Below are positions 1 through 64,000 of a DNA stretch of 64,000 nt, piece after piece. Every line of letters starts with the position of its first letter. Position 1 is the stretch's first letter. The stretch spans positions 1 through 64,000 of the forward strand of contig JAEPML010000016.1 in the NCBI GenBank assembly GCA_017643925.1. Direction: 5' to 3'. The DNA is from Roseibium sp. (lineage in GTDB: Bacteria; Pseudomonadota; Alphaproteobacteria; Rhizobiales; Stappiaceae). The position numbers were made by a program, and so were the translations under genes. The notes under the pieces are model-generated. The model had not been told where the DNA came from. It saw nothing but the letters and a program-made list of their open reading frames with translations, and did no database searches.

Positions 1-183
1 CAACACACCATCTGTTCAGTGAACCACTAAAGAAACACATTTGCTAATTTAAGTAAGTTGTTTCTAGGGAAAATTACATAAGTCTTGCGCACATTCAGCA
101 ATTCATCACGGCGTTCGATTGTGCGATTTCTTGTGCGATTTCACCCGAGGGAAAACCTTATAACATTCTGATAAATATATATT
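1..183. other. AT-rich non-coding stretch
   Basis: This stretch downstream of the minus-strand VWA gene is AT-rich and holds no open frame that looks like a gene. I see no convincing terminator hairpin or RNA gene in it. It continues beyond the window edge. Confidence 0.5.
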
Positions 184-1314
184 TTACTGAATATCGGGCA
201 TAATCCGGTAGTCGCCGGCATCACCTGGCAACGGCAAAAGCGCTGGACTGCCCTCACGCACCGAAACCCATATATCCTGTTCGAGACGGTTCCCGTCCGG
301 TGTCACAAGCCTGAGAAAATCGGCTTCGTCGTTCGGACCCTCGAACGCGACCTTGATCGTGGACGTTGCCTGGGCCTCGGCAACCTCCGGCATTATGGCG
401 GCAACCGGCAAGGTTCCGTCCAGGAACACGGTCTGACTTGTCCCGCCCGTTCCGACATCAAAGGCCGCGCGACCACTCTTTTCCGACAGCGTGGCCGTGA
501 CACTGTAGCGGCCTGGCGCAAGCTGGACCTCTACTGTCCCGCCGAACAATCCTGACGACACAACGGTCTCGTCCTCGACCCTGGAAACGATCCAGCTGAC
601 CGGATCCTGAAGGTGTTGACCGGTCAGCTTGTCTGCGGCCACCAGTTCGACGCTGATCGTTTGTGGTTCACCAGCTTCCGCGGCAACCGTTTCTTTCAAC
701 GCCCCGGTCAAGCCCTCGGCATCCCGTGCATTCCAATACGTGCCACCGGTCAGATGAGCGATACAGGCAAGTTTCGCCTGATCTGCCTTTGAGGGAATGT
801 CGAACCCGATCACATGCGCCTTCAAGTCGATACCCGAACCGGCAAGCGTGGCAGCAAGTTCACAGGGATCGCCACCACAGGTTTCGATACCGTCTGAAAT
901 CAGGACAAGACGGGTTGCACCACCCGATTTTGAAAGAAGATCAGCAGCAGCCCTCAGGGATTCGGTGATCGGCGTTTTTCCGCGAGGCTTGAGAGCTTCG
1001 ACACTTTCGATCAGCGTTTCACGGTTCAACGCTGAAACCGGCACCAGGGTTTCGACGTCTCCGCAATCGGCCTTCCTCCTGTGCCCGTAGGCCATGACGC
1101 CTGCGCGCGTGTCGTCAGGCAGGTCAGCCACGAGTTCCCGGAACGCGGATCGGGCAATCTCGGACTTGGACACACCATCGATCTGTCCCCACATCGAATT
1201 TGAGGCATCCATGACAAACAGCAGATCCGGACTTTCAGCCTGCTGGGCGGCTGCAGGCACGGCCGGGGACACAACGGTGACCAGAAAAGCAGCCACCAGT
1301 TTGAACTTGGTCAT
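184..1314 (-). CDS. secreted VWA-domain protein
   Basis: A 376-residue protein with an N-terminal signal peptide (hydrophobic core about residues 5-22, AAA-Q type cleavage) followed by a von Willebrand factor A domain. The metal-site motif DASNS is at residues 36-40, a Thr lies in GKTPIT, and an Asp in SDGIETC, so the metal site looks intact. The C-terminal part resembles one unit of the beta-rich module found repeatedly in longer alphaproteobacterial VWA proteins, and the protein stops near the end of that unit, so it may be a short or truncated family member. The ATG at 1314 was chosen; a TTG five codons upstream (1329) has a somewhat better purine-rich leader. Acts probably in the periplasm or at the cell surface; the ligand is unknown. 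It stands alone, divergent from the DUF1761 gene. Confidence 0.75.
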   Translation of the reverse strand: MTKFKLVAAFLVTVVSPAVPAAAQQAESPDLLFVMDASNSMWGQIDGVSKSEIARSAFRELVADLPDDTRAGVMAYGHRRKADCGDVETLVPVSALNRETLIESVEALKPRGKTPITESLRAAADLLSKSGGATRLVLISDGIETCGGDPCELAATLAGSGIDLKAHVIGFDIPSKADQAKLACIAHLTGGTYWNARDAEGLTGALKETVAAEAGEPQTISVELVAADKLTGQHLQDPVSWIVSRVEDETVVSSGLFGGTVEVQLAPGRYSVTATLSEKSGRAAFDVGTGGTSQTVFLDGTLPVAAIMPEVAEAQATSTIKVAFEGPNDEADFLRLVTPDGNRLEQDIWVSVREGSPALLPLPGDAGDYRIMPDIQ

Positions 1315-1483
1315 ATTTTTGAAAATCAACCTCTTGAAACTCCTCGCAAAACAAAAACAGGATCAAAATATCAAACCCAAACACGGATTTGCGGATGCCA
1401 GGCTAACGCTTCAGCAGATCCGAAAATGTGATATTGCTCTCACGATGAGATTTTTTACAAGGATATAAGTTGGGAGGCGGGCC

Positions 1484-1882
1484 ATGATGTTCGATGGTGT
1501 CAATCTGATTGCAGTGGCGGCGGCAGCCGTCGGCTCATTCATTTTCGGATCGGTCTGGTACGGGGTTCTCGGCAAGGCCTGGATGAAGGCGGCCAGCCTG
1601 AGCGAGGAACAGACACGGCCGGATCCTGTCACGCTCATCATCGCCTTTGTCTGTCAGTTGATCATGGCCTTCGTCTTTGCGGGCATCATCTATCACACCG
1701 GTGAAACCAACATTCGTGCCGGGATCATTTCCGCGCTGATGGTCGGTTTCGGCATTGTCCTGACAAGCCAGATCGTCAATCACCGGTTTCAGGGTCGCCC
1801 CTGGAGCCTCACGTTCATTGATGGTGGCCATTGGCTCGGCGTGCTGCTGGTGCAGGGCATCGTGATCGGCTGGCTAAGCTGA
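1484..1882 (+). CDS. DUF1761 family membrane protein
   Basis: A 132-residue protein with four hydrophobic segments (about residues 5-25, 50-70, 78-98 and 112-130) matching the DUF1761 pattern: an N-terminal FGSVWYGVLGKAW stretch, in which a Trp-Tyr-Gly follows the first helix, and a conserved His-rich region near the last helix. Family function is unknown; it is an inner-membrane protein. A strong ribosome-binding site (GGGAGG, 1472-1477) sits just before the ATG. It is followed by acsA on the same strand after about 180 bases, so co-transcription is possible but not shown. Confidence 0.75.
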   Translation: MMFDGVNLIAVAAAAVGSFIFGSVWYGVLGKAWMKAASLSEEQTRPDPVTLIIAFVCQLIMAFVFAGIIYHTGETNIRAGIISALMVGFGIVLTSQIVNHRFQGRPWSLTFIDGGHWLGVLLVQGIVIGWLS

Positions 1883-2061
1883 CGTAAGCGTAAATCCTTA
1901 CGGATTTGAATACATTAGACCAAGGACTCGGCGACTAAAGGACTAAAGTTTGGTTCTGGACGCTAGGTCAGGCCATACGCATAATGGCCACCGGCAAAGA
2001 GGTCAGCGGATTGGGGGTCAGCCCGCCGCCGGCTCGATTGTGGTTTCTGGGAGGTTCTCAC

Positions 2062-3999
2062 ATGACTGACTCTGTTTTTCCCGTTCCCGCGGAGGTTGCC
2101 GCGCGGGCGCATGTCGACAACGCCAAATATTTGGAGATGTATCAGCGCTCCGTGGATGATCCGGACGGGTTCTGGGGCGAACATGGCAAGCGTGTCGACT
2201 GGATCAAGCCATACACCAAGGTGAAGAACACCTCGTATGACTATCACAACGTCTCGATCAAATGGTTCGAAGACGGGACGCTCAACGTGGCTGCAAACTG
2301 CATCGATCGTCACCTGGCGACTCGCGGCGACCAACCGGCCATCATCTGGGAAGGCGATGACCCCAGTGAACACAAGGTCATCACCTACAAGGAGCTGCAC
2401 GCCGAAGTCTGCAAGTTCGCGAACGTGTTGCACGGACAAGGCGTCAAGAAAGGTGACCGCGTCACCATCTACCTGCCGATGATCCCGGAAGCAGCTTACG
2501 CGATGCTCGCCTGCGCCCGCATCGGTGCGGTCCATTCCATCGTGTTCGGCGGCTTTTCCCCGGACAGCCTTGCCCAGCGCATCGAAGGCTGTAAGTCGGA
2601 GTGCATCATCACCGCCGACGAAGGTCTGCGCGGCGGCCGCAAGGTTCCGCTCAAGCTGAATGTAGACAAGGCAACGGAAAAGGCTCCGGTCAAGAGCGTT
2701 GTCGTGGTCAAGCGCACCGGTGGCGACATCTCCATGCAGGACGGCCGCGATGTCTGGTACCACGAGGAAGCCGCCCGGGTGTCCGACAATTGCGACCCGG
2801 TCGAGATGAACGCGGAAGACCCGCTTTTCATTCTTTACACGTCCGGATCCACCGGCCAGCCGAAAGGTGTGCTGCACACGACCGGCGGTTATCTTGTCTA
2901 CGCTTCCATGACCCACGAGTACGTGTTCGACTACCATGAGGGCGACATCTACTGGTGTACTGCAGACGTGGGCTGGGTTACCGGACACAGCTATATCGTC
3001 TACGGCCCGCTCGCCAACGGTGCGACAACGCTGATGTTCGAAGGCGTCCCGACCTATCCCGGACCAGGACGGTTCTGGGAAGTCTGCGACAAGCACAATG
3101 TCAACATCTTCTACACCGCTCCGACCGCAATCCGCGCCCTGATGGGTGCCGGCGACGAGCATGTCACCAACACCTCGCGCAAATCCCTGCGCCTGCTCGG
3201 ATCTGTCGGTGAGCCGATCAATCCGGAGGCCTGGACCTGGTACTATAATGTTGTGGGTGAAGGCCGTTGCCCCATCGTCGACACGTGGTGGCAGACGGAA
3301 ACCGGTGGCATCCTGATCACGCCGCTTCCCGGCGCGACAGACCTGAAGCCGGGTTCGGCAACGCGCCCGTTCTTCGGTGTCCAGCCGGCAATCGTTGACG
3401 CCGAGGGCAATTTCCTTGACGGCGCGATCGAAGGCAACCTAGTCATCAAGGACAGCTGGCCAGGCCAGATGCGTACGGTCTATGGCGATCACGACCGTTT
3501 CGTCCAGACCTATTTTGCCACCTATAAAGGCCTCTACTTCACCGGTGACGGCTGTCGCCGTGACGAGGACGGCTACTACTGGATCACCGGCCGTGTCGAT
3601 GACGTGATCAACGTCTCCGGACACCGCATGGGCACCGCGGAAGTGGAAAGCGCTCTTGTGGCCCATCCGCAGGTTTCCGAAGCCGCTGTGGTTGGCTATC
3701 CGCACGACATCAAGGGGCAGGGCATCTATGCCTATGTCACGCTGATGGAAGGTGAGGAGCCGACGGATGAACTGAAGAAGGAACTGGTAAAACACGTTCG
3801 TGCCGAGATCGGCCCGATCGCATCGCCGGACCTCATTCAGTTCTCACCTGGCCTGCCGAAAACGCGTTCAGGCAAGATCATGCGCCGTATCCTGCGCAAG
3901 ATCGCCGAGGACAGCTTTGAAAATCTGGGCGATACGTCGACCCTGGCAGATCCGACCGTTGTCGACGACCTGATCGACAACCGCCAGAACCGCGGCTGA
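2062..3999 (+). CDS. acsA: acetyl-CoA synthetase
   Basis: A 645-residue AMP-forming acetate-CoA ligase, making acetyl-CoA from acetate, ATP and CoA in the cytoplasm. The P-loop-like adenylation motif [11 protein letters not shown] is at about residues 259-269; WWQTETGG, the [17 protein letters not shown] hinge region and the C-terminal PKTRSGK motif are all present. The Lys of SGK (about residue 605) is the residue reversibly acetylated by Pat/CobB systems in homologues. The start at 2062 (MTDSVFP) was chosen over the longer frame from 1984 because it matches the family's N-terminus and has GGGAGG upstream. Length is normal. It ends in a strong hairpin terminator. Confidence 0.97.
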
Positions 4000-4018
4000 T
4001 ATGAACAAAGAAGAAGTG

Positions 4019-4049
4019 AAAAGCCCGCCGGACCGGCGGGCTTTTTTGT
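4019..4049 (+). terminator. acsA terminator, probably bidirectional
   Basis: A GC-rich stem (AAGCCCGCCGG paired with CCGGCGGGCTT) followed by a T-run on the plus strand and flanked by A-rich sequence on the left. It ends acsA and, read from the other strand, could also end the converging TadG-like gene. Confidence 0.85.
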
Positions 4050-4053
4050 TCCG

Positions 4054-5412
4054 TTATTGGGAAATGTAGATCTGCTGGATCTTTTTCGCGATGTTCGCGA
4101 AGGCCCCCACAAGAGCGGATGATGAAGACGCCTGGTAGTAATTGCCGCTGTCGGCGCAGGCCTTCATGACCTTGGCACCGTCGGAGTTGTTGTTGGACCC
4201 GAAATAGACGGTGTACATCTGGATGTCCTTGGTTTTCATCGCATCACACAACGAAATTGCCCGTTGCGAAGATTCCCCCGAGTAGCCCCAGCCGGACTTC
4301 TCGATCCAGTAGTCGTTTTTGCCCTTCTTGCAGCTTCCGTTGTACTCGCCCTTGTTTTTCTTCTTCTTGCACTGTTTCTTGGTCAGGGTCTCAAGGTCGT
4401 AATAGGTGTTGAAGTCACCGTCGGTCATGATCAGTGCAAACTTCAGTGTTTCGGTGTCTGAATAGTCGGCCGGCGCGGAATTGCCCGTGAACAGGTTGTT
4501 CCAGTTCGGCGACAAAGTGTACCAGCCCCACCCGATACCCGTCTGTCCAGCGGTATAACCATCTGTTTCAAGCGCGCTGATCGAACTCAGGAGCGTGTTG
4601 CGATTGTCGGTGAGCGGCTGAATCTCTGAATCAGAGCAATCCTGCGAGCGGTAGGTGCCTGAACCGTCTCCCATAGGCTCAACGTTGTAACTGACATCTG
4701 TGTATTTGTTGGATCCATCCCTCTCGGTCGAACAACGGGTGCTGAGACCTCCTGTTGCCGTGCTTGCATAGCTTCCCAGATTGACACCAACACTATAGGG
4801 CACGATCGAGATCTTGACCTTTCCATCCGTGGTGCCTTCCGGAATGAGAATATCCACGACCGATTCAGACGCATTCTTGAGATCGTTGATATGTCCGGAC
4901 ATGGATCCGGTCACGTCTACCACCAGGGTCAGTTCAACATCATATCGGGAATAGGCAACCTGCGAGCTGGTCCCGAAGGAGAAGGTCTCCGGACCGAGGG
5001 CCGATTTCATGTAACCGCCAATATCGATGAAATAATTGTTCAGCGTTGCGGAAGAATCGACCGTGATCAGACCGTTGTCGGGATCCACGTCGAAACTCAG
5101 GTTCTCGATCGCTTCATCAAGAAACTCCGCAGAACTCAGATTGGCCCTGAAAGAATCTTCCAGCGCCGTCTTGATTTCATCATCGGACATGATCGACGTC
5201 GACAAGTCGGCCGCAACGGACAAGGCGGCCGCATCAAGCGCGTAAGACAGTTTTTCGCGGGCGTTCACCGAGCGGGACACATCAACCGCAATTCCCGCGA
5301 TAACGACCATCATGATAACCATGATGCCGAACAACGGGAGCACCGCGCCCTCTTGGTCGCGGATCAGGAAACGCTGGAAATTCTGCACAAATCTGGAACT
5401 GAACCTACTCAT
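4054..5412 (-). CDS. TadG-like pilus-assembly/VWA protein (copy 1)
   Basis: A 452-residue protein with a short cytoplasmic N-terminus, one membrane segment of TadE/TadG type (about residues 23-48, GAVLPLFG then a VDVSRSVNAR exit), a linker, then a VWA domain with the metal-site motif DVTGS at residues 166-170. TadG-like proteins take part in Flp pilus assembly or envelope adhesion, but no other tad gene is visible nearby, so the role here is open. A Lys-rich insertion (KKKKNKGEYNGSCKKGK) lies near residue 340. RBS AGAGG precedes the ATG at 5412. It shares length, domain order and most of its sequence with the next gene upstream, so the two are tandem paralogues. Confidence 0.85.
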   Translation of the reverse strand: MSRFSSRFVQNFQRFLIRDQEGAVLPLFGIMVIMMVVIAGIAVDVSRSVNAREKLSYALDAAALSVAADLSTSIMSDDEIKTALEDSFRANLSSAEFLDEAIENLSFDVDPDNGLITVDSSATLNNYFIDIGGYMKSALGPETFSFGTSSQVAYSRYDVELTLVVDVTGSMSGHINDLKNASESVVDILIPEGTTDGKVKISIVPYSVGVNLGSYASTATGGLSTRCSTERDGSNKYTDVSYNVEPMGDGSGTYRSQDCSDSEIQPLTDNRNTLLSSISALETDGYTAGQTGIGWGWYTLSPNWNNLFTGNSAPADYSDTETLKFALIMTDGDFNTYYDLETLTKKQCKKKKNKGEYNGSCKKGKNDYWIEKSGWGYSGESSQRAISLCDAMKTKDIQMYTVYFGSNNNSDGAKVMKACADSGNYYQASSSSALVGAFANIAKKIQQIYISQ

Positions 5413-5557
5413 AACTGCCTCTTTGCACTGAAAGACAGTTACACGAGAAAAGTACCTAAACCTTTAAACGAATCTTAGAAAGTCGGCCCTATTGCGCGCG
5501 AAATCGCAGCTCGACACGGCAATTGTGTCGGCTGGTGAGCGCTGCTCTGCGTTTTGA

Positions 5558-6916
5558 TTACATGGACAGATAGATCTGCTGGATCTTTTTCGCGATGTTG
5601 GCGAAAGCTCCGATCAGGTCCGACGAAGACGAAGCCTGATAGTAATTACCATCGTCTGCGCAGGCCTGCATGACACGGGCGCCGTCGGAGCTGTTGTTGG
5701 TGCCGAAGTAGACCGTGTACATCTGGATCTCTTCAGACTTCATCTGGTCGCATAGCGCGCGCGCCCGTGACGAGGATTTCCCGCTGTAACCCCATTGGGA
5801 TTTTTCGAGCCAATAGTCGTTGGTGCCCTCGTAGCAGGTGCCATTGTAACGACCGTTGCTTTTCTTGTTTTCGCACTGGTTCTTTGTCAGCGATTCAAGA
5901 TCGTAATGCGTGTTGAAATCACCATCTGTCATGATCAATGCGAACTTCAGGACTTCGTCATCGGAATAGGAAGCTGGCGCGGAATCGGCGGGCCACAGAT
6001 CGCTCCAATAGGGCGACAGGGTGTACCAGCCCCAACCAATACCGGTCTGGCCCGCAGTATAACCGTCAGTTTCAAGCGCGCTGATAGCGCTTAGAAGCGT
6101 GTTCCGGTTGTCTGTCAGCGGCTGGATTTCTGAATCAGAGCAATCTTGCGAGCGGTAGGTACCTGAGCCATCGCCCATCGTCCCGCTGGAATAGCTTGCA
6201 TCCGAGTATTGCAAGGACCCGGAGCGCTCCGTTGCACACCTGGTGCTCAAACCGCCTGTGGCCGTTTCGGCGTAGTCACCCAGGTTCACGCCCACACTGT
6301 AGGGCACCAGCGAAATCTTGACCTTCCCGTCAGTTGTCCCTTCGGGAATGAGGATATCAACCACTGCCTCCGAAGCATCCTTTAGATCGTTGATCTCACC
6401 GGACATGGACCCGGTCACATCGACAACCAGCGTCAGTTCGACATTGTAGCGGGAATAGGAAACCTGTGAGCTCGTCCCGAAGGCAAAGGTTTCGGGACCA
6501 AGGTGATCCTTCATGTAGCCGCCGATATCGATGAAATAGTTGTTCAGCGTAGCCGAGGACGAGACTTCGATCACTCCCTCATCGCTGTCGACGGAAAATG
6601 TCAGATTTTCAATCGCTTCATCGAGAAATTCCGCGCCAGCCAGGTTGGCCGTAAAGGAATCTTCGAGCGCCGTCTCAATCTCGTCATCTGTCATGATCGA
6701 CGTCGAGAGGTCTGTTGCGACCGCTAGCGCGGCAGCATCGAGTGCATAGGAGAGTTTTTCACGGGCATTCACTGATCGGGACACGTCAACCGCAACCCCG
6801 GCGATCACGATGAGAAGGATGACCATGACCCCGAAGAGAGGGAGCACGGCGCCATTACGCTCTGTCAAAAAGCGTTTTGCCAACGGCAATTGGTGAAGTG
6901 TCGAGTGTGTTTTCAT
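5558..6916 (-). CDS. TadG-like pilus-assembly/VWA protein (copy 2)
   Basis: Paralogue of the neighbouring gene: 452 residues if the ATG at 6916 is used, exactly the same length as copy 1 and collinear with it through the VWA metal site (DVTGS at residues 166-170). This equality is the reason for preferring 6916 to the GTG at 6940. The TadE-like membrane segment is at about residues 23-48. The most divergent part is the region that is Lys-rich in copy 1 and contains ENKKSNGRYNGTCYEG here. Probably in the same transcript as copy 1, with a 145-base gap that contains a weak hairpin (about 5508-5533) without a T-run. Function as for copy 1. Confidence 0.85.
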   Translation of the reverse strand: MKTHSTLHQLPLAKRFLTERNGAVLPLFGVMVILLIVIAGVAVDVSRSVNAREKLSYALDAAALAVATDLSTSIMTDDEIETALEDSFTANLAGAEFLDEAIENLTFSVDSDEGVIEVSSSATLNNYFIDIGGYMKDHLGPETFAFGTSSQVSYSRYNVELTLVVDVTGSMSGEINDLKDASEAVVDILIPEGTTDGKVKISLVPYSVGVNLGDYAETATGGLSTRCATERSGSLQYSDASYSSGTMGDGSGTYRSQDCSDSEIQPLTDNRNTLLSAISALETDGYTAGQTGIGWGWYTLSPYWSDLWPADSAPASYSDDEVLKFALIMTDGDFNTHYDLESLTKNQCENKKSNGRYNGTCYEGTNDYWLEKSQWGYSGKSSSRARALCDQMKSEEIQMYTVYFGTNNSSDGARVMQACADDGNYYQASSSSDLIGAFANIAKKIQQIYLSM

Positions 6917-7068
6917 GAGTGTCTCTCTGCAGCGAGACACGGTTACACTCTAAGCCTGAGGATCCGATTAAACAGACCCTGAAAATTTTAACAGTATTTT
7001 ACGCAAACGGCACAAACGCTCGTGTTTCTGACAGGTGCATTTGCACAATTTTCCGAAATCAGACTGCC

Positions 7069-7626
7069 TTACGGTTCCAGCTCGGTGTCCCAATAGAGGA
7101 AATCCAGCCAGCTTTCATGCAGGTAATTCGGCGGAAAGGCGCGGCCATTGTTGTGCAGATCATGGATGGTCGGCTGGAACGGCATGTGCATGGGCCACAT
7201 GTTGAGCTGTTCGCAGGACTTGTTGGATTTGCGCAAGTTGCAGGGAGAGCATGCAGTGATGACATTGTCCCAGGTGGTCAGCCCACCCTTGGAGCGGGGA
7301 ATGAGGTGATCAAATGTCAGTTCGTCTTTTGAGCCGCAATATTGGCACTGGAACTTGTCGCGGAGAAAAACGTTAAATCGGGTAAAGGCAGGATATCGGC
7401 CGGGTTTCACAAAGGTTTTCAGCGAGACCACGCTGGGCAATCGAAATTCAAAGCTCGGACTTCGGACCGCTGCGTCATATTCGGCAACGATATTCACCCG
7501 ATCCAGAAACACCGCCTTTATGGTGTCCTGCCACGACCACAACGACAATGGATAGTAACTCAATGGCCGGTAATCCGCATTCAAGACCAATGCTGGATGG
7601 GCTCCCGGCGAAACCGCTATCGTCAC
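7069..7626 (-). CDS. HNH endonuclease family protein
   Basis: A 185-residue protein with a C-terminal HNH (McrA-like) zinc-bound nuclease fold: Cys pair C94/C97 in CQYCG, catalytic His in FDHLIPRSKGG (H107), Asn in WDNVITAC, and second Cys pair C126/C129. This architecture is widespread as a single-gene, chromosomal HNH protein in alphaproteobacteria; its cellular role (repair, restriction or other) is not established. No methyltransferase or toxin-antitoxin partner lies beside it, so a restriction role is not supported by context. The start (MTIAVSPGAHPALVLNADYRP) fits the family. Confidence 0.85.
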   Translation of the reverse strand: MTIAVSPGAHPALVLNADYRPLSYYPLSLWSWQDTIKAVFLDRVNIVAEYDAAVRSPSFEFRLPSVVSLKTFVKPGRYPAFTRFNVFLRDKFQCQYCGSKDELTFDHLIPRSKGGLTTWDNVITACSPCNLRKSNKSCEQLNMWPMHMPFQPTIHDLHNNGRAFPPNYLHESWLDFLYWDTELEP

Positions 7627-7897
7627 CTACCGCTCCTTACCTTCGAAGCTCCGGCCTTCGCACCAAGGCGAAGCTGTTGCTCCGGCTTGCAAGACCCGGC
7701 CAGTTCTGCCGTGGCCATTTAAAGCAAATGGCAGCAGCCTGACCTGGTCCAATTGTCCGTTGTCCGGTCAATCGGACAGCGTATCATGTCCTTTTGTGAC
7801 AGGAGTATTGTAGTGCCGAGGTGACAGTCTTGTGAAGCCCGGCAATTTCATTTCCAACAGCAGTTATCTTGCAGAAGATTTGACCCGACAATTGTCG

Positions 7898-7905
7898 TTA
7901 ACCAT
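7898..7905 (+). promoter_or_regulatory. CtrA-type half site TTAACCAT
   Basis: TTAACCAT, the short form of the binding motif of the cell-cycle regulator CtrA, occurs in the 390-base intergenic region between the HNH gene and leuC, some 270 bases upstream of the HNH start. A single 8-base match may be chance. Apart from it and the leuC terminator I see nothing defined in 7627-8017. Confidence 0.25.
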
Positions 7906-7962
7906 ATGATTTATTTGAAATAAGTAGAAGCCATCTGCGTAAATATGACAGTTTTACGATGG

Positions 7963-7991
7963 CAAAAAAATAGGGCGCCCGAAGGCGCCCT
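7963..7991 (-). terminator. leuC terminator
   Basis: Stem GGGCGCC (7973-7979) pairs with GGCGCCC (7984-7990) across a GAAG-type loop; on the minus strand it is followed after two bases by seven T residues (the A-run 7964-7970). It lies 28 bases past the leuC stop. Confidence 0.85.
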
Positions 7992-8017
7992 TGCATTTTC
8001 CGAAGTCCGTAAACGAA

Positions 8018-9430
8018 TCAGTTCACGGTCCAGTCGCGAATGTCGACGAAATGACCCGCGATTGCAGCTGCAGCTGCCATTGCCGGTGAAACCAGGTGTG
8101 TCCGGCCCTTGTGACCCTGACGCCCTTCGAAGTTCCGGTTGGACGTCGACGCGCAGCGCTCGCCCGGAGCCAGTTTGTCGGCATTCATGGCAAGGCACAT
8201 GGAACATCCTGGCTCGCGCCATTCAAAACCCGCTTCCTTGAAGATCAGGTCAAGGCCCTCTTCCTCAGCCTGCTCTTTCACCAGGCCGGAACCCGGCACA
8301 ACCATCGCGCTGACATGGGCAGCAACCTTGTGGTTGCCGATAACAGCGGCTGCGGCCCGAAGGTCCTCGATGCGGCCATTGGTGCAGGAGCCGATGAAGG
8401 CGCGGTCAATCTTGATGTCCGTGATCTTGGTACCCGGTTCCAGACCCATATAGTCCAGAGCGCGCTTCTTGGATTCACGGCGGTTTTCGTCGTCGATCTC
8501 TTCCGGATCCGGCACAACGCCTTCAACCGACACAACGTCCTCCGGAGAAGATCCCCAGGAGACGATCGGCGGCAGATTGGCTGCGTCCAGCTCAACGACC
8601 TTGTCGAAGTAGGCGTCAGCGTCGGAATGCAGCGTTTTCCAGTAGGCAAGCGCCATATCCCACGCTTCCCCTTTCGGCGCCTTCGGACGGCCCTTGATGT
8701 AATCGAACGTGGTTGCGTCAGGTGCGATCAGACCTGCGCGTGCGCCAGCCTCGATTGACATGTTGCAGACGGTCATGCGGCCTTCCATGGTCAGCGACTG
8801 GATCGCTTCACCGGCATATTCGATCACATAGCCCGTGCCACCAGCCGTTCCGATCTTGCCGATGATGGCCAGAACGATGTCTTTCGCAGTCACGCCGTCG
8901 GGGACCTGGCCATTGACCTTGACCAGCATGTTCTTGGCTTTTTTCTGGATCAGGGTCTGGGTGGCCAGAACATGTTCCACTTCGGACGTGCCGATACCGT
9001 GAGCCAGAGACCCGAAGGCACCATGTGTCGAGGTGTGGCTGTCACCACAGACAATGGTCATGCCCGGCAGCGTGAAGCCCTGTTCGGGACCGACAATGTG
9101 AACCACACCCTGACGCAGATCGAGCTCGGAGTAGTATTCAACGCCAAACTCGGCCGCGTTCTTGGCCAGGGTTTCGACCTGCAACGCGGATTCCGGATCG
9201 TCGATGCCGTGACGGCGATCGGTCGTCGGCACGTTGTGATCGACCACGGCAAGCGTCTTTTCCGGCTGACGCACCTTGCGGCCATGCATGCGCAGGCCTT
9301 CAAAGGCTTGCGGGCTGGTCACTTCGTGAACCAGGTGACGGTCAATATAGAGCAGACCGGTGCCATCCGGCTGCATGTCAACCGCGTGGTCGTCCCAGAT
9401 TTTGTCGTAAAGCGTCCGTGCCTTGGCCAT
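8018..9430 (-). CDS. leuC: 3-isopropylmalate dehydratase, large subunit
   Basis: A 470-residue aconitase-family protein that isomerises 2-isopropylmalate to 3-isopropylmalate in leucine synthesis, with a small subunit (LeuD) encoded elsewhere. The three [4Fe-4S] cysteines are visible: C349 in FIGSCTNGR, and C409 and C412 in EPGCSMC. The N-terminal DHNVPT and the [12 protein letters not shown] motif are intact. RBS GAGGAG precedes the ATG at 9430. It lies just downstream of rplS-terminating sequence on the same strand but is a separate unit with its own terminator. Confidence 0.97.
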
Positions 9431-9630
9431 GGGTTTCTCCTCATTCCGGCCGGTATGCAGCTATCGCGTCTTGGGCTGCATTTGGAACCGGCGCCGCTCG
9501 TCTTCCTACCAATGGGTGTCAGACGAGATTATTCAAAATTCAGGCTAGTGAATGACGCAGCTGGGCGCCAAGGTCAAGCGATGTGGAGTTGAGCTGAATT
9601 CAACTGAGATTGACCGCCAGCCGCCAAAAA

Positions 9631-9660
9631 CCAAAAAAGGCGACCCGAAGACCGCCTTTC
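9631..9660 (-). terminator. rplS terminator
   Basis: On the minus strand AAAGGCG-G-TC, loop TTCG, GG-T-CGCCTTT, followed by further T residues, forms a tetraloop hairpin with a U-rich tail just past the rplS stop, closing the ribosomal-protein transcript. Confidence 0.8.
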
Positions 9661-9685
9661 ATGAATTCGCTTGCGCCGGATCAGC

Positions 9686-10159
9686 TTATTCAGCTGCGGT
9701 CTCGGCTGCTTCCGCTTCGGCCTTCTTGGCTTCGGCCTTTGCCGCTTTTGCAGCAGCAGCTTCGGCGCGGGCGTCTTCGTTGAGACGCTTGGAGCGGGCA
9801 TTGGTGTTCTCGACGATACGGGCGGACTTACCGCGGCGATCACGCAGGTAGTAGAGTTTCGCGCGGCGAACCTTACCGCGGCGGACAACTTCAACACCTT
9901 CCAGCATCGGAGAATAGATCGGGAAGACACGCTCGACGCCTTCGCCGTAGGAAATCTTGCGAACCGTGAAACTTTCGTTGATGCCGCCGCCGGAACGGGC
10001 AATGCAGACACCTTCGTAAGCCTGTGTACGTGTACGGTTGCCTTCGGTGACCTTCACGTTGACGCGAACCGTGTCACCCGGCGAAAATTCAGGAAGCTTG
10101 CGCTGTGCTTCGATTTTCGCCATCTCTTCAGCATTGAGCTGCTCGATGATATTGGTCAT
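9686..10159 (-). CDS. rplS: 50S ribosomal protein L19
   Basis: A 157-residue L19. The core (residues 1 to about 120) has the family's FSPGDTVRV and [14 protein letters not shown] stretches and the basic segment [23 protein letters not shown]. Residues about 128-157 are an Ala/Glu/Lys tail not present in short L19 proteins and similar in style to the tail of S16 encoded upstream. L19 sits at the 30S-50S interface. RBS AAAAGGGAAA precedes the ATG. It is the last gene of the rpsP-rimM-trmD-rplS group, but is separated from trmD by a plus-strand regulator gene and so probably has its own promoter in 10160-10430. Confidence 0.97.
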
Positions 10160-10427
10160 GGCATATTTCCCTTTTGATTTACAAAGCGGTCAGCGCGTTC
10201 CCTGCAAGGGCTGGAAACGAATACACCAACTTTGGGCCATGTTCGTGTGTCCACCGGAACGGTTTGAAATCCAGGCCCGTCATGAGCCGCCTTCAATTGA
10301 AGATCGGCCCTGGAGCAGACCAACCCCATTCCAGCTTCGGCGCGCATATACAGGATTTCAGCAGGTTTGTCATGCGGTTTTTGGGCTGACATGCCTCAAA
10401 ATCAACTGACAACGGTCATCCACCAAC

Positions 10428-10530
10428 AAAGACGGCGGCCCGAGAGCCGCCGTCGATGTTCAACACATTTAAAAAACATCTTTTTCGCCGCTTATTTCAA
10501 TGGGACCTACGTGCCTTAAGCAGCGGCGTT
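10428..10530 (-). ncRNA. possible small RNA with terminator-like hairpin
   Basis: The 491-base gap between rplS and the LuxR-type gene contains, on the minus strand, a hairpin made of CGCCGC-TTA (10486-10494) and TAAG..GCGGCG (10517-10528, small bulge), an A/T-rich single-stranded stretch, then a perfect 9-bp stem GACGGCGGC/GCCGCCGTC (10431-10439/10446-10454) followed by TTTG. No protein gene on the minus strand ends here, so the terminator-like hairpin would close either an RNA starting near 10550 or an antisense transcript from trmD. No recognised RNA family; low confidence. Confidence 0.3.
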
Positions 10531-10571
10531 TAACACTGTCTAGACTACTGATTCCCCAGCGTTATTTTATG

Positions 10572-10583
10572 GTGCAATTGCAC
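10572..10583. promoter_or_regulatory. 12-bp palindrome upstream of LuxR-type gene
   Basis: GTGCAATTGCAC is a perfect palindrome about 70 bases before the GTG start of the LuxR-family regulator. Such a site suits a dimeric repressor or autoregulation. No clear -35/-10 pair could be assigned around it. Confidence 0.4.
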
Positions 10584-10650
10584 TATACAAATAACCATTT
10601 TCAGGTAGATTTTTCCAGATGGACCATCACAACGCCCGGGGGCATCGACT

Positions 10651-11796
10651 GTGCACGCAGATTATACGGACCTGCTTCACAAGATTTACTCTTCCGCACT
10701 GCTCGACAATGGCCTTTCAGGCGTCCTTTCAGACCTGGCCAAAGCCTATCCGGATCTGCCGATTTCCTACCAGGCCCAGTGCGTCTACAGAAACCGGTTT
10801 TACGACGCTGCCATCTTCAATCATGAACACAATGTCGAACAACACCTGGCAAACGCGGTCAGCGCCAATCCCTTTCCGCCAATTGCCCTGAAATGTGACA
10901 TGGCGCAGGTCGCCGTCACCTCGGACTATATCTCCCCCGACGACGTCGAGAGGATGGACTTTTACGACGAGGTTCTGAGCCATCACCGGCAAATCAACCG
11001 GGCGTTCGGCATCATCCTGCATCGTCAGGGCGAAGATTCAGCCTTTGTCGCCGCCAACCTGCCGAAGTCGATGGGGCCTCGCGAGGAACGGCATGTGCTT
11101 GAACTGTTCCGCTTCCTGAGGCCTCACTTGCAGGGTGCCTTCAGCCTGCTTCTGGAAACGTCGAAGCGCGCCACCCGGATACCGAATCCCGAGTTCTGGC
11201 TCGACCAGATTCCCACGGCCGCGTGCATCCTTTCACCTGGAGGCAAGATCGAGCATCTCAACAGGCAGGCCGAACATGCATTCCGAAACGGTGGTCGTCT
11301 GCATATCGACCGCATGGTTCACCTCACGGCGCGTGATGGACATGCCCGCCGTCTGTTTCAGGATGCGCTGGCCAGGGCGTCTCGGGATTCTCTGCCCGTC
11401 GGACCGATCTCCCTCGCTCCGAGAAAGCAGGCCGGCCCGTTCTTTTTCGTGTTGCCCATCCACCATACCCGATCGATTCACCCGGGTCTGGCGCCCTTCA
11501 TCGAACCGACCCTGCCTTTGCTGGTGACCTATTTCGATCCGGACGACGCGCCCCGGCAGTCCGAGACCATACTCTCGGCGGCCCTGGGGTTGAGCGAACG
11601 GGAAAGCCTTCTGGTTCAAAAACTTATTCTGGGTTCATCCTTGAGAGAAGCTGCGGATCTTCTGCAGATTTCCTACAACACCGCACGCAACCAGCTTGCC
11701 AGCGCCACGTCGAAAACCGGATCCAGTTCCCAGTCCGACATTATCCGGCGGGGAACGCAGGTGCTTGCGCGGCTTGGAGAGACAAACGGGTCCTAG
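10651..11796 (+). CDS. LuxR-family helix-turn-helix regulator
   Basis: A 381-residue regulator starting at GTG (10651, GGGGG upstream). The C-terminal 70 residues carry a LuxR-type DNA-binding domain ([14 protein letters not shown], then [20 protein letters not shown]; about residues 310-350). The long N-terminal part (about 300 residues) looks like the PAS-like sensor region of alphaproteobacterial orphan LuxR proteins, but I recognise no autoinducer domain; ligand and targets are unknown. The gene lies on the opposite strand between rplS and trmD and its 3' end overlaps the trmD stop by four bases, converging. A 12-bp palindrome lies in its leader. Confidence 0.85.
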
Positions 11797-12503
11797 TCGA
11801 CGTCATCTTCGTCCGCCATATAGGCGTCCCACAGGTCCGGGCGCCGCTCGCGCGTAAGACGTTCAGCCTCCGACATGCGCCATTCGTGGATCTTCCTGTG
11901 ATTGCCCGACGTCAGGACTTCCGGAATCATCAGGCCCTCGAAATCCACCGGCCTGGTGTAATGCGGATGCTCCAGCAATCCGCCCTCGAAACTTTCGGCT
12001 TCAGCGCTTTCCATATTGCCCATGACACCCGGTATCAGCCGGATGATGGCGTCCAGCATGGTAATGGCACCGATTTCCCCGCCAGAAAGAATGTAGTCGC
12101 CGATGGAGACCTCTTCGAGGTTCCGGCTGTCGATGACGCGCTGGTCGACGCCTTCAAACCGACCGCAGACGATGATCGCGCCGGGACCTTCGGCCAATTC
12201 ATGGGCGCGTGCCTGCGTGAACGGACGCCCGCGTGGACTCATCAGCAGTCTCGGTCGCGGATCGTCCGAAGGCGCGGCCGCATCGATGGCGGCAGCCAGA
12301 ATGTCGGCGCGCAGAACCATGCCGGCACCGCCGCCTGCGGGCGTATCATCCACCGAGCGATGCTTGTCCGTGGCAAAGTCGCGGATCTGGTTTGTTTCGA
12401 GTTGCCAAAGCCCCTTCTCTAGCGCTCGCCCGGACAGGCTCTGTCCGAGGGGTCCGGGAAACATGTCCGGATAGAGCGTTAGAAGTGTTGCGTTAAACGC
12501 CAT
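11793..12503 (-). CDS. trmD: tRNA (guanine-N1)-methyltransferase
   Basis: A 236-residue SPOUT methyltransferase that methylates G37 of tRNAs to m1G, preventing frameshifting. The N-terminus [13 protein letters not shown] and the knot motifs [27 protein letters not shown] and [10 protein letters not shown] are intact; the C-terminal HPHYTRP and [10 protein letters not shown] match the family. It belongs with rimM and rpsP on the same strand but is separated from them by a plus-strand VanZ-like gene, and its stop overlaps the end of the converging LuxR-type gene by four bases. Confidence 0.97.
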
Positions 12504-12565
12504 GATCCTGCCTGTCGGTTTGGCTGCAACGATATTGGTTTCAGCCCGTGTGCACCACGTCTTAA

Positions 12566-12579
12566 CGGTAAATTTACCG
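12566..12579. promoter_or_regulatory. 14-bp palindrome between trmD and VanZ-like gene
   Basis: CGGTAAATTTACCG is a perfect 14-bp palindrome in the 180-base divergent intergenic region, 63 bases upstream of trmD and 105 bases upstream of the VanZ-like gene. It is a plausible operator; the protein is unknown. Confidence 0.4.
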
Positions 12580-12683
12580 AAAACACAAAATTCAGGACTG
12601 ATTTCAAAAAGTTGGCCGATGGAAAGATCTGATTAAGGCTCTCGCTCCAAACTGGCAAGAGCGCTTCATCCGGATATTCAGCC

Positions 12684-13202
12684 GTGTTCAGAAATCCCGT
12701 TTTTCGTTTCCGATTGCCGACCTTTATCCAGCAACGTGTCGACCAGCATTACCTGGACGTTTCTTTGAGCCGAGTGCTGCCGCTGGCGGTGTTGATGACT
12801 TTCGGGATTCTCGTTGGCCTGGTGTTCAACACCGGAGTCGGGCACCCCTATGACAAGGTCATCCATATCGGTTTCTACGCGCTTCTGACCCTGTCCATTC
12901 ACACGCTTTTCTGTTGCCGCCTGCGGATCTCCGCAGTCGTTGCCTTCGGCATGGGAATTGGCGGCGAAGTCATGCAAGGCTTCCTCCCGCATCACGAAAT
13001 GTCACTGGCGGACACGGTTGCCAACGGGATCGGTGTTGCCCTGATCGTGGCGCTGATCGCGCTGCTTCGCTCGGAATCGCGGCAGGCGGTCAAGGATGAA
13101 CAGGAAGATCTCAATTTTGGCCAGATGGGACTGGAACCTGTCCGAACCCGTTACCTCTCCGGGGAATCCTCGGACGTATCGGGCTTTTCTTCCGAAAAGT
13201 AA
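12684..13202 (+). CDS. VanZ-like membrane protein
   Basis: A 172-residue protein with about four membrane segments (roughly residues 30-50, 58-78, 82-100 and 112-130). The conserved VanZ-family features are visible: DKVIHIGFYALLT in the second segment and GEVMQGFLPHHEMSLADTVANGIGV, with acidic and polar residues inside the membrane. VanZ itself confers low-level teicoplanin resistance, but most relatives have no known role, so resistance should not be assumed. Its last 52 bases overlap the 3' end of the converging rimM gene, giving the hydrophilic Ser/Glu-rich C-terminus. Confidence 0.8.
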   Translation: MFRNPVFRFRLPTFIQQRVDQHYLDVSLSRVLPLAVLMTFGILVGLVFNTGVGHPYDKVIHIGFYALLTLSIHTLFCCRLRISAVVAFGMGIGGEVMQGFLPHHEMSLADTVANGIGVALIVALIALLRSESRQAVKDEQEDLNFGQMGLEPVRTRYLSGESSDVSGFSSEK

Positions 13203-13705
13203 TCCTCCGGAAGGTCCACTTTCACCTGCTTTTCAGAAAGGCTGACTTCGGGGACGAAGTCCCGTGTGAAAGGGATGTAGAAGGTCTTGCCGCGCGACGG
13301 ACGCACCTCGAGCAGATCACCCGCTCCAAAGTCTTGCACAGCAACGATTTTGCCAAGGATCTCGCCATTCTGGTCGATGACGGAAAGGCCGTTCAGGTCC
13401 GAATAGTAGAATTCGTCCTCTTCCAGCTCCGGAAGCTGGTTCCGGTCGATATAGAGTTCGGTGCCGTTGAGTTCTTCGGCCTGGTTCCGGTCGGTGATTT
13501 CCCTGAATTTGGTAACAACGACCGTTTTCTGGACACGTGCCCGTTCCACTTCGAACGACTTCTTGCCGTCCCTGGTGGTCAAGACACCGTAGTCCGTAAA
13601 GGAAAGCGGATCATCCCCGAAAGGTTTGACCCGCACTTCCCCGCGTATGCCATGCGCTGCACCGATCTTGGCCATCAGGACCTTCTGACCGTCTGAAGAG
13701 CTCAT
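13151..13705 (-). CDS. rimM: ribosome maturation factor RimM
   Basis: A 184-residue 16S rRNA-processing protein that binds S19 and helps form the 30S head. The N-terminal IGAAHGIRGEVRVKPFGDDP and the PRC-barrel stretch DLLEVRPSRGKTFYIPFTRDFVPEV are clear. The start at 13705 has a poor ribosome-binding site; an internal ATG at 13675 (MAKIGAAHG) has AGAAGG seven bases upstream and may be the real start. The C-terminal 17 residues are acidic and are encoded opposite the end of the VanZ-like gene. Upstream is rpsP (51-base gap), downstream on the same strand trmD. Confidence 0.95.
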   Translation of the reverse strand: MSSSDGQKVLMAKIGAAHGIRGEVRVKPFGDDPLSFTDYGVLTTRDGKKSFEVERARVQKTVVVTKFREITDRNQAEELNGTELYIDRNQLPELEEDEFYYSDLNGLSVIDQNGEILGKIVAVQDFGAGDLLEVRPSRGKTFYIPFTRDFVPEVSLSEKQVKVDLPEDYFSEEKPDTSEDSPER

Positions 13706-13756
13706 ATCAGGAGGCCCTCACCGCGGTGGCCGGTACAGCACAGTGTTTCATCTGGC

Positions 13757-14155
13757 TTATTCAGCCGCAGCTTCTTCAGCCGGTGCTTCTGCAGCTTCGG
13801 CAGCAGCAGCCGCTGCTTCTTCTTCAGCCTGTTGCTTGGCTTCCAGGCGTTCTTTCGCCTTGGCGCCCAGCTCTGCCTTTTTCGGGTTGTTGCGCGGCTC
13901 GCGCTTCAGGATGCCGGCAGCATCGAGGAAACGGTGAACGCGATCGGTCGGCTTCGCACCGTTGCTGAGCCAGTACTGAATGCGCTCTTCGTTCAGCTTG
14001 ACGCGGTCCTCGGAATCCTTCGGCAGCATCGGGTCGTAGGAACCGACCTTCTCGATGAAGCGGCCGTCACGCGGAGCGCGGATGTCGGCGATGACGATGC
14101 GGTAATACGGGCGCTTCTTGGAACCACCACGTGCCAGGCGAATTTTCGTAGCCAT
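13757..14155 (-). CDS. rpsP: 30S ribosomal protein S16
   Basis: A 132-residue S16 (core starts [21 protein letters not shown], continuing through YDP and W at the family positions). The core occupies about residues 1-85; from about residue 105 the protein is an Ala/Glu-rich tail, long for S16 but common in alphaproteobacteria. It lies 17 bases after the chorismate mutase and 51 bases before rimM, so it is probably transcribed with ffh and the chorismate mutase. Confidence 0.97.
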
Positions 14156-14172
14156 TTGTTTCTCCAGTTTGT

Positions 14173-14502
14173 TCAGTTGCCGGTTTCAGCGGCAATGGCT
14201 TCATGGTGCCGGATGACTTCGTGAACGATAAAGTTCAGGAATTTCTCGGCAAAGTCAGGATCGAGATTGGCGTCGCCCGCAAGCCGGCGCAGCCGTTCGA
14301 TCTGAATTTTCTCCCGCGCCGGGTCGGCCGGCGGCAGGTCGTTCGTTGCTTTCAGGACGCCTACTTTCTGGGTGCATCTGAACCTTTCGGCGAGCATGTG
14401 AATGAGCGCTGCGTCGATGTTGTCGATCGACGACCTGAGCGCCTTCAGCTCTTCGAGAGCCTGGCTCTGGCCAAGCTGGGCTTCTGCTTCACTCATGCTC
14501 AT
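14173..14502 (-). CDS. monofunctional AroQ-type chorismate mutase
   Basis: A 109-residue all-helical protein of the AroQ class, converting chorismate to prephenate for Phe/Tyr synthesis. The first helix has [23 protein letters not shown] with the active-site Arg and the K in [10 protein letters not shown] and E/Q residues follow in the [13 protein letters not shown] and [12 protein letters not shown] helices. Its start overlaps the ffh stop by four bases (ATGA), so translation is coupled to ffh; rpsP follows 17 bases later. Position between ffh and rpsP is a known rhizobial arrangement, though the link between aromatic amino acids and protein export/ribosomes is unexplained. Confidence 0.88.
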
Positions 14503-16034
14503 CGCTTCTTGCCCTTACCCATGCCCGGGAGACCGGGCATTTTCGGTCCACCCAGACCGGGAAGACCCGGCATTCCAGGAGGCAGGCCCGCACCGCCGAG
14601 ACCGCCAGGCAGTCCCTTCGGCAGATCCATGCCACCGGGCAGCTGGCCGGATTTGGCCATTTCTTCAAGCTGCTTGGGATCGACATTCGGCATTCCGCCG
14701 CCCATGCCGCCCATCAGCTTGCCAAGCATTCCCTTGCCCTTGCCCATCTTCTTCATCATGTCCGCCATCTGGCGGTGCATTTTCAGAAGCTTGTTGACTT
14801 CAGCCACCTGCACGCCGGAGCCGGCGGCAATCCGCTTCTTGCGGCTGGCCTTGAGCAGCTCGGGCTTGCTGCGCTCTGTCGGTGTCATCGACTGGATAAT
14901 CGCAACCTGGCGCTTGAACATCTTGTCGTCGATGTTGGCCGCCTCGATCTGCTTCTTCATCTTGCCGACACCCGGCAACATGCCCATCATGCCGGACATG
15001 CCGCCCAGCTTTTCCATCTGCTTCAGCTGCTCGGCGAGATCGTCCAGGTCAAAGTGACCCTTCTGCATCTTCTTCGCCATCTTGGCGGCCTGTTCCGCGT
15101 CGATGGCCTCTGCAGCCTTTTCGACCAGCGAAACAATGTCGCCCATGCCGAGGATCCGGTCGGCGATCCGTTTGGGATGGAAGTCTTCCAGCGCGTCGGA
15201 TTTTTCACCCGTACCGATCAGCTTGACCGGTTTTCCGGTGACTGCCTGCATGGACAGGGCTGCACCACCGCGGCCATCACCGTCCATACGCGTCAGGGCA
15301 ATGCCGGTGATGCCGACACGTTCGTCGAAGTTCTTGGCCAGATTGACGGCATCCTGACCGGTCAGGGAGTCGGCGACCAGAAGAATTTCGTGCGGCTGGG
15401 CAGCGGATTTGACGTCCGCCATCTCCACCATCAGCGGCTCATCGATATGGATACGACCGGCAGTGTCGAGCATGACCACGTCATATCCGCCAAGCTTGGC
15501 GGCAGACATCGCGCGGTTGGCGATTTCGACAGGCCCCTGGCCTTCAATGATCGGCAGCGTGTCGATTTCGTTTTGCTCACCCAGAACCTTCAGCTGCTCC
15601 TGGGCGGCCGGGCGACGGGTGTCGAGCGACGCCATCAGGACCTTGCGCTTGTCGCGCTGGGTCATGCGGCGGGCAATCTTGGCTGTGGTCGTGGTTTTAC
15701 CGGACCCCTGCAGGCCGACCATCATGATCGCAACCGGTGCCGGCGCGTTCAGATCGATCGGCTGGGCCTCGGCTCCCAGCATTTCAACCAGCTGGTCATG
15801 AACGATTTTCACAACCATCTGGCCCGGCGTCACGGACTTGACGACTTCCGCGCCAACGGCGCGGCTGCGGACCTTGTCGGTAAAGGAACGCACGATCGGC
15901 AGTGCAACGTCGGCCTCGATCAATGCGCGGCGAATTTCGCGCATTGCCTCGTTCACGTCGTTTTCGGACAGCGCACCGCGGCCGGTGAGCTTGTCGAAGA
16001 CACCACTTAATCGATCGGACAGGCTTTCAAACAT
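14499..16034 (-). CDS. ffh: signal recognition particle protein Ffh
   Basis: A 511-residue SRP54 GTPase that binds 4.5S RNA and signal peptides and delivers ribosomes to FtsY. The NG domain starts at MFESLSDRLSGVFDKLTGRG; the P-loop GLQGSGKTTTTAK is at about residues 107-119, DTRRPAAQEQL and DTAGR follow, and TRMDGDGRGGAALS marks the G4/G5 area. The Met-rich M domain (GGMSGMMGMLPGVGKMKK) is intact and the end is a Gly/Pro/Leu/Met-rich tail. The start at 16034 was chosen because it aligns with the family; the frame continues upstream without homology. First gene of the ffh-chorismate mutase-rpsP-rimM group. Confidence 0.97.
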   Translation of the reverse strand: MFESLSDRLSGVFDKLTGRGALSENDVNEAMREIRRALIEADVALPIVRSFTDKVRSRAVGAEVVKSVTPGQMVVKIVHDQLVEMLGAEAQPIDLNAPAPVAIMMVGLQGSGKTTTTAKIARRMTQRDKRKVLMASLDTRRPAAQEQLKVLGEQNEIDTLPIIEGQGPVEIANRAMSAAKLGGYDVVMLDTAGRIHIDEPLMVEMADVKSAAQPHEILLVADSLTGQDAVNLAKNFDERVGITGIALTRMDGDGRGGAALSMQAVTGKPVKLIGTGEKSDALEDFHPKRIADRILGMGDIVSLVEKAAEAIDAEQAAKMAKKMQKGHFDLDDLAEQLKQMEKLGGMSGMMGMLPGVGKMKKQIEAANIDDKMFKRQVAIIQSMTPTERSKPELLKASRKKRIAAGSGVQVAEVNKLLKMHRQMADMMKKMGKGKGMLGKLMGGMGGGMPNVDPKQLEEMAKSGQLPGGMDLPKGLPGGLGGAGLPPGMPGLPGLGGPKMPGLPGMGKGKKR

Positions 16035-16386
16035 CAACTGGTCCTTAAAGTCATCATTTCGGGAGAACTCCCGAACCATATGGGCAACCGACCTCCAAAA
16101 CCAAGCCGATTTGCAAGAGGCAAAGCAGTTTGGCACCCGAGGGCGCATCGCGCTGTCGGGTGTTAACCTCCGGGATCTCTTTACACCTTTGCGGGTCCCG
16201 GTCGGCGGTTCGAATTGTCAGTCACTCATATGGAGTTCGCGGGTCTATGCCTGAAACGGGGACAAGAGTCAAGAAAGTCCCAGCTTCTCTTCATCCGACA
16301 TCCGGCTTCTCCCTCAGTTCCACGTTCGTTCAGCCGGCACCGCCACAGCCTGTCCGGAAGACCTTATGCAGCAACAAGCTTTCTGC
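16035..16386. other. gene-free stretch between ffh and exoD-like gene
   Basis: This 352-base gap should hold the ffh promoter. I found no RNA gene: a GGTTCGAAT sequence near 16208 looks like a tRNA T-loop but its flanks do not pair. No terminator for the exoD-like gene is obvious. Confidence 0.4.
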
Positions 16387-17022
16387 TCAGGCGATCAGCG
16401 CATTCGTGCCGATGGTTATCGAGATCAGGATTGCGGCAGTGAGCAGCACGGAGGCCAGGCCCAGAAGAAGTCCCAGGATAACGACCAGCCCGTCGCGTTC
16501 CACGATGCCGACACCACAAATGAACAGGGCCGTTGCCGGGAACCAGCCGCTGAGTGGTACGGGCAGAAACAGTGTAAAGGCAATCACGAACAGCGCTAGC
16601 CCGAGCGCGCGTTCGTGTTTCGCGGCAAACAAACCTTCGTGCCTTGGTACGAGCATACGTTCCAGACGACGGGTCACTGGACGCAATCGTGCCAGTGTAC
16701 GCCTCAGTTTTGTATGATCGAGCGAGAGGCGTGCCAGTGGACCAGGCAGTTTCACGTGAGGAAAACCGAGCACCATCTGGAAAGTGGTCACCAGAACCGG
16801 CAGACCGGTGATGAGGGAAGATCCGGGTGGCAACGGCAAAAGAGTGAGCAGGGAAAACAGGACGATTGCCCAGCCAAACGAGGTCTCGCCCAGCGCTGAC
16901 AGCAAGTTGCCGAGCGTTAGTGTGCCGTCACGGTGCTGGTCGCGCGATGTCCGTAGAATCGGCAACGACAGCGAAGGCCGTCGGCGTCTTTCGCCCTGCA
17001 TAAAGTCTTCCATTCCATTCAC
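16387..17022 (-). CDS. ExoD family membrane protein
   Basis: A 211-residue protein of the exopolysaccharide-synthesis ExoD family. After a basic N-terminus comes TLGNLLSALGETSFGWAIVLFSLLTLLPLPPGSS, the family hallmark, then a second hydrophobic hairpin, a charged middle (RRTLARLRPVTRRLERML) and two C-terminal membrane segments. In Sinorhizobium ExoD affects exopolysaccharide and alkali tolerance; the molecular role is unknown. A MNGMEDFMQG start leaves several possible Met codons. Monocistronic. Confidence 0.85.
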   Translation of the reverse strand: MNGMEDFMQGERRRRPSLSLPILRTSRDQHRDGTLTLGNLLSALGETSFGWAIVLFSLLTLLPLPPGSSLITGLPVLVTTFQMVLGFPHVKLPGPLARLSLDHTKLRRTLARLRPVTRRLERMLVPRHEGLFAAKHERALGLALFVIAFTLFLPVPLSGWFPATALFICGVGIVERDGLVVILGLLLGLASVLLTAAILISITIGTNALIA

Positions 17023-17153
17023 TGATGTCGCGCAGGATCTATCATTTCATCTGCAAGAAATCCAACTCCGAGTCACGCGGAGCGAAACAATAGCTTGTTT
17101 GGCAGATAGGTCGATGTTCCGGCAGGTATCCGGATCACGGCAAATCGCCGCTG

Positions 17154-18026
17154 TCAGTCTCGCCTCGACGTCTCGTATCTTGAAGACACTTCGTAATACT
17201 CATTAAAGCCGATCCGATCCCGGAGCTCGGCAAAATCCATCAGGTCCGGGGTCCGGTCCTCGTCCAATCTCAGTTTTTCGAGCGTTGCGACCATGGCCCG
17301 CATCGCGCTTGCCATGAGCGTCAACGGATAGGCGGCAATGGAAAAGCCGATCTCCTGCAATTCCTTGTGCGAAAGAACCGGCGTCTCTCCACCTTCCACG
17401 ATATTGACCATCTTGGGGCCTGGAAGTTCGCGGCAGACCTGGGTCTTTTCTTCCCGCGTTTTCAAGGCTTCCACGAACAGGATATCGGCCCCAAGTTCCT
17501 TGAATCGGGCCGCGCGTTCGATGGCCTCTGATATCCCATGCTCATGCCGGGCGTCTGTCCGCGCCAGGATCAGGATATCGGCGCCTGCTTCCTTCGCATC
17601 ATTTGCCGCGCGAATGCGATCAAACGCCTCGTCACGTCCGACAACCGCCTTCCCCGGTGTATGACCGCAGCGCTTTGGTGCCACCTGATCCTCGATCATG
17701 ACCGCAGCGGCACCCGCACGGGCAAGACCGGTCACTGTCCGGCGCACATTCATTGCATTCCCGTAGCCCGTATCCCCGTCGGCAATCAGCGGAATGCCGA
17801 TGGCATCCGAGATATTGCGCGCCTGGTCAAGCACTTCGCCATAGGACATCAGGCCTAGATCGGGTTCCCCGATCCGGGACGCCGACGCCGCAAAACCGGA
17901 CATGAAGGTGAGATCAAACCCGGCCTGCTCGATCAGCTTGGCCGACAGGGCATCGTAGCAACAGGGCATGACATACAGCCTGTCCTCAGCGAGCAGATTG
18001 CGGAGAATATTGGCCGGTGACGGCAT
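17154..18026 (-). CDS. isocitrate lyase/PEP mutase family enzyme
   Basis: A 290-residue TIM-barrel enzyme of the isocitrate lyase/PEP mutase superfamily. Metal and substrate residues are visible: DGDTGYGN (D83, D85), IEDQ (E112, D113) and the catalytic-loop motif KRCGH (residues 118-122). A Cys in that loop favours C-C lyase activity (2-methylisocitrate or dimethylmalate lyase type) over a phosphonomutase, where the Cys is usually replaced; exact substrate unknown. It starts nine bases after dctM and is the last gene of a TRAP-transporter operon, suggesting that it cleaves a breakdown product of the imported acid. The C-terminal part (FNEYYEVSSRYE) resembles carboxyvinyl-carboxyphosphonate mutase-like proteins. 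Confidence 0.85.
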   Translation of the reverse strand: MPSPANILRNLLAEDRLYVMPCCYDALSAKLIEQAGFDLTFMSGFAASASRIGEPDLGLMSYGEVLDQARNISDAIGIPLIADGDTGYGNAMNVRRTVTGLARAGAAAVMIEDQVAPKRCGHTPGKAVVGRDEAFDRIRAANDAKEAGADILILARTDARHEHGISEAIERAARFKELGADILFVEALKTREEKTQVCRELPGPKMVNIVEGGETPVLSHKELQEIGFSIAAYPLTLMASAMRAMVATLEKLRLDEDRTPDLMDFAELRDRIGFNEYYEVSSRYETSRRD

Positions 18027-18035
18027 GGCAAGTCC

Positions 18036-19310
18036 TCAGAACTTGAATGGAATATAGAGCGCCAGATCCGTCCAGACATAGAGAATGCCAACGGTCAGGA
18101 GCATGATCAGCAGGAAGGGCAACACGCCGCGAGAGACATCAGACAGGCTCGATCTGGCCACCGACTGGATCACGTAGAGATTGAGGCCGACCGGCGGTGT
18201 AATCAGCGCGCATTCCACCATGACCACCATGTAGACGCCGAACCAGATCGGGTCAAACCCCAGCGCCATGGCAGCCGGCAGCAGCACCGGCGTCATGATC
18301 AGGACCATTGAAAGCGCCTCGAAAACGAGACCCATGACGAGAAGCACAAGCGAAACGGCGATGATGAAGGCCAGCGGCGTATCGATGGTCTGACCGATGA
18401 ACGCCGAGATATCCTGCGGGATCCGGTAGAGCGTGATCGCCTTGCCGAACACCTTGGCCCCCGCCACGATCAAAAGGATTGCAACGGTGGTGACCATGCT
18501 TTCGAAAACAGCTTCCCTGAAGCCCTGCCAGGAAAGCGTGCGCAGCAGAAGAACCGTGATGACAAGCGCGACGGCAAACCCGATGGCGGCGGCTTCCGTC
18601 GGAGTGGCAACCCCTGTGTAGATGACGCCGATCACCACCGCCGCCAGAACAATGGAAGGAAGAGCACGGATCGTGCTCCAGAACCGCTCCTCCCAGCCTG
18701 TTGGCTCCTCCGGCGTATAGCCTCCGAACCAGCGCGCATAGACCATGGCAAAGACGATGAAAAAGGCGACCAGAAACAGGCCGGGCCCAATCCCGGCAAG
18801 AAACAGCGATATCACCGATTGTTCCGTGACGAACCCGTAGACGATCATCGGGATGGAAGGCGGGATCAGGATGCCCAGCGTGCCGCCGGCGGCCAACAAT
18901 CCGTAGACAAAGCGACGCTCGTAACCGCGTGAAATCATTTCAGGTATCGCAACAGTCCCGATGGTTGCGGCAGTCGCAACGGACGACCCGGAAATGGCAG
19001 CAAAAATGGCGCAGGACACGATGGTTGCGACCGCCAGGCCTCCCGGCCAATGCCCGACCCAGGCATGAACGGCGGCAAACAGATCCTTGCCAACTCCGCC
19101 CTTCAACAGGACGTTGGACATCAGCAGAAACAACGGAACGGCCAGCAGGATGAAACCGTCGAGTGTCGACAGGATCGCCTGTGGCGCCATCAGTGGCGAA
19201 AACCCTCCGAGCAGGAGCATGGCCAGACCGAGACCACCCAGAGCAAAGGCAACAGGTACACGGATCAGCAGGAGCGCAAACAGGCTTGCGATGATCAACA
19301 AGACTGTCAT
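18036..19310 (-). CDS. TRAP transporter large permease (DctM type)
   Basis: A 424-residue integral membrane protein with about 12 hydrophobic segments. Family stretches include GSSVATAATIGTVAIPEM, AAGGTLGILIPPSIPMIVYG, GVATPTEAAAIG and ALITPPVGLNLYVIQ. It forms the sodium-coupled channel unit of a tripartite ATP-independent transporter with DctQ and the binding protein encoded upstream. Its start overlaps the dctQ stop by four bases. Substrate is probably an organic acid. Confidence 0.93.
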   Translation of the reverse strand: MTVLLIIASLFALLLIRVPVAFALGGLGLAMLLLGGFSPLMAPQAILSTLDGFILLAVPLFLLMSNVLLKGGVGKDLFAAVHAWVGHWPGGLAVATIVSCAIFAAISGSSVATAATIGTVAIPEMISRGYERRFVYGLLAAGGTLGILIPPSIPMIVYGFVTEQSVISLFLAGIGPGLFLVAFFIVFAMVYARWFGGYTPEEPTGWEERFWSTIRALPSIVLAAVVIGVIYTGVATPTEAAAIGFAVALVITVLLLRTLSWQGFREAVFESMVTTVAILLIVAGAKVFGKAITLYRIPQDISAFIGQTIDTPLAFIIAVSLVLLVMGLVFEALSMVLIMTPVLLPAAMALGFDPIWFGVYMVVMVECALITPPVGLNLYVIQSVARSSLSDVSRGVLPFLLIMLLTVGILYVWTDLALYIPFKF

Positions 19311-19801
19311 GACGCGGCCTGCTCCGGATTTTCTGATCCCCTGGAAGGATTGGCGATCTCAAAAAGCGCCTGGAGACAAAGCAGACCAAAGCCGACGGGA
19401 ATGGCGAGTTCGGCGATCCAGATCGGGAGGTCGAGCATGGAACCCGTTGTCCGGCCGCGACTGAAGGAATCCAGGAAGATTTCACCACCCTTCCAGGCAA
19501 CCACGGCGCTGAACATCAGGATGGCGAGCATGGCCAACAGGTGGCACAGGCGTTTGACGCCAGGCGTCAGGCGATCCGTGACCGCGTCCACCGCAATATG
19601 CCTGTTGGCCGCCAACAGCCAGGGCATCGCGAGCATGGTCCCCCAGATCAGGCACAGTTGGGACAATTCGGCCGCCCAGATTGTGGGCGCAACAAAGAGA
19701 TACCTGGCCGTCACCTCGTAGGTGAGCATGCTGCCGGCACAAACAAAGAGAACCGCAGACACCCAGGCCAGAGACTGCAGGAAGCTGGAAATGGCTTTCA
19801 T
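19307..19801 (-). CDS. TRAP transporter small permease (DctQ type)
   Basis: A 164-residue protein with four membrane segments (about residues 10-30, 48-65, 88-108, 128-148). The family's VTARYLF and the Trp-Ala-Glu-Leu-Ser segment after it, and DLPIWIAELAIPVG near the end, are visible. The start at 19801 (MKAISSFLQSLAWVS) was chosen; an open frame upstream to 19891 crosses a hairpin and has no homology. Acts with DctM and DctP. Confidence 0.88.
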   Translation of the reverse strand: MKAISSFLQSLAWVSAVLFVCAGSMLTYEVTARYLFVAPTIWAAELSQLCLIWGTMLAMPWLLAANRHIAVDAVTDRLTPGVKRLCHLLAMLAILMFSAVVAWKGGEIFLDSFSRGRTTGSMLDLPIWIAELAIPVGFGLLCLQALFEIANPSRGSENPEQAAS

Positions 19802-19891
19802 CGATCCACCGGAGAACCGGGCGTGAAACGACCCGGTTGTTGATGATGCACAGGAAGATTGCCTTGACCGTAGACCAGGTAGCCAAAGCAC

Positions 19892-19919
19892 GGATGGCCA
19901 GAAATCCTTCCGGCCATCC
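19892..19919 (-). other. stable RNA hairpin between dctP and dctQ
   Basis: GGATGGCCAGAA (19892-19903) and TTCCGGCCATCC (19908-19919) form a 12-bp stem with a four-base loop. In the minus-strand transcript the only irregular pair becomes a G-U wobble, so the hairpin is designed for that strand. No U-run follows, so it is more likely an mRNA-stabilising or attenuating element that raises the binding protein level over the permeases. Confidence 0.55.
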
Positions 19920-19946
19920 AGGGATTATGACAAGCAGCCGCTTGGA

Positions 19947-20939
19947 TCAGAGGTTGTTGGCTGCGTCCAGGACCTTGGCACCCAGGTCGCCTGCCTTTTC
20001 CTGATAGGCGTCATAAACCGGCTGGCTGACGGCCTTCCAGGCTGAGATCTCTTCTGCCGTCGGCCGATAGACGGACATGCCGTTCTCCTCGGCTGCTGCA
20101 TATGCATCGGCTTCAATCTGCGACACCCGGTCCCGAACATCCTTCTCGGCCTTCAAGGCAGCAGCTTCGATGACGGCCTTATGGTCATCCGAAAGACCGT
20201 TCCAGAAATCCGTGTTGACCACCACGATGAACTCGATGTCTGCATGATTGGTCACGGTAATCGTGTCCATGACATCCCACAGCTTGCGCGATTTCACACC
20301 GGACACACCTGTCATGCCGATATCGACAGTGCCACGCTGATAGGCGAGATACTGCTCGGAGCCGGATATGAGCGTAGGGGCACCGCCCGCGCCTGTCACG
20401 AAATCGCCAAGCGTCTTTCCGAAGACACGGACCTTCTTGCCCTTCATGTCGTCCGGCGTTTTCACCGGCCCGTCATTGGACAGCATGATGGCGCCACCAT
20501 AGGCCTGCCACCACAGAACGGTTGAGCCGGTGTCCTTGATGGCTTCGTCGAGCGGGCCGCGAACCGGCGAGCCGGGTTCAACGGCCGCCCGCACCTTTTC
20601 CTCGGTGTCAAACAGGAATGGCTGATAGAAAATGTCGACGGCGGGAATATCGCCAACGTAGCGGGTCAGAGAAGCAACACCCATTTCGATCGCGCCGGAG
20701 CCGACCGCGGCTGGAACTTCCTTGTCCTTGTAGAGCTGTGCGCTATCATAGATTTCGACGGCGATTTCACCATTCGAGTTCTTCTCGACCTCTTCCTTGA
20801 AAAGCTCGAGATTCTGGCCGAGATGGCTCTTCAGCGGCAATTGAAGCGAAATGCGAAGGGTGGTGTCGGCAGCTTGTGCTGCACCGGCGGAAAGTGAAAG
20901 CGCCAATGCCGCGCCGATGGCCCAGGAAAATGGTTTCAT
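19947..20939 (-). CDS. TRAP transporter substrate-binding protein (DctP type)
   Basis: A 330-residue periplasmic protein with a signal peptide (MKPFSWAIGAALALSLSAG, cleavage near AQA-AD, residue 23). Family features: RISLQLPLKSHLGQNLELFKEEVEK at the start of the mature protein, DIFYQPFLFDT, KVRVFGKTLGDFVTGAGGAPTLI with the conserved binding Arg, and VVVNTDFWNGLSDDHKAVIEAA. It captures the ligand for the DctQM permease. Substrate not predictable from sequence alone; the DctP fold suits a carboxylate. RBS GGGAGG lies seven bases before the ATG. First gene of the operon, with its own promoter. Confidence 0.93.
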   Translation of the reverse strand: MKPFSWAIGAALALSLSAGAAQAADTTLRISLQLPLKSHLGQNLELFKEEVEKNSNGEIAVEIYDSAQLYKDKEVPAAVGSGAIEMGVASLTRYVGDIPAVDIFYQPFLFDTEEKVRAAVEPGSPVRGPLDEAIKDTGSTVLWWQAYGGAIMLSNDGPVKTPDDMKGKKVRVFGKTLGDFVTGAGGAPTLISGSEQYLAYQRGTVDIGMTGVSGVKSRKLWDVMDTITVTNHADIEFIVVVNTDFWNGLSDDHKAVIEAAALKAEKDVRDRVSQIEADAYAAAEENGMSVYRPTAEEISAWKAVSQPVYDAYQEKAGDLGAKVLDAANNL

Positions 20940-20991
20940 GTGTTACCTCCCAATTTATGAGAGCACTCTGGCAAGGCAACTATCCAGGGTC

Positions 20992-21020
20992 AATATCTTT
21001 CGGGCCCCGAAAATTGACAA
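20992..21020 (-). promoter_or_regulatory. promoter with palindromic operator for the TRAP operon
   Basis: On the minus strand TTGTCA (21020-21015) and GATATT (20997-20992) are separated by exactly 17 bases. They match the sigma-70 -35 and -10 boxes at 5/6 and 4/6. The spacer contains TTTCGGG-C-CCCGAAA (20998-21012), a 7-1-7 inverted repeat, ideally placed for a repressor to block RNA polymerase. The regulator is unknown and no regulator gene lies next to the operon. Confidence 0.5.
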
Positions 21021-21162
21021 AGAATGACACGACCATTCGGCTATCCACGCGGCTTGATCGCAAGCTTGAAAGACCTGCAATTTGAGGTGCTCCCGCGAAT
21101 AAATAACTCGATCTCAACCTCGACTGCCACCCCGACAGCCGATACCCCCGGATGTCCAGCTC

Positions 21163-22604
21163 ATGAATTTTCGAGCCATCGCTTTGCCGATCGGACGCCT
21201 GCTCGTCCTGATTTCGGCAATGATGATCGTGCCCGCTTTGGCAGACGCCCTGGCGGGCAATCGCGATTGGCAGGTCTTTCTCGTCTCGTCGCTTGTCCTG
21301 GGAACCGCAGGCCTGCTCACTGCGCTTGCATTCCGGGGTGAGCCACCGCCCTCGAATTTTCGCGAAGCAATCATTTTCGTCAACGCTGCGTGGTTTGCCT
21401 TCTCATGTGCCGGGGCAGTTCCGTTTGTTTTCAGCGAATTGGGCATCGGCATCACGGACGCCTTTTTTGAGTCCGCTTCCGGCCTGACCACGACCGGATC
21501 AACCATTCTCACGGGCCTGGAAACGCTTCCACCCGGCATCCTGCTCTGGCGAGCGCTGCTTCAATGGATCGGCGGGATTGGCGTGGTCGCAATCGGCATC
21601 TGGTTGCTGCCCGGGCTCAGGGTCGGCGGCAGCCAGCTGTTTGCATTGGAATCTTCGGAAAGTTCGACAAAGCCCTATGGCCATACCTGGCCGTTCCTCG
21701 TCCGGCTTCTGGCGCTATATGCCTTCCTGAGCATCACCTGCGCGGCGCTTTACATGCTGTGCGGCATGACCGCGTTCAATGCTGTCATTCATTCGATGAC
21801 GACGGTGTCCACCGGCGGGTTTTCAACGTCCGACCAGTCCTTTGGCCAGTTTCCGGGCGTGACGGTCTACTGGGTGGCCAGCCTGTTCATGCACACATCC
21901 AGCCTGCCGTTTCTTTATCTCATTCGAAGTGTCGAGAAACCGCCCGCGAAGAGAGACACACAAGTCCTCCTGTTGCTGGCGATAATTTTCGTGGCGTCGT
22001 TTGGCGTATTCCTGGCCGAGCGCTACGTCGTCTATGACACGCCATTTCACATGTTCACGCTTGCGGTTTTCAACGTCGTCTCGGTCATTTCGACAACTGG
22101 CTATGCCGCCAACGACTATCTGCAATTCGGCCCGGCAGTGATCGGGATCTTCTTTGTTCTGACGTTTCTGGGGGGGGGGGCAGTGGCTCGACGTCGGGCG
22201 GTTTCAAAATGTTCCGGATCGCCATTTTGGCAAACTACCTTAAATGCCTGCTGCGTAAGATGGTGCGCCCGCACCGGGTTCTTGAACCCAGGTACCAGGG
22301 TGCACTCGTCCCGAACGCAGTTTTGGAGGGCATACTGGTTTTTGCGGTGCTTTATATCGGCACCTTTGCCGGGTTCGCCATGATCTATTTTTTTCTCGGG
22401 CTGGATCTCGAAACGGCCTTGAGCGCATCCATCACGGCACTTGCCAATGTCGGCCCCGGTGTCGGTGACACGATCGGACCCTCGGGAACGTTTCAAACGC
22501 TTCCGGATACGGCCAAATGGTGCCTTGCCATCGAGATGATCCTTGGCCGCCTTGAAATTCTGGCCGGGATCCTGCTGCTCACCGTTGATTTCTGGCGTGA
22601 TTGA
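21163..22604 (+). pseudogene. trkH-type potassium transporter, frameshifted at an 11-G run
   Basis: Two frames together encode a complete TrkH/KtrB-type potassium channel subunit of about 480 residues. The first (from 21163) covers membrane segments and three of the four selectivity-filter loops (SASGLTTTGST, MTTVSTGGFST, VISTTGYAAND). At 22170-22180 a run of 11 G shifts the frame exactly inside the fourth filter loop. The rest (KMFRIAILANYLK to VDFWRD, stop 22602-22604) continues two bases out of phase. With 9 or 12 G the product would read L-G-G-G(-G)-S-G-S-T-S-G-G and be whole. As written, the frame runs on to 22383 with a nonsense tail. A sequencing or assembly error, phase variation, or true inactivation are all possible. 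TrkH needs a TrkA partner, not seen here. Confidence 0.85.
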
Positions 22605-22640
22605 AAAAACCACCGCCGGCGTGACCTCCGACGGTGGTTC
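22604..22640 (-). terminator. terminator of the EF-hand gene
   Basis: AACCACCG (22607-22614) pairs with CGGTGGTT (22632-22639); on the minus strand the stem is followed by six T residues. It lies about 60 bases past the EF-hand gene stop and abuts the trkH stop from the other side. Confidence 0.75.
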
Positions 22641-22698
22641 CTGTCAGGCGGCCCGGTTGCACGCACACACGTCCGGGAAAGTCCGCCCGAAGCCCGAA

Positions 22699-22929
22699 TT
22701 ACGGCTGAATCGTCGCAAATTCTTCCGGGTCCAGAAGATTGTCCTGATTGACGTCAGCCGCCTGGAACAGTTCCTCGGACACCGACGGCACGGCTGCCGT
22801 GATTTCCTCGAAACTCACGAATCCATCCTGATTGCTGTCGACCGTCTGAAATGACATGCCCTGTGCGAGAGCCGCCGACGACACGGTGAAAGCGCCAAGA
22901 AGGACAGCTGCTGTAAGACGTTTGGACAT
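22699..22929 (-). CDS. small secreted EF-hand protein
   Basis: A 76-residue protein with a signal peptide (MSKRLTAAVLLGAFTVSSAALA, cleavage near residue 22) and a pair of EF-hand calcium loops: DSNQDGFVSFEE at residues 31-42 and DVNQDNLLDPEE at 59-70, each with acidic residues at loop positions 1, 3, 5 and 12. The second loop has N in place of the usual Gly at position 6. The start at 22929 (rather than a longer frame from 23079) gives a proper signal peptide. Likely a periplasmic calcium-binding protein of unknown role; stands alone with its own terminator. Confidence 0.8.
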   Translation of the reverse strand: MSKRLTAAVLLGAFTVSSAALAQGMSFQTVDSNQDGFVSFEEITAAVPSVSEELFQAADVNQDNLLDPEEFATIQP

Positions 22930-23159
22930 GGTTTGACCTCCAATTGAGTGGTCTGTTGTTCCGTCCATCCGCCGGACCCCTGCGACCCGGTGGACCGGAA
23001 CGAGAGGGACTGTGCTGTCAGATCTCGACTGTCGAAGGGCCGCTCTTGGGAAGAGTTGCGGCATTGTTGTGACTGACAATTCAATTCAGCCACGTGCCGG
23101 TCAAATTCATGTCATTTTTGACAATTTCAGGCTGTAATACGGCCGCAACCGAAATAAAC

Positions 23160-23834
23160 TTACGCAAGGTAATCTCGAGCCCCGAAAATGGCTGACCCGA
23201 CCCGCACATGCGTGGCTCCGAAACCGACCGCAACCGGGTAATCGGACGACATGCCCATGGAAAGCCGGGACAAACCGTTGCGTTTCGCGATCTTTTCAAG
23301 AAGCGCAAAATACTCGCCAGGCGCTTCTTCAACGGGCGGAATGCACATGAGCCCGACAATGTTCAGACCAAAAGTGTCGCGACATTCGGCAACAAAGGCA
23401 TCCACATCCTTTGGTGCAACGCCGGCCTTTTGTGGTTCCTCGCCGGTGTTGACCTGGACAAAACACGGGAGATTGCGGCCCTGCTTGTCCATTTCCGACT
23501 TCAGGGCCCTGGCAATCTTTGGCCGGTCCACCGTGTGAATGACGTCAAAGGTGGCAACAGCCTCCTTGGCCTTGTTCGATTGCAAGGGACCGATGAGGTG
23601 CAACTCGATACCGTCAAATTCATCGCGCAATCCCGGCCACTTGCCCATGGCTTCCTGCACCCGGTTTTCACCAAAGATCCGTTGCCCGGCAGACAGAACC
23701 GGCCGAATGGCGTCTGCCTCGAAAGTCTTGGACACCGCTATGAGATTGACGGAGCCATCATCACGGCCGAATTCAGTTTCGGCAGCCCGGATATCGGCCT
23801 GAACTTTTTCGAGACGCTCGATAGCGGTGGTCAT
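23160..23834 (-). CDS. YggS family PLP homeostasis protein
   Basis: A 224-residue single-domain alanine-racemase-fold protein that binds pyridoxal phosphate and balances vitamin B6 and amino/keto acid pools. The PLP Lys is in LIAVSKTFEA (K36); FGENRVQEA, LHLIGPLQSNKAK, VQVNTGEEPQKAG and SMGMSSDYPVAV are family signatures. The start at 23834 (MTTAIERLEKVQ) was chosen over a longer frame without homology. Divergent from leuS. Confidence 0.93.
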   Translation of the reverse strand: MTTAIERLEKVQADIRAAETEFGRDDGSVNLIAVSKTFEADAIRPVLSAGQRIFGENRVQEAMGKWPGLRDEFDGIELHLIGPLQSNKAKEAVATFDVIHTVDRPKIARALKSEMDKQGRNLPCFVQVNTGEEPQKAGVAPKDVDAFVAECRDTFGLNIVGLMCIPPVEEAPGEYFALLEKIAKRNGLSRLSMGMSSDYPVAVGFGATHVRVGSAIFGARDYLA

Positions 23835-24200
23835 CTGGATCCCTCGGTTTGCGGACGGTTTCTTCCAACAAGTCCATACGGGCATCACACCCGTTTGTCA
23901 GCCCATCAAAACAACGCATCGGTATCTTGCGGTCACGTACCGGAATGAATTTCCAGATGATCGATGCCGCGCATGAGATACGCGCCGCAACGGTCGCGAT
24001 CAGCCGAGCTCTAACCCTGATTCTCGGGGCAGATCGGCGAATCGACAGCTTTACGAATGCGGCAATGCGAAATAAACAGTCTTCTGCAAGATCATTCGCG
24101 TCTCACATGTTGACCCCGGGCCCGATTTCTGGTGACAGTCCGGCAGTCAATCATTCAGGAATTCCGCCGGTTCAGGCGGCAAGAACAAACGGCATAATTG
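23835..24200. other. divergent intergenic region yggS/leuS
   Basis: This 366-base region must carry the promoters of yggS (minus) and leuS (plus). I see no T-box, tRNA-like fold or strong palindrome. A 140-codon open frame crosses it but has no codon pattern or homology to support it. Confidence 0.4.
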
Positions 24201-26822
24201 ATGGCAACGGAACGGTACAATGCGCGCGAAGTGGAAGCGCGCTGGCAGAAGGTCTGGAACGACAAGGACGTCTTCGTCACACACAATGACGATCCACGCG
24301 AGAAATACTACGTCCTTGAGATGTTTCCCTATCCGTCCGGCCGGATTCACATGGGCCACGTGCGCAACTACGCCATGGGCGACGTGGCCGCTCGTTACAA
24401 GCGCGCCAAGGGTTTCAATGTCCTGCACCCGATGGGTTGGGACGCTTTCGGCATGCCTGCCGAAAACGCGGCAATGCAGAACAAGGTCCACCCCAAGGAC
24501 TGGACCTACGAAAACATCGCAACCATGCGCGATCAGCTCAAGATCATGGGTCTGTCCCTCGACTGGAGCCGCGAGTTCGCGACCTGCGATGTCGAATACT
24601 ACACACAGCAGCAGCGTCTGTTCCTGAAGTTCCTGGAAGCAGGCCTGGTCTACCGCAAGAACGCAAAGGTCAACTGGGATCCGGTCGACATGACCGTTCT
24701 GGCGAACGAACAGGTTATCGACGGTCGCGGCTGGCGGTCCGGCGCTCTGGTCGAGCAGCGGGAGCTGACGCAGTGGTTCTTCAAGATTTCCGATTATTCT
24801 GAAGACCTGCTGGAAGCCATCGAAACTCTGGATCGCTGGCCGGACAAGGTCCGGCTGATGCAGAAGAACTGGATCGGCCGCTCCGAGGGCCTCAGGGTCC
24901 GCTTCGAATTCACCACGGCCGCTCCGACCGGTGACAAGACGCTGGAAATTTTCACCACGCGTCCGGACACTCTGTTTGGTGCATCCTTCATGGGCCTGTC
25001 GCCCGACCATCCGATTTCGATCAAACTGGCAGAGAGCAATCCTGAGCTTAAGGCCTTCATCGAGGAATGCCGCCGCGTCGGGACATCCGAAGAAGCCATC
25101 GAGAAGGCTGAAAAGAAGGGCATCGACACCGGGCTGCGGGTCAGGCATCCGCTCGACAGTTCAATCGAGCTGCCGGTCTATGTCGCCAACTTCATCCTGA
25201 TGGACTACGGAACCGGTGCGATTTTCGCCTGTCCGGCCCATGACCAGCGCGACCTGGATTTCGCCCGCAAGTACGGCCTGCCGGTGAAGCCTGTTGTGCT
25301 GCCGAAGGACGCCGATCCGGCAAGTTTCGAGATCGGGACCGAAGCCTACACGGATGACGGAACTATCTTCAATTCGGACTTCATGGACGGCATGTCGATT
25401 CCGGATGCCAAGGAAGCGATTGCCGCCAAGCTGGAAGCGATCTCGGTTGACCAGGCTCCGCAGGGAGAGCGCCAGGTCAACTATCGTCTGCGCGACTGGG
25501 GCATTTCCCGCCAACGCTACTGGGGTTGCCCGATCCCGGTCATCCATTGCGAAGACTGCGGCGTTGTCCCCGAGAAAGACGAAAATCTGCCGGTTCAGCT
25601 GCCGGACGACATCAATTTCGACAAGCCGGGCAATCCGCTCGACCGGCATCCGACCTGGCGGGACACGACCTGCCCGAATTGCGGCAAGGCAGCGAAGCGC
25701 GAAACCGACACGATGGACACTTTTGTGGATTCGTCCTGGTATTTCGCCCGCTTCACGGCACCTGACTGCGATCAGCCAACGGATCCGGTGGCCGCCAATG
25801 GCTGGCTGGCCGTCGATCAGTATATCGGGGGCATCGAGCATGCGATCCTGCACCTGCTCTATTCCCGGTTCTTCACCCGGGCAATGCAGAAAGTGGGTTC
25901 GCTGGATCTGAAGGAACCGTTCAAGGGCCTGTTCACCCAGGGCATGGTCACCCACGAGACCTATCGGCTGGGTGAAGGCAATACCGGTTCCTGGGTGTCG
26001 CCGGCTGAAATCCGAATCGAGGACAATGACGGCAAGCGACGTGCCACCCTGATCGAAACCGGTGAAGAGGTGAAAATCGGCTCGATCGAGAAAATGTCGA
26101 AGTCGAAAAAGAACACGGTCGATCCTACCGACATCATCGACACCTATGGTGCCGACACGGCCCGCTGGTTCATGCTTTCGGACAGTCCTCCGGAACGCGA
26201 CGTGATCTGGACAGAGGATGGTGTCCAGGGCGCATGGCGTTTTGTTCAGCGCGTCTGGCGTCTGATCGGCGATATTACCGAAAAGAGCGAAACGCGCGGC
26301 GGTGCCGCACCCGAGGTCAACGGCAAGGCGCTGGAACTGCGCCGCGCGACCCACAAGACCCTAGCCGCTGTTTCAGCGGATCTGGAAACCCTTGGCTTCA
26401 ACCGCGCCGTTGCGAGACTGTACGAACTGGTGAATACCATCAGCAAGTCGCTCAACGAGGGCCTGGATGACGCTGGCAAGGAATATGCGGTTCGTGAGGC
26501 GGCTGACTACCTGGTGCAGATGATGGCACCGATGATGCCGCATCTCGCTGAACAGTGCTGGCATGAGCTTGGCCATGACAATCTCATTTCAGAGGCAAAG
26601 TGGCCCGAAGCCGATGAGGCATTGCTTGTCGAGGATTCCGTCACCTACCCGGTCCAGATCAACGGAAAGCGGCGCGGTGAACTGACAATTGCAAAAGAGG
26701 CTTCCAAAGAGGAGGTCGAAGCGGCTACGTTGGCACTCGACTTCGTCAAGAAAGCACTGGAAGGCAACGCGCCGAAAAAACTCATCGTGGTGCCGCAGAG
26801 GATCGTGAATGTCGTTGTTTAA
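24201..26822 (+). CDS. leuS: leucyl-tRNA synthetase
   Basis: An 873-residue class I synthetase. The HIGH motif is HMGH (about residues 50-53) and KMSKS is at about 631-635. The editing domain lies between ([20 protein letters not shown] and the [19 protein letters not shown] stretch with the conserved Asp). A zinc-ribbon-like CEDCG...CPNCG insertion at about 455-500 is normal for bacterial LeuRS. The ATG at 24201 was chosen; a TTG codon directly precedes it. Its stop overlaps lptE by 14 bases. Confidence 0.97.
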
Positions 26823-27384
26823 CAACACCTTCGGGAAAAAAGGGCTTGTTCGGTCGGCAGCCTTATGGGCTGCCTTCGGAGCTGCGGTGATTCTGTCCGG
26901 CTGTCAGGTTCGCCCGCTTTACGGCACCGGCACGGGTGATTTCGGCGACCAGCCCTCCACGGTGGCCGCGGAACTTGCAGCGATTGACCTGGATTCCATT
27001 TCAAGCCGTTATGCGAATGATGACGCCGCCCGGGTGCTCTACAACGAACTGACCTTCAACTTCGAAAGAGGTGCCGGCAGCCCAGCGAAAAAGTACCGCC
27101 TGAAGGTACTGATGGACGTCAGTTCCGCAGAAGTTGGTGTTGAACGGTTTGCTGACGTCCCGTCGGCCTATACGACGACAATGAACTCGACATTCGTCTT
27201 GAGCGATATCGAAACCGACGAGACCCTGATGACCGGCCGGTCCTTCCGCTCGGCCTCATACGACTTCTCTGACCAGCGCTTTGCCAACAAGCGGGCTTTC
27301 CGTGATGCCCAGGAGCGTGTGGCAAAGTCCGTTGCCGACGATATTGCTGCGCGCGTGGCCGGCTATTTTGCCAGCCAATCCTGA
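26809..27384 (+). CDS. lptE: LPS-assembly lipoprotein LptE
   Basis: A 191-residue outer-membrane lipoprotein. A signal peptide ends in the lipobox LSGC with Cys32, followed by QVRPLYG, the typical LptE start after the lipidated Cys. LptE plugs the LptD barrel that inserts lipopolysaccharide. Sequence is poorly conserved outside the N-terminus; the assignment rests on the lipobox, length and the leuS-lptE-holA order, which is conserved in proteobacteria. Translation is coupled to leuS by a 14-base overlap. Confidence 0.9.
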
Positions 27385-27411
27385 TGACCGGTTAAGTGGA
27401 GACGATCGGCC

Positions 27412-28452
27412 GTGACCGCCTTGAAAGCCGGGGAGATCGATCGCTTCATTGCCAGTCCGCCGGGTGAAGGCGGGGTTGTCCTGATTTTTGGACCCGATAC
27501 CGGTCTTGTATCAGAACGTGCGACCAAACTGGTCGCGAAGGCTTCCGAGGGCGACAGTGATCCGTTCAACCTCGTCAAGATCGACGCGAGTGAACTCAGC
27601 TCGGATCCGAATCGACTGATTGACGAAGTCCTGACCGTCCCCCTGTTTGGCGGGCGCCGGATCATCTGGGTCAAGGACGCGAGCGGCAAGAACCTCAATC
27701 CCTCCCTGGAACCGGTCCTGAAACTGGACGACTGGCAGACACTCGTTGTTCTGGAAGGTGGCGACATCAAGAAAGGTGTCGGCATTCGCAAACTGATCGA
27801 AACGCATAAACGCGCAGTTGCCTTGCCCTGCTATGCGGACAATGACCGTGGCATCGACCAATTGATCGACGAAGAAACACGGGAAGCCGGTCTGACGATA
27901 ACGCGAGAGGCGCGCGCCGCTCTCCACAGCCTGCTGGGTGGCGACCGCATGGCGAGCCGCGGCGAACTCAAGAAGCTCTGCCTTTACGCGCTCGGCAAAG
28001 GTCGCATCGAAAGTGAAGACATAGAGGCGATCATCGGTGATGCGTCTTCGTTTGAAACTTCGGAACTGATCGACGCTGCGGCAACCGGCAACCTCTCCGT
28101 ACTCGATCACGGACTGGAGCGACTGGCTGAAGCCGGATCCAAGGCCTCCGTCATCGCCAACCAGGCGCTGAAACATTTCCAGCATCTCCACCGGATGCGC
28201 ATCGATGTCGATCGCGGGAAAAGTGCCCAACAGGTGATCGACAGCCAGCGCCCGCCCATCTTCTTCAGCCGCAAACCCAAATTTGCGACGCAGCTGCGCA
28301 TCTGGTCTCAGCAGGACCTCGAGAAGAGCATGGAGATCCTGAGTGAGGCAACGCGCATTTCCCGCTTGAACGATCCGCTCGGGGTGCCGGTTCTCTCCGA
28401 AGCGCTCCTGAAACTCGGCCGCGCGGCCAGAGCCCGCAATCAGCGAAGATAG
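27412..28452 (+). CDS. holA: DNA polymerase III delta subunit
   Basis: A 346-residue clamp-loader subunit starting at GTG. It opens the beta clamp during loading. The N-terminal AAA+-like fold has VVLIFGPDTGLVSERATKLV in the position of the degenerate P-loop and RRIIWVKDA; the C-terminal collar helices include LQHLHRMR and the PPIFFSRKP stretch. Follows lptE by 27 bases. The downstream gap to parB contains the parB terminator. Confidence 0.93.
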   Translation: MTALKAGEIDRFIASPPGEGGVVLIFGPDTGLVSERATKLVAKASEGDSDPFNLVKIDASELSSDPNRLIDEVLTVPLFGGRRIIWVKDASGKNLNPSLEPVLKLDDWQTLVVLEGGDIKKGVGIRKLIETHKRAVALPCYADNDRGIDQLIDEETREAGLTITREARAALHSLLGGDRMASRGELKKLCLYALGKGRIESEDIEAIIGDASSFETSELIDAAATGNLSVLDHGLERLAEAGSKASVIANQALKHFQHLHRMRIDVDRGKSAQQVIDSQRPPIFFSRKPKFATQLRIWSQQDLEKSMEILSEATRISRLNDPLGVPVLSEALLKLGRAARARNQRR

Positions 28453-28569
28453 GACCAACCACGTCGCTGGAAGGTCCAAAGCCCAATTCCAGCATCCCTT
28501 CCCGTGTGAAGAGCATCTGCCCCGATCAGGACTGGGATGACCAACAGTCAGGATTTGCTTCCCAAAAAC

Positions 28570-28602
28570 AAAAAAGCCGGGCTCAATCACCCGACTTTTC
28601 GC
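28570..28602 (-). terminator. parB terminator
   Basis: AAAAG-C-CGGG and CCCG-A-CTTTT form a stem with one mismatch; on the minus strand six T residues follow. It ends the parA-parB transcript and separates it from the converging holA gene. Confidence 0.75.
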
Positions 28603-28623
28603 AAAGCTTTCTACTTCGATATC

Positions 28624-29538
28624 TTAACGTGTCTCAACACCAAGCTTCTTGCAGATTTCATCAAGCTGCTCGAGTGACGTGTACTTGATCTTCAAGTCGC
28701 CGGATTCCTTTCCAGGCTTGTGACCGACTGTCACCTTGAGACCAAGCGTGTCCGTCAGGCGCTTTTCCAGCGCCTTGGTATCCGCATCCTTTTGCGGCTT
28801 GTCGTCGCCACTGACCTTCTCGCCGCGCAGCTTCGCCAGCGCGACCGGGTCCTGGGAGATCTTCTCGGCGTCGCGGACAGTCAGATCCTTTTCCACGATC
28901 AACTCCGCCAGAACCTTGGCCGTTTCTTCATCAAGCGTGATCAGGGCACGGGCATGCCCGGCTGTCAGGATCCCTTCCGAGAGATAGTCCTTGACCGAAT
29001 TCGGGAGCTTCAAAAGCCGCATCGTGTTGGCGACATGACTTCGGCTCTTGCCGATCACCTTGGCCAGTTCACCCTGGCTGTAGTTGAACTCCGCGGTGAG
29101 CTGTTCGTAGCCCATTGCTTCTTCGACCGGATTGAGATCCGCCCGTTGCACGTTTTCGATGATGGCGAGTTCGAGGGCTTCCTGATCGGTAACCTCCCGG
29201 ATGATAATCGGGGCTTCGTGCAGTCCCGCACGCTGCGCGGCGCGCCAACGCCGTTCGCCCGCAATGATTTCAAACCGGTTGGTCTTTCCGGCAGCCGGCC
29301 GAACCAGGATCGGTTGCACGATGCCCTTTGCTTTCAGAGACTCGGCGAGGTCAGCAAGATCTTTTTCCGTGAAGGTCTTTCGCGGGTTACGCGGATTGGG
29401 CTCGATATGCTCGATCGGGACCTTGCGCGTATCGCGAACAATCTTTTCTGGCGGGGCCGCTGCTTCCGGAGCCGAATCTCCGATCAGTGCTGCCAATCCG
29501 CGGCCCAAACGTTTGTTTTTGCCGTCTTTATCCGCCAT
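28624..29538 (-). CDS. parB: chromosome-partitioning protein ParB
   Basis: A 304-residue CTP-dependent DNA clamp that loads at parS sites and, with ParA, segregates the origin region. The N-terminal RLGRGLAALIG motif (ParA interaction) is at residues 10-20; the CTPase motif GERRWRA is at about 94-100; the central HTH (YSQGELAKVIGKSRSHVANTMRLL) contacts parS; the C-terminal dimerisation domain is complete. Seven candidate parS sites lie 1.5-6 kb away. Encoded directly downstream of parA in one unit. Confidence 0.97.
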   Translation of the reverse strand: MADKDGKNKRLGRGLAALIGDSAPEAAAPPEKIVRDTRKVPIEHIEPNPRNPRKTFTEKDLADLAESLKAKGIVQPILVRPAAGKTNRFEIIAGERRWRAAQRAGLHEAPIIIREVTDQEALELAIIENVQRADLNPVEEAMGYEQLTAEFNYSQGELAKVIGKSRSHVANTMRLLKLPNSVKDYLSEGILTAGHARALITLDEETAKVLAELIVEKDLTVRDAEKISQDPVALAKLRGEKVSGDDKPQKDADTKALEKRLTDTLGLKVTVGHKPGKESGDLKIKYTSLEQLDEICKKLGVETR

Positions 29539-29634
29539 GCCACACCTATTTCTTATTATATTTCAATATTTTAAACGAAATCGACGGGCCTCGTTGCCGA
29601 TTTCGCTACCGATTCAATTCGAACCCGATTCGGT

Positions 29635-30459
29635 TCAGGCTGCAACCTTGCGCAATTCTCGCTCGCGTTGAATGATCTCAGACGCTAGACGCAGGTAGGC
29701 TTGGCTGCCTGCACATTTGAGGTCATAGAGCAGCGCCGGCTTGCCATAGGACGGAGCTTCTGAAATGCGAACGTTCCTGGGAATGACAGTCTCATAGACC
29801 GCGTCACCCATTGTCTCGCGCACGTCAGCCACAACCTGGCTGGAGAGATTATTGCGGCTGTCGAACATTGTCAGCACGATACCGTGGATGCTGAGTTCCG
29901 CGTTAAGCGCATTCTTCACCTGCTCAACCGTGCTGAGCAACTGGCTGAGACCTTCAAGTGCGAAGAACTCACATTGCAACGGCACAAGGATCGAATGCGA
30001 CGCGGACAAAGCGTTGATGGTCAGAAGGTTCAAAGACGGCGGACAATCGATCAGCACGTAGGTAAACCCGATCTCCTGAAACAGGCGAGAACGGGACAGG
30101 TTTTCGATCGCGCTGCGCATCCGGAACGCCCGGTCGCTGGTCGAAGCAATTTCAAGTTCAAGACCGAGCAGGTCCATGGTGGAGGGAGCCACCCAGAGAC
30201 GCTGAACAGCTGTCTCCCGCACCGCCTCGGCGAGCGAGCAGTCGCCACTCAGGACCTCGTAGGTCGACAGACCCCGGTCACGGTGTTCAATGCCAAGACC
30301 CGTTGACGCGTTGCCCTGAGGATCCAGGTCGATGACCAGGACCTTTTCCCCGATCGCCGCAAGCGCAGTTCCGAGGTTGATGGCCGTGGTGGTTTTGCCA
30401 ACACCGCCTTTTTGGTTGGCCAGTGCGAGAACACGTGGCGTTTCGGGAAGCACACTCAT
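29635..30459 (-). CDS. parA: chromosome-partitioning ATPase ParA
   Basis: A 274-residue deviant-Walker ATPase with KGGVGKTTTA at residues 17-26, DLDPQGNAS and the YVLIDCPPSLNLLT Walker B region. ATP-bound dimers coat the nucleoid and are released by ParB, pulling the origin. Transcribed in order rsmG-parA-parB (21 bases after rsmG, 96 bases before parB). Confidence 0.97.
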   Translation of the reverse strand: MSVLPETPRVLALANQKGGVGKTTTAINLGTALAAIGEKVLVIDLDPQGNASTGLGIEHRDRGLSTYEVLSGDCSLAEAVRETAVQRLWVAPSTMDLLGLELEIASTSDRAFRMRSAIENLSRSRLFQEIGFTYVLIDCPPSLNLLTINALSASHSILVPLQCEFFALEGLSQLLSTVEQVKNALNAELSIHGIVLTMFDSRNNLSSQVVADVRETMGDAVYETVIPRNVRISEAPSYGKPALLYDLKCAGSQAYLRLASEIIQRERELRKVAA

Positions 30460-30480
30460 TGCGAAATCACCTTCTTGGGC

Positions 30481-31137
30481 TCACTTCGACCGGGCTGAAA
30501 TATTTGAAAAAACAAGCATCCGGCTCACAGGATCGACAAGACTTTCCTTTTCTACCAGATCGAATGCCCAAGAGTCAGAGGCTTCATTAACTTCTCTCTG
30601 AAAATCCTGACCTTTGTGGAAAACAGCCTTGGCACCCTGCGCCGTAAACGGCTCAGCCAGCTGAAAAAGCAGGTCCAGTGACGCAAGTGCCCGGGCAGAA
30701 ACGGCATCGACCTGCCCATGCCGCCACTCTTTCGCAACCGATTCGATCCGGCCTGGATGAACCGTTCCGCTGGATCCGGTTTCCCGAAGAGCCGTTCTCA
30801 GGAACGCGGCCTTGCGTTGATTGCTCTCGATCATGTGCACATGGCCATCCGGCTCGTCCGCAAGCAGGATCGCCGTCACGACACCCGGAAACCCACCGCC
30901 GCTGCCGATATCAACCCAGGTTCGGGCCTTTGGATAACTCCACTGCGTTTGCAAACTATCAGCAACGTGCCGCGTCCAAATGTCGGGGATTGTGGACGGC
31001 GCAATCAGGTTTTGTGCGGGTTGCCACTTGAGAACGAGGTCGACATAGATCTGGAGTCTCTCCAACGTTTCACGTGAAACATCCCCATACTTGTGCACAG
31101 CCTTTCCAGAACTGTTCAACACCACGGGACGCCCCAT
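30481..31137 (-). CDS. rsmG: 16S rRNA (guanine-527-N7)-methyltransferase
   Basis: A 218-residue Rossmann methyltransferase (GidB). The SAM motif WVDIGSGGGFPGVV and the VSARALASL stretch are intact. Loss of this gene in other bacteria gives low-level streptomycin resistance. Start and stop overlap: TGATG joins the mnmG stop to this ATG. Codons 19-23 (V-S-R-E-T) are encoded by GTTTCACGTGAAAC, a perfect parS core, so a partition site is embedded in the coding sequence. Confidence 0.96.
   Translation of the reverse strand: MGRPVVLNSSGKAVHKYGDVSRETLERLQIYVDLVLKWQPAQNLIAPSTIPDIWTRHVADSLQTQWSYPKARTWVDIGSGGGFPGVVTAILLADEPDGHVHMIESNQRKAAFLRTALRETGSSGTVHPGRIESVAKEWRHGQVDAVSARALASLDLLFQLAEPFTAQGAKAVFHKGQDFQREVNEASDSWAFDLVEKESLVDPVSRMLVFSNISARSK
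31066..31081. promoter_or_regulatory. parS site 1 (in rsmG), full palindrome core
   Basis: CGTTTCACGTGAAACA: the 14-bp core GTTTCACGTGAAAC is perfectly palindromic and matches the ParB consensus. It lies within rsmG, where it encodes the conserved V-S-R-E-T. It has no GANTC site, unlike the six intergenic copies. Confidence 0.92.
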
Positions 31138-33020
31138 CAGGCCGCCCCTTTCCGGCCGTGACGCTTCAGATGCGACAGGATCAGCGTCAGTGCGGCGGGC
31201 GTGATTCCGTCCATTCTGGAGGCCTGACCCAGGGTTGCCGGCCGGATATCAACGAGCTTCTGCTTCACTTCGTTTGAAAGACCGACAATCGCTTCGTAGT
31301 CGAAACCATCCGGGATTTCCAAGGCCTCATCACGCTTCAGCGCCTCGATGTCAGCCATCTGGCGCTCTAGATAAACCGCGTAGAGAGCGTCGGTCGCCAC
31401 CTGTTCCGCAATCTCTGACGGGATCTCTCCAAGCTCCGGCCAGACGGATTGCAGCCCCTCATAGGTCACATTCGGATAGGACAGCAGGTCAAATGCAGAT
31501 CTGCGGACACCGTCCTGATTGACCGGAAGACCCTTCTTCTGGGCTTCAGAGGGGGTAATCGTCAACCGCTTCAGCAGCGCCGCCGCATCGGCGATCTTTG
31601 CCATCTTTGCCTGATAGGCTTCCCGCCTCTCTTCGGAGACACAGCCAACCTCGAGCCCAAGTGGCGTGAGGCGCTGATCCGCGTTGTCGGCCCGCAGCGA
31701 CAGGCGGTACTCTGCGCGAGACGTAAACATCCGATAAGGCTCGGTTATGCCTCTCGTGATCAGATCATCGATCATCACACCGATATAACCCTGGGACCTG
31801 TCAACGATGAATGGTGCCCGGCCGGCTGTCTTGAGAGCCGCATTCAGTCCGGCGACAAGACCCTGAGCACCTGCCTCTTCGTAACCCGTTGTTCCATTGA
31901 TCTGACCGGCCAGATAAAGGCCCGGGCATTTCTTGGCCTCAAGCGTCGGCCTCAGTTCCCGCGGGTCCACGTGGTCATACTCGATGGCGTAGCCCGGCTG
32001 GATCACCTCAACGTCTTCCAGACCCGGAATGGTTTTCAGGAACGCCAGCTGGGCGTCCTCCGGAAGCGACGTGGAAATACCGTTTGGATAGACAGTGTGG
32101 TCGTCCAGCCCCTCGGGTTCCAGGAATATCTGATGCCCGTCCCGATCGCCGAAACGGACAATCTTGTCTTCAATCGAGGGACAATAGCGCGGGCCACGTC
32201 CCTTGATCTCTCCGGAATACATTGCCGAGCGCGAGAGATTTTCCCGTATGATCTTGTGGGTCTCGGGTGTGGTACGCGTGATATGGCACGGGATCTGAGG
32301 GGTCGTGATCTTGTCCGTCAGCGAGGAAAAGGGAACCGGATCGTCGTCACCAGGCTGCTCCTCCAGGCGATCCCAGTGAATGGTCCGACCGTCCAGGCGA
32401 GCCGGGGTACCGGTTTTCAGGCGCCCCAGCTCAAAGCCGATGGCCTCGAGCGATTCCGAAAGACCGAGCGCAGGTGCCTCGCCGGAGCGACCAGCCGGGA
32501 TCTTCCTGTCGCCTATATGGATCAACCCACGCAGGAACGTGCCGCTGGTCAGCACGATGGCATCGCAGGTAACAACCCGCCCGTCAGCCAGCTCGATACC
32601 ATTCAGGCGACCATCCACCTGGTCATCGAAACGGATCTTGTGCGCCTCTCCCTCGACAACGGTCAAGCCATCAATCGCAGCGATTTCCCTTTGCATTGCC
32701 TCGCGGTAAAGCTTGCGATCTGCCTGCGCGCGGGGGCCGCGAACTGCGGGTCCCTTGCGGCGGTTGAGCATACGAAACTGGATACCGCCCTGATCGGCAA
32801 CGCGCCCCATCAGTCCGTCCAGCGCATCAATCTCTCGAACCAGATGCCCCTTCCCCAACCCACCGATCGCGGGATTGCAAGACATGACGCCGATCGTATC
32901 GAAACGGTGCGTCACCAGGGCAGTCGCTGCTCCAGCGCGCGCAGCTGCTGCGGCAGCTTCACACCCGGCATGTCCACCGCCAATCACCACAACATCGAAT
33001 TTCAGATCCTGGTCGCTCAT
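31137..33020 (-). CDS. mnmG: tRNA U34 modification enzyme MnmG
   Basis: A 627-residue FAD protein (GidA) that, with MnmE, installs the carboxymethylaminomethyl group on wobble U34. The FAD motif [20 protein letters not shown] is at the N-terminus; [22 protein letters not shown], the GTFLRG stretch and the C-terminal helical domain ending in [14 protein letters not shown] are all present. Directly followed by rsmG. The 292-base gap upstream holds two parS sites. Confidence 0.97.
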
Positions 33021-33241
33021 AGTCTTATCGCTCGCTCGCAGGCTTCTTAAAAAAAGGCGCCCGCCAGATATCGGTCTTCGTTTTCGGGATCAGTCTCCGG
33101 CATGTCCGAGCCAGAGTATCACAGGCCAAACACTTCGGCACTTGTTCGGGAGGACTTATACGGGTCTCGAGAGCCGGGGTCAAAGTGGAATTCCCCTGAG
33201 GGAACATATAGAGCGCCCTGCAGGACTGCCCAGCACAATCG

Positions 33242-33257
33242 GGATTCACGTGAAACA
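33242..33257. promoter_or_regulatory. parS site 2 with embedded GATTC
   Basis: GGATTCACGTGAAACA, between mnmG and mnmE. The right arm matches parS exactly; the left arm carries GATT for GTTT, making GATTC (33243-33247), a GANTC sequence. Confidence 0.85.
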
Positions 33258-33294
33258 TGTTCCGGTTCTGAATCGATCCTTGCGGATGCTGACT

Positions 33295-33310
33295 TGATTC
33301 ACGTGAAACA
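33295..33310. promoter_or_regulatory. parS site 3 with embedded GATTC
   Basis: TGATTCACGTGAAACA, one base from the 16-bp consensus. The change again creates GATTC (33296-33300). It ends two bases before the mnmE stop codon. Confidence 0.9.
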
Positions 33311-33312
33311 GG

Positions 33313-34662
33313 TCATTTCCCGATACAGAAGTCCCGAAAGATAACATCGAGTAGATCCTCGACATCGATGCGTCCCGTGATCCGTCCCAGAGCATCAGCC
33401 GCACGCCTCAGATCCTCCGCACGCAATTCGGTTGGCAGGTGATCCGAACTTACCGCGACCTCCAGGCCAGCAACGCAGCTTTCCAGATAATGTCGATGTC
33501 TTGCGCGGGTCGCCAGAGGCGCTTCGCTGAGCGAGATCGTTTCCTCAGCAAAATGGGTTAAAGCCGAAAAAAGCGGCTCCATTCCTTCCGCATTTTTGGA
33601 GGAACAAGCGATTTCCTTGATTGTTCCGGAAGAGTCTTGTTTCGGAGGAGTCACAAGATCCGCCTTGGTACGGACGGTCCATACCGGAACGTTGGACCTG
33701 AGATCCTCCGGCAGGCCCGAGTTTGGATCGGTCTTCTCGATGCCATCCGGTTCGACCGCCCAAAGGATCAGGTCTGCCTCACGGCCCCTTGCCTCTGCAC
33801 GGCGGATCCCTTCCTGCTCGATCACGCCCTCCGTTTTACGGAGACCTGCAGTATCCACGAGCGTGAGCGGATACCCACCCAGATCAAGATGCACTTCAAT
33901 GACATCGCGGGTGGTCCCCGCCTCCGCCGTCACGATGGCGACATCCCGACCGGCAATGGCATTCAGAAGGCTGGACTTGCCGGCGTTGGGTGCACCCATC
34001 AGGACAACCTGCAGACCGGACCGCAGCCGTTCTCCGCTGCGTGAACGGATCATGTGGTCGGAGATCTCCAACTGCAATTCAGCCGCCTCGGCCCAGACCT
34101 GGTCGGCCACGCTACCAGGAACGTCTTCCTCATCGGCAAAGTCGAAATCTGCCTCGATCATGGCCCGCATATGGATAAGACGTTTTCGCCAGTCTTCGTA
34201 CAGTTGTCCGAGCGCGCCCCCCATCTGGCGGACAGCCTGCTTTCTCTGACTTTCCGTCTCGGCGGCTATCAGGTCAGCCAGGCCCTCGACTTCGGTCAGA
34301 TCCATACGGCCATTGTCAAATGCCCGGCGCGTGAATTCTCCGGGCTCCGCCGGCCGACAATTATCAAAGGAAGAGAGAACACCCAGCATCGCGCTCACCA
34401 CAGCCCGGCCACCATGACACTGGAATTCCGCGACATCTTCACCGGTGAAACTCGCTGGGCCTTCAAAATAGAGGATCAACGCCTCGTCGATCGTATCGCC
34501 TGTGTCCGGGTCCCGGAGACGACACAGCGCCGCCTGACGTGGCGATGGCAACCGGCCGCACAGCGTTTCAACGATCTCCCTGGTGCGCGGGCCCGACACC
34601 CTAATGACAGCCACTCCCGAAGGCACAGCTCCACTGGACAGGGCATAGATTGTATCGGCCAT
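33313..34662 (-). CDS. mnmE: tRNA modification GTPase MnmE
   Basis: A 449-residue GTPase (TrmE), partner of MnmG. The N-terminal tetrahydrofolate-binding domain begins MADTIYALSSGAVPSGVAVIRVSGP; the G domain has GAPNAGKSSLLNAI and DTAGLRKT; the C-terminus ends in the catalytic Cys motif CIGK. The start at 34662 was chosen over a frame from 34701 because it fits the family and follows AGAGAAT-rich sequence. parS sites lie on both sides. Confidence 0.97.
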   Translation of the reverse strand: MADTIYALSSGAVPSGVAVIRVSGPRTREIVETLCGRLPSPRQAALCRLRDPDTGDTIDEALILYFEGPASFTGEDVAEFQCHGGRAVVSAMLGVLSSFDNCRPAEPGEFTRRAFDNGRMDLTEVEGLADLIAAETESQRKQAVRQMGGALGQLYEDWRKRLIHMRAMIEADFDFADEEDVPGSVADQVWAEAAELQLEISDHMIRSRSGERLRSGLQVVLMGAPNAGKSSLLNAIAGRDVAIVTAEAGTTRDVIEVHLDLGGYPLTLVDTAGLRKTEGVIEQEGIRRAEARGREADLILWAVEPDGIEKTDPNSGLPEDLRSNVPVWTVRTKADLVTPPKQDSSGTIKEIACSSKNAEGMEPLFSALTHFAEETISLSEAPLATRARHRHYLESCVAGLEVAVSSDHLPTELRAEDLRRAADALGRITGRIDVEDLLDVIFRDFCIGK

Positions 34663-34811
34663 CAATTCTCTTTCATCGGGGTGGACCACGGACCTGTTCA
34701 CTTGGCATCAAAGCCTCTTTAGCAACTCCTTATCTGAACAGGAAGATCCCGGGTTCCGTTCCCCAAGCCGTTCCGTATCCGATTCAGTCGACCTTCAGGC
34801 AACAGGAATGT

Positions 34812-34827
34812 TGTTTCACGTGAATCA
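34812..34827. promoter_or_regulatory. parS site 4 with embedded GAATC
   Basis: TGTTTCACGTGAATCA. The left arm is exact and the right arm is changed so that GAATC (34822-34826) arises; this is the same variant in the opposite orientation. It lies in the 408-base gene-free stretch between mnmE and the GNAT gene, which holds three parS sites and no gene I can support. Confidence 0.9.
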
Positions 34828-35009
34828 GTGTTGCAAGTCGCGGCATGCCGAGGCGAAGCTCACCGCCTCCTTTGAGGGGTCCTGCAGCAGGTTCTTGTTC
34901 AATTGGTCAGCCCAGAAGTCACTTGACCGATTGTGTGCTCGCGGATCGATTATCGATACGGGGCCGATTCAATTTAACCCCCGACATCGGCGAACCAACG
35001 CACCAAACA

Positions 35010-35025
35010 CGATTCACGTGGAACA
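35010..35025. promoter_or_regulatory. parS site 5 with embedded GATTC
   Basis: CGATTCACGTGGAACA. The right arm is the GGAACA variant known from other parS sites; the left arm creates GATTC (35011-35015). Confidence 0.8.
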
Positions 35026-35050
35026 TCGAGCCAGAGGAACACCCAGTGCC

Positions 35051-35066
35051 TGTTTCACGTGAATCC
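35051..35066. promoter_or_regulatory. parS site 6 with embedded GAATC
   Basis: TGTTTCACGTGAATCC, only 41 bases from site 5 and in opposite orientation. Left arm exact; right arm gives GAATC (35061-35065). It ends four bases before the GNAT stop. Confidence 0.85.
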
Positions 35067-35070
35067 CGAG

Positions 35071-35682
35071 TCAGTCCTGCTGACCTTCTTTGTCACTCTC
35101 ATTGACTGCGTTATCCACCTGCTTCTTCCAGTCTGACAGCGACAGGCGATAAAGAACATGCGGAGCGATCGGATGATCAGCGGGAAGCGACGGATGGAGA
35201 AAATCTCCTTGGTGGTCCCGGATCATGCCGATCCGGGTCATCACCTTCTGCGACGGTTCATTGGCCGGTATCGTGAAGGCGACGATCTCGTCAAGACCAA
35301 TGGTTTCAAAACCGAATCGAATCCAGGCCCTCGCGGCTTCACTCGCGTAACCATATCCCCACCCGGACCGCTTCAGGCGCCAGCCGATCTCCACGCACGG
35401 ATCGAAGGGAAGCGGCGCGGCGTAGGTTGGTCTGTTCAGTCCGACAAAATCGAGAAACTCCCCAGTCTCCTTGACTTCTATCGGAGCCATGCAGAACCCG
35501 TCCTGGCTCTGTTTCTCAATGCATCTCGAGATGAGAAATTCGGATCGCTCCCGGCTGAGGACTTCCGGGAAGTAACGCATCACTTCGGGGTCAGCACACA
35601 GGGTCGCAAAGGGATCGATATCTTCGTCCTGCCAGGCGCGCAGCCACAGCCGGTCCGTCTCCAGGAAAATATGTCTGGTCAT
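35071..35682 (-). CDS. GNAT family N-acetyltransferase (RimJ/RimL type)
   Basis: A 203-residue acetyltransferase. It starts LETDRLWLRAWQDEDIDPF, the RimJ/RimL signature, and has the acetyl-CoA segment GWRLKRSGWGYGYASEAARAWIRFGF and the IPANEPSQKVMTRIGM stretch. Substrate unknown; could be a protein N-terminus or small amine. It sits inside the parS cluster between mnmE and rho with no obvious functional link. Confidence 0.87.
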   Translation of the reverse strand: MTRHIFLETDRLWLRAWQDEDIDPFATLCADPEVMRYFPEVLSRERSEFLISRCIEKQSQDGFCMAPIEVKETGEFLDFVGLNRPTYAAPLPFDPCVEIGWRLKRSGWGYGYASEAARAWIRFGFETIGLDEIVAFTIPANEPSQKVMTRIGMIRDHQGDFLHPSLPADHPIAPHVLYRLSLSDWKKQVDNAVNESDKEGQQD

Positions 35683-35707
35683 GAATTCGGTTCCGAATCA
35701 AAGAGAT

Positions 35708-35723
35708 AGATTCACGTGAAACA
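35708..35723. promoter_or_regulatory. parS site 7 with embedded GATTC
   Basis: AGATTCACGTGAAACA, between the GNAT gene and rho. Right arm exact; left arm gives GATTC (35709-35713). This is the site closest to the putative origin, about 3.1 kb away. Confidence 0.85.
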
Positions 35724-35740
35724 GGTCTTAACAAAAAGTA

Positions 35741-35769
35741 AAGGCGCGAACCCGGATGGGCCGCGCCTT
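35741..35769 (-). terminator. rho terminator
   Basis: AAGGCGCG (35741-35748) pairs with CGCGCCTT (35762-35769) over a GC-rich loop; the minus strand then reads TTTACTTTTTG. It ends the rho transcript 22 bases past its stop. Confidence 0.8.
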
Positions 35770-35791
35770 TTAAATTCAGATCCAGGTCGGA

Positions 35792-37057
35792 TCAAGTGTT
35801 CATGCTGTCGAAGAACTCGTCGTTGGACTTGGTCTGCTTCAGCTTGTCCAAGAGGAACTCGATCGCATCGACCGTTCCCATCGGGTTGAGAATACGGCGC
35901 AGGACAAAGGTCTTCTTGAGACGCTCATGCGGCACGAGAAGCTCTTCCTTGCGGGTACCGGACCTCTGGATGTCGATCGCCGGGTAGACGCGCTTGTCGG
36001 AGATCTTGCGGTCAAGGATGATTTCGGAGTTACCCGTTCCCTTGAATTCCTCGAAGATAACCTCGTCCATGCGGCTGCCGGTATCAATCAGCGCTGTCGC
36101 GATGATGGTCAGGGAACCACCTTCTTCGATGTTACGGGCGGCACCGAAGAAACGCTTCGGGCGCTGCAGCGCATTGGCATCGACACCACCGGTCAGCACC
36201 TTGCCCGATGATGGCACAACGGTGTTGTAGGCGCGGCCGAGACGGGTAATGGAATCCAGCAGGATGACGACATCACGGCCGTGCTCGGTCAGACGTTTTG
36301 CCTTCTCGATGACCATCTCGGCAACCTGTACGTGGCGCGTTGCCGGTTCGTCGAACGTGGACGATACCACTTCGCCGTTCACCGTACGCTGCATGTCGGT
36401 CACCTCTTCCGGGCGTTCGTCGATCAGAAGAACGATCAGGTAACATTCCGGATGATTGGTCGTGATGGATTTTGCGATGTTTTGCAGGAAGACCGTTTTA
36501 CCGGTTCTCGGCGGCGCCGTGATCAGGGCACGCTGGCCTTTGCCGAGGGGGGCTGCCAGGTCGATGACCCTGGCTGACAGATCCTTGATGGTCGGATCTT
36601 CAATTTCCATCCTGAAGCGCTCATCCGGATACAGAGGCGTCAGGTTGTCAAAGTGAACTTTGTGCCGGGCTTTTTCCGGATCTTCAAAGTTGATGGAGTT
36701 GACTTTGAGCAGCGCGAAGTAGCGTTCACCTTCCTTCGGACTGCGAATGTGACCTTCTACCGTGTCCCCTGTCCGCAGGCTGAATCGTCGGATCTGCGAA
36801 GGTGAGACGTAGATGTCATCGGGGCCAGGCAGGTAGTTCGCATCCGGAGATCGAAGGAAGCCGAAGCCATCCTGCAGAACTTCGACGACGCCTTCGCCGA
36901 TAATCTCCACATCCTGAGCCGCTAGGTTTTTCAGGATTGCGAACATCAGCTCCTGCTTGCGCATGGTGCTGGCGTTTTCGACTTCGAGCTCCTCGGCAAA
37001 CTGCAGCAGCTCTGTCGGTGTTTTTGCTTTTAGATCTTTTAGTTTCATTTCCCGCAT
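35792..37057 (-). CDS. rho: transcription termination factor Rho
   Basis: A 421-residue hexameric RNA helicase. The N-terminal Rho_N helix bundle ([21 protein letters not shown]) is followed by the RNA-binding cold-shock fold with DGFGFLR at residues 63-69, then the ATPase with P-loop [24 protein letters not shown] and the Q-loop/R-loop region [21 protein letters not shown]. The start [10 protein letters not shown] matches alphaproteobacterial Rho; an internal ATG three codons on is possible. No ribosome-binding site is obvious. Length is normal. Confidence 0.97.
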
Positions 37058-37357
37058 CGAGTTTGGGGTTCTGGTCTTGTTATGGATATTTGTTTGGAAG
37101 GATTTCTGGGCCGGATATGGAACTGGGGCCAGAAGATATCTGAGAGACTTTTTTAGACTTGTTCAGATTGTACGGCGACTACGGAGCGTTAAAGACGAAC
37201 ACAACGCCGTTCGGAAGTGGCCGGAAGATACGTTGTTTTGTTGTGAATCGCAAGCCCGGAATTCTGCCAGTTTTTTGGGCGCTGACGCATGGGCAAAAGA
37301 ACCGGAAATGGCAACCGAAACGATCCACGGCTGCCACTTCTATTTTGGTCGACACTG
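37058..37357. other. rho upstream region
   Basis: About 300 bases between hemJ and rho. It should hold the rho promoter and leader, which in other bacteria is autoregulated by Rho. I could not assign a promoter with confidence and see no gene or parS site in it. Confidence 0.4.
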
Positions 37358-37786
37358 CTAAAACGGCTTGCCAATCACGAGAATGACAATGCCGATCATG
37401 AGCACGGTCGGAACCTCGTTGAGGATCCTGTAGAACTTCGCCGATCTCTTGTTTTCATCCCGTGCAAACGTCTTCACGCAACGGCTGAGATAGCCATGAA
37501 CACCGGACATGATGAACACCAGCGCGAACTTGGCGTGAAACCATCCGTCATGCCAGGCTTCCAGTTCCCAGGCCATCCAGAGACCGAATACCCACGCAAG
37601 CGTCATTGACGGATTGATGATCGCTTTCAGAAGGCGACGCTCCATGACCTTGAAGGTTTCGGATTGAACCGATCCGACTTCCGCGTCGACGTGATAAACG
37701 AACAGGCGCGGCAGGTAGAGCATGCCCGCCATCCAGGCGATGATCGAAATCACATGGAGCGACTTGATCCAAAGAAAGAGATCCAT
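37358..37786 (-). CDS. hemJ: protoporphyrinogen IX oxidase, HemJ type
   Basis: A 142-residue four-helix membrane protein that oxidises protoporphyrinogen IX in haem synthesis. The conserved His in KSLHVISIIAWMAGMLYLPRLFVYH and the Lys/Arg-rich RRLLKAIINPSM stretch are present, as is FHAKFALVFIMSGVHGYLSR. It begins two bases after the hemE stop, so both haem genes are co-transcribed. Confidence 0.95.
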   Translation of the reverse strand: MDLFLWIKSLHVISIIAWMAGMLYLPRLFVYHVDAEVGSVQSETFKVMERRLLKAIINPSMTLAWVFGLWMAWELEAWHDGWFHAKFALVFIMSGVHGYLSRCVKTFARDENKRSAKFYRILNEVPTVLMIGIVILVIGKPF

Positions 37787-37788
37787 CG

Positions 37789-38817
37789 CTAGCCCTTTTT
37801 AACCTGCTCGACCATGCGCGCGACATTGTCCGGATCCGCGTCCGGTGTGACCCCATGACCAAGATTGAAAATCAGGGGACCCTTGTCGAAGGTATTCAGA
37901 ATATGCGCGACACCCTCTTCCAGGGCCTTGCCGCCGGCAACCAGCCGCATCGGATCCAGATTGCCCTGGATTGGAACAGTCTTCTGGATTTCAAGCGCAA
38001 GATGGTCCGGTGCTGTCCAGTCGAGACCAACAGCGTCGACCCCGGTACCTTGGATATAGGCGTGCATGCGTGCTGACGAGGCTTTCGGGAATCCGATGAT
38101 CTTCGCGTTCGGACGTTCGGCTTTGACCCCCGCAACAATTCGTCTTGTCGGTTCGATGCTCCAACGCTTAAAACCGGCATCGTCCAAGACGCCTGCCCAG
38201 GTGTCAAAGATCTGAACGGCATCCGCGCCTGCATCGAGCTGACGGATAAGATACCGGATGGACGCCGTGACAAGCTGATCGATAAACCGCTGCATCAGAT
38301 CCGGATCCCGATAAGCACCGACACGTGCCGCGACCTGATCCTGTGTGGTGTGTCCGGCAACGGAGTAGCACGCAACGGTCCAGGGAGCTCCACAGAAGCC
38401 CAGCAAGGTCGTTTCGTCGGGCAACTCCGCTCTCAACCGGGAAACGGTCTCTATGACCGGTTTGAGATGATCCTCGGCACGATCCTGTTCCAGACGATCG
38501 AGAAGATCTGAAGAAAGTGGTTCAAGAACCGGTCCACGTCCCTCTTCAAAACGAACCGGATATCCGATGGCATCCGGAACGACGAAAATGTCCGAAAACA
38601 GGATGCTTGCATCAAAACCATACCGACGGATCGGCTGGAGAGTGACCTCTGTTGTAAGATCGGGAGAATAGCAGAAATCGAGGAAGTTTTTGGCCTTGGC
38701 ACGAACTTCGCGATATTCCGGCAGATAGCGGCCTGCCTGACGCATCATCCAGATGGGAGGTGGCCAGATCTTTTCTCCCGATAGAACCCGCATCACGGCC
38801 CTGTCCTGAGAATTCAT
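37789..38817 (-). CDS. hemE: uroporphyrinogen decarboxylase
   Basis: A 342-residue TIM-barrel enzyme that converts uroporphyrinogen III to coproporphyrinogen III. The N-terminal PPIWMMRQAGRYLPEYR (with the two active-site Arg) and GFCGAPWTVACY, and the DTWAG motif, are intact. The start at 38817 (MNSQDRAVMRVL) was chosen because GGGAAAGGG lies just upstream; an ATG six codons earlier (38835) is possible. In Caulobacter and relatives the replication origin lies directly upstream of hemE, as here. Confidence 0.97.
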   Translation of the reverse strand: MNSQDRAVMRVLSGEKIWPPPIWMMRQAGRYLPEYREVRAKAKNFLDFCYSPDLTTEVTLQPIRRYGFDASILFSDIFVVPDAIGYPVRFEEGRGPVLEPLSSDLLDRLEQDRAEDHLKPVIETVSRLRAELPDETTLLGFCGAPWTVACYSVAGHTTQDQVAARVGAYRDPDLMQRFIDQLVTASIRYLIRQLDAGADAVQIFDTWAGVLDDAGFKRWSIEPTRRIVAGVKAERPNAKIIGFPKASSARMHAYIQGTGVDAVGLDWTAPDHLALEIQKTVPIQGNLDPMRLVAGGKALEEGVAHILNTFDKGPLIFNLGHGVTPDADPDNVARMVEQVKKG

Positions 38818-38835
38818 GCGTATGCCCTTTCCCAC

Positions 38836-39241
38836 ATTTCAAAACCAATAAGATTCTTTATTTGAATCTGTTTTTTATATTTGTGCGTGGATTACCGGGA
38901 TCAATTTCTATCCACAATGCTTCATCTCAAATTCCCTGACGGGATAACTTTCGCCGATTGGCTCGATGAATCTGTCCCCAAGAGTCAATAACATGAAAAA
39001 ATCATATCTGACAAAGTCTTAGGAGAGCATTTACCTTTCGTTAATAAATTGGGCGATAGTGGAAAATCTGTCGATATGTCACAGGCAATTTGTGAGTTCC
39101 ACTTTGCAGCGAACCGTTTCGGACTCAGTTCGCGCAAATTTAAACTTTGTTAATAAATCATGCTGAGCGGGCATAAACTTCGTGCTAGGCACTGAGAAAC
39201 CAAAAGACTCCCAAACCATCAACAGCCCTGGGGATGACACC
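38836..39241. other. putative chromosomal replication origin (oriC)
   Basis: The region between hemE and ppsR, the location of the mapped Caulobacter origin and its rhizobial equivalents. It is clearly more AT-rich than its surroundings. Signals seen: a near-consensus DnaA box CTATCCACA (38908-38916, one mismatch to TTATCCACA), a weak reverse TTATCCC (38943 area), two copies of GTTAATAAAT (39040-39049 and 39149-39158), and five GANTC methylation sites (38852, 38864, 38968, 38982, 39122). A long A/T tract around 38856-38884 could be an unwinding element. No canonical CtrA TTAA-N7-TTAA site is present; TTAA pairs have a six-base gap. Position and composition make the call; the boxes alone would not. 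Confidence 0.7.
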
Positions 39242-40090
39242 GTGAACAAGTCGAGACACTACTTTCATCTGCATCTCGTGTCCGACTCCACCGGTGAAAC
39301 CCTGATGACAGTGGCTCGCGCTGCGACGGTGCAGTACGAAAATGTCCAGGAGATCGAGCACGTCTATCCGCTTGTTCGATCCCAGAAACAGCTCGACCGG
39401 GTGATCAGCGAAATCGAGAAGGCGCCCGGTATTGTCCTTTATACGATTGTGGACGAGGAACTTGGTACGCGGCTGGAGCAGAAATGCCGCGAACTCGGCG
39501 TTCCGTTCGTCAATATCCTGGATCCGGTGTTCGCTGTTTTTCAATCCTATCTGAATGTGGCCCACGCCCACAGGGTCGGTGGCCAACATGAACTGGATGC
39601 CGAATATTTCCAGCGCATGGAAGCCCTGAACTATACGATGATGCATGACGATGGTCAGATCTGGGATGATCTGGACAGTGCCGATATCGTTTTGCTCGGA
39701 ATTTCCAGAACATCCAAGACGCCGACCTGTATCTATCTCGCAAACAGGGGCATCAAGGCGGCCAATGTTCCCCTGGTTCCCGGTATTCCCTTGCCCGATC
39801 ATGTCAAGAAGCTCGACAAACCGATGATCGTCGGATTGATCGCGTCGGTGGAACGAATACAGCAAATCCGAAAAAATCGAGTTTTATCAATAAATTCAGA
39901 TGGTTACACAGATACCTATGTGGATCGGAAAGAGATTTCGCAGGAAATCAACATGACTCGCCGTCTGTGCACCGAACACGGCTGGCCCCTGATTGACGTC
40001 AGCCGGCGCTCCGTGGAAGAAACGGCAGCTGAAATCCTGACTCTCTTCAAGGACTACAAATCCGAACGGGAAGACAGACCCGAAAACTGA
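39242..40090 (+). CDS. ppsR: pyruvate, phosphate dikinase/PEP synthase regulatory protein (DUF299)
   Basis: A 282-residue bifunctional serine/threonine kinase-phosphorylase family protein that switches PEP synthase or pyruvate, phosphate dikinase on and off. [15 protein letters not shown] starts the protein; the P-loop [15 protein letters not shown] and the C-terminal [16 protein letters not shown] match the family. The GTG at 39242 ([12 protein letters not shown]) was chosen because it fits the family start; an upstream GTG at 39182 is less likely and would extend into the origin. The same gene flanks the origin in Caulobacter and Rickettsia. Followed 26 bases later by maf. Confidence 0.93.
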
Positions 40091-40116
40091 CACTTCAAGA
40101 ACCCCTCGAGGACTTC

Positions 40117-40710
40117 ATGACACTGGTTTTGGCGAGCGGAAGCAAGATCCGCGCGGAACTGCTCAAAAACGCAGGTCTTTCAATCGACGTGGATCCGGCG
40201 GATGTGGATGAGCGCGCGGTCGAGGCGCCATTGCTAGAAGCCGATTTTCCACCGGACGACATCGCCAGTGTCCTGGCGGAAGCGAAAGCCAACGATGTCA
40301 GTGCGCGCCGGAACGGCGACCTTGTCATTGGGGCTGACCAGATCCTGGCCTTTGAAGGAGAACGCAGAACCAAGCCGGACGATATGGAAGCGGCGAGACG
40401 CCAGCTTCTGGCGTTCTCGGGCAAGACCCACGAACTGCTGTCCGCTGTCGTGATTTCAAAGGACGGCGAAGCCATCTGGCGCCACGTTTCGACGGCCCGG
40501 CTGACAATGCGGGAGTTGTCTCCGGCCTTCATTGGACACTATCTGGCAAATGCCGGTGACGTGGTTCTGTCGAGCGTGGGCGCCTACCAGCTTGAGGGTC
40601 CGGGCGTGCAACTCTTTGAAAAGATTGAAGGTGATTATTTCACCATTCTGGGTCTGCCGTTGTTGCCGCTGCTTGCCCAATTGCGGGTGCTCGGAGAAAT
40701 CGAGACATGA
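40117..40710 (+). CDS. maf: Maf-type nucleotide pyrophosphatase
   Basis: A 197-residue house-cleaning pyrophosphatase that hydrolyses non-canonical nucleoside triphosphates. It starts [19 protein letters not shown], with [10 protein letters not shown] and [12 protein letters not shown] following. Stop overlaps the aroE start by four bases. Part of the ppsR-maf-aroE-coaE unit. The exact Maf subfamily (m7GTP or dTTP/UTP) cannot be fixed from sequence by eye. Confidence 0.92.
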
Positions 40711-41555
40711 GCGGGCCAGCCAGAAAAGCGGCGGTCACGGGATATCCCGTCGCTCAATCGCGCTCCCCCCTGGTTCACGGCTACTGGCTGAAAAAACACG
40801 GTCTTGAGGGAGAGTACGGAAAAATCGAAGTCAGTCCCGAAACAGCCGAGGACTTCTTTGCAAACTTTTCGGCTTCCGGTCTGGTCGGTGCCAATGTCAC
40901 CGTTCCGCACAAGGAAGTTGCCGCCGCCGCGTGTGATCAGCTGGACGATGCCGCAACAACCATGGGGGCCGCCAACACCTTGTGGCTGGATGAGGCCGGA
41001 CGGCTCTGCGGTGCAAACACCGATGGGATCGGTTTTCTGGGAAACCTGGACCAACTGGCGCCGGGTTGGGACGCCTTACCAGGAACCGCCGTGGTCTTGG
41101 GAGCCGGCGGCGCAGCCCGCGCAATCGTGTGGGCACTTCTTTCCCGGAAATTCACAAAAGTGCATATCGTCAACCGAACGTTCAAAAAGGCTAAAAAAAT
41201 AGCTGATGAATTTGGTTCCAGAACGATTGCACATAACTGGGACAAGCTGCGGACATTGCTTGGAGAAACGGATCTGCTGGTCAACACGACTTCGCTTGGC
41301 ATGACCGGGAAATCACCGCTGGAAATCGATCTGTCAGCGTTGCCGCAGGAAACGCTCGTGACAGACATTGTCTATGTTCCGCTTGAAACGGATCTGTTGA
41401 AACAGGCAGGCGAGCGCGGCAACCAGACGGTCGATGGTCTTGGCATGTTGTTGCATCAGGCCGTTCCCGGATTTGAAAAATGGTTCGGTGTCCGGCCGGA
41501 AGTCGACGATGAATTGCGTGCCCTGATCCTGAAGGACCTTGGAGTTGAGCCGTGA
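40707..41555 (+). CDS. aroE: shikimate dehydrogenase
   Basis: A 282-residue NADP enzyme of the shikimate pathway. Substrate residues are in [16 protein letters not shown] and ANVTVPHKE (catalytic Lys), the dinucleotide motif is [13 protein letters not shown], and NTTSLGM and [12 protein letters not shown] follow. Overlaps maf and coaE by four bases on each side. Confidence 0.96.
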
Positions 41556-42139
41556 TCCGCATCGGCCTGACGGGTTCCATTGGCATGGGCAAATCGACGA
41601 CGGCAAAGATGTTTGCCGGGCAAGGCGTTCCGGTTCATGACGCGGATGCCTGTGTTCATGCGCTTTATGAAGGCCGGGCTGCTCCCTTGATCGAAGCGGA
41701 ATTTCCCGGAACGGTGACGGAGGGCAAGGTCGACAGGACCCTGCTTTCCAAAAAGGTCCTGGGCAATCCGGACGCGATGAAGCGTTTGGAAAAAATCGTT
41801 CATCCGTTGGTGCGTGAGGAAGAACGGAAATTTCTGGAAGCAGCGCAGGCAGACAATCAGCCATTCGTGCTGATGGATATCCCCCTTCTCTTCGAGACTG
41901 GCGCGGAAAACCGCGTTGACGTGATTGTCGTGGTCACGGCCGATGCCGCAATCCAGAAGGAACGAGTGCTTGCCCGGCCCGGCATGAACGAGGAGCGGTT
42001 TCAGGCCATTCTGGACAAGCAAATGCCCGATGCCGAAAAACGCCTTGGTGCCGATTTCTTGATCGATACCGGACAAGGAATGGAAGCCGCCGAGAAACGG
42101 GTCACCGAAATTCTCGAAACACTTTCCAATCGAGGGTGA
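41552..42139 (+). CDS. coaE: dephospho-CoA kinase
   Basis: A 195-residue P-loop kinase catalysing the last step of CoA synthesis. GSIGMGKSTTAKMF is at residues 7-20, then DADACVHALY and the lid region KRLEKIVHPLVREEE, and FVLMDIPLLFETG. Overlaps aroE by four bases. Confidence 0.96.
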   Translation: MIRIGLTGSIGMGKSTTAKMFAGQGVPVHDADACVHALYEGRAAPLIEAEFPGTVTEGKVDRTLLSKKVLGNPDAMKRLEKIVHPLVREEERKFLEAAQADNQPFVLMDIPLLFETGAENRVDVIVVVTADAAIQKERVLARPGMNEERFQAILDKQMPDAEKRLGADFLIDTGQGMEAAEKRVTEILETLSNRG

Positions 42140-42230
42140 ATTGAGCGGAACTTGCGGGGAAAACGAGGATAACCGCTTGCAGTGTTCCGCACCGCCTGCA
42201 CACTGCCATAACGGCTGAACAGGCGGATCC

Positions 42231-42944
42231 ATGCGCGAAATATCATTTGATACGGAAACAACAGGCCTCAATCCACGCGGTGGCGACCGCCTGGTGGAAA
42301 TCGGTGGCGTGGAACTGTGGAACCACATACCGACCGGCAACGCCTACCACGTCTATATCAACCCGCAGCGGGACATGCCCGAAGAAGCGTTTCGGGTTCA
42401 CGGCCTTTCTGAAGAATTTCTTTCCGACAAACCCCTGTTTGAGCAGGTCGCTGACGAGTTTCTCGAATTTGTTGGCGACGCCACGCTTGTGATTCACAAC
42501 GCGGCCTTCGACATGGGTTTCATCAATGTCGAACTGGAAAAGGCCGGGCGCCGGGCAATTCCGAATTCGCAAGTGATTGATACGCTGGAAATTGCCCGCC
42601 GCAAACACCCGACCGGGCCGAATTCCCTGGATGCACTGTGTTCGCGCTATGGCATCGACAACTCCAAACGCGTCAAACACGGTGCGTTGCTCGATGCCGA
42701 AATTCTGGCCGAGGTCTATCTGGAACTGATCGGCGGCCGGCAGACTGCTCTGGGACTGATGCCGGAAGAAGAAGAGGCTGTTTCCAGCTCTGCTTCCAGT
42801 GAACTAGGTGAACTCGGAAGCTTCAATGCCAGGCCACGGCCGAGCCCACTGTCCGCCTTGATGAACGAGAGCGAATACGAGGCGCACAAGGCGTTCATCG
42901 AAGGCATGGGCGACGACGCGCTCTGGAAGAAATACGGCAGCTGA
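42231..42944 (+). CDS. dnaQ: DNA polymerase III epsilon subunit (proofreading exonuclease)
   Basis: A 237-residue 3'-5' exonuclease. The DEDDh motifs are visible: DTETTGLNP with the first two acidic residues at residues 6-8, HNAAFDMGFIN, and KHGALLDAEILAEVY. The C-terminal part is short and Ser/Glu-rich before a conserved YEAHKAFIEGMGDDALWKKYG end that probably contacts the polymerase. RBS AGGCGGA precedes the ATG. It follows coaE after 91 bases. Confidence 0.95.
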   Translation: MREISFDTETTGLNPRGGDRLVEIGGVELWNHIPTGNAYHVYINPQRDMPEEAFRVHGLSEEFLSDKPLFEQVADEFLEFVGDATLVIHNAAFDMGFINVELEKAGRRAIPNSQVIDTLEIARRKHPTGPNSLDALCSRYGIDNSKRVKHGALLDAEILAEVYLELIGGRQTALGLMPEEEEAVSSSASSELGELGSFNARPRPSPLSALMNESEYEAHKAFIEGMGDDALWKKYGS

Positions 42945-42967
42945 AACCAGCGGCGCTTGCGTCCCGA

Positions 42968-43861
42968 TCAACGTTTGGACAACCAGTTCACGGTTTCGAA
43001 ATGCCGATAGGCATGGCTGGATTCGAAGGCCCACGCCATGGTTTGACCGATTGTCCAGAGTCTGGCGCGTTCCCTGTCCAGCCCAAGGTCTTCGGAAAGC
43101 CGGTCAAGGCGGTACAGCGCGTCTTTCCTTGTATGCCCGAATTCAAAACTTCTGACGATCGGACTGAGGGCAAAGGCAGGGTCCCCGACAAGGGGTTTGG
43201 GGTCTATGACCAACCAGGGATCGCGTTCGGCTGACAGGATGTTATGCCCGTGCAGATCCTGATGAAGCAGAACCTTGTCGGTCTCATCGACGATCAGGTC
43301 GGACAAAGCTGAAACCGCTTGATCAACCATGTGCTTTTCACATGGCTTGCCGGCCTTCAACCAGTCGCCTTCCATGGACGTGATCCATATACGGGCTTCA
43401 TCGACAAGGCTGTTGAAAGGGTCACCAGCGGGAACAAGCAATTTCCCGAGAAGGCCGGACAGGATAGCGAGGTGGTCAACTTCCCTGACGTCGGCCAGCA
43501 ATTCCCCTGGCCGGCACCGTTCCAGCAAAAGCGCCCCAAGAGCTGGCGCGTGATCCAGCAGTCGGACGGCACCCTTGCCATCCCACAGGGCAAGTGCGTC
43601 GGCCTCATGTTGCGTCTCGCGATGCACGAATTGCAGTTTCAGGACGGCGTCGTGTCCATCTTGCGCAATCGGCAACACGAGGGAAACATTGCCGCTGTCG
43701 AAAGGCTGACCGAATGCAGCTATCCCGAAGCGGTCTTTCGCAGCGAACAGAAGATTCGGAAGGCTGTCGAGCCAGGCCTGGCCACCTTCAAGCTGTCCGA
43801 GCCAGGACAATCTGTCCGGAACTGCAAAAGGAAGATTAGGCGCAGGGCGGGTCAACGGCAC
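42968..43861 (-). CDS. APH(6)/hydroxyurea-type antibiotic kinase family protein
   Basis: A 297-residue kinase-fold protein. The catalytic loop LLHQDLHGHNIL and the metal-binding VIDPKPLVGDPAFAL are the signatures of the aminoglycoside/hydroxyurea phosphotransferase family (APH_6_hur), which includes streptomycin 6-kinases. Chromosomal relatives are common and mostly untested, so resistance is not implied. It starts with GTG (43861), 12 bases after the glyoxylate reductase stop on the same strand, hence probably co-transcribed. A short alternative start cannot be excluded. Confidence 0.83.
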   Translation of the reverse strand: MPLTRPAPNLPFAVPDRLSWLGQLEGGQAWLDSLPNLLFAAKDRFGIAAFGQPFDSGNVSLVLPIAQDGHDAVLKLQFVHRETQHEADALALWDGKGAVRLLDHAPALGALLLERCRPGELLADVREVDHLAILSGLLGKLLVPAGDPFNSLVDEARIWITSMEGDWLKAGKPCEKHMVDQAVSALSDLIVDETDKVLLHQDLHGHNILSAERDPWLVIDPKPLVGDPAFALSPIVRSFEFGHTRKDALYRLDRLSEDLGLDRERARLWTIGQTMAWAFESSHAYRHFETVNWLSKR

Positions 43862-43873
43862 GCCCTGACCCGC

Positions 43874-44860
43874 TCAAAGCATGGACGGCAGGACCCGATC
43901 CGGTGGACGGTGCCCATCCATGAAGGTCTTGATGTTGATGATGACCTTTTCACCCATCTCGATCCGGCCCTCGATTGTCGCCGACCCCATGTGCGGCAAC
44001 AGGACGACGTTGTCGAGCTTGGCCAGTTTCGGATTCACTGCCGGCTCGTGCTCGAAAACGTCGAGACCGGCACCGGCCAGTTCACCGGCCTGCAACATGC
44101 GGATCAGTGCGTTTTCGTCGATAACCTCACCACGGGCGGTGTTGACGACATAAGCGTCCTTTTTCAGAAGCTTCAGGCGCCGCGCCGACAGAAGGTGAAA
44201 GGTGGCCGGCGTGTGCGGACAATGGATGGAGACCACGTCCATGCGGGCCAGCATCTGGTCGAGGCTTTCCCAGAAGGTGGCTTCCAGTTCTTCCTCGATT
44301 TCGTCAGAGACGCGGCGGCGGTTGTGATAGTGGATCGACATGCCGAACGCCTTGGCGCGGCGGGCCACGGCCTGGCCGATGCGGCCCATGCCGATGATTC
44401 CGAGGCGTTTGCCCCAGATCCGGTGCCCGAGCATCCAGGTAGGAGACCAGCCGGCCCAGTCGCCCGCTTCAAGGGCCTTGATCCCTGTGGCAAGACGCCG
44501 CGGCACGGCCAGCATCAGGCCGAGGGTCATGTCGGCAGTGTCTTCGGTCAGCACGCCCGGTGTGTTGGTGACGTTAATGCCGCGATTGTTGGCGGTTACC
44601 ACGTCGATATTGTCGACACCATTGCCGAAATTGGCAATCAGCTTGAGATTTTCACCGGCTTGCGAAAGGACGGAGGAATCAATTCTGTCGGTAACGGTCG
44701 GCACGATCACGTCGGCCGTTCTGACAGCCTCAACAAGTTCTGCCTGACTGTAAGGTCTGTCATTCTCGTTCAGGCGCGTTTCGAAAAGCTCCCGCATCCT
44801 TGTTTCGACGACTTCCGGAAGCTTCCGGGTCACAACAACGACAGGCTTCTTTTTCGTCAT
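43874..44860 (-). CDS. D-2-hydroxyacid dehydrogenase (glyoxylate/hydroxypyruvate reductase type)
   Basis: A 328-residue NAD(P)-dependent reductase of the D-glycerate dehydrogenase group (GyaR/GhrB). The dinucleotide motif is GIIGMGRIGQAVARRA; the catalytic Arg lies in VNTARGEVIDENAL, the Glu in FEHEP and the His in LLPHMGSAT. The start at 44860 (MTKKKPVVVVTRKLP) fits the family; the frame continues upstream without homology. Leads a two-gene unit with the APH-type kinase. Confidence 0.9.
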   Translation of the reverse strand: MTKKKPVVVVTRKLPEVVETRMRELFETRLNENDRPYSQAELVEAVRTADVIVPTVTDRIDSSVLSQAGENLKLIANFGNGVDNIDVVTANNRGINVTNTPGVLTEDTADMTLGLMLAVPRRLATGIKALEAGDWAGWSPTWMLGHRIWGKRLGIIGMGRIGQAVARRAKAFGMSIHYHNRRRVSDEIEEELEATFWESLDQMLARMDVVSIHCPHTPATFHLLSARRLKLLKKDAYVVNTARGEVIDENALIRMLQAGELAGAGLDVFEHEPAVNPKLAKLDNVVLLPHMGSATIEGRIEMGEKVIINIKTFMDGHRPPDRVLPSML

Positions 44861-45108
44861 TCCAACTGCCTTTCGCACTGGGCCGGGGCATTCGATATTC
44901 CCCAACGCCTCCACCTTGACACCGCGCGGAGCGCGAGCGGATGAGACCACTCCCTTTCCTTACCAGATGGCCCGGCAGAAACAAGGGATCGCGTCTAATC
45001 ACTGCGTACAACCAACCGGACAAAATCACGGTGCTGGTCTTCGCGCCCGAATTTCGCTACAGATTCGCGTCAAGACAATGATCAATAACAATTGGACTGC
45101 CCGACAAT

Positions 45109-45648
45109 ATGGCTCGTTGGACTTCGGCTGCCCGCCATTTCTCCCGTGTGATGATTTTTGTGAGCGCCTTCTTTACGGCGGTTCTGCCCGCAACATCACA
45201 GGGAACGACCACCGGTGAGTCCGGCTATCCCGTTCCCAGATTCGTCAGTCTGAAATCGGACCGGGTCAATGTACGTCTCGGTCCATCAAGGCAGCACGAC
45301 ATTGCCTGGACCTTTGTCCAGTCCGGTTTGCCCGTGGAGATAATTGCCGAATTCGACAATTGGCGCAGGATCAGGGACTGGGAAGGCAAGCAGGGCTGGG
45401 TGTTTCGCTCGCTCTTGTCCGGCCGCAGAACAGCCCTCGTCACGCCCTGGGAAAAAAGCGACCGGACACCGCTGAGGGCTAACGCCAGATCAGATGCGGT
45501 AATCGTTGCCGAGCTTGATCCCTTTGTCCTGGCAACCATTACGGAGTGCGCCGCGGGTTGGTGCCGCGTCAACGGAGAAGGGTTTGACGGTTGGCTGGAC
45601 CAGACCCGGTTGTTCGGTGTCTATCCGGATGAAACGGTTGGTGACTAG
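45109..45648 (+). CDS. secreted SH3-domain protein
   Basis: A 179-residue protein with a signal peptide or anchor (about residues 12-32) followed by two bacterial SH3 (SH3_3/SH3_4) repeats: RVNVRLGPSRQHDIAW...EIIAEFDNWRRIRDWEGKQGWV, then TPLRANARSDAVIVAELDPFVLATITECAAGWCRV...GWLDQTRL. Proteins of this type are usually periplasmic and may bind peptidoglycan; function unknown. It converges on fabI across a shared terminator. Confidence 0.85.
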   Translation: MARWTSAARHFSRVMIFVSAFFTAVLPATSQGTTTGESGYPVPRFVSLKSDRVNVRLGPSRQHDIAWTFVQSGLPVEIIAEFDNWRRIRDWEGKQGWVFRSLLSGRRTALVTPWEKSDRTPLRANARSDAVIVAELDPFVLATITECAAGWCRVNGEGFDGWLDQTRLFGVYPDETVGD

Positions 45649-45670
45649 GAACCTGCGACTGCGCGGACAA

Positions 45671-45695
45671 AAAAGGCGGCCCCAGGCCGCCTTTG
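45671..45695. terminator. bidirectional terminator SH3 gene / fabI
   Basis: AAAGGCGGC and GCCGCCTTT form a stem over a short loop (CCCAG). The minus strand then reads seven T residues and the plus strand GATTTTTC, so it can stop both converging transcripts; it looks stronger for fabI. Confidence 0.85.
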
Positions 45696-45723
45696 ATTTT
45701 TCTGATCACAAAAAGCTGGCGAT

Positions 45724-46527
45724 TCAGCCTTCCTGTGCCTTCAGCTCTTCCAGGCGGGGCATCGACATGATGTTGTAGCCGCTGTCGACAAAATGGACTT
45801 CGCCGGTAACACCGCCGGAGAGTTCTGAAAGAAGGTAGAGCCCGGTTCCGCCGATCTCCTCGAGAGAAACAGTTTTGCAGAGAGGCGAATTGCGCTTCTG
45901 GAAGTTGAACATAAGCCGTGCATCGGAAATGCCGGCACCTGCCAGCGTCCGAACCGGTCCGGCCGAGATTGCGTTCACGCGAATGTTCTGCTCGCCATAA
46001 TCGGCAGCAAGATACCGGACGGAAGATTCAAGCGCAGCCTTCGCGACACCCATCACGTTGTAATTCGGCATGACCTTGGTCGCTCCGCCATAGGTCAGGG
46101 TGATGATCGACCCGCCCTCCGGCATGAGTTCTGCCGCACGCTTGGTGATCTCCGTGAAGGAAAAGCAGGAAATCAGCATGGTGCGCGAAAAATTCTCGCG
46201 CGAGGTATCGGCATATTTGCCCTGCAGTTCTTCCTTGTCGGAAAACGCGATGGCATGGACCAGAAAGTCGATGCTGCCCCATTTTTCCTTCAACGTGTTG
46301 AACACGGAATCGACGGAGTCGATGTCTTCCACGTCACACGGCAGCAGAATATCGGACCCGACAGACTCCGCCAGTGGCTGTGTACGTTTGCCAAAGGCTT
46401 CGCCCTGGTAGGTAAACGCAAGTTCGGCACCATGTTCGGCCAGTGTCTTGGCAATACCCCAGGCAATTGAATGATTGTTGGCAACGCCCATGATCAGGCC
46501 GCGCTTGCCCTTCATCAAATCAGACAT
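45724..46527 (-). CDS. fabI: enoyl-ACP reductase FabI
   Basis: A 267-residue short-chain dehydrogenase-type enzyme for the last step of fatty acid elongation, the triclosan target. MSDLMKGKRGLIMGVANNHSIAWGIAK starts the NADH domain; the active-site pair is YNVMGVAKAALE (Tyr-x6-Lys, with the preceding Tyr in LTYGG). The start at 46527 has GAGGAG upstream. It follows fabB by ten bases in the fabA-fabB-fabI order. Confidence 0.95.
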   Translation of the reverse strand: MSDLMKGKRGLIMGVANNHSIAWGIAKTLAEHGAELAFTYQGEAFGKRTQPLAESVGSDILLPCDVEDIDSVDSVFNTLKEKWGSIDFLVHAIAFSDKEELQGKYADTSRENFSRTMLISCFSFTEITKRAAELMPEGGSIITLTYGGATKVMPNYNVMGVAKAALESSVRYLAADYGEQNIRVNAISAGPVRTLAGAGISDARLMFNFQKRNSPLCKTVSLEEIGGTGLYLLSELSGGVTGEVHFVDSGYNIMSMPRLEELKAQEG

Positions 46528-46537
46528 GTGATACTCC

Positions 46538-47761
46538 TCAACCGTGGTAACGCGACAGCGCCAGGGAGGCGTTTGTACCGCCAAAACCGAAGCTGTTGGA
46601 CAGCACGGTGTCGAGACCCGCGTTGTCGACGCGTTCCGTCACGATTTCGTCCGGGTTCAGCGCCGGATCGAGCTCTGTGATGTTGGCCGAGGCAGTCATG
46701 AAATCGTTCTGCAGCATCAGCAGGCAGTAGATGGCTTCCTGGACACCGGTCGCACCGAGGCTGTGTCCGGTCAGCGACTTGGTCGAAGAGGCCGGTGGCT
46801 GATCGTCGCCAAAGACACGGCGGATGGCTTCAATTTCGCCGATATCACCCACAGGTGTCGATGTGCCGTGGGTGTTGATGTAGTTGACCTTGCGCTCGCC
46901 AAGCGTGTCGATGGCAAGGCGCATGCAGCGTTCACCGCCTTCACCGGACGGAGCGACCATGTCATAGCCGTCGGAATTGGCTGCATAGCCGGTAACTTCA
47001 GCGTAGATTTTCGCACCGCGTGCCTTGGCGTGCTCCAGTTCTTCCAGAACCACGACGCCGCCGCCACCGGCAATGATGAAACCGTCACGGGTTGCGTCAT
47101 AGGCACGCGAAGCCGTTTCAGGCGTGTCGTTGTACTTCGAAGACATTGCGCCCATGGCGTCGAACAGGCAGGACAGGGTCCAGTCGAGTTCTTCCCCACC
47201 ACCGGCAAACATGATGTCCTGCTTGCCGAACTGGATCTGTTCAGTCGCAGCACCGATACAGTGCGCAGACGTGGAACAGGCCGACGTGATGGAATAGTTG
47301 ATGCCCTTGATCTTGAAGGGGGTCGCGAGGCAGGCAGAGTTGGTGGAGCTCATGCCGCGGGTCACCATGAACGGGCCCATGCGCTTCGGCGAGCCTTTTT
47401 CGATGACGGTCTTGTGCGCCTGGAAGAGGTTCTTCGTTGACGGACCGCCGGACCCCATGATCAGGCCGGTGCGGGTATTGGAAATCTCGTTCTCTTCCAG
47501 GCCGCTGTCGGCAATCGCCTGCTGCATGGAGATAAAGTTGTAGGCAGCGCCATCGCCCATGAAACGGAGCTGTCGCTTGTCGATCAGGGACGGAATGTCG
47601 ACATCCGGCATGCCGTGAACCTGGCTCCGGAAACCATGCTCGGCGTAATCCGGTGCGAAGCTGATCCCGGACTTGCCCTCTCGCAGGCTGGCAAGCACTT
47701 CTTGTGCGTTCGATCCGATGGATGACACGATTCCGAGACCGGTGACGACAACACGTCTCAT
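46538..47761 (-). CDS. fabB: beta-ketoacyl-ACP synthase I
   Basis: A 407-residue condensing enzyme for unsaturated fatty acid synthesis. Active-site Cys in SACSTSAH, His in [11 protein letters not shown] and [10 protein letters not shown], with Lys in the latter. RBS AGGAG precedes the ATG. Grouped with fabA (138 bases upstream) and fabI. Confidence 0.95.
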
Positions 47762-47842
47762 TGATGTCTCCTAACTTTCCTTATGTGCAGAGCGGCTGTG
47801 TATCTGATCCGAAGCCGGTCTGATCATGACATATATATGCAA

Positions 47843-47874
47843 ACCGGCGCTCCCAGAAACCAAGAAACGCCGGT
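47843..47874 (-). other. hairpin between fabA and fabB
   Basis: ACCGGCG (47843-47849) pairs with CGCCGGT (47868-47874). On the minus strand only three T residues follow, so at most a partial terminator or a processing element that separates fabA from fabB-fabI expression. Confidence 0.35.
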
Positions 47875-47899
47875 CAAATTCGAATTCCGGTGTGGCCGA

Positions 47900-48406
47900 T
47901 CAGGTTTTGGCCAGTCCAACGCGCAGGTCGGTTGCCTTGTAGATCTGCTCTCCGTCGGCCTTCAGCCAGCCGTCGGCAATGCCCAGCACCAGGCGGCCTT
48001 TCATAATGCGCTTGAAGTCAACGCCGTATTCAACGAGCTTGACGTCCGGTGTCACCATGCCTTTGAACTTGATTTCGCCGGTTGAGAGCGCCATGCCCTT
48101 TCCTTCCAGGCCGAGCCAGCCAAGAACGAAGCCGGTCAGCTGCCAAAGAGCATCCAGGCCGAGACATCCCGGCATGACAGGATTGCCCTGGAAATGGCAC
48201 GGAAAGAACCAGAGGTCCGGCTTGATGTCGAACTCTGCGCGGGCATAGCCCTTGTCAAACTCGCCCCCGGTTTCGGATATCTCCGTAATCCGGTCGAACA
48301 TCAGCATGGGCGGAAGAGGCAACTGGGCGTTGCCCGGTCCAAAAAGCTCCCCGCGTCCACAGGCGAGGAGGTCTTCATAGTCGAAGCTGGAGCGGCGTTC
48401 GGTCAT
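47900..48406 (-). CDS. fabA: 3-hydroxydecanoyl-ACP dehydratase/isomerase
   Basis: A 168-residue hot-dog enzyme that introduces the double bond in anaerobic-type unsaturated fatty acid synthesis. The active-site His is in [32 protein letters not shown] and GEIKFKGMV also match. Presence of fabA with fabB indicates the FabA/FabB route. Divergent from irr. Confidence 0.95.
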
Positions 48407-48742
48407 TCAAAGTCCGTTGGTCTGGTTTCGACACCCGGCAAGCCAGGTGCGGTGTTCATTTTCGGGTCTATTGAGGCGCCTTCCTAACACAGGGGAACCC
48501 TGACTGAAAGATGTCAGTTCAATGAAGTTGCAGCCTTTTTAGCCCGGATTCCAGAGTTTTGTGATGGACTTTCACCAGACAGGGGTAGTTCTACCTATTT
48601 GCGCGTTGCGGTAAAAACTTGCATTTTTGGTACAAGAAATGGCAGATATAGGCTCAAGGGATCCGGAACGGCCTTTTGGTTGTCCGGTTCGCGTACCGGC
48701 AAGTTTTGAAATTTCAAGACCTTGGATCTGGAAAATATCGGA
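48407..48742. promoter_or_regulatory. fabA/irr divergent regulatory region
   Basis: This 336-base region holds both promoters. At 48584-48595 is GGTAG-TT-CTACC, a 5-2-5 inverted repeat, about 150 bases before irr and 180 before fabA, a possible operator. I did not find a good match to the Irr box or a clear -35/-10 pair. Confidence 0.35.
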
Positions 48743-49174
48743 ATGACGACAAAAATGGCGACTGGAACAGCCGGCAAGGATGTGACCGACGTGCTGCGGG
48801 GCGCAGGCCTTCGGCCGACACGTCAGCGCGTTTCTTTGGCAGAACTTCTTTATTCCAAGGGCGACCGGCACATTTCGGCAGAGCTGCTGCATGAAGAAGC
48901 GGTTGCGGCAGCCGTACCGGTTTCTCTGGCCACTGTTTACAACACTCTGCACCAGTTCACGGAAGCCGGTCTCCTGCGGGAAGTCGCGATCGACGGCAAC
49001 AAGACATATTTCGACACGCGGGTGTCCGAGCACCATCACTTCTTCATCGAAGGTGAAAACCGCGTCATTGACATTCCGGGTGAGGGAGTGGGGCTCGGTG
49101 AGCTTCCGGAAATTCCCGAAGGCATGGAAGTCACGCGCGTCGATGTTGTTGTCAGGTTGCGCGAGAAGCGCTGA
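48743..49174 (+). CDS. irr: iron response regulator Irr (Fur family)
   Basis: A 143-residue Fur-superfamily regulator. The DNA-binding half has LRGAGLRPTRQRVSLAELL and PVSLATVYNTLHQFTEAGLL; the haem-binding histidine cluster EHHHFF is at residues 96-101. The protein contains no cysteine, so the N-terminal haem regulatory motif of Bradyrhizobium Irr is missing, as in several other rhizobia. Irr controls haem synthesis and iron genes in these bacteria. ATG 48743 was chosen (GGAA upstream); a TTG at 48722 is an alternative. Divergent from fabA, a conserved pairing. Confidence 0.92.
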   Translation: MTTKMATGTAGKDVTDVLRGAGLRPTRQRVSLAELLYSKGDRHISAELLHEEAVAAAVPVSLATVYNTLHQFTEAGLLREVAIDGNKTYFDTRVSEHHHFFIEGENRVIDIPGEGVGLGELPEIPEGMEVTRVDVVVRLREKR

Positions 49175-49206
49175 CCCGGCCAAGGCTCTTTCAGAGTTTT
49201 AGTTGA

Positions 49207-49731
49207 TCACAGGTCGAGGATGTAGAAATCCGCGGTCGAGCCGATTTCGCTCAGCTCCCGCTGACCATCCTGGGCAAACCCGATCTTCGTCAAAAGATGT
49301 GCAGACCGGACATTGTCCGGGTGGGTAATGGCGCAGATGGTCTTGAGCCCGAGTTTTTTGCGGGCGAATTCCAGAACGGCTTCAGCCGCTTCCTTCGCGT
49401 AGCCCTTGCCACGATGAGCTTCGAGCAGCCCGTAACCGAGGTCTGGATGCTCAAGCTCCCGGCGCACGACAATGCCGCAAACGCCAACCGGGCTGCCGCT
49501 GTCCTTTTCCTCCACGAGCCAGAGTCCAACGCCAAATTTGGTAAAGCGGGCCAGGGTCTTGTTTTCGATGTACTCGATGACGTCTTCCTCCGTCCGCAGC
49601 CCGTGATCGGCGATGAAATGGAGGTAGTCTGGCTCATTCATCAGTTTCAGGTAGAACGCGGCGTCGTGCCGCGAAGGCAACTTGAACCGGAGACGGTCAG
49701 AATCCGGAAAGCGCCCTGAGGGGAGGTTCAC
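49207..49731 (-). CDS. GNAT family N-acetyltransferase
   Basis: A 174-residue acetyltransferase of RimJ/RimL style: SDRLRFKLPSRHDAAFYLKLMNEPDYLHFI, then VGVCGIVVRRELEHPDLGYGLLEAHRGKGYAKEAAEAVLEFA (acetyl-CoA loop) and NVRSAHLLTKIGF. Substrate unknown. Its start overlaps the nth stop by four bases, so it is translationally coupled to nth. Confidence 0.88.
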   Translation of the reverse strand: MNLPSGRFPDSDRLRFKLPSRHDAAFYLKLMNEPDYLHFIADHGLRTEEDVIEYIENKTLARFTKFGVGLWLVEEKDSGSPVGVCGIVVRRELEHPDLGYGLLEAHRGKGYAKEAAEAVLEFARKKLGLKTICAITHPDNVRSAHLLTKIGFAQDGQRELSEIGSTADFYILDL

Positions 49732-50543
49732 TTTGTGGACTCCCGTTCAATCTGGGCCCTGGTTCGAACGGCTATCTCGGGAACAGCGTCGAATTTTTCC
49801 TTTTCAGGGCTTTTGCAAAGATCATAGATCACACAGCGGCGACACTCGGGCTTGCGTGCCTTGCAGATGTAGCGGCCGTGCAGGATGAGCCAGTGGTGCG
49901 CGTGGAGCGAGAACTCCGTCGGCACGGCCTTCTCCATGGCTTTTTCGACATCCAGGGGCGTTTTGCCGGGTGCAATGCCGATCCGGTTGCCGAGCCTGAA
50001 CAGGTGGGTGTCCACCGCAATCGTCGGGTGCCCGAAAAAGATATTGAGCACGACGTTGGCGGTCTTGCGGCCGACGCCGGGCAGCTTCTCAAGCGCTTCG
50101 CGGTTTTCGGGAACTTCTCCGCCATGGTCCCGGATGAGCTGCTCCGACAGCAAAATGACGTTTTTGGCCTTGGTCTTGAAAAGGCCGATCGTCCTGATCT
50201 CCTCCCGAACCTTGTCTTCTCCCAGGGCAACCATCTTTTGCGGCGTGTCGGCAATTTCAAAGAGGTGTCTTGTGGCCCGGTTCACGCCGACATCGGTGGC
50301 TTGCGCCGAAAGCACGACAGCAACAAGCAGCGTGTAGGCGTTGACGTAGTCCAACTCGCCTTCCGGTTCCGGGTTGTCGGCATGGAACCGCTGGAATATC
50401 GCGTATGTTTCCGCCTTGCTGTAGCGGGAGCGCTTAAGGACCTTGCCGGGATTGTCGACGGAAGGCGCCTTCTTGCGGGTAGATTTGGATTTGGCAGCGC
50501 GCGGCTTTGCTTTGCTGGCGGAGGTGCTCTTTGCTTGCTTCAT
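49728..50543 (-). CDS. nth: endonuclease III
   Basis: A 271-residue DNA glycosylase/AP lyase that removes oxidised pyrimidines. The helix-hairpin-helix is EKLPGVGRKTANVV with the catalytic Lys, the catalytic Asp in VDTHLFRLGNR, and the [4Fe-4S] motif C-x6-C-x2-C-x5-C (CKARKPECRRCVIYDLC). A basic Ser/Lys-rich N-terminal extension of about 40 residues precedes the core. The start at 50543 has AGAGAGATC upstream; an ATG at 50567 would share its bases with the start of the divergent DUF2244 gene. Confidence 0.95.
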   Translation of the reverse strand: MKQAKSTSASKAKPRAAKSKSTRKKAPSVDNPGKVLKRSRYSKAETYAIFQRFHADNPEPEGELDYVNAYTLLVAVVLSAQATDVGVNRATRHLFEIADTPQKMVALGEDKVREEIRTIGLFKTKAKNVILLSEQLIRDHGGEVPENREALEKLPGVGRKTANVVLNIFFGHPTIAVDTHLFRLGNRIGIAPGKTPLDVEKAMEKAVPTEFSLHAHHWLILHGRYICKARKPECRRCVIYDLCKSPEKEKFDAVPEIAVRTRAQIERESTK

Positions 50544-50565
50544 GATCTCTCTATAATCAATAGCC

Positions 50566-51087
50566 ATGAGCAAGAACAATCCGAAACCCGATCCGGATGG
50601 CGATTTCACGGATTTTGACCGTCCTTTCTTCACGGCGGTCCTGACACCTTACCGGTCTTTGGGGCCGAAGGGGTTTCTGATCCTCATGGTGTGTTTCGGT
50701 GCTATCTGTTTCGTGGCGGGAATCGCATTCCTCAGCATCGGCGCCTGGCCGGTTTTCGGATTTTTCGGGCTGGATATCGTGTTGTTGTGGTTTGCCTTTC
50801 GGATGAACTACCGATCGGCGCGAACCTTCGAGGAAGTGGTCGTTTCCAAAACGGAGATTTCCATCCGCAAGGTCGGCCCCGGCAAACGCTACCAGGAATA
50901 TCGTTTCAACCCGTTCTGGGTGCGCCTCTCCGTGGACCGGCGGGAAGAAGAAGGGGTTGTCCGGATTACGCTGACCGGCCGCGGGGAAACCGTCGATATC
51001 GGCAACTTCCTGAACCCGGATGACCGTACGAGTTTCGCCGGGGCCATGGCCAACGCCCTGTCGGTGGCAAAGGCGGGTGGCGTCTAG
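50566..51087 (+). CDS. DUF2244 family membrane protein
   Basis: A 173-residue protein with a two-helix membrane hairpin (about residues 37-80), preceded by LTPYRSLGPKGFLILM and followed by a charged domain with YQEYRFNPFWVRLSVDR and GETVDIGNFLNPDDR, all typical of DUF2244. Function unknown. Divergent from nth, with start codons only 22 bases apart, and converging on the MFS gene with a four-base overlap. Confidence 0.87.
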   Translation: MSKNNPKPDPDGDFTDFDRPFFTAVLTPYRSLGPKGFLILMVCFGAICFVAGIAFLSIGAWPVFGFFGLDIVLLWFAFRMNYRSARTFEEVVVSKTEISIRKVGPGKRYQEYRFNPFWVRLSVDRREEEGVVRITLTGRGETVDIGNFLNPDDRTSFAGAMANALSVAKAGGV

Positions 51088-52271
51088 ACCTGTTTTTCAG
51101 CCGGATCCGGCTGAACCTTCATCGTTGCAAGCAGGACCGTAAACGCCGCGACAGACGACGCTGCCGCGACATAAAGCACCGCCTTGAAATCAAGGGCGCT
51201 TGCGATGAATCCCATTGAAACACTGCCAATCATGCCGCCAAGAAAGAGACTGTTCATGTAGATCGCCGTTGCGCGACCCGGCCGGTCGGGTGCGAAACTC
51301 TGCACGAAGGTGATCGAGATGCCGGCGAACAGGCCGTAATACGTACCTTCGAGCACGGAAACCGCGATGACATGCCAAAGTTCCGTGACTTGTGTGAACA
51401 GGATCATGCTGCTGGCGGCCAGGCAGGCAGCCAGCAGCAGCACCTGACGTGTTCCGATCCATTCCGCCAGCCGAACCGAACCGAAAATAACGAAAACCTC
51501 GACCAGGCACTTCACCGATAGCGAGAACCCGGGGGTCGAACCCGGCAGACCGGTTTCCTGCACAAAGAAAAGCGGCATGGCCGAGACGAAAAGCGTGTTG
51601 GTGATGATGAAGCCCAGACAGATCAGGGCCGCGATCAGCAGTTTCCAGTTGATCGGATCGTGCTCATCTCTTGCTTTCGACTTTCTCGCAGACCGGAATG
51701 AGCCCGGCACCACTGTGGTGCCGAGGACCAGGTAAACCAGTGAAACGGCAAAAGCAGCGCCAAAGGCAGCTGAAAACCCATAGTGTGACACCAATGAGAA
51801 CGAGGCGGCGGGGCCGATCATCCAGGCAAGGGAAACCGTCATGCGGAGCCATGAATTGATCCGGGTAATGTCCAGGTCGTTTCGTTCTGAATAGAGACGG
51901 CAGAAGGTGAAAATGGTACCGGATCCCATGTTGGTCAGGCTCATCAGCGGCGCGACCAGAAAAATCAGCATCACGAGGCTGGACACTTGGGTCAGCAGGG
52001 CCGTGACGGTGGTGAAGGCACATATGGAAACCAGCAAAAGCCGTTTCACCCGAAAGCCCTGGTCAAGCCGCTCCCCCGCCCAACGGTTGGCAAGCAGCGT
52101 CATCGGCATGAGGAGGCCCGTATAGAGGCCCACCTGCCACGGCTCTGCGCCGAGACCCTCGACGATGAAGAAGCTCATCAGCGGGATAAGCGCCGAGACA
52201 CCGAGACTGTTGGTGAATTGCAGCAACAGGATCAGCAGCACCTGGCGGGGCAATTGCGCAATGGAGAGCAT
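51084..52271 (-). CDS. MFS transporter
   Basis: A 395-residue transporter with about 12 membrane segments. Between segments 2 and 3 lies WAGERLDQGFRVKR, a major-facilitator loop. The family style (SetA-like efflux or drug/sugar exporter) is suggested by length and the SLRL-type N-half, but no substrate can be named. It overlaps the end of the DUF2244 gene by four bases. Confidence 0.85.
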   Translation of the reverse strand: MLSIAQLPRQVLLILLLQFTNSLGVSALIPLMSFFIVEGLGAEPWQVGLYTGLLMPMTLLANRWAGERLDQGFRVKRLLLVSICAFTTVTALLTQVSSLVMLIFLVAPLMSLTNMGSGTIFTFCRLYSERNDLDITRINSWLRMTVSLAWMIGPAASFSLVSHYGFSAAFGAAFAVSLVYLVLGTTVVPGSFRSARKSKARDEHDPINWKLLIAALICLGFIITNTLFVSAMPLFFVQETGLPGSTPGFSLSVKCLVEVFVIFGSVRLAEWIGTRQVLLLAACLAASSMILFTQVTELWHVIAVSVLEGTYYGLFAGISITFVQSFAPDRPGRATAIYMNSLFLGGMIGSVSMGFIASALDFKAVLYVAAASSVAAFTVLLATMKVQPDPAEKQV

Positions 52272-52570
52272 GAATGAAAGCCTGGAAGGCGAAAAAGAAA
52301 ACAGGATCGGATGTTAGGGGCGCGCTTCGAACCTGTCACGCAAAAGGTTGGTGTGAGACAAACCGCAATTGTGTGCGTACCGACATCTCCGAAGTCGGTT
52401 CATTGCCGATTGCCGGAAACCTGAATCCAGATTGAGCGGATCAGTCATCCTCCGTTCAGCTTCACCGTTCTAGAACCCACATCTCTTTGAATCTCAATTC
52501 GAAAACGAGTTTCCAGGTGGACAGAAGCCCCTGAGGAACCGGATTTCGAATGAACTGATCTGGTTGAACA
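52272..52570. other. divergent intergenic region MFS/DUF2799
   Basis: About 300 bases carrying the two promoters. No strong palindrome, RNA gene or extra coding frame is visible. Confidence 0.4.
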
Positions 52571-53209
52571 ATGAAGATTTTGTTTGGAATGGGTTTGGTC
52601 GCTCTTGCCGCCACGGGCCTGGCCGGATGTGCCGCGGTTTCCAAGGAACAATGCGTTGCCGGAGACTGGTCCGAACTTGGGGAAGCGCATGCATCGGTCG
52701 GTAAAGCGGCGAATTACCTCGATGAAGTGGTGAAGAGTTGCGGCAAGCACGGCATCACCCCCGATACCACCGCCTATCGCTCCGGCTGGCATCGAGGGTT
52801 GCAGAATTACTGCACGCCCCTCAACGGCTTCACGCTGGGCAAGCAGAACAAGTCAAAATCACCCATCTGCCCGCCGCAAATGGCTGGTGGGTTCAACGAG
52901 GGGTATCGGCTTGGCTTCACGATCTGGAGCGCACGGGATCGGGTTGAACGTGTCGAATCCGAGATAAGGTCCCTTGAAAGCCGGTCCTATGACCTGAGCG
53001 AAGAGCTCGATGAATTGAGCTGCAAGGACAAGAAGGGCAAGGAACGCAAGAAATGCAGGCGAAAGCGCAAGAGGTTGCATTCCGATCTGCACGACGCGGA
53101 GGCGGATCTGAGCAGTGCCCGCTTCGATCTGGAACGATTGAGGACCGAATACGACTACACGGCAGCGCGGATCAACGCCGAAGCGTCCTACCTCTTTTCC
53201 AGGCGCTGA
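52571..53209 (+). CDS. DUF2799 lipoprotein
   Basis: A 212-residue lipoprotein: signal peptide with lipobox LAGC (Cys20), then the DUF2799 core with KEQCVAGDWSELG, YRSGWHRGLQNYC and GFNEGYRLG. The C-terminal half (about residues 130-212) is highly charged and heptad-like (ESRSYDLSEELDELSCKDK, then KKCRRKRKRLHSDLHDAEAD), probably a coiled coil. Envelope role unknown. Converges on mutS with a three-base gap. Confidence 0.85.
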   Translation: MKILFGMGLVALAATGLAGCAAVSKEQCVAGDWSELGEAHASVGKAANYLDEVVKSCGKHGITPDTTAYRSGWHRGLQNYCTPLNGFTLGKQNKSKSPICPPQMAGGFNEGYRLGFTIWSARDRVERVESEIRSLESRSYDLSEELDELSCKDKKGKERKKCRRKRKRLHSDLHDAEADLSSARFDLERLRTEYDYTAARINAEASYLFSRR

Positions 53210-53212
53210 AGA

Positions 53213-55924
53213 TCACTCTGATTTCAGCGATTTCAGACGATAGAGGGCTTCAAGTGCCTCACGCGGTGTCATGTCGTCGGGGTCCACATCATCGAGTGCT
53301 TCGCGCAACGGATCCGGGCCGACGGCGCTCTCCTGGGGCGCTGCAGGGGTGATGTTGGCAAAAAGCGGCAGCTCGTCGATCAGGCTTTCGGCCGGCGACC
53401 GGCGGTCCTGTTCTTCCAACTGGCTCAATACCTGTTTGGAGCGCTCGACCACCATGGCCGGCAGTCCGGCAAGCTTGGCAACCTGGATACCATAGGACCT
53501 GTCAGCGGCGCCGGGCACGATCTCGTGCAGAAAGATGACCTCGCCGTTCCATTCCTTGACCGAGACGGTCGCGTTGGACAGCCGTTCGAGTTTGGTCGAA
53601 AGGGCCGTCAGCTCGTGGTAATGCGTGGCGAACAGGGCCCTGGACCGATTGACTTCGTGCAGATGTTCGATCGTTGCCCAGGCGATGGAAAGACCGTCGA
53701 ATGTTGCCGTGCCGCGGCCAATCTCGTCCAGGATGACCAATGATCGATCACCGGCCTGGTTGAGAATGGCTGCCGTTTCGACCATCTCGACCATGAAGGT
53801 CGACCGGCCTCGAGCAAGATCGTCAGCGGCGCCAACGCGGGAAAACAGCCTGTCGACCACGCCGATATGGGCCGCGTCCGCAGGTACGAACGACCCCATC
53901 TGGGCAAGAACGGCCACCAGGGCATTCTGGCGCAGAAAAGTCGACTTACCGGCCATGTTGGGACCGGTGATCAACCAGATATGCCCGGTGTCTTCATCAC
54001 TGTCGGGACCGAGATTGGCATCATTGGCGACGAAGCTCTCGCCGCCGGACTTCTTGAGTGCCAATTCGACCACGGGATGGCGTCCACCCTTGATGTCGAA
54101 GGCGCGGCTCTCGTCAACAACAGGTCTTGCGTAGTTCTCTTCCTGGGCAAGTTTCGCCAGGGCGGCCGACACATCCAGAATGCCAAGCCCCTGCGCGGCG
54201 GCCTTGATCGCTTCGCCGGCTTCAATGATGGCCTGGCCAAGACGCTCGAAAATCTCAAGTTCAATGGCGAGCGAGCGTTCTCCTGCGCTGGCAATCTTGG
54301 ATTCAAGATCCGCAAGCTCGGTCGTGGTGAAACGCATCGCACCGGCCATGGTCTGGCGATGGATGAAGCGGGCCGGATCCGCTGTCATCTTTTCGGCCTG
54401 TGCTGTCGGGGCCTCGATGAACCAGCCGAGCACGTTGTTGTGCTTGATCTTCAGCGAACGAACACCAAGTTCCTCGGAATACTCCGCCTGCAGTTTGGCG
54501 ATGACCTTGCGGCTCTCATCGCGCAGGGAGCGCAATTCATCGAGATCGGTATTGTAACCGGCAGCCACGAAACCGCCGTCCCGCTTGAGGAGCGGCGGTT
54601 CTTCAGAGATGGCAGCCACAAGCTCTGCACCCAGATCATGCGGCGCCTGCTCCAGGCTCGCCCGCGCGGCGGCAATCTCGGCCGGAATCTCTGCGGCGCT
54701 GTGACCGGTCTGGTCCAGAACGGTGCGGGCCGCGGCCAATCCCTGTGCGATGGAAAGAATGTCGCGCGGTCCGCCCCGGTTGAGCGCAATGCGCGACAGG
54801 GCGCGGGCCATGTCCGGCGCGCCCTTCAAAGTCTGCCGCAGGCCTTCGCGCATGATCTCGTTTTCAAGAAAGAAGGCGACCGAGTCGTGCCGCTGCTGAA
54901 TGGCTTCGACGTTGACAAGGGGTCCGGCAAGTCGGCTCGCCAGCAGCCTGGACCCGCCACCGGTCACGGTCCGGTCGATGGTTGCGAGCAGCGATCCCTG
55001 TTTTTCGCCGGACAGCGTTCGGGTCAGCTCCAGGTTTGCCCGCGTGGCCGGGTCGATCAGCATGCGACCCGCACCTGCTTCACGGACAGGCGGATCGAGC
55101 GGCGGGCGTTCGCCCAACTGGGTTTTCTCGATATAGGCCAGGATCCCGGCCGCGGCCGAGAGTTCCGCACGGCTGAACGTTCCGAAACCGTCGAGGGTCT
55201 TCACCCCGAAATAATGGGCGAGCCGGTCCGTGGCGGTGGAGCTGTCGAAAAATGCGCGCGGAACAGGCGACAGCGCGCTGCCCGTCTGTTCCGCAGTCAG
55301 CCTGAGTTCGCTTTCCTGCAGCAGGGTATCGGGAAGGATCAGTTCCTTGGGGGACACCTGGGCGAGATCGGCACCAAGGCGCTGGTGATCGGTCTCCGAC
55401 ACCTGGAATGAGCCGGTGGACATGTCGATCCAGGCCAGACCGTAAACCGCGTCTCCAGTGAGCGAGCCGCCTTTCAGGCGCGAAAGCGCCATCAGGTAGT
55501 TGTTGCTGCCTGCATCCAGCAGGCGTTCTTCTGTCAACGTTCCGGGTGTGACCAGACGGACGACGTCTCGCCGGACAACTGCCTTCGACCCGCGTTTCTT
55601 GGCCTCGGCCGGGTCTTCGGTCTGTTCGCAGACCGACACCCGGTGACCCTTGGCGATCAGTTTTTGCAGGTAATCGTCGGCGGCGTGCACAGGCACTCCG
55701 CACATGGGAATGTCAGCACCCTGATGCTTGCCGCGTTTGGTGAGCGTGATCCCGAGGGCAGCTGATGCGATCTCGGCATCTTCAAAAAACAGTTCGTAGA
55801 AGTCGCCCATACGGTAGAACAGCAGACTGTCCGGATTGGCGGTCTTGATCTCGATGAACTGGGCCATCATCGGCGTCACCTTGGTGTCCGCCGGGGCCGG
55901 TTTTTGCACGCTTTGTCCACTCAT
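53213..55924 (-). CDS. mutS: DNA mismatch repair protein MutS
   Basis: A 903-residue mismatch sensor. The mismatch-contacting Phe-x-Glu is in [14 protein letters not shown] near residue 40; the ATPase has [30 protein letters not shown] and FATHYHEL. Length and domain order are normal. Divergent from maeB across 133 bases. Confidence 0.97.
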
Positions 55925-56057
55925 GAAAGATACCTAGCAAACCCAGCGGGGCATTCCACAATTGGGTTATGCATCTTGGCTTGAGGCTTCATTTTCCAGG
56001 GGATAAGGTCGTGTCCCCGCCGTGAAGAGCGGGTCAAGAAGAGGAAACGCCCGCATC

Positions 56058-58340
56058 ATGTCCGCCGAAAATAATTCTTCCAAGACCAATGTCAGCTTTA
56101 CCGACCAGGAAGCGCTCCAGTTCCACCAGGAGGGCCGGCCAGGAAAGCTGGAAATCACACCGACGAAACCGATGGCAACACAGCGCGACCTGTCGCTGGC
56201 CTATTCTCCCGGCGTCGCCGTGCCTGTGCGGGCAATCGCGGACGACCCGAGCCGGGCCTATGACTACACCACAAAGGGCAATCTCGTCGCGGTGATCTCG
56301 AACGGCTCGGCCATCCTGGGGCTCGGCAATCTTGGTGCGCTTGCCTCGAAGCCGGTGATGGAAGGCAAGTCGGTCCTCTTCAAGCGTTTCGCCGATGTCG
56401 ACTCCATCGACCTTGAGGTCGACACGCTCGAGGTGGAGGAATTCATCAATTCCGTCCGTTACCTCGGACCTTCCTTCGGCGGCATCAACCTGGAAGACAT
56501 CAAGGCGCCGGATTGCTTCATCATCGAGCAACGCCTGCGGGAACTGATGGACATTCCCGTCTTTCATGACGACCAGCATGGCACGGCCATCATTGCGGCG
56601 GCGGGCCTGATCAATGCCCTGCATCTGACCGGTCGCGACATGAAGGACGCCAAGGTGGTCTGTAACGGTGCAGGCGCGGCGGGCATCGCCTGTATCGAGC
56701 TGATCAAGGCCATGGGCGTGCCGCATGAAAACGTCACGCTTTGCGACACCAAGGGTGTCATCTACAAGGGCCGTGCCGAGGGCATGAACCAGTGGAAGTC
56801 TGCCCATGCCATCGAGACCGACAACCGCTCGCTCTACGATGCCCTGAAGGGGGCCGATGTCTTTTTTGGTGTTTCCGTCAAGGGCGCACTGACGCCGGAC
56901 ATGCTGCGCGTCATGGCGCCGAACCCGATCATCTTTGCGATGGCGAACCCGGATCCGGAAATTACGCCGGAAGAGGCGGCAGAAGTCCGCGATGATGCCA
57001 TTGTGGCAACAGGTAGGTCGGATTATCCGAACCAGGTCAACAACGTCCTTGGCTTTCCCTATATTTTCCGTGGGGCGCTGGATGTTCAGGCGACGACCAT
57101 CAACGACGACATGAAAGTGGCCTGCGCCCGCGCCCTCGCCGAGCTGGCGCGCGAGGAAGTGCCGGACGAGGTCGCTGCCGCCTATCGCGGCAATCGGCCG
57201 AAATTCGGACCTGAATACATCATTCCAGTGCCATTCGATCCGCGGCTTATCCACGCGATCCCCCCAGCCGTCGCCCAGGCGGCGATGGATTCTGGCGTCG
57301 CCAAGCGCCCGATCGTAGATATGGAAGCCTACAAGCTTCAGCTCTCGGCGCGGCGCGATCCGGTTGCCGGTACCTTGCAGCGGATTTTCTCCAAGGTGCG
57401 GCAACAGCCCAAGCGCGTGGTTTTTGCAGAGGGCGAGGAAGAGCCGATTATCCGCGCAGCGGCCAGTTTCGTGTCACAGGGGCTGGGCGAAGCGATCTTG
57501 ATTGGTCGCGAGGACGAGATCCAGTCCATGGCGGAACAGGCCGGCATTGATATCGACCGTGCCGGCATCTCCATCCAGAATGCACGTCTTTCCGACCGCA
57601 ACAGTGACTATGCGCATTACCTTTATGGTCGCCTGCAGCGCCGGGGCTATCTGCTCAGGGACTGTCAGCGCATGGTCAACAATGACCGTAACTACTGGGG
57701 CGCCATCATGGTGGCCCGGGGCGATGCCGATGCCATGGTGACCGGCCTGACCCGGAACTACTCTGTTGCGCTCGACACCGTGAAGGCCACCATCGATCCG
57801 AAACCCGGGCACCGGGTCATCGGCGTGTCCCTCGCGTTGGCGAGGGGCCGTACTGTTCTGATTGCCGATACGGCGGTCATCGACATGCCGACTTCTGAAG
57901 AACTCGCGGATATCGCCGAAGAAGCGGCACATGTCGCCCGCAAGCTCGGCTACGAGCCACGCGTTGCCATGCTTGCATACTCCACATTCGGCCACCCGAA
58001 GGGTGAGCGGTCCGAAAAGGTTCAGGAAGCGGTCAAGATCCTTGATCGCCGACGTGTCGACTTTGAGTATGACGGCGAAATGGCAGCCGATATTGCCCTC
58101 GACATGGACCGCATGGCCGCCTACCCGTTCTGCCGCCTGTCCGGCCCGGCAAATGTCCTGGTCATGCCCGCTTTCCACTCCGCGTCAATCTCCACGAAGA
58201 TGCTGCAGGAGCTTGGTGGTGCAACGGTTATCGGCCCACTGCTGGTCGGCTTCGACAAGCCGATCCAGATCGTTTCCCTCGGCGCCAAGGACAGCGACAT
58301 CGTCAACATGGCGGCCATTGCGGCGTTCAACGTGACCTGA
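56058..58340 (+). CDS. maeB: NADP-dependent malic enzyme (MaeB type, two-domain)
   Basis: A 760-residue protein: an N-terminal malic enzyme (about 1-430; LAYSPGVAVPVRAI, VFHDDQHGTAII, VVCNGAGAAGIACIELI) fused to a C-terminal phosphotransacetylase-like domain (about 440-760; GEEEPIIRAAASFV, LSGPANVLVMP). It decarboxylates malate to pyruvate, giving NADPH; the second domain is probably catalytically silent and regulatory, as in other MaeB. The start at 56058 (MSAENNSSKTN) was chosen; a longer GTG start at 56022 exists. Confidence 0.95.
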   Translation: MSAENNSSKTNVSFTDQEALQFHQEGRPGKLEITPTKPMATQRDLSLAYSPGVAVPVRAIADDPSRAYDYTTKGNLVAVISNGSAILGLGNLGALASKPVMEGKSVLFKRFADVDSIDLEVDTLEVEEFINSVRYLGPSFGGINLEDIKAPDCFIIEQRLRELMDIPVFHDDQHGTAIIAAAGLINALHLTGRDMKDAKVVCNGAGAAGIACIELIKAMGVPHENVTLCDTKGVIYKGRAEGMNQWKSAHAIETDNRSLYDALKGADVFFGVSVKGALTPDMLRVMAPNPIIFAMANPDPEITPEEAAEVRDDAIVATGRSDYPNQVNNVLGFPYIFRGALDVQATTINDDMKVACARALAELAREEVPDEVAAAYRGNRPKFGPEYIIPVPFDPRLIHAIPPAVAQAAMDSGVAKRPIVDMEAYKLQLSARRDPVAGTLQRIFSKVRQQPKRVVFAEGEEEPIIRAAASFVSQGLGEAILIGREDEIQSMAEQAGIDIDRAGISIQNARLSDRNSDYAHYLYGRLQRRGYLLRDCQRMVNNDRNYWGAIMVARGDADAMVTGLTRNYSVALDTVKATIDPKPGHRVIGVSLALARGRTVLIADTAVIDMPTSEELADIAEEAAHVARKLGYEPRVAMLAYSTFGHPKGERSEKVQEAVKILDRRRVDFEYDGEMAADIALDMDRMAAYPFCRLSGPANVLVMPAFHSASISTKMLQELGGATVIGPLLVGFDKPIQIVSLGAKDSDIVNMAAIAAFNVT

Positions 58341-58366
58341 GGCTGAACAACGAGCTACATCCCGAT

Positions 58367-58396
58367 TTGTCATCCCTGCCCTGCTGGGGATGACAA
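58367..58396. repeat. REP-like palindrome after maeB
   Basis: TTGTCATCCC (58367-58376) and GGGATGACAA (58387-58396) form a perfect 10-bp stem. The GTCATCCC...GGGATGAC form is that of the dispersed palindromes common in alphaproteobacteria; it may also serve as the maeB terminator although no T-run follows on the plus strand. Only this copy was noticed in the window. Confidence 0.55.
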
Positions 58397-58516
58397 AAAA
58401 GGTGTGTTGCGCTAGGCGCGAAAACACAAAAGCGGAAGGCATCGCAAACGTGCCTTTGACCGGCATACGCCATTCTTCTTTGACAAACCCCGCCGCACCA
58501 GCGATACCTCCAGATC

Positions 58517-59161
58517 ATGTCAGAGATAAAAGTCAAAATCTGCGGTCTGTCGACGGAAGACACTATGGAAACTGCGCTCGATGCGGGCGTGGACATGGTT
58601 GGTCTGATGTTCTTTCCCAAAAGCCCGCGTCACGTGACGCTGAGCCAGGCGTGCAAGCTGGCCGACATGGCGCGCGGACGGGCGGAAATCGTTGCGGTCA
58701 CCGTCAACATGGATCTGGACGGTCTTTCCCGTATTCGGGAACTGGTCAATCCGGACACGTTCCAGTTTCACGGTGACGAGACACCCGAGGCCTGTGCCGC
58801 GGCCAAGGTCATGCATGGCACCAAGGTGATGAAGGCTGTCTCCGTTTCGGAAAAGGCGGACCTGGAAAAAGCCCTGTTCTATTCGGTTGTTGCCGACAGC
58901 ATCCTGTTTGACGCAAAGCCACCGGCAGACTCGGAGCTTCCGGGCGGAAACGGCGTTTCTTATGACTGGGGTCTCTTGAAGGACCTTGACCTCAAGAAAC
59001 CTTTCCTACTTTCAGGAGGGTTGAACCCTTCCAACGTTGTCGAGGCCATCCGGCAAAGCGGCGTAACGGCGGTTGATGTATCGTCGGGTGTCGAACGCGA
59101 CAAGGGCGTCAAGGACAACGATCTCATTCGCGCTTTCATGGCGGCGGCCAGAAGCGTCTGA
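58517..59161 (+). CDS. trpF: phosphoribosylanthranilate isomerase
   Basis: A 214-residue TIM barrel, third step after anthranilate in tryptophan synthesis. Active-site Cys in VKICGLST, then MFFPKSPRHV, LFDAKPP with the catalytic Asp, and FLLSGGLNPSNV, VDVSSGVE. It leads trpF-trpB with a 25-base gap. Confidence 0.96.
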   Translation: MSEIKVKICGLSTEDTMETALDAGVDMVGLMFFPKSPRHVTLSQACKLADMARGRAEIVAVTVNMDLDGLSRIRELVNPDTFQFHGDETPEACAAAKVMHGTKVMKAVSVSEKADLEKALFYSVVADSILFDAKPPADSELPGGNGVSYDWGLLKDLDLKKPFLLSGGLNPSNVVEAIRQSGVTAVDVSSGVERDKGVKDNDLIRAFMAAARSV

Positions 59162-59186
59162 TATCCGGGTTTAAGGAGTACCACGC

Positions 59187-60401
59187 GTGAACGATATGGC
59201 GAACAGCATCCGGACGGGTCCGGACGATCGCGGACATTTCGGCATTTTTGGAGGCCGCTATGTCGCTGAAACCCTGATGCCGCTGATCCTGGATCTTGAA
59301 GAGCACTACAAGGCCGCCAAGTCCGATCCGGAATTCCAGGGCGAAATCGAGACGCTCAACAAGCATTATACCGGCCGGCCTTCACCGCTCTATTTTGCCG
59401 AGCGGCTGACGGAAGAACTCGGTGGCGCAAAGATCTACTTCAAGCGCGATGAGCTGAACCATACCGGGTCGCACAAGATCAACAACTGCCTTGGACAGAT
59501 CCTGCTTGCCAAGCGCATGGGCAAGACCCGGATCATTGCCGAAACCGGCGCTGGGCAGCATGGTGTTGCGACCGCGACCGTCTGCGCACGTTTCGGCCTG
59601 CCTTGTGTTGTCTACATGGGTGCGACCGACGTTGAGCGGCAGAAGCCGAATGTCTTCCGGATGAAGCTTCTGGGTGCTGAAATCGTTCCGGTGACTGCCG
59701 GGGCGGGCACGCTCAAGGACGCAATGAACGAAGCCCTGCGTGACTGGGTGACCAATGTCGACAACACCTATTACCTGATTGGAACGGCGGCCGGACCACA
59801 CCCCTATCCGGAAATGGTGCGCGACTTCCAGTCGGTGATCGGCAAGGAACTGCGCGAACAGATGCTGGAAGCCGAAGGTCGCCTGCCCGACGCGCTGGTC
59901 GCGGCTGTGGGTGGCGGCTCCAACGCGATTGGCCTGTTCCACCCGTTCCTCGACGACAAGGATGTGAAGATCTACGGTGTCGAGGCCGGTGGCCATGGCC
60001 TGGAGGGGGACGAGCACTGTGCATCTCTTACTGCAGGCAAGCCGGGCGTGCTGCACGGCAACCGGACTTTCCTGCTCCAGGACGACGACGGCCAGATCCT
60101 GGAAGGGCACTCCATCTCCGCAGGTCTCGACTATCCGGGCATCGGTCCGGAACACTCCTGGCTGAAGGATATCGGGCGCGTTGAATATGTGCCGGTGATG
60201 GACAAGGAGGCGCTTGACGCCTTCCAGTTGCTGACCCGCGTTGAGGGCATTATCCCGGCGCTCGAGCCGTCCCATGCTCTGGCACATGTGGTCAAGCTGG
60301 CACCGACCATGGACAAGGACCAGATTCTGGTGATGAACCTGTGCGGACGCGGCGACAAGGATGTCTTCGCCGTTGGCCAGATGCTCGGTTTCGATCTCTA
60401 G
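59187..60401 (+). CDS. trpB: tryptophan synthase beta chain
   Basis: A 404-residue PLP enzyme joining indole and serine. The PLP Lys is in [25 protein letters not shown] and [10 protein letters not shown] (phosphate site) follow. Start GTG at 59187 with TAAGGAG seven bases upstream; an ATG three codons on is possible. Unusually, trpA is not directly next: two small genes intervene. Confidence 0.97.
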
Positions 60402-60423
60402 AACACAGGGCTGCACTTATGAG

Positions 60424-60457
60424 AAAGGCCCGGCGCCAGTTCTGGCGTCGGGCCTTT
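60424..60457. terminator. strong terminator between trpB and the 72-aa gene
   Basis: Two 16-base arms, AAAGGCCCGGCGCCAG (60424-60439) and CTGGCGTCGGGCCTTT (60442-60457), pair fully with one G-T wobble and a two-base loop. On the plus strand the arm itself ends in T residues. It ends trpF-trpB and, converging, the 72-codon gene, so trpA needs its own promoter. Confidence 0.85.
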
Positions 60458-60458
60458 T

Positions 60459-60677
60459 CTATTTGATGGGCTTGTTTGTCAAAACGGCGTTCAGCAATTG
60501 CTGGCGGCCGCGTGCATCAAGTTTCTGCGCTTGAAGCGCAAGCACCGGATCGGTTTGGCTCTTGCCCGTTTCCGGTTGTTGAGATCGAGCCAGCCGGCCA
60601 CTGTTGAGGGCTTTTACGCGTTTCCAGAGCTTCTCGCTCATGGGCAGCGGTGTTGGCTCGAAGAGTGAATGGGCCAT
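60459..60677 (-). CDS. small conserved-looking hypothetical protein
   Basis: A 72-residue hydrophilic, basic protein without membrane segment or signal: MAHSLFEPTPLPMSEKLWKR, an Ala/Gln/Ser-rich middle, and LDARGRQQLLNAVLTNKPIK. I do not recognise the family. It looks real: AAGGAG lies six bases before the ATG, and it ends at a terminator. A possible promoter upstream is TTACAA-17-TTATAT near 60710-60745. Confidence 0.65.
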   Translation of the reverse strand: MAHSLFEPTPLPMSEKLWKRVKALNSGRLARSQQPETGKSQTDPVLALQAQKLDARGRQQLLNAVLTNKPIK

Positions 60678-60799
60678 TTTCAGCTCCTTATTGTCTTCGG
60701 TTTTGCTACCCGTCTATATAAGCGCACTTTGTGCACATTTGTAAGAGGCAAAATCGCAAGGCTGCCCAGAAAGTTTTGCAGAGCAAGATTGCATACTTG

Positions 60800-60837
60800 T
60801 GTATACAAGCCGTGCACTCAGAGCATTGCTGCAATGC
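60800..60837. promoter_or_regulatory. palindromic sites upstream of the DUF1127-like gene
   Basis: The divergent 263-base region between the two small genes holds TGTATACA (60800-60807) within CTTGTGTATACAAG and a perfect 7-1-7 inverted repeat GCATTGC-T-GCAATGC (60823-60837). Either could be an operator; the regulator is unknown. Confidence 0.4.
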
Positions 60838-60940
60838 AATCATGTCTGTTGTGGCAATCCGCCCGATGACTAGATTTGTCTCAGGAGTTTCGAGCAACCG
60901 TGCTCCCTGCTCCTCTCTGACATTCAGAAAGGAAGACAAA

Positions 60941-61111
60941 ATGAAATTCGATTTTTTGACCGGCTTCGTTCAGGACGTTGCAAGAGCCCGCAATGCCGCC
61001 AAGGATATGGAACGCATGAACCTGATGGGCGATACGGAACTGGCTCAGCGTGGCCTGCAGCGGAACGAAATCGCGACCTACGCATTCAACAAGCATTTCA
61101 AGCGCCGTTGA
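60941..61111 (+). CDS. small DUF1127-like protein
   Basis: A 56-residue protein, MKFDFLTGFVQDVARARNAA at the start, and a C-terminal half (MNLMGDTELAQRGLQRNEIATYAF) that matches the DUF1127/YjiS pattern of an acidic 'D-ELA-GL-R-EI' helix. Members of this family in rhizobia and Rhodobacter affect RNA turnover, phosphate or stress responses. AGAAAGGAAG before the ATG is a strong ribosome-binding site. Stands alone between trpB and trpA. Confidence 0.7.
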   Translation: MKFDFLTGFVQDVARARNAAKDMERMNLMGDTELAQRGLQRNEIATYAFNKHFKRR

Positions 61112-61258
61112 CAGAAACGGCGCTGTGGTGCCGTTCTTTGACGGCTTCCGGCAACAATCCGGCGTTCTTCGATTGACAGGAGCTTGTCTGCTCCCCTACA
61201 CCGCTTTGGGTTCAAATTCAAAGCAAGGCCGCGACATGGGCGGCAAGGGTAGAGCTTG

Positions 61259-62092
61259 ATGACGGAAACGCGTATCGATCGCCGTTTTAAGGCCTGTGCA
61301 GATGCAGGCCGACCAGCCTTGGTGACATTTGTGACTGCAGGCGATCCTGACCTTCAAACGTCTCAAGCGGTCCTGAATGCGCTGCCCGCTGCGGGTGCAG
61401 ACGTCATTGAACTCGGAATGCCCTTTTCCGATCCGATGGCCGAAGGCATCCCGATCCAGCTTGCCAATCAGCGCGCGCTTGCCGCCGGCCACACCATGGA
61501 CATGACCCTGGACATGGTGCGCAACTTCCGCAAGACGGACCAGGACACGCCCATCATCCTGATGGGCTATTACAACCCCATCTACATCCGCGACCCCAGG
61601 AAATTCGTTCATGTTGCCAGGGACGCCGGCGTTGACGGTTTCATCATCGTCGACATTCCGGCCGAGGCGGATGACGAATTGTGCATACCGGCGATGGATG
61701 CGGGCCTGAATTTCATTCGCCTGGCAACACCCACCACAGATGACAAGCGCCTTCCCGCTGTTCTGGCCAATACCTCCGGCTTCGTTTATTACGTTTCCGT
61801 GACAGGTATCACCGGTGCCAAGATTGCCGATACCGGCCGGGTGACGGCTGCGGTCAATCGCATCAAGAACCACACGGATCTGCCGGTTGCGGTCGGTTTC
61901 GGCGTGAAGACGGCGGATCAGGCTGCTGAAATCGGCAAGGATGCGGATGGTGTCGTGGTCGGTTCGGTGCTGGTGAATGCCATTCGCGATAGTCTGGACG
62001 AAGCAGGCAAGGCAACGGACAAAACGGTTAAGGCCGTGAGCGATGTTGTTGCTGATCTTGCGGCGGGCTGCGCGCGCGCCCGTTCTGCCTGA
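61259..62092 (+). CDS. trpA: tryptophan synthase alpha chain
   Basis: A 277-residue TIM barrel that cleaves indole-3-glycerol phosphate. Catalytic Glu in [15 protein letters not shown], Asp in [12 protein letters not shown], then [12 protein letters not shown] and [28 protein letters not shown] at 61259 follows a TTG; weak ribosome-binding site. Followed by accD after 82 bases. Confidence 0.96.
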
Positions 62093-62174
62093 ACAGGACG
62101 CCTGTAATTGAACGTTTTTTGGCGGACCCCATATCTCCGCTATTGGCTAACTCGAGAAAACGGACACGTTTGAC

Positions 62175-63137
62175 GTGAACTGGATCAATTCAATCGTACG
62201 CCCCAAGATCCGCGATCTTTGGAAGAAGCGCGAAGTTCCGGAAAATCTCTGGATCAAGTGCCCCGAGACCGGCGAAATGGTGTTTCACCGGGACCTTGAA
62301 GCAAATCTCTGGGTCGTTCCGAATTCCGGTCATCACATGCGCATTCCGGCGCGCAAGCGGCTTGAATCCTTTTTTGACGACGGCAAGTACACGCCTGTAG
62401 AAACACCTGAAGTCCAGGCCGACCCGCTGAAATTCCGTGACAGCAAGCGTTACACCGACCGGATGAAGGATGCCCGGTCGAAGACAGGTGAAGAAGAAGC
62501 CATTCACGTTGCCCAGGGTGACGTCAATCGCCTGAAGTTCACGGTTGCGGTGCAGGATTTCTCCTTTGTCGGCGGATCGCTGGGCATGGCGGTCGGCGAA
62601 GCAATTCTTGCCGGCATGTTGAAAGCGGTCGAGGACAAGACACCGTTTGTCATGTTCGCCGCATCGGGTGGTGCCCGCATGCAGGAAGGTATCCTGTCGC
62701 TGATGCAAATGCCGCGCACAACGGTTGGCATCCAGATGCTGCGCGAGGCGGGTCTGCCTTACATTGTTGTTCTGACCAACCCGACAACCGGGGGCGTGTC
62801 GGCCTCTTATGCGATGTTGGGTGATGTGCACATCGCTGAACCGGGTGCACAGATCGGCTTTGCCGGCCGCCGCGTGATCGAGCAGACAGTGCGTGAGCAA
62901 CTGCCAGACGACTTCCAGACAGCCGAATACCTGCTTGATCATGGCATGATCGACATGGTTGTTCCGCGTCAGGAGCTCAAGGATACGATTTCCCGTGTAT
63001 GCGGCATCCTGATGAAGCGGAAAGTCGAACTTCCGAAAATGGCGCTTGAAGCTCCCAAGGAACCGACACCCGAGGACGGTGCCCCTGTCGAAGCTGCTGC
63101 CGAGGATGCCGAAAAGCAGCCCGAAGCAGCGAGCTGA
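62175..63137 (+). CDS. accD: acetyl-CoA carboxylase carboxyltransferase beta subunit
   Basis: A 320-residue subunit of the carboxyltransferase that makes malonyl-CoA with AccA. The crotonase fold is intact ([57 protein letters not shown]). The N-terminal zinc ribbon is degenerate: only C29 of the four Cys remains (positions of the others are T32, V48 and S51). This is known in rhizobia. The C-terminal 25 residues are acidic/Ala-rich. Start GTG 62175. With folC and trpA it forms a common alphaproteobacterial order. Confidence 0.95.
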
Positions 63138-63275
63138 GTGCATTTCGCACACAAGACTGTCGTAATTCCGGCATTCCCACGCAAATGACGGCCGCCTGCT
63201 TGTCAGGCGGACGGTGATCCCCTAAACGCGTTAGACAAGCGACATTCGGGACGACAGGACCCCGCGGAGGGCGCC

Positions 63276-64000
63276 TTGGATCAAATCACGAAAATTCTGG
63301 ACCGTTTGCTGGCCCTGCACCCCAAGGAGATCGACCTGTCTCTTGGGCGCATGCATCGTCTGCTGGAAGCGCTCGGATCTCCTGAAAAGCGTCTGCCGCC
63401 GGTCATTCACATTGCCGGGACAAACGGCAAGGGGTCGGTGACGGCAACCATGCGCGCCATCCTGGAAGCATCCGGCAAACGCTGTCATGTCTACACGTCG
63501 CCGCATCTTGTCTCCTTCAACGAGCGGATTCGTCTCGGCTCGAATGGTCGGTTCGTGACCGATCCCGAACTCTACGACGCGCTTCATCGCTGCGAAGAGG
63601 CCAATGCGGGATCTGAAATCACCTTTTTCGAAATCACGACGGCTGCCGCGCTTCTCCTGTTCGCCGAACATGCCGCTGACGTGCTTCTGCTCGAAGTCGG
63701 TCTGGGTGGGCGTCTCGATGCCACCAATGTCATTGATGACCCGCTGGTCAGTGTCATCACGCCCGTTTCGATGGATCACGAGAAGTTCCTCGGCGAGGAC
63801 CTTTCCGTCATCGCGGCAGAAAAGGCCGGCATCATCAAGCCGGGCGTGCCCGTGGTCTGCGCAGCCCAGGACGATGACGCCCTTCCCGTGATCGAACGGG
63901 TTGCGGCAAGAAACCGTTCGCCGTTCCAACTCTTTGGCCAGGATTTCGTAGCGCAGACGGATCAGGGCCGGATGGCCTATCAGGACGAAAACGGACTGAT
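63276..64000 (+). CDS. folC: folylpolyglutamate synthase/dihydrofolate synthase (partial)
   Basis: The first 241 codons of a Mur-ligase-family enzyme that adds Glu to folates; the gene runs off the window. It starts at TTG 63276 (DQITKILDRLLALHPKEIDL), with GGAGG five bases upstream. The P-loop is IHIAGTNGKGSVTATMRAIL; YTSPHLVSFNERIRL and EVGLGGRLDATNVID follow, then the SMDHEKFLG stretch. No frame break is seen up to 64000. It follows accD by 138 bases. Confidence 0.93.
   Translation, partial: MDQITKILDRLLALHPKEIDLSLGRMHRLLEALGSPEKRLPPVIHIAGTNGKGSVTATMRAILEASGKRCHVYTSPHLVSFNERIRLGSNGRFVTDPELYDALHRCEEANAGSEITFFEITTAAALLLFAEHAADVLLLEVGLGGRLDATNVIDDPLVSVITPVSMDHEKFLGEDLSVIAAEKAGIIKPGVPVVCAAQDDDALPVIERVAARNRSPFQLFGQDFVAQTDQGRMAYQDENGL

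Follow-up and report, generated by a model that had tools for sequence, protein, structure and literature searches.

Predicted parS sites with a CcrM target motif in one arm near the probable replication origin of Roseibium and many of its relatives

How bacteria couple segregation to replication of the origin is, to our knowledge, not settled. GANTC is the target of CcrM, the cell-cycle DNA methylase. As far as the accessible parts of the source papers go, CcrM is reported throughout most of the Alphaproteobacteria (PMC3973325), plasmid pAMI4 and Agrobacterium ori2 are described as having GANTC close to parS (PMC9040568, PMC11514494), and GANTC methylation at the Caulobacter parS locus was unchanged by forced CcrM expression (PMC5172544). 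Literature searches on parS with GANTC or CcrM, on hemimethylation or DNA methylation at a centromere and on Rhizobiales parS returned, in the partial texts covered, no description of parS sites with GANTC built into one arm (hereafter hybrids) or of methylation feeding directly into a chromosomal ParB site. The hybrid 14-mer was not found in either orientation in a search of literature text, figures being outside its reach.

The sites described here lie in a window of 64,000 nucleotides, the whole stretch of Roseibium sp. DNA that was analysed (contig JAEPML010000016.1; Table 1). A sequence-only reading had proposed six hybrids and a seventh, plain site in rsmG, and all seven were found. The six are predicted parS sites, each with a CcrM target (GATTC or GAATC) in one arm. 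As that reading held, the changed position is identical in all six (GTTTC to GATTC), two of them are reversed (34812 and 35051), and the rsmG site is a plain palindrome. Its claim that every hybrid keeps one exact arm holds for five, which retain exact GTTTC, and fails at 35010, which is two mismatches from the parS 16-mer. Each of the six is one to three mismatches from the inverted repeat TGTTTCACGTGAAACA. With up to three mismatches allowed, the 16-mer has eight matches in the window (0.26 expected): the seven parS sites and an unrelated one at 16616. In the whole genome (5.83 Mb), all matches within one mismatch of GTTTCACGTGAAAC fall here (one exact, five with one mismatch), and the backwards pattern, scanned as a control, gave 2 matches per strand at the same threshold. 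All five one-mismatch sites are of the GATTC type, out of 21 possible single changes (orientations pooled). GANTC is scarce in the window: 124 occurrences against 240 expected from base composition.

Table 1. Predicted parS sites and neighbouring features in the window
Feature	Position	Strand	Remarks
parB	28624..29538	-	chromosomal ParB; Caulobacter-like DNA-contact residues; lysine at the 184 equivalent
parA	29635..30459	-	matches ParA/MinD-type models only, under their cut-offs; gene order beside parB
rsmG (gidB)	30481..31137	-	contains the plain site
Plain palindromic parS	31066..31081	.	within rsmG; reads V-S-R-E-T in frame
mnmG (gidA)	31137..33020	-	
Hybrid parS	33242..33257	+	left arm GATTC (GANTC at 33243)
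Hybrid parS	33295..33310	+	left arm GATTC (GANTC at 33296)
mnmE (trmE)	33313..34701	-	flanked by hybrid sites
Hybrid parS	34812..34827	-	reversed; right arm GAATC (GANTC at 34822)
Hybrid parS	35010..35025	+	CGATTCACGTGGAACA; left arm GATTC (GANTC at 35011), other arm GTTCC (GGAAC)
Hybrid parS	35051..35066	-	reversed; right arm GAATC (GANTC at 35061)
GNAT acetyltransferase gene	35071..35682	-	flanked by hybrid sites
Hybrid parS	35708..35723	+	left arm GATTC (GANTC at 35709)
rho	35792..37057	-	borders the cluster
Probable replication origin	38836..39181	.	AT-rich gap with hemE on one side and a Kinase-PPPase gene on the other

All seven sites lie between parB and the AT-rich gap, which we take to be the replication origin by analogy with the hemE-side origin of Caulobacter; the six hybrids are 3.1-5.6 kb from it. 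The gap holds five GANTC in 346 bp and is close to the low of the cumulative GC skew, and DnaA-box-like sequences in the window are no more frequent than expected by chance. The ParB of the window carries the equivalents of the specificity residues Q162, G170, K171, S172, R173, N178, G201 and R204. The genome encodes a CcrM orthologue, a 385-aa ORF with a RAMA domain that has CcrM NF050803 as its best model (E 2e-187; 622 bits, under the model cut-off of 830).

Hybrid sites are widespread and not a local quirk of one genome. In the family of Roseibium, 59 of 61 genomes have them in the loci examined, and a sample of 150 genomes spanning the order has 64 with hybrids and 86 without. Genera with hybrids include Roseibium, Pannonibacter, Devosia, Mesorhizobium and Hyphomicrobium. 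Among other Alphaproteobacteria they are found in 8 of 285 genomes, which is near chance, with plain parS in 229 of the same 285. In the 61 loci of the family, 206 of 216 one-mismatch parS sites are of the GATTC type; for 60 loci from other families of the order the figure is 62 of 95. Hybrids turn up in 27 of 45 lineages, in both orientations and at many loci, and on an 85-genome tree they come or go at least 18 times. Comparison with relatives, which the sequence-only reading had proposed as its check, thus found the GANTC variant conserved, specific and recurrent. The same reading expected hybrids to be intergenic only, and here it was wrong: 25 of 279 classified sites are inside mapped genes (14 in mnmE, 9 in rsmG, 1 in the GNAT gene and 1 in hemE), where nine genes were mapped and "intergenic" means outside those nine. 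Nor must the rsmG site stay plain, as it had supposed. Plain sites in rsmG number 112 in the 141 loci studied, and hybrid versions coding V-S-R-E-S are known in five families, which rules out coding constraint as an absolute reason for the plain form. Orientation was likewise discarded as the purpose of the asymmetry, given that it varies between families at the same gap.

Opposite an exact GTTTC arm, the second arms in the 141 loci fall into A-arms (GATTC 279, GACTC 12, GATCC 1) and T-arms (GTTTC 225, GTTCC 11, GTCTC 1), so that C at -4 is tolerated by T-arms and not by A-arms, and C at -5 shows the reverse. In the changed (A) arm of hybrids, 12 of 15 second changes are at the free N of GANTC and 2 at its fixed positions, while in the other (T) arm of the same hybrids 18 of 23 are at GANTC-fixed positions and N is untouched (Fisher p = 4e-7; p = 0.005 in a crude lineage-count version). 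Sites of the GACTC type number 34, in 26 of 397 genomes of the order and eight families, against 1 for the backwards control. In the 12 carriers with a located mnmG they are on the same contig, at most 10 kb from mnmG in 10 and about 21 and 46 kb away in the remaining two. A set of named loci, picked for exact GATTC pairs, did not show the free-N signal (301 exact hybrids, 102 non-duplicate loci; 0 GACTC, 1 GATCC) or reproduce the -5 C excess of A-arms. Conservation of GANTC rather than of a single base is thus found in the 141 loci and the 397 genomes, without reproduction in the named loci. The second-change pattern favours selection on the CcrM motif and supports a variant arm that appears to evolve more as a GANTC would than as would half of a parS; an alternative source of this GANTC-like conservation may be epistasis in ParB binding. 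Double hybrids are absent from the 141 loci, where about 40 would be expected if the arms varied independently.

Part of the methylase link drawn by the sequence-only reading stands, namely that the variant arm is GANTC-like and recurrent, but CcrM alone is insufficient as an explanation: a CcrM-type RAMA domain is present in 146 of the 150 genomes of the order (83 of those 146 having no hybrid), and in Alphaproteobacteria beyond the order hybrids stay near chance although CcrM is reported in most of the class. CcrM presence was accordingly dropped as a switch within the order. Hybrids are also found in some genomes of phyla where CcrM is unexpected, with tandem hybrids in one Lachnospiraceae and one Brachybacterium genome, so they are probably not restricted to CcrM carriers, and the presence of CcrM does not explain them. 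In the class of Brachybacterium, presumably without CcrM, the same position carries A in 44, C in 5 and G in 7 of 56 sites (50 of 246 genomes), which indicates that ParB alone prefers A over C or G and tolerates it. The ParB specificity residues do not act as a switch either. The contacts are nearly invariant in 139 ParBs (G170 is kept in 136, R204 in 134 and each of the remaining six in all 139), and residue 184, lysine in 121 of 139, fails to separate genomes outside the family, since hybrids occur in 28 of 60 with K184 and 9 of 18 without. A scan of all ParB columns picked out glutamine at the 163 equivalent, present in 18 genomes with a hybrid and none without, from 10 families; a test by independent pairs on the tree counted about 6.5 concordant to 0 (median p 0.016), or 6 to 0 (median p 0.03). 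Because this residue was chosen after a scan of about 300 columns and is missing from all family genomes and from 19 of the 37 hybrid-bearing genomes outside the family, it is a lead only.

The explanation we favour, which may well be right although we stop short of calling it probable, is that hybrids are bifunctional parS/CcrM sites, in which one normal ParB half-site is paired with a ParB-tolerated half-site that doubles as a CcrM target, which would make ParB nucleation methylation-dependent. We infer that selection acts on both functions. Behind the fork, both sister copies would stay hemimethylated to a late stage of the cycle; the fork would reach the hybrids almost at once because they adjoin the origin. 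Nucleation on the variant arm would then depend on whether the DNA is fully methylated or else hemi- or unmethylated, ParB loading at hybrids would respond to methylation, and origin segregation would be tied to replication, while ParB loading at the plain rsmG site would be independent of methylation. Our guess at the direction is that methylation weakens ParB binding and that new DNA is relieved of this, since the major groove of one half-site would carry the methyl groups. A variant half that evolves as if the CcrM mark matters suggests that segregation may sense freshly copied DNA. Counting against the explanation are the preference for A in the class of Brachybacterium, the many RAMA-bearing genomes of the order without a hybrid, the near-chance frequency beyond the order, the missing free-N signal in the named loci and the unchanged GANTC methylation at the Caulobacter parS locus. 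The fuller picture of an epigenetic centromere in Hyphomicrobiales, where a CcrM-methylated parS arm would gate ParB-CTP loading, hemimethylated new origins would load differently, segregation would be timed to replication and residue 163 may help the reading in some lineages, is in our judgement unlikely, though not far-fetched.

Tuning of ParB tolerance or affinity, the alternative already raised in the sequence-only reading, is a serious contender that we consider doubtful on balance. Here A would be the mildest damage to an arm, the ParB of the order (mostly K184) would accept it, the weaker sites would supplement one or two plain ones, and GANTC would be a by-product. The preference for A in the class of Brachybacterium fits, as do the common lysine at 184 (alanine in Caulobacter), the many CcrM-bearing genomes without hybrids and the lack of double hybrids, expected if one strong arm is required. 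So do published results, as given in the accessible parts of the papers: a K184 form of Caulobacter ParB binds several sites, the variation there being confined to bases 1 and 6, the equivalent lysine of Noc contacts the base 2 phosphate, base 2 being the one that differs in hybrids (PMC7383237), and Pseudomonas ParB binds half-sites (PMC10419367). Tolerance does not predict an A-arm that varies at the N of GANTC and hardly at T(-4) with the T-arm doing the opposite, nor GACTC sites in eight families, and K184 does not sort hybrid from non-hybrid genomes outside the family. A further reading, in which the GANTC is there for CcrM or for a different reader of methylation (promoter control of the GcrA type, or a local methylation pattern set by ParB as it shields the site from CcrM) and ParB loading is unaffected, seems improbable to us: it has no need for the motif at one exact parS position in many contexts and both orientations. 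It would suit the 254 of 279 classified hybrids outside the nine mapped genes, a GANTC density of 1 per 355 bp outside those genes and 1 per 544 bp inside (compare the available portion of PMC3973325), the somewhat raised GANTC within 50 bp of plain parS and the ability of DNA-bound proteins to block CcrM (PMC5172544). Copying and drift, in which a variant of single origin spread by tandem duplication and descent, is very improbable; sites often stand in tandem at a spacing of 19-60 bp and members of a genus share orthologous sites, but the repeated changes on the tree and the scatter over lineages, orientations and loci oppose it, and other single changes have not spread equally.

If the embedded GANTC alters ParB loading, as the bifunctional-site reading would have it, the centromere itself would read replication status; if methylation has no effect, the locus is still a clean case of a parS half-site drifting under a second motif. 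Like the parS sites of chromosomal ParABS (ParB/Spo0J) systems, these are inverted repeats around CACGTG near parAB, rsmG, mnmG, mnmE and a probable origin, with conserved ParB contacts; they differ in that the second base of one arm is A, creating a CcrM target, five of the seven having one exact and one GATTC arm and a sixth GATTC with GTTCC. With CcrM/GANTC epigenetic sites at promoters and repABC regions they have in common that the GANTC occurs in an alphaproteobacterium with CcrM and for the most part outside mapped genes. In pAMI4 and ori2, going by the available parts of the sources, GANTCs are near RepB parS-like sites, whereas here the motif is inside a chromosomal parS half-site. 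One half conserved among sites recalls the asymmetric parS of Caulobacter (PMC5815017, available in part), and the half-parS bound by Pseudomonas ParB is similar; in the accessible text of those reports, the site sequences being in a figure, no link is made between the weaker half and GANTC, which in the present sites is built into one half.

In each of the six altered sites around mnmE and rho, GATTC replaces GTTTC in one arm and thereby creates a GANTC, the target of CcrM. The sequence-only reading had the second arm exact in all six; the GATTC arm is present in every one, and the exact second arm fails at 35010, where it is GTTCC. The whole genome holds no further site that differs from the 14-mer palindrome at no more than one base.

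parS sites and the probable replication origin in the window
Feature	Position	Location	Remarks
Six hybrid parS sites	starts 33242, 33295, 34812, 35010, 35051, 35708	gaps around mnmE and the gap between the GNAT gene and rho	
Plain parS site	start 31066	inside rsmG	
AT-rich gap, probable origin	38836-39181 (346 bp)	between hemE and the Kinase-PPPase gene	five GANTC; near the cumulative GC skew low

The comparison covered 20-kb loci around mnmG (shorter at contig ends) from 60 other Stappiaceae genomes, 80 genomes from other families of the order (Hyphomicrobiales) and the window, 141 loci in all. The GATTC type made up 206 of the 216 one-mismatch parS sites in the 61 family loci, which also held 91 perfect sites, and 62 of 95 in the first 60 order loci, which held 92. 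As had been anticipated, the GANTC variant is conserved in relatives: hybrids occur in 59 of 61 family loci, in 37 of 80 loci from other order families and, by whole-genome count, at least once in 64 of 150 order genomes. The presence of CcrM cannot account for the 86 of 150 without hybrids, since its RAMA domain is found in 146 of the 150. Outside the order, 285 genomes of the class (from a sample of 289 that included four from the order) had plain parS in 229 and a hybrid in 8, about the chance expectation of 6 estimated from genome sizes; a few of these may be genuine, for example in G311, where one hybrid and a plain site share a contig and lie within 1 kb of each other. The same class sample held a 1.8 Mb genome with 79 plain parS sites (G292) and four genomes with 13-18 each (G273, G264, G134 and G065).

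A scan of named genomes for pairs of like-oriented hybrids separated by 9-39 bp yielded at least 119 tandem stretches. Among those listed, 109 were Hyphomicrobiales going by their names (Roseibium, Pannonibacter, Pseudovibrio, Devosia, Pelagibacterium, Mesorhizobium, Aminobacter, Chelativorans, Hoeflea, Bartonella, Hyphomicrobium, Cohaesibacter and others) and 10 were not so named, including one Lachnospiraceae and one Brachybacterium record. The Lachnospiraceae record (L212) has, at a contig end, a tandem parS array with a spacing of about 37 bp in which plain, GTTCC and GATTC arms are mixed. Judged by sequence, the hybrid is a conserved, order-wide parS variant whose second arm would double as a CcrM target.

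Such a variant could reflect selection for GANTC or mere tolerance of A by ParB, and tolerance predicts that the rest of the arm varies as elsewhere in parS. Opposite an exact GTTTC arm and an intact core, the A-bearing arms in the 141 loci were GATTC (279), GACTC (12) and GATCC (1), with no GAATC or GAGTC; the other arms were GTTTC (225), GTTCC (11), GCTTC (7) and GTCTC (1), with no GGTTC. The fairest comparison is within sites, where both arms face one ParB in one genome. In the neighbourhood of the 279 exact hybrids, the GATTC arm had 12 second changes at the free position N (-5), two at -4 and one at -1, and the opposite arm had them at -4 (9), -7 (8), -6 (2), -1 (2), -3 (1) and -2 (1), never at -5. 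Fixed GANTC positions versus N were therefore changed 2 versus 12 times on the GANTC-bearing arm and 18 versus 0 on the other (Fisher p = 4e-7); counted by lineage, which is no formal phylogenetic test, the figures were 2 versus 5 and 9 versus 0 (p = 0.005). GACTC-type sites recurred, with 34 in 26 of 397 order genomes from 8 families and 1 in the backwards control; in the 12 carriers with a mnmG position they shared its contig in all 12 and lay within 10 kb of it in 10, and no second parS-like site was found within 1.5 kb of a GACTC-type site in 12 short loci. Given the second-change profile and this recurrence, the altered arm behaves, across the 141 loci and the 397-genome search, like GANTC with N limited to pyrimidines.

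Tolerance draws its support from Brachybacterium's class, which we presume to lack CcrM: the count there covered altered sites alone, 56 in 246 genomes, and the non-T base at the changed position was A at 44 of them, C at 5 and G at 7; from this excess it follows that ParB itself prefers A as its second-choice base there. The 102 non-duplicate named loci, a set picked for exact GATTC pairs (301 exact hybrids), held no GACTC and one GATCC, and their opposite arms had 5 changes at -7. Overall, the results lean towards selection for the motif rather than tolerance alone, and do not prove it.

Sites seem to require one good arm: GANTC in both arms was seen at no site in the 141 loci, against about 40 expected under independent arm variation, and at a single site among the named loci (L154). 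The 139 ParB proteins (two of the 141 loci yielded none) hardly vary in their base-contact residues, and residue 184 is lysine in 121. According to excerpts of PMC7383237, this lysine lets Caulobacter ParB bind several sites, bases 1 and 6 being the only ones tested, and the equivalent Noc lysine contacts the phosphate of base 2, which is the base changed in hybrids. Lysine 184 may underlie the order's tolerance of the hybrid; outside the family, hybrids were carried by 28 of 60 genomes with it and 9 of 18 others. Glutamine at position 163, adjacent to the contact residue Q162, occurs in 18 non-family genomes from 10 families, all hybrid-bearing; in four families of mixed hybrid status it is confined to the hybrid-bearing members (tree pairs, on average 6.5 agreeing to 0). 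It is missing from 19 other non-family hybrid genomes and from all family genomes, including the window's ParB at the equivalent residue 156, and we regard the association as a post-hoc lead.

Hybrids had been proposed to be intergenic only, with the rsmG site kept plain by its coding, and neither proposal held in relatives. Classified against nine mapped genes, 254 hybrids lay outside and 25 inside (12 beyond the mapped span were left unclassified), and plain sites numbered 101 outside and 124 inside; within rsmG there were 112 plain sites and nine hybrids, which code V-S-R-E-S rather than V-S-R-E-T in five families. The orthologous site directly downstream of mnmE is hybrid in three genera (g1-g3) and plain in three others (g4, g7 and, among the loci listed, g6), and the tree calls for no fewer than 18 changes in hybrid presence; sites thus switch state repeatedly. 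Two loci of one family, f189 (L092 and L120), have parB and no exact parS, the usual places holding a one-base change of the CACGTG core. In order loci from genomes without hybrids, GANTC was denser within 50 bp of plain parS (5.6/kb) than at 50-113 bp (3.7/kb), these being non-independent counts.

The AT-rich gap is likely the replication origin, its hemE side being matched by analogy to the Caulobacter origin; DnaA-box-like sequences were no more frequent in the window than by chance. The hybrid sites lie 3.1 to 5.6 kb from this origin, as placed by analogy, and so close to it they would be hemimethylated almost as soon as replication begins. A CcrM ortholog is encoded in this genome, and we infer that methylation could affect ParB. 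In excerpts of PMC5172544, GANTCs at the Caulobacter parS locus are unchanged in methylation by forced CcrM expression, and in those of PMC9239152 Agrobacterium parS1 is the Bacillus consensus. No report of GANTC inside a chromosomal parS was found in the literature searched, the main parS survey lying outside that search. On repABC replicons, as described in portions of PMC9040568 and PMC11514494, GANTC lies near the RepB parS sites, whereas in the hybrids described here it lies inside an arm of the chromosomal parS itself.
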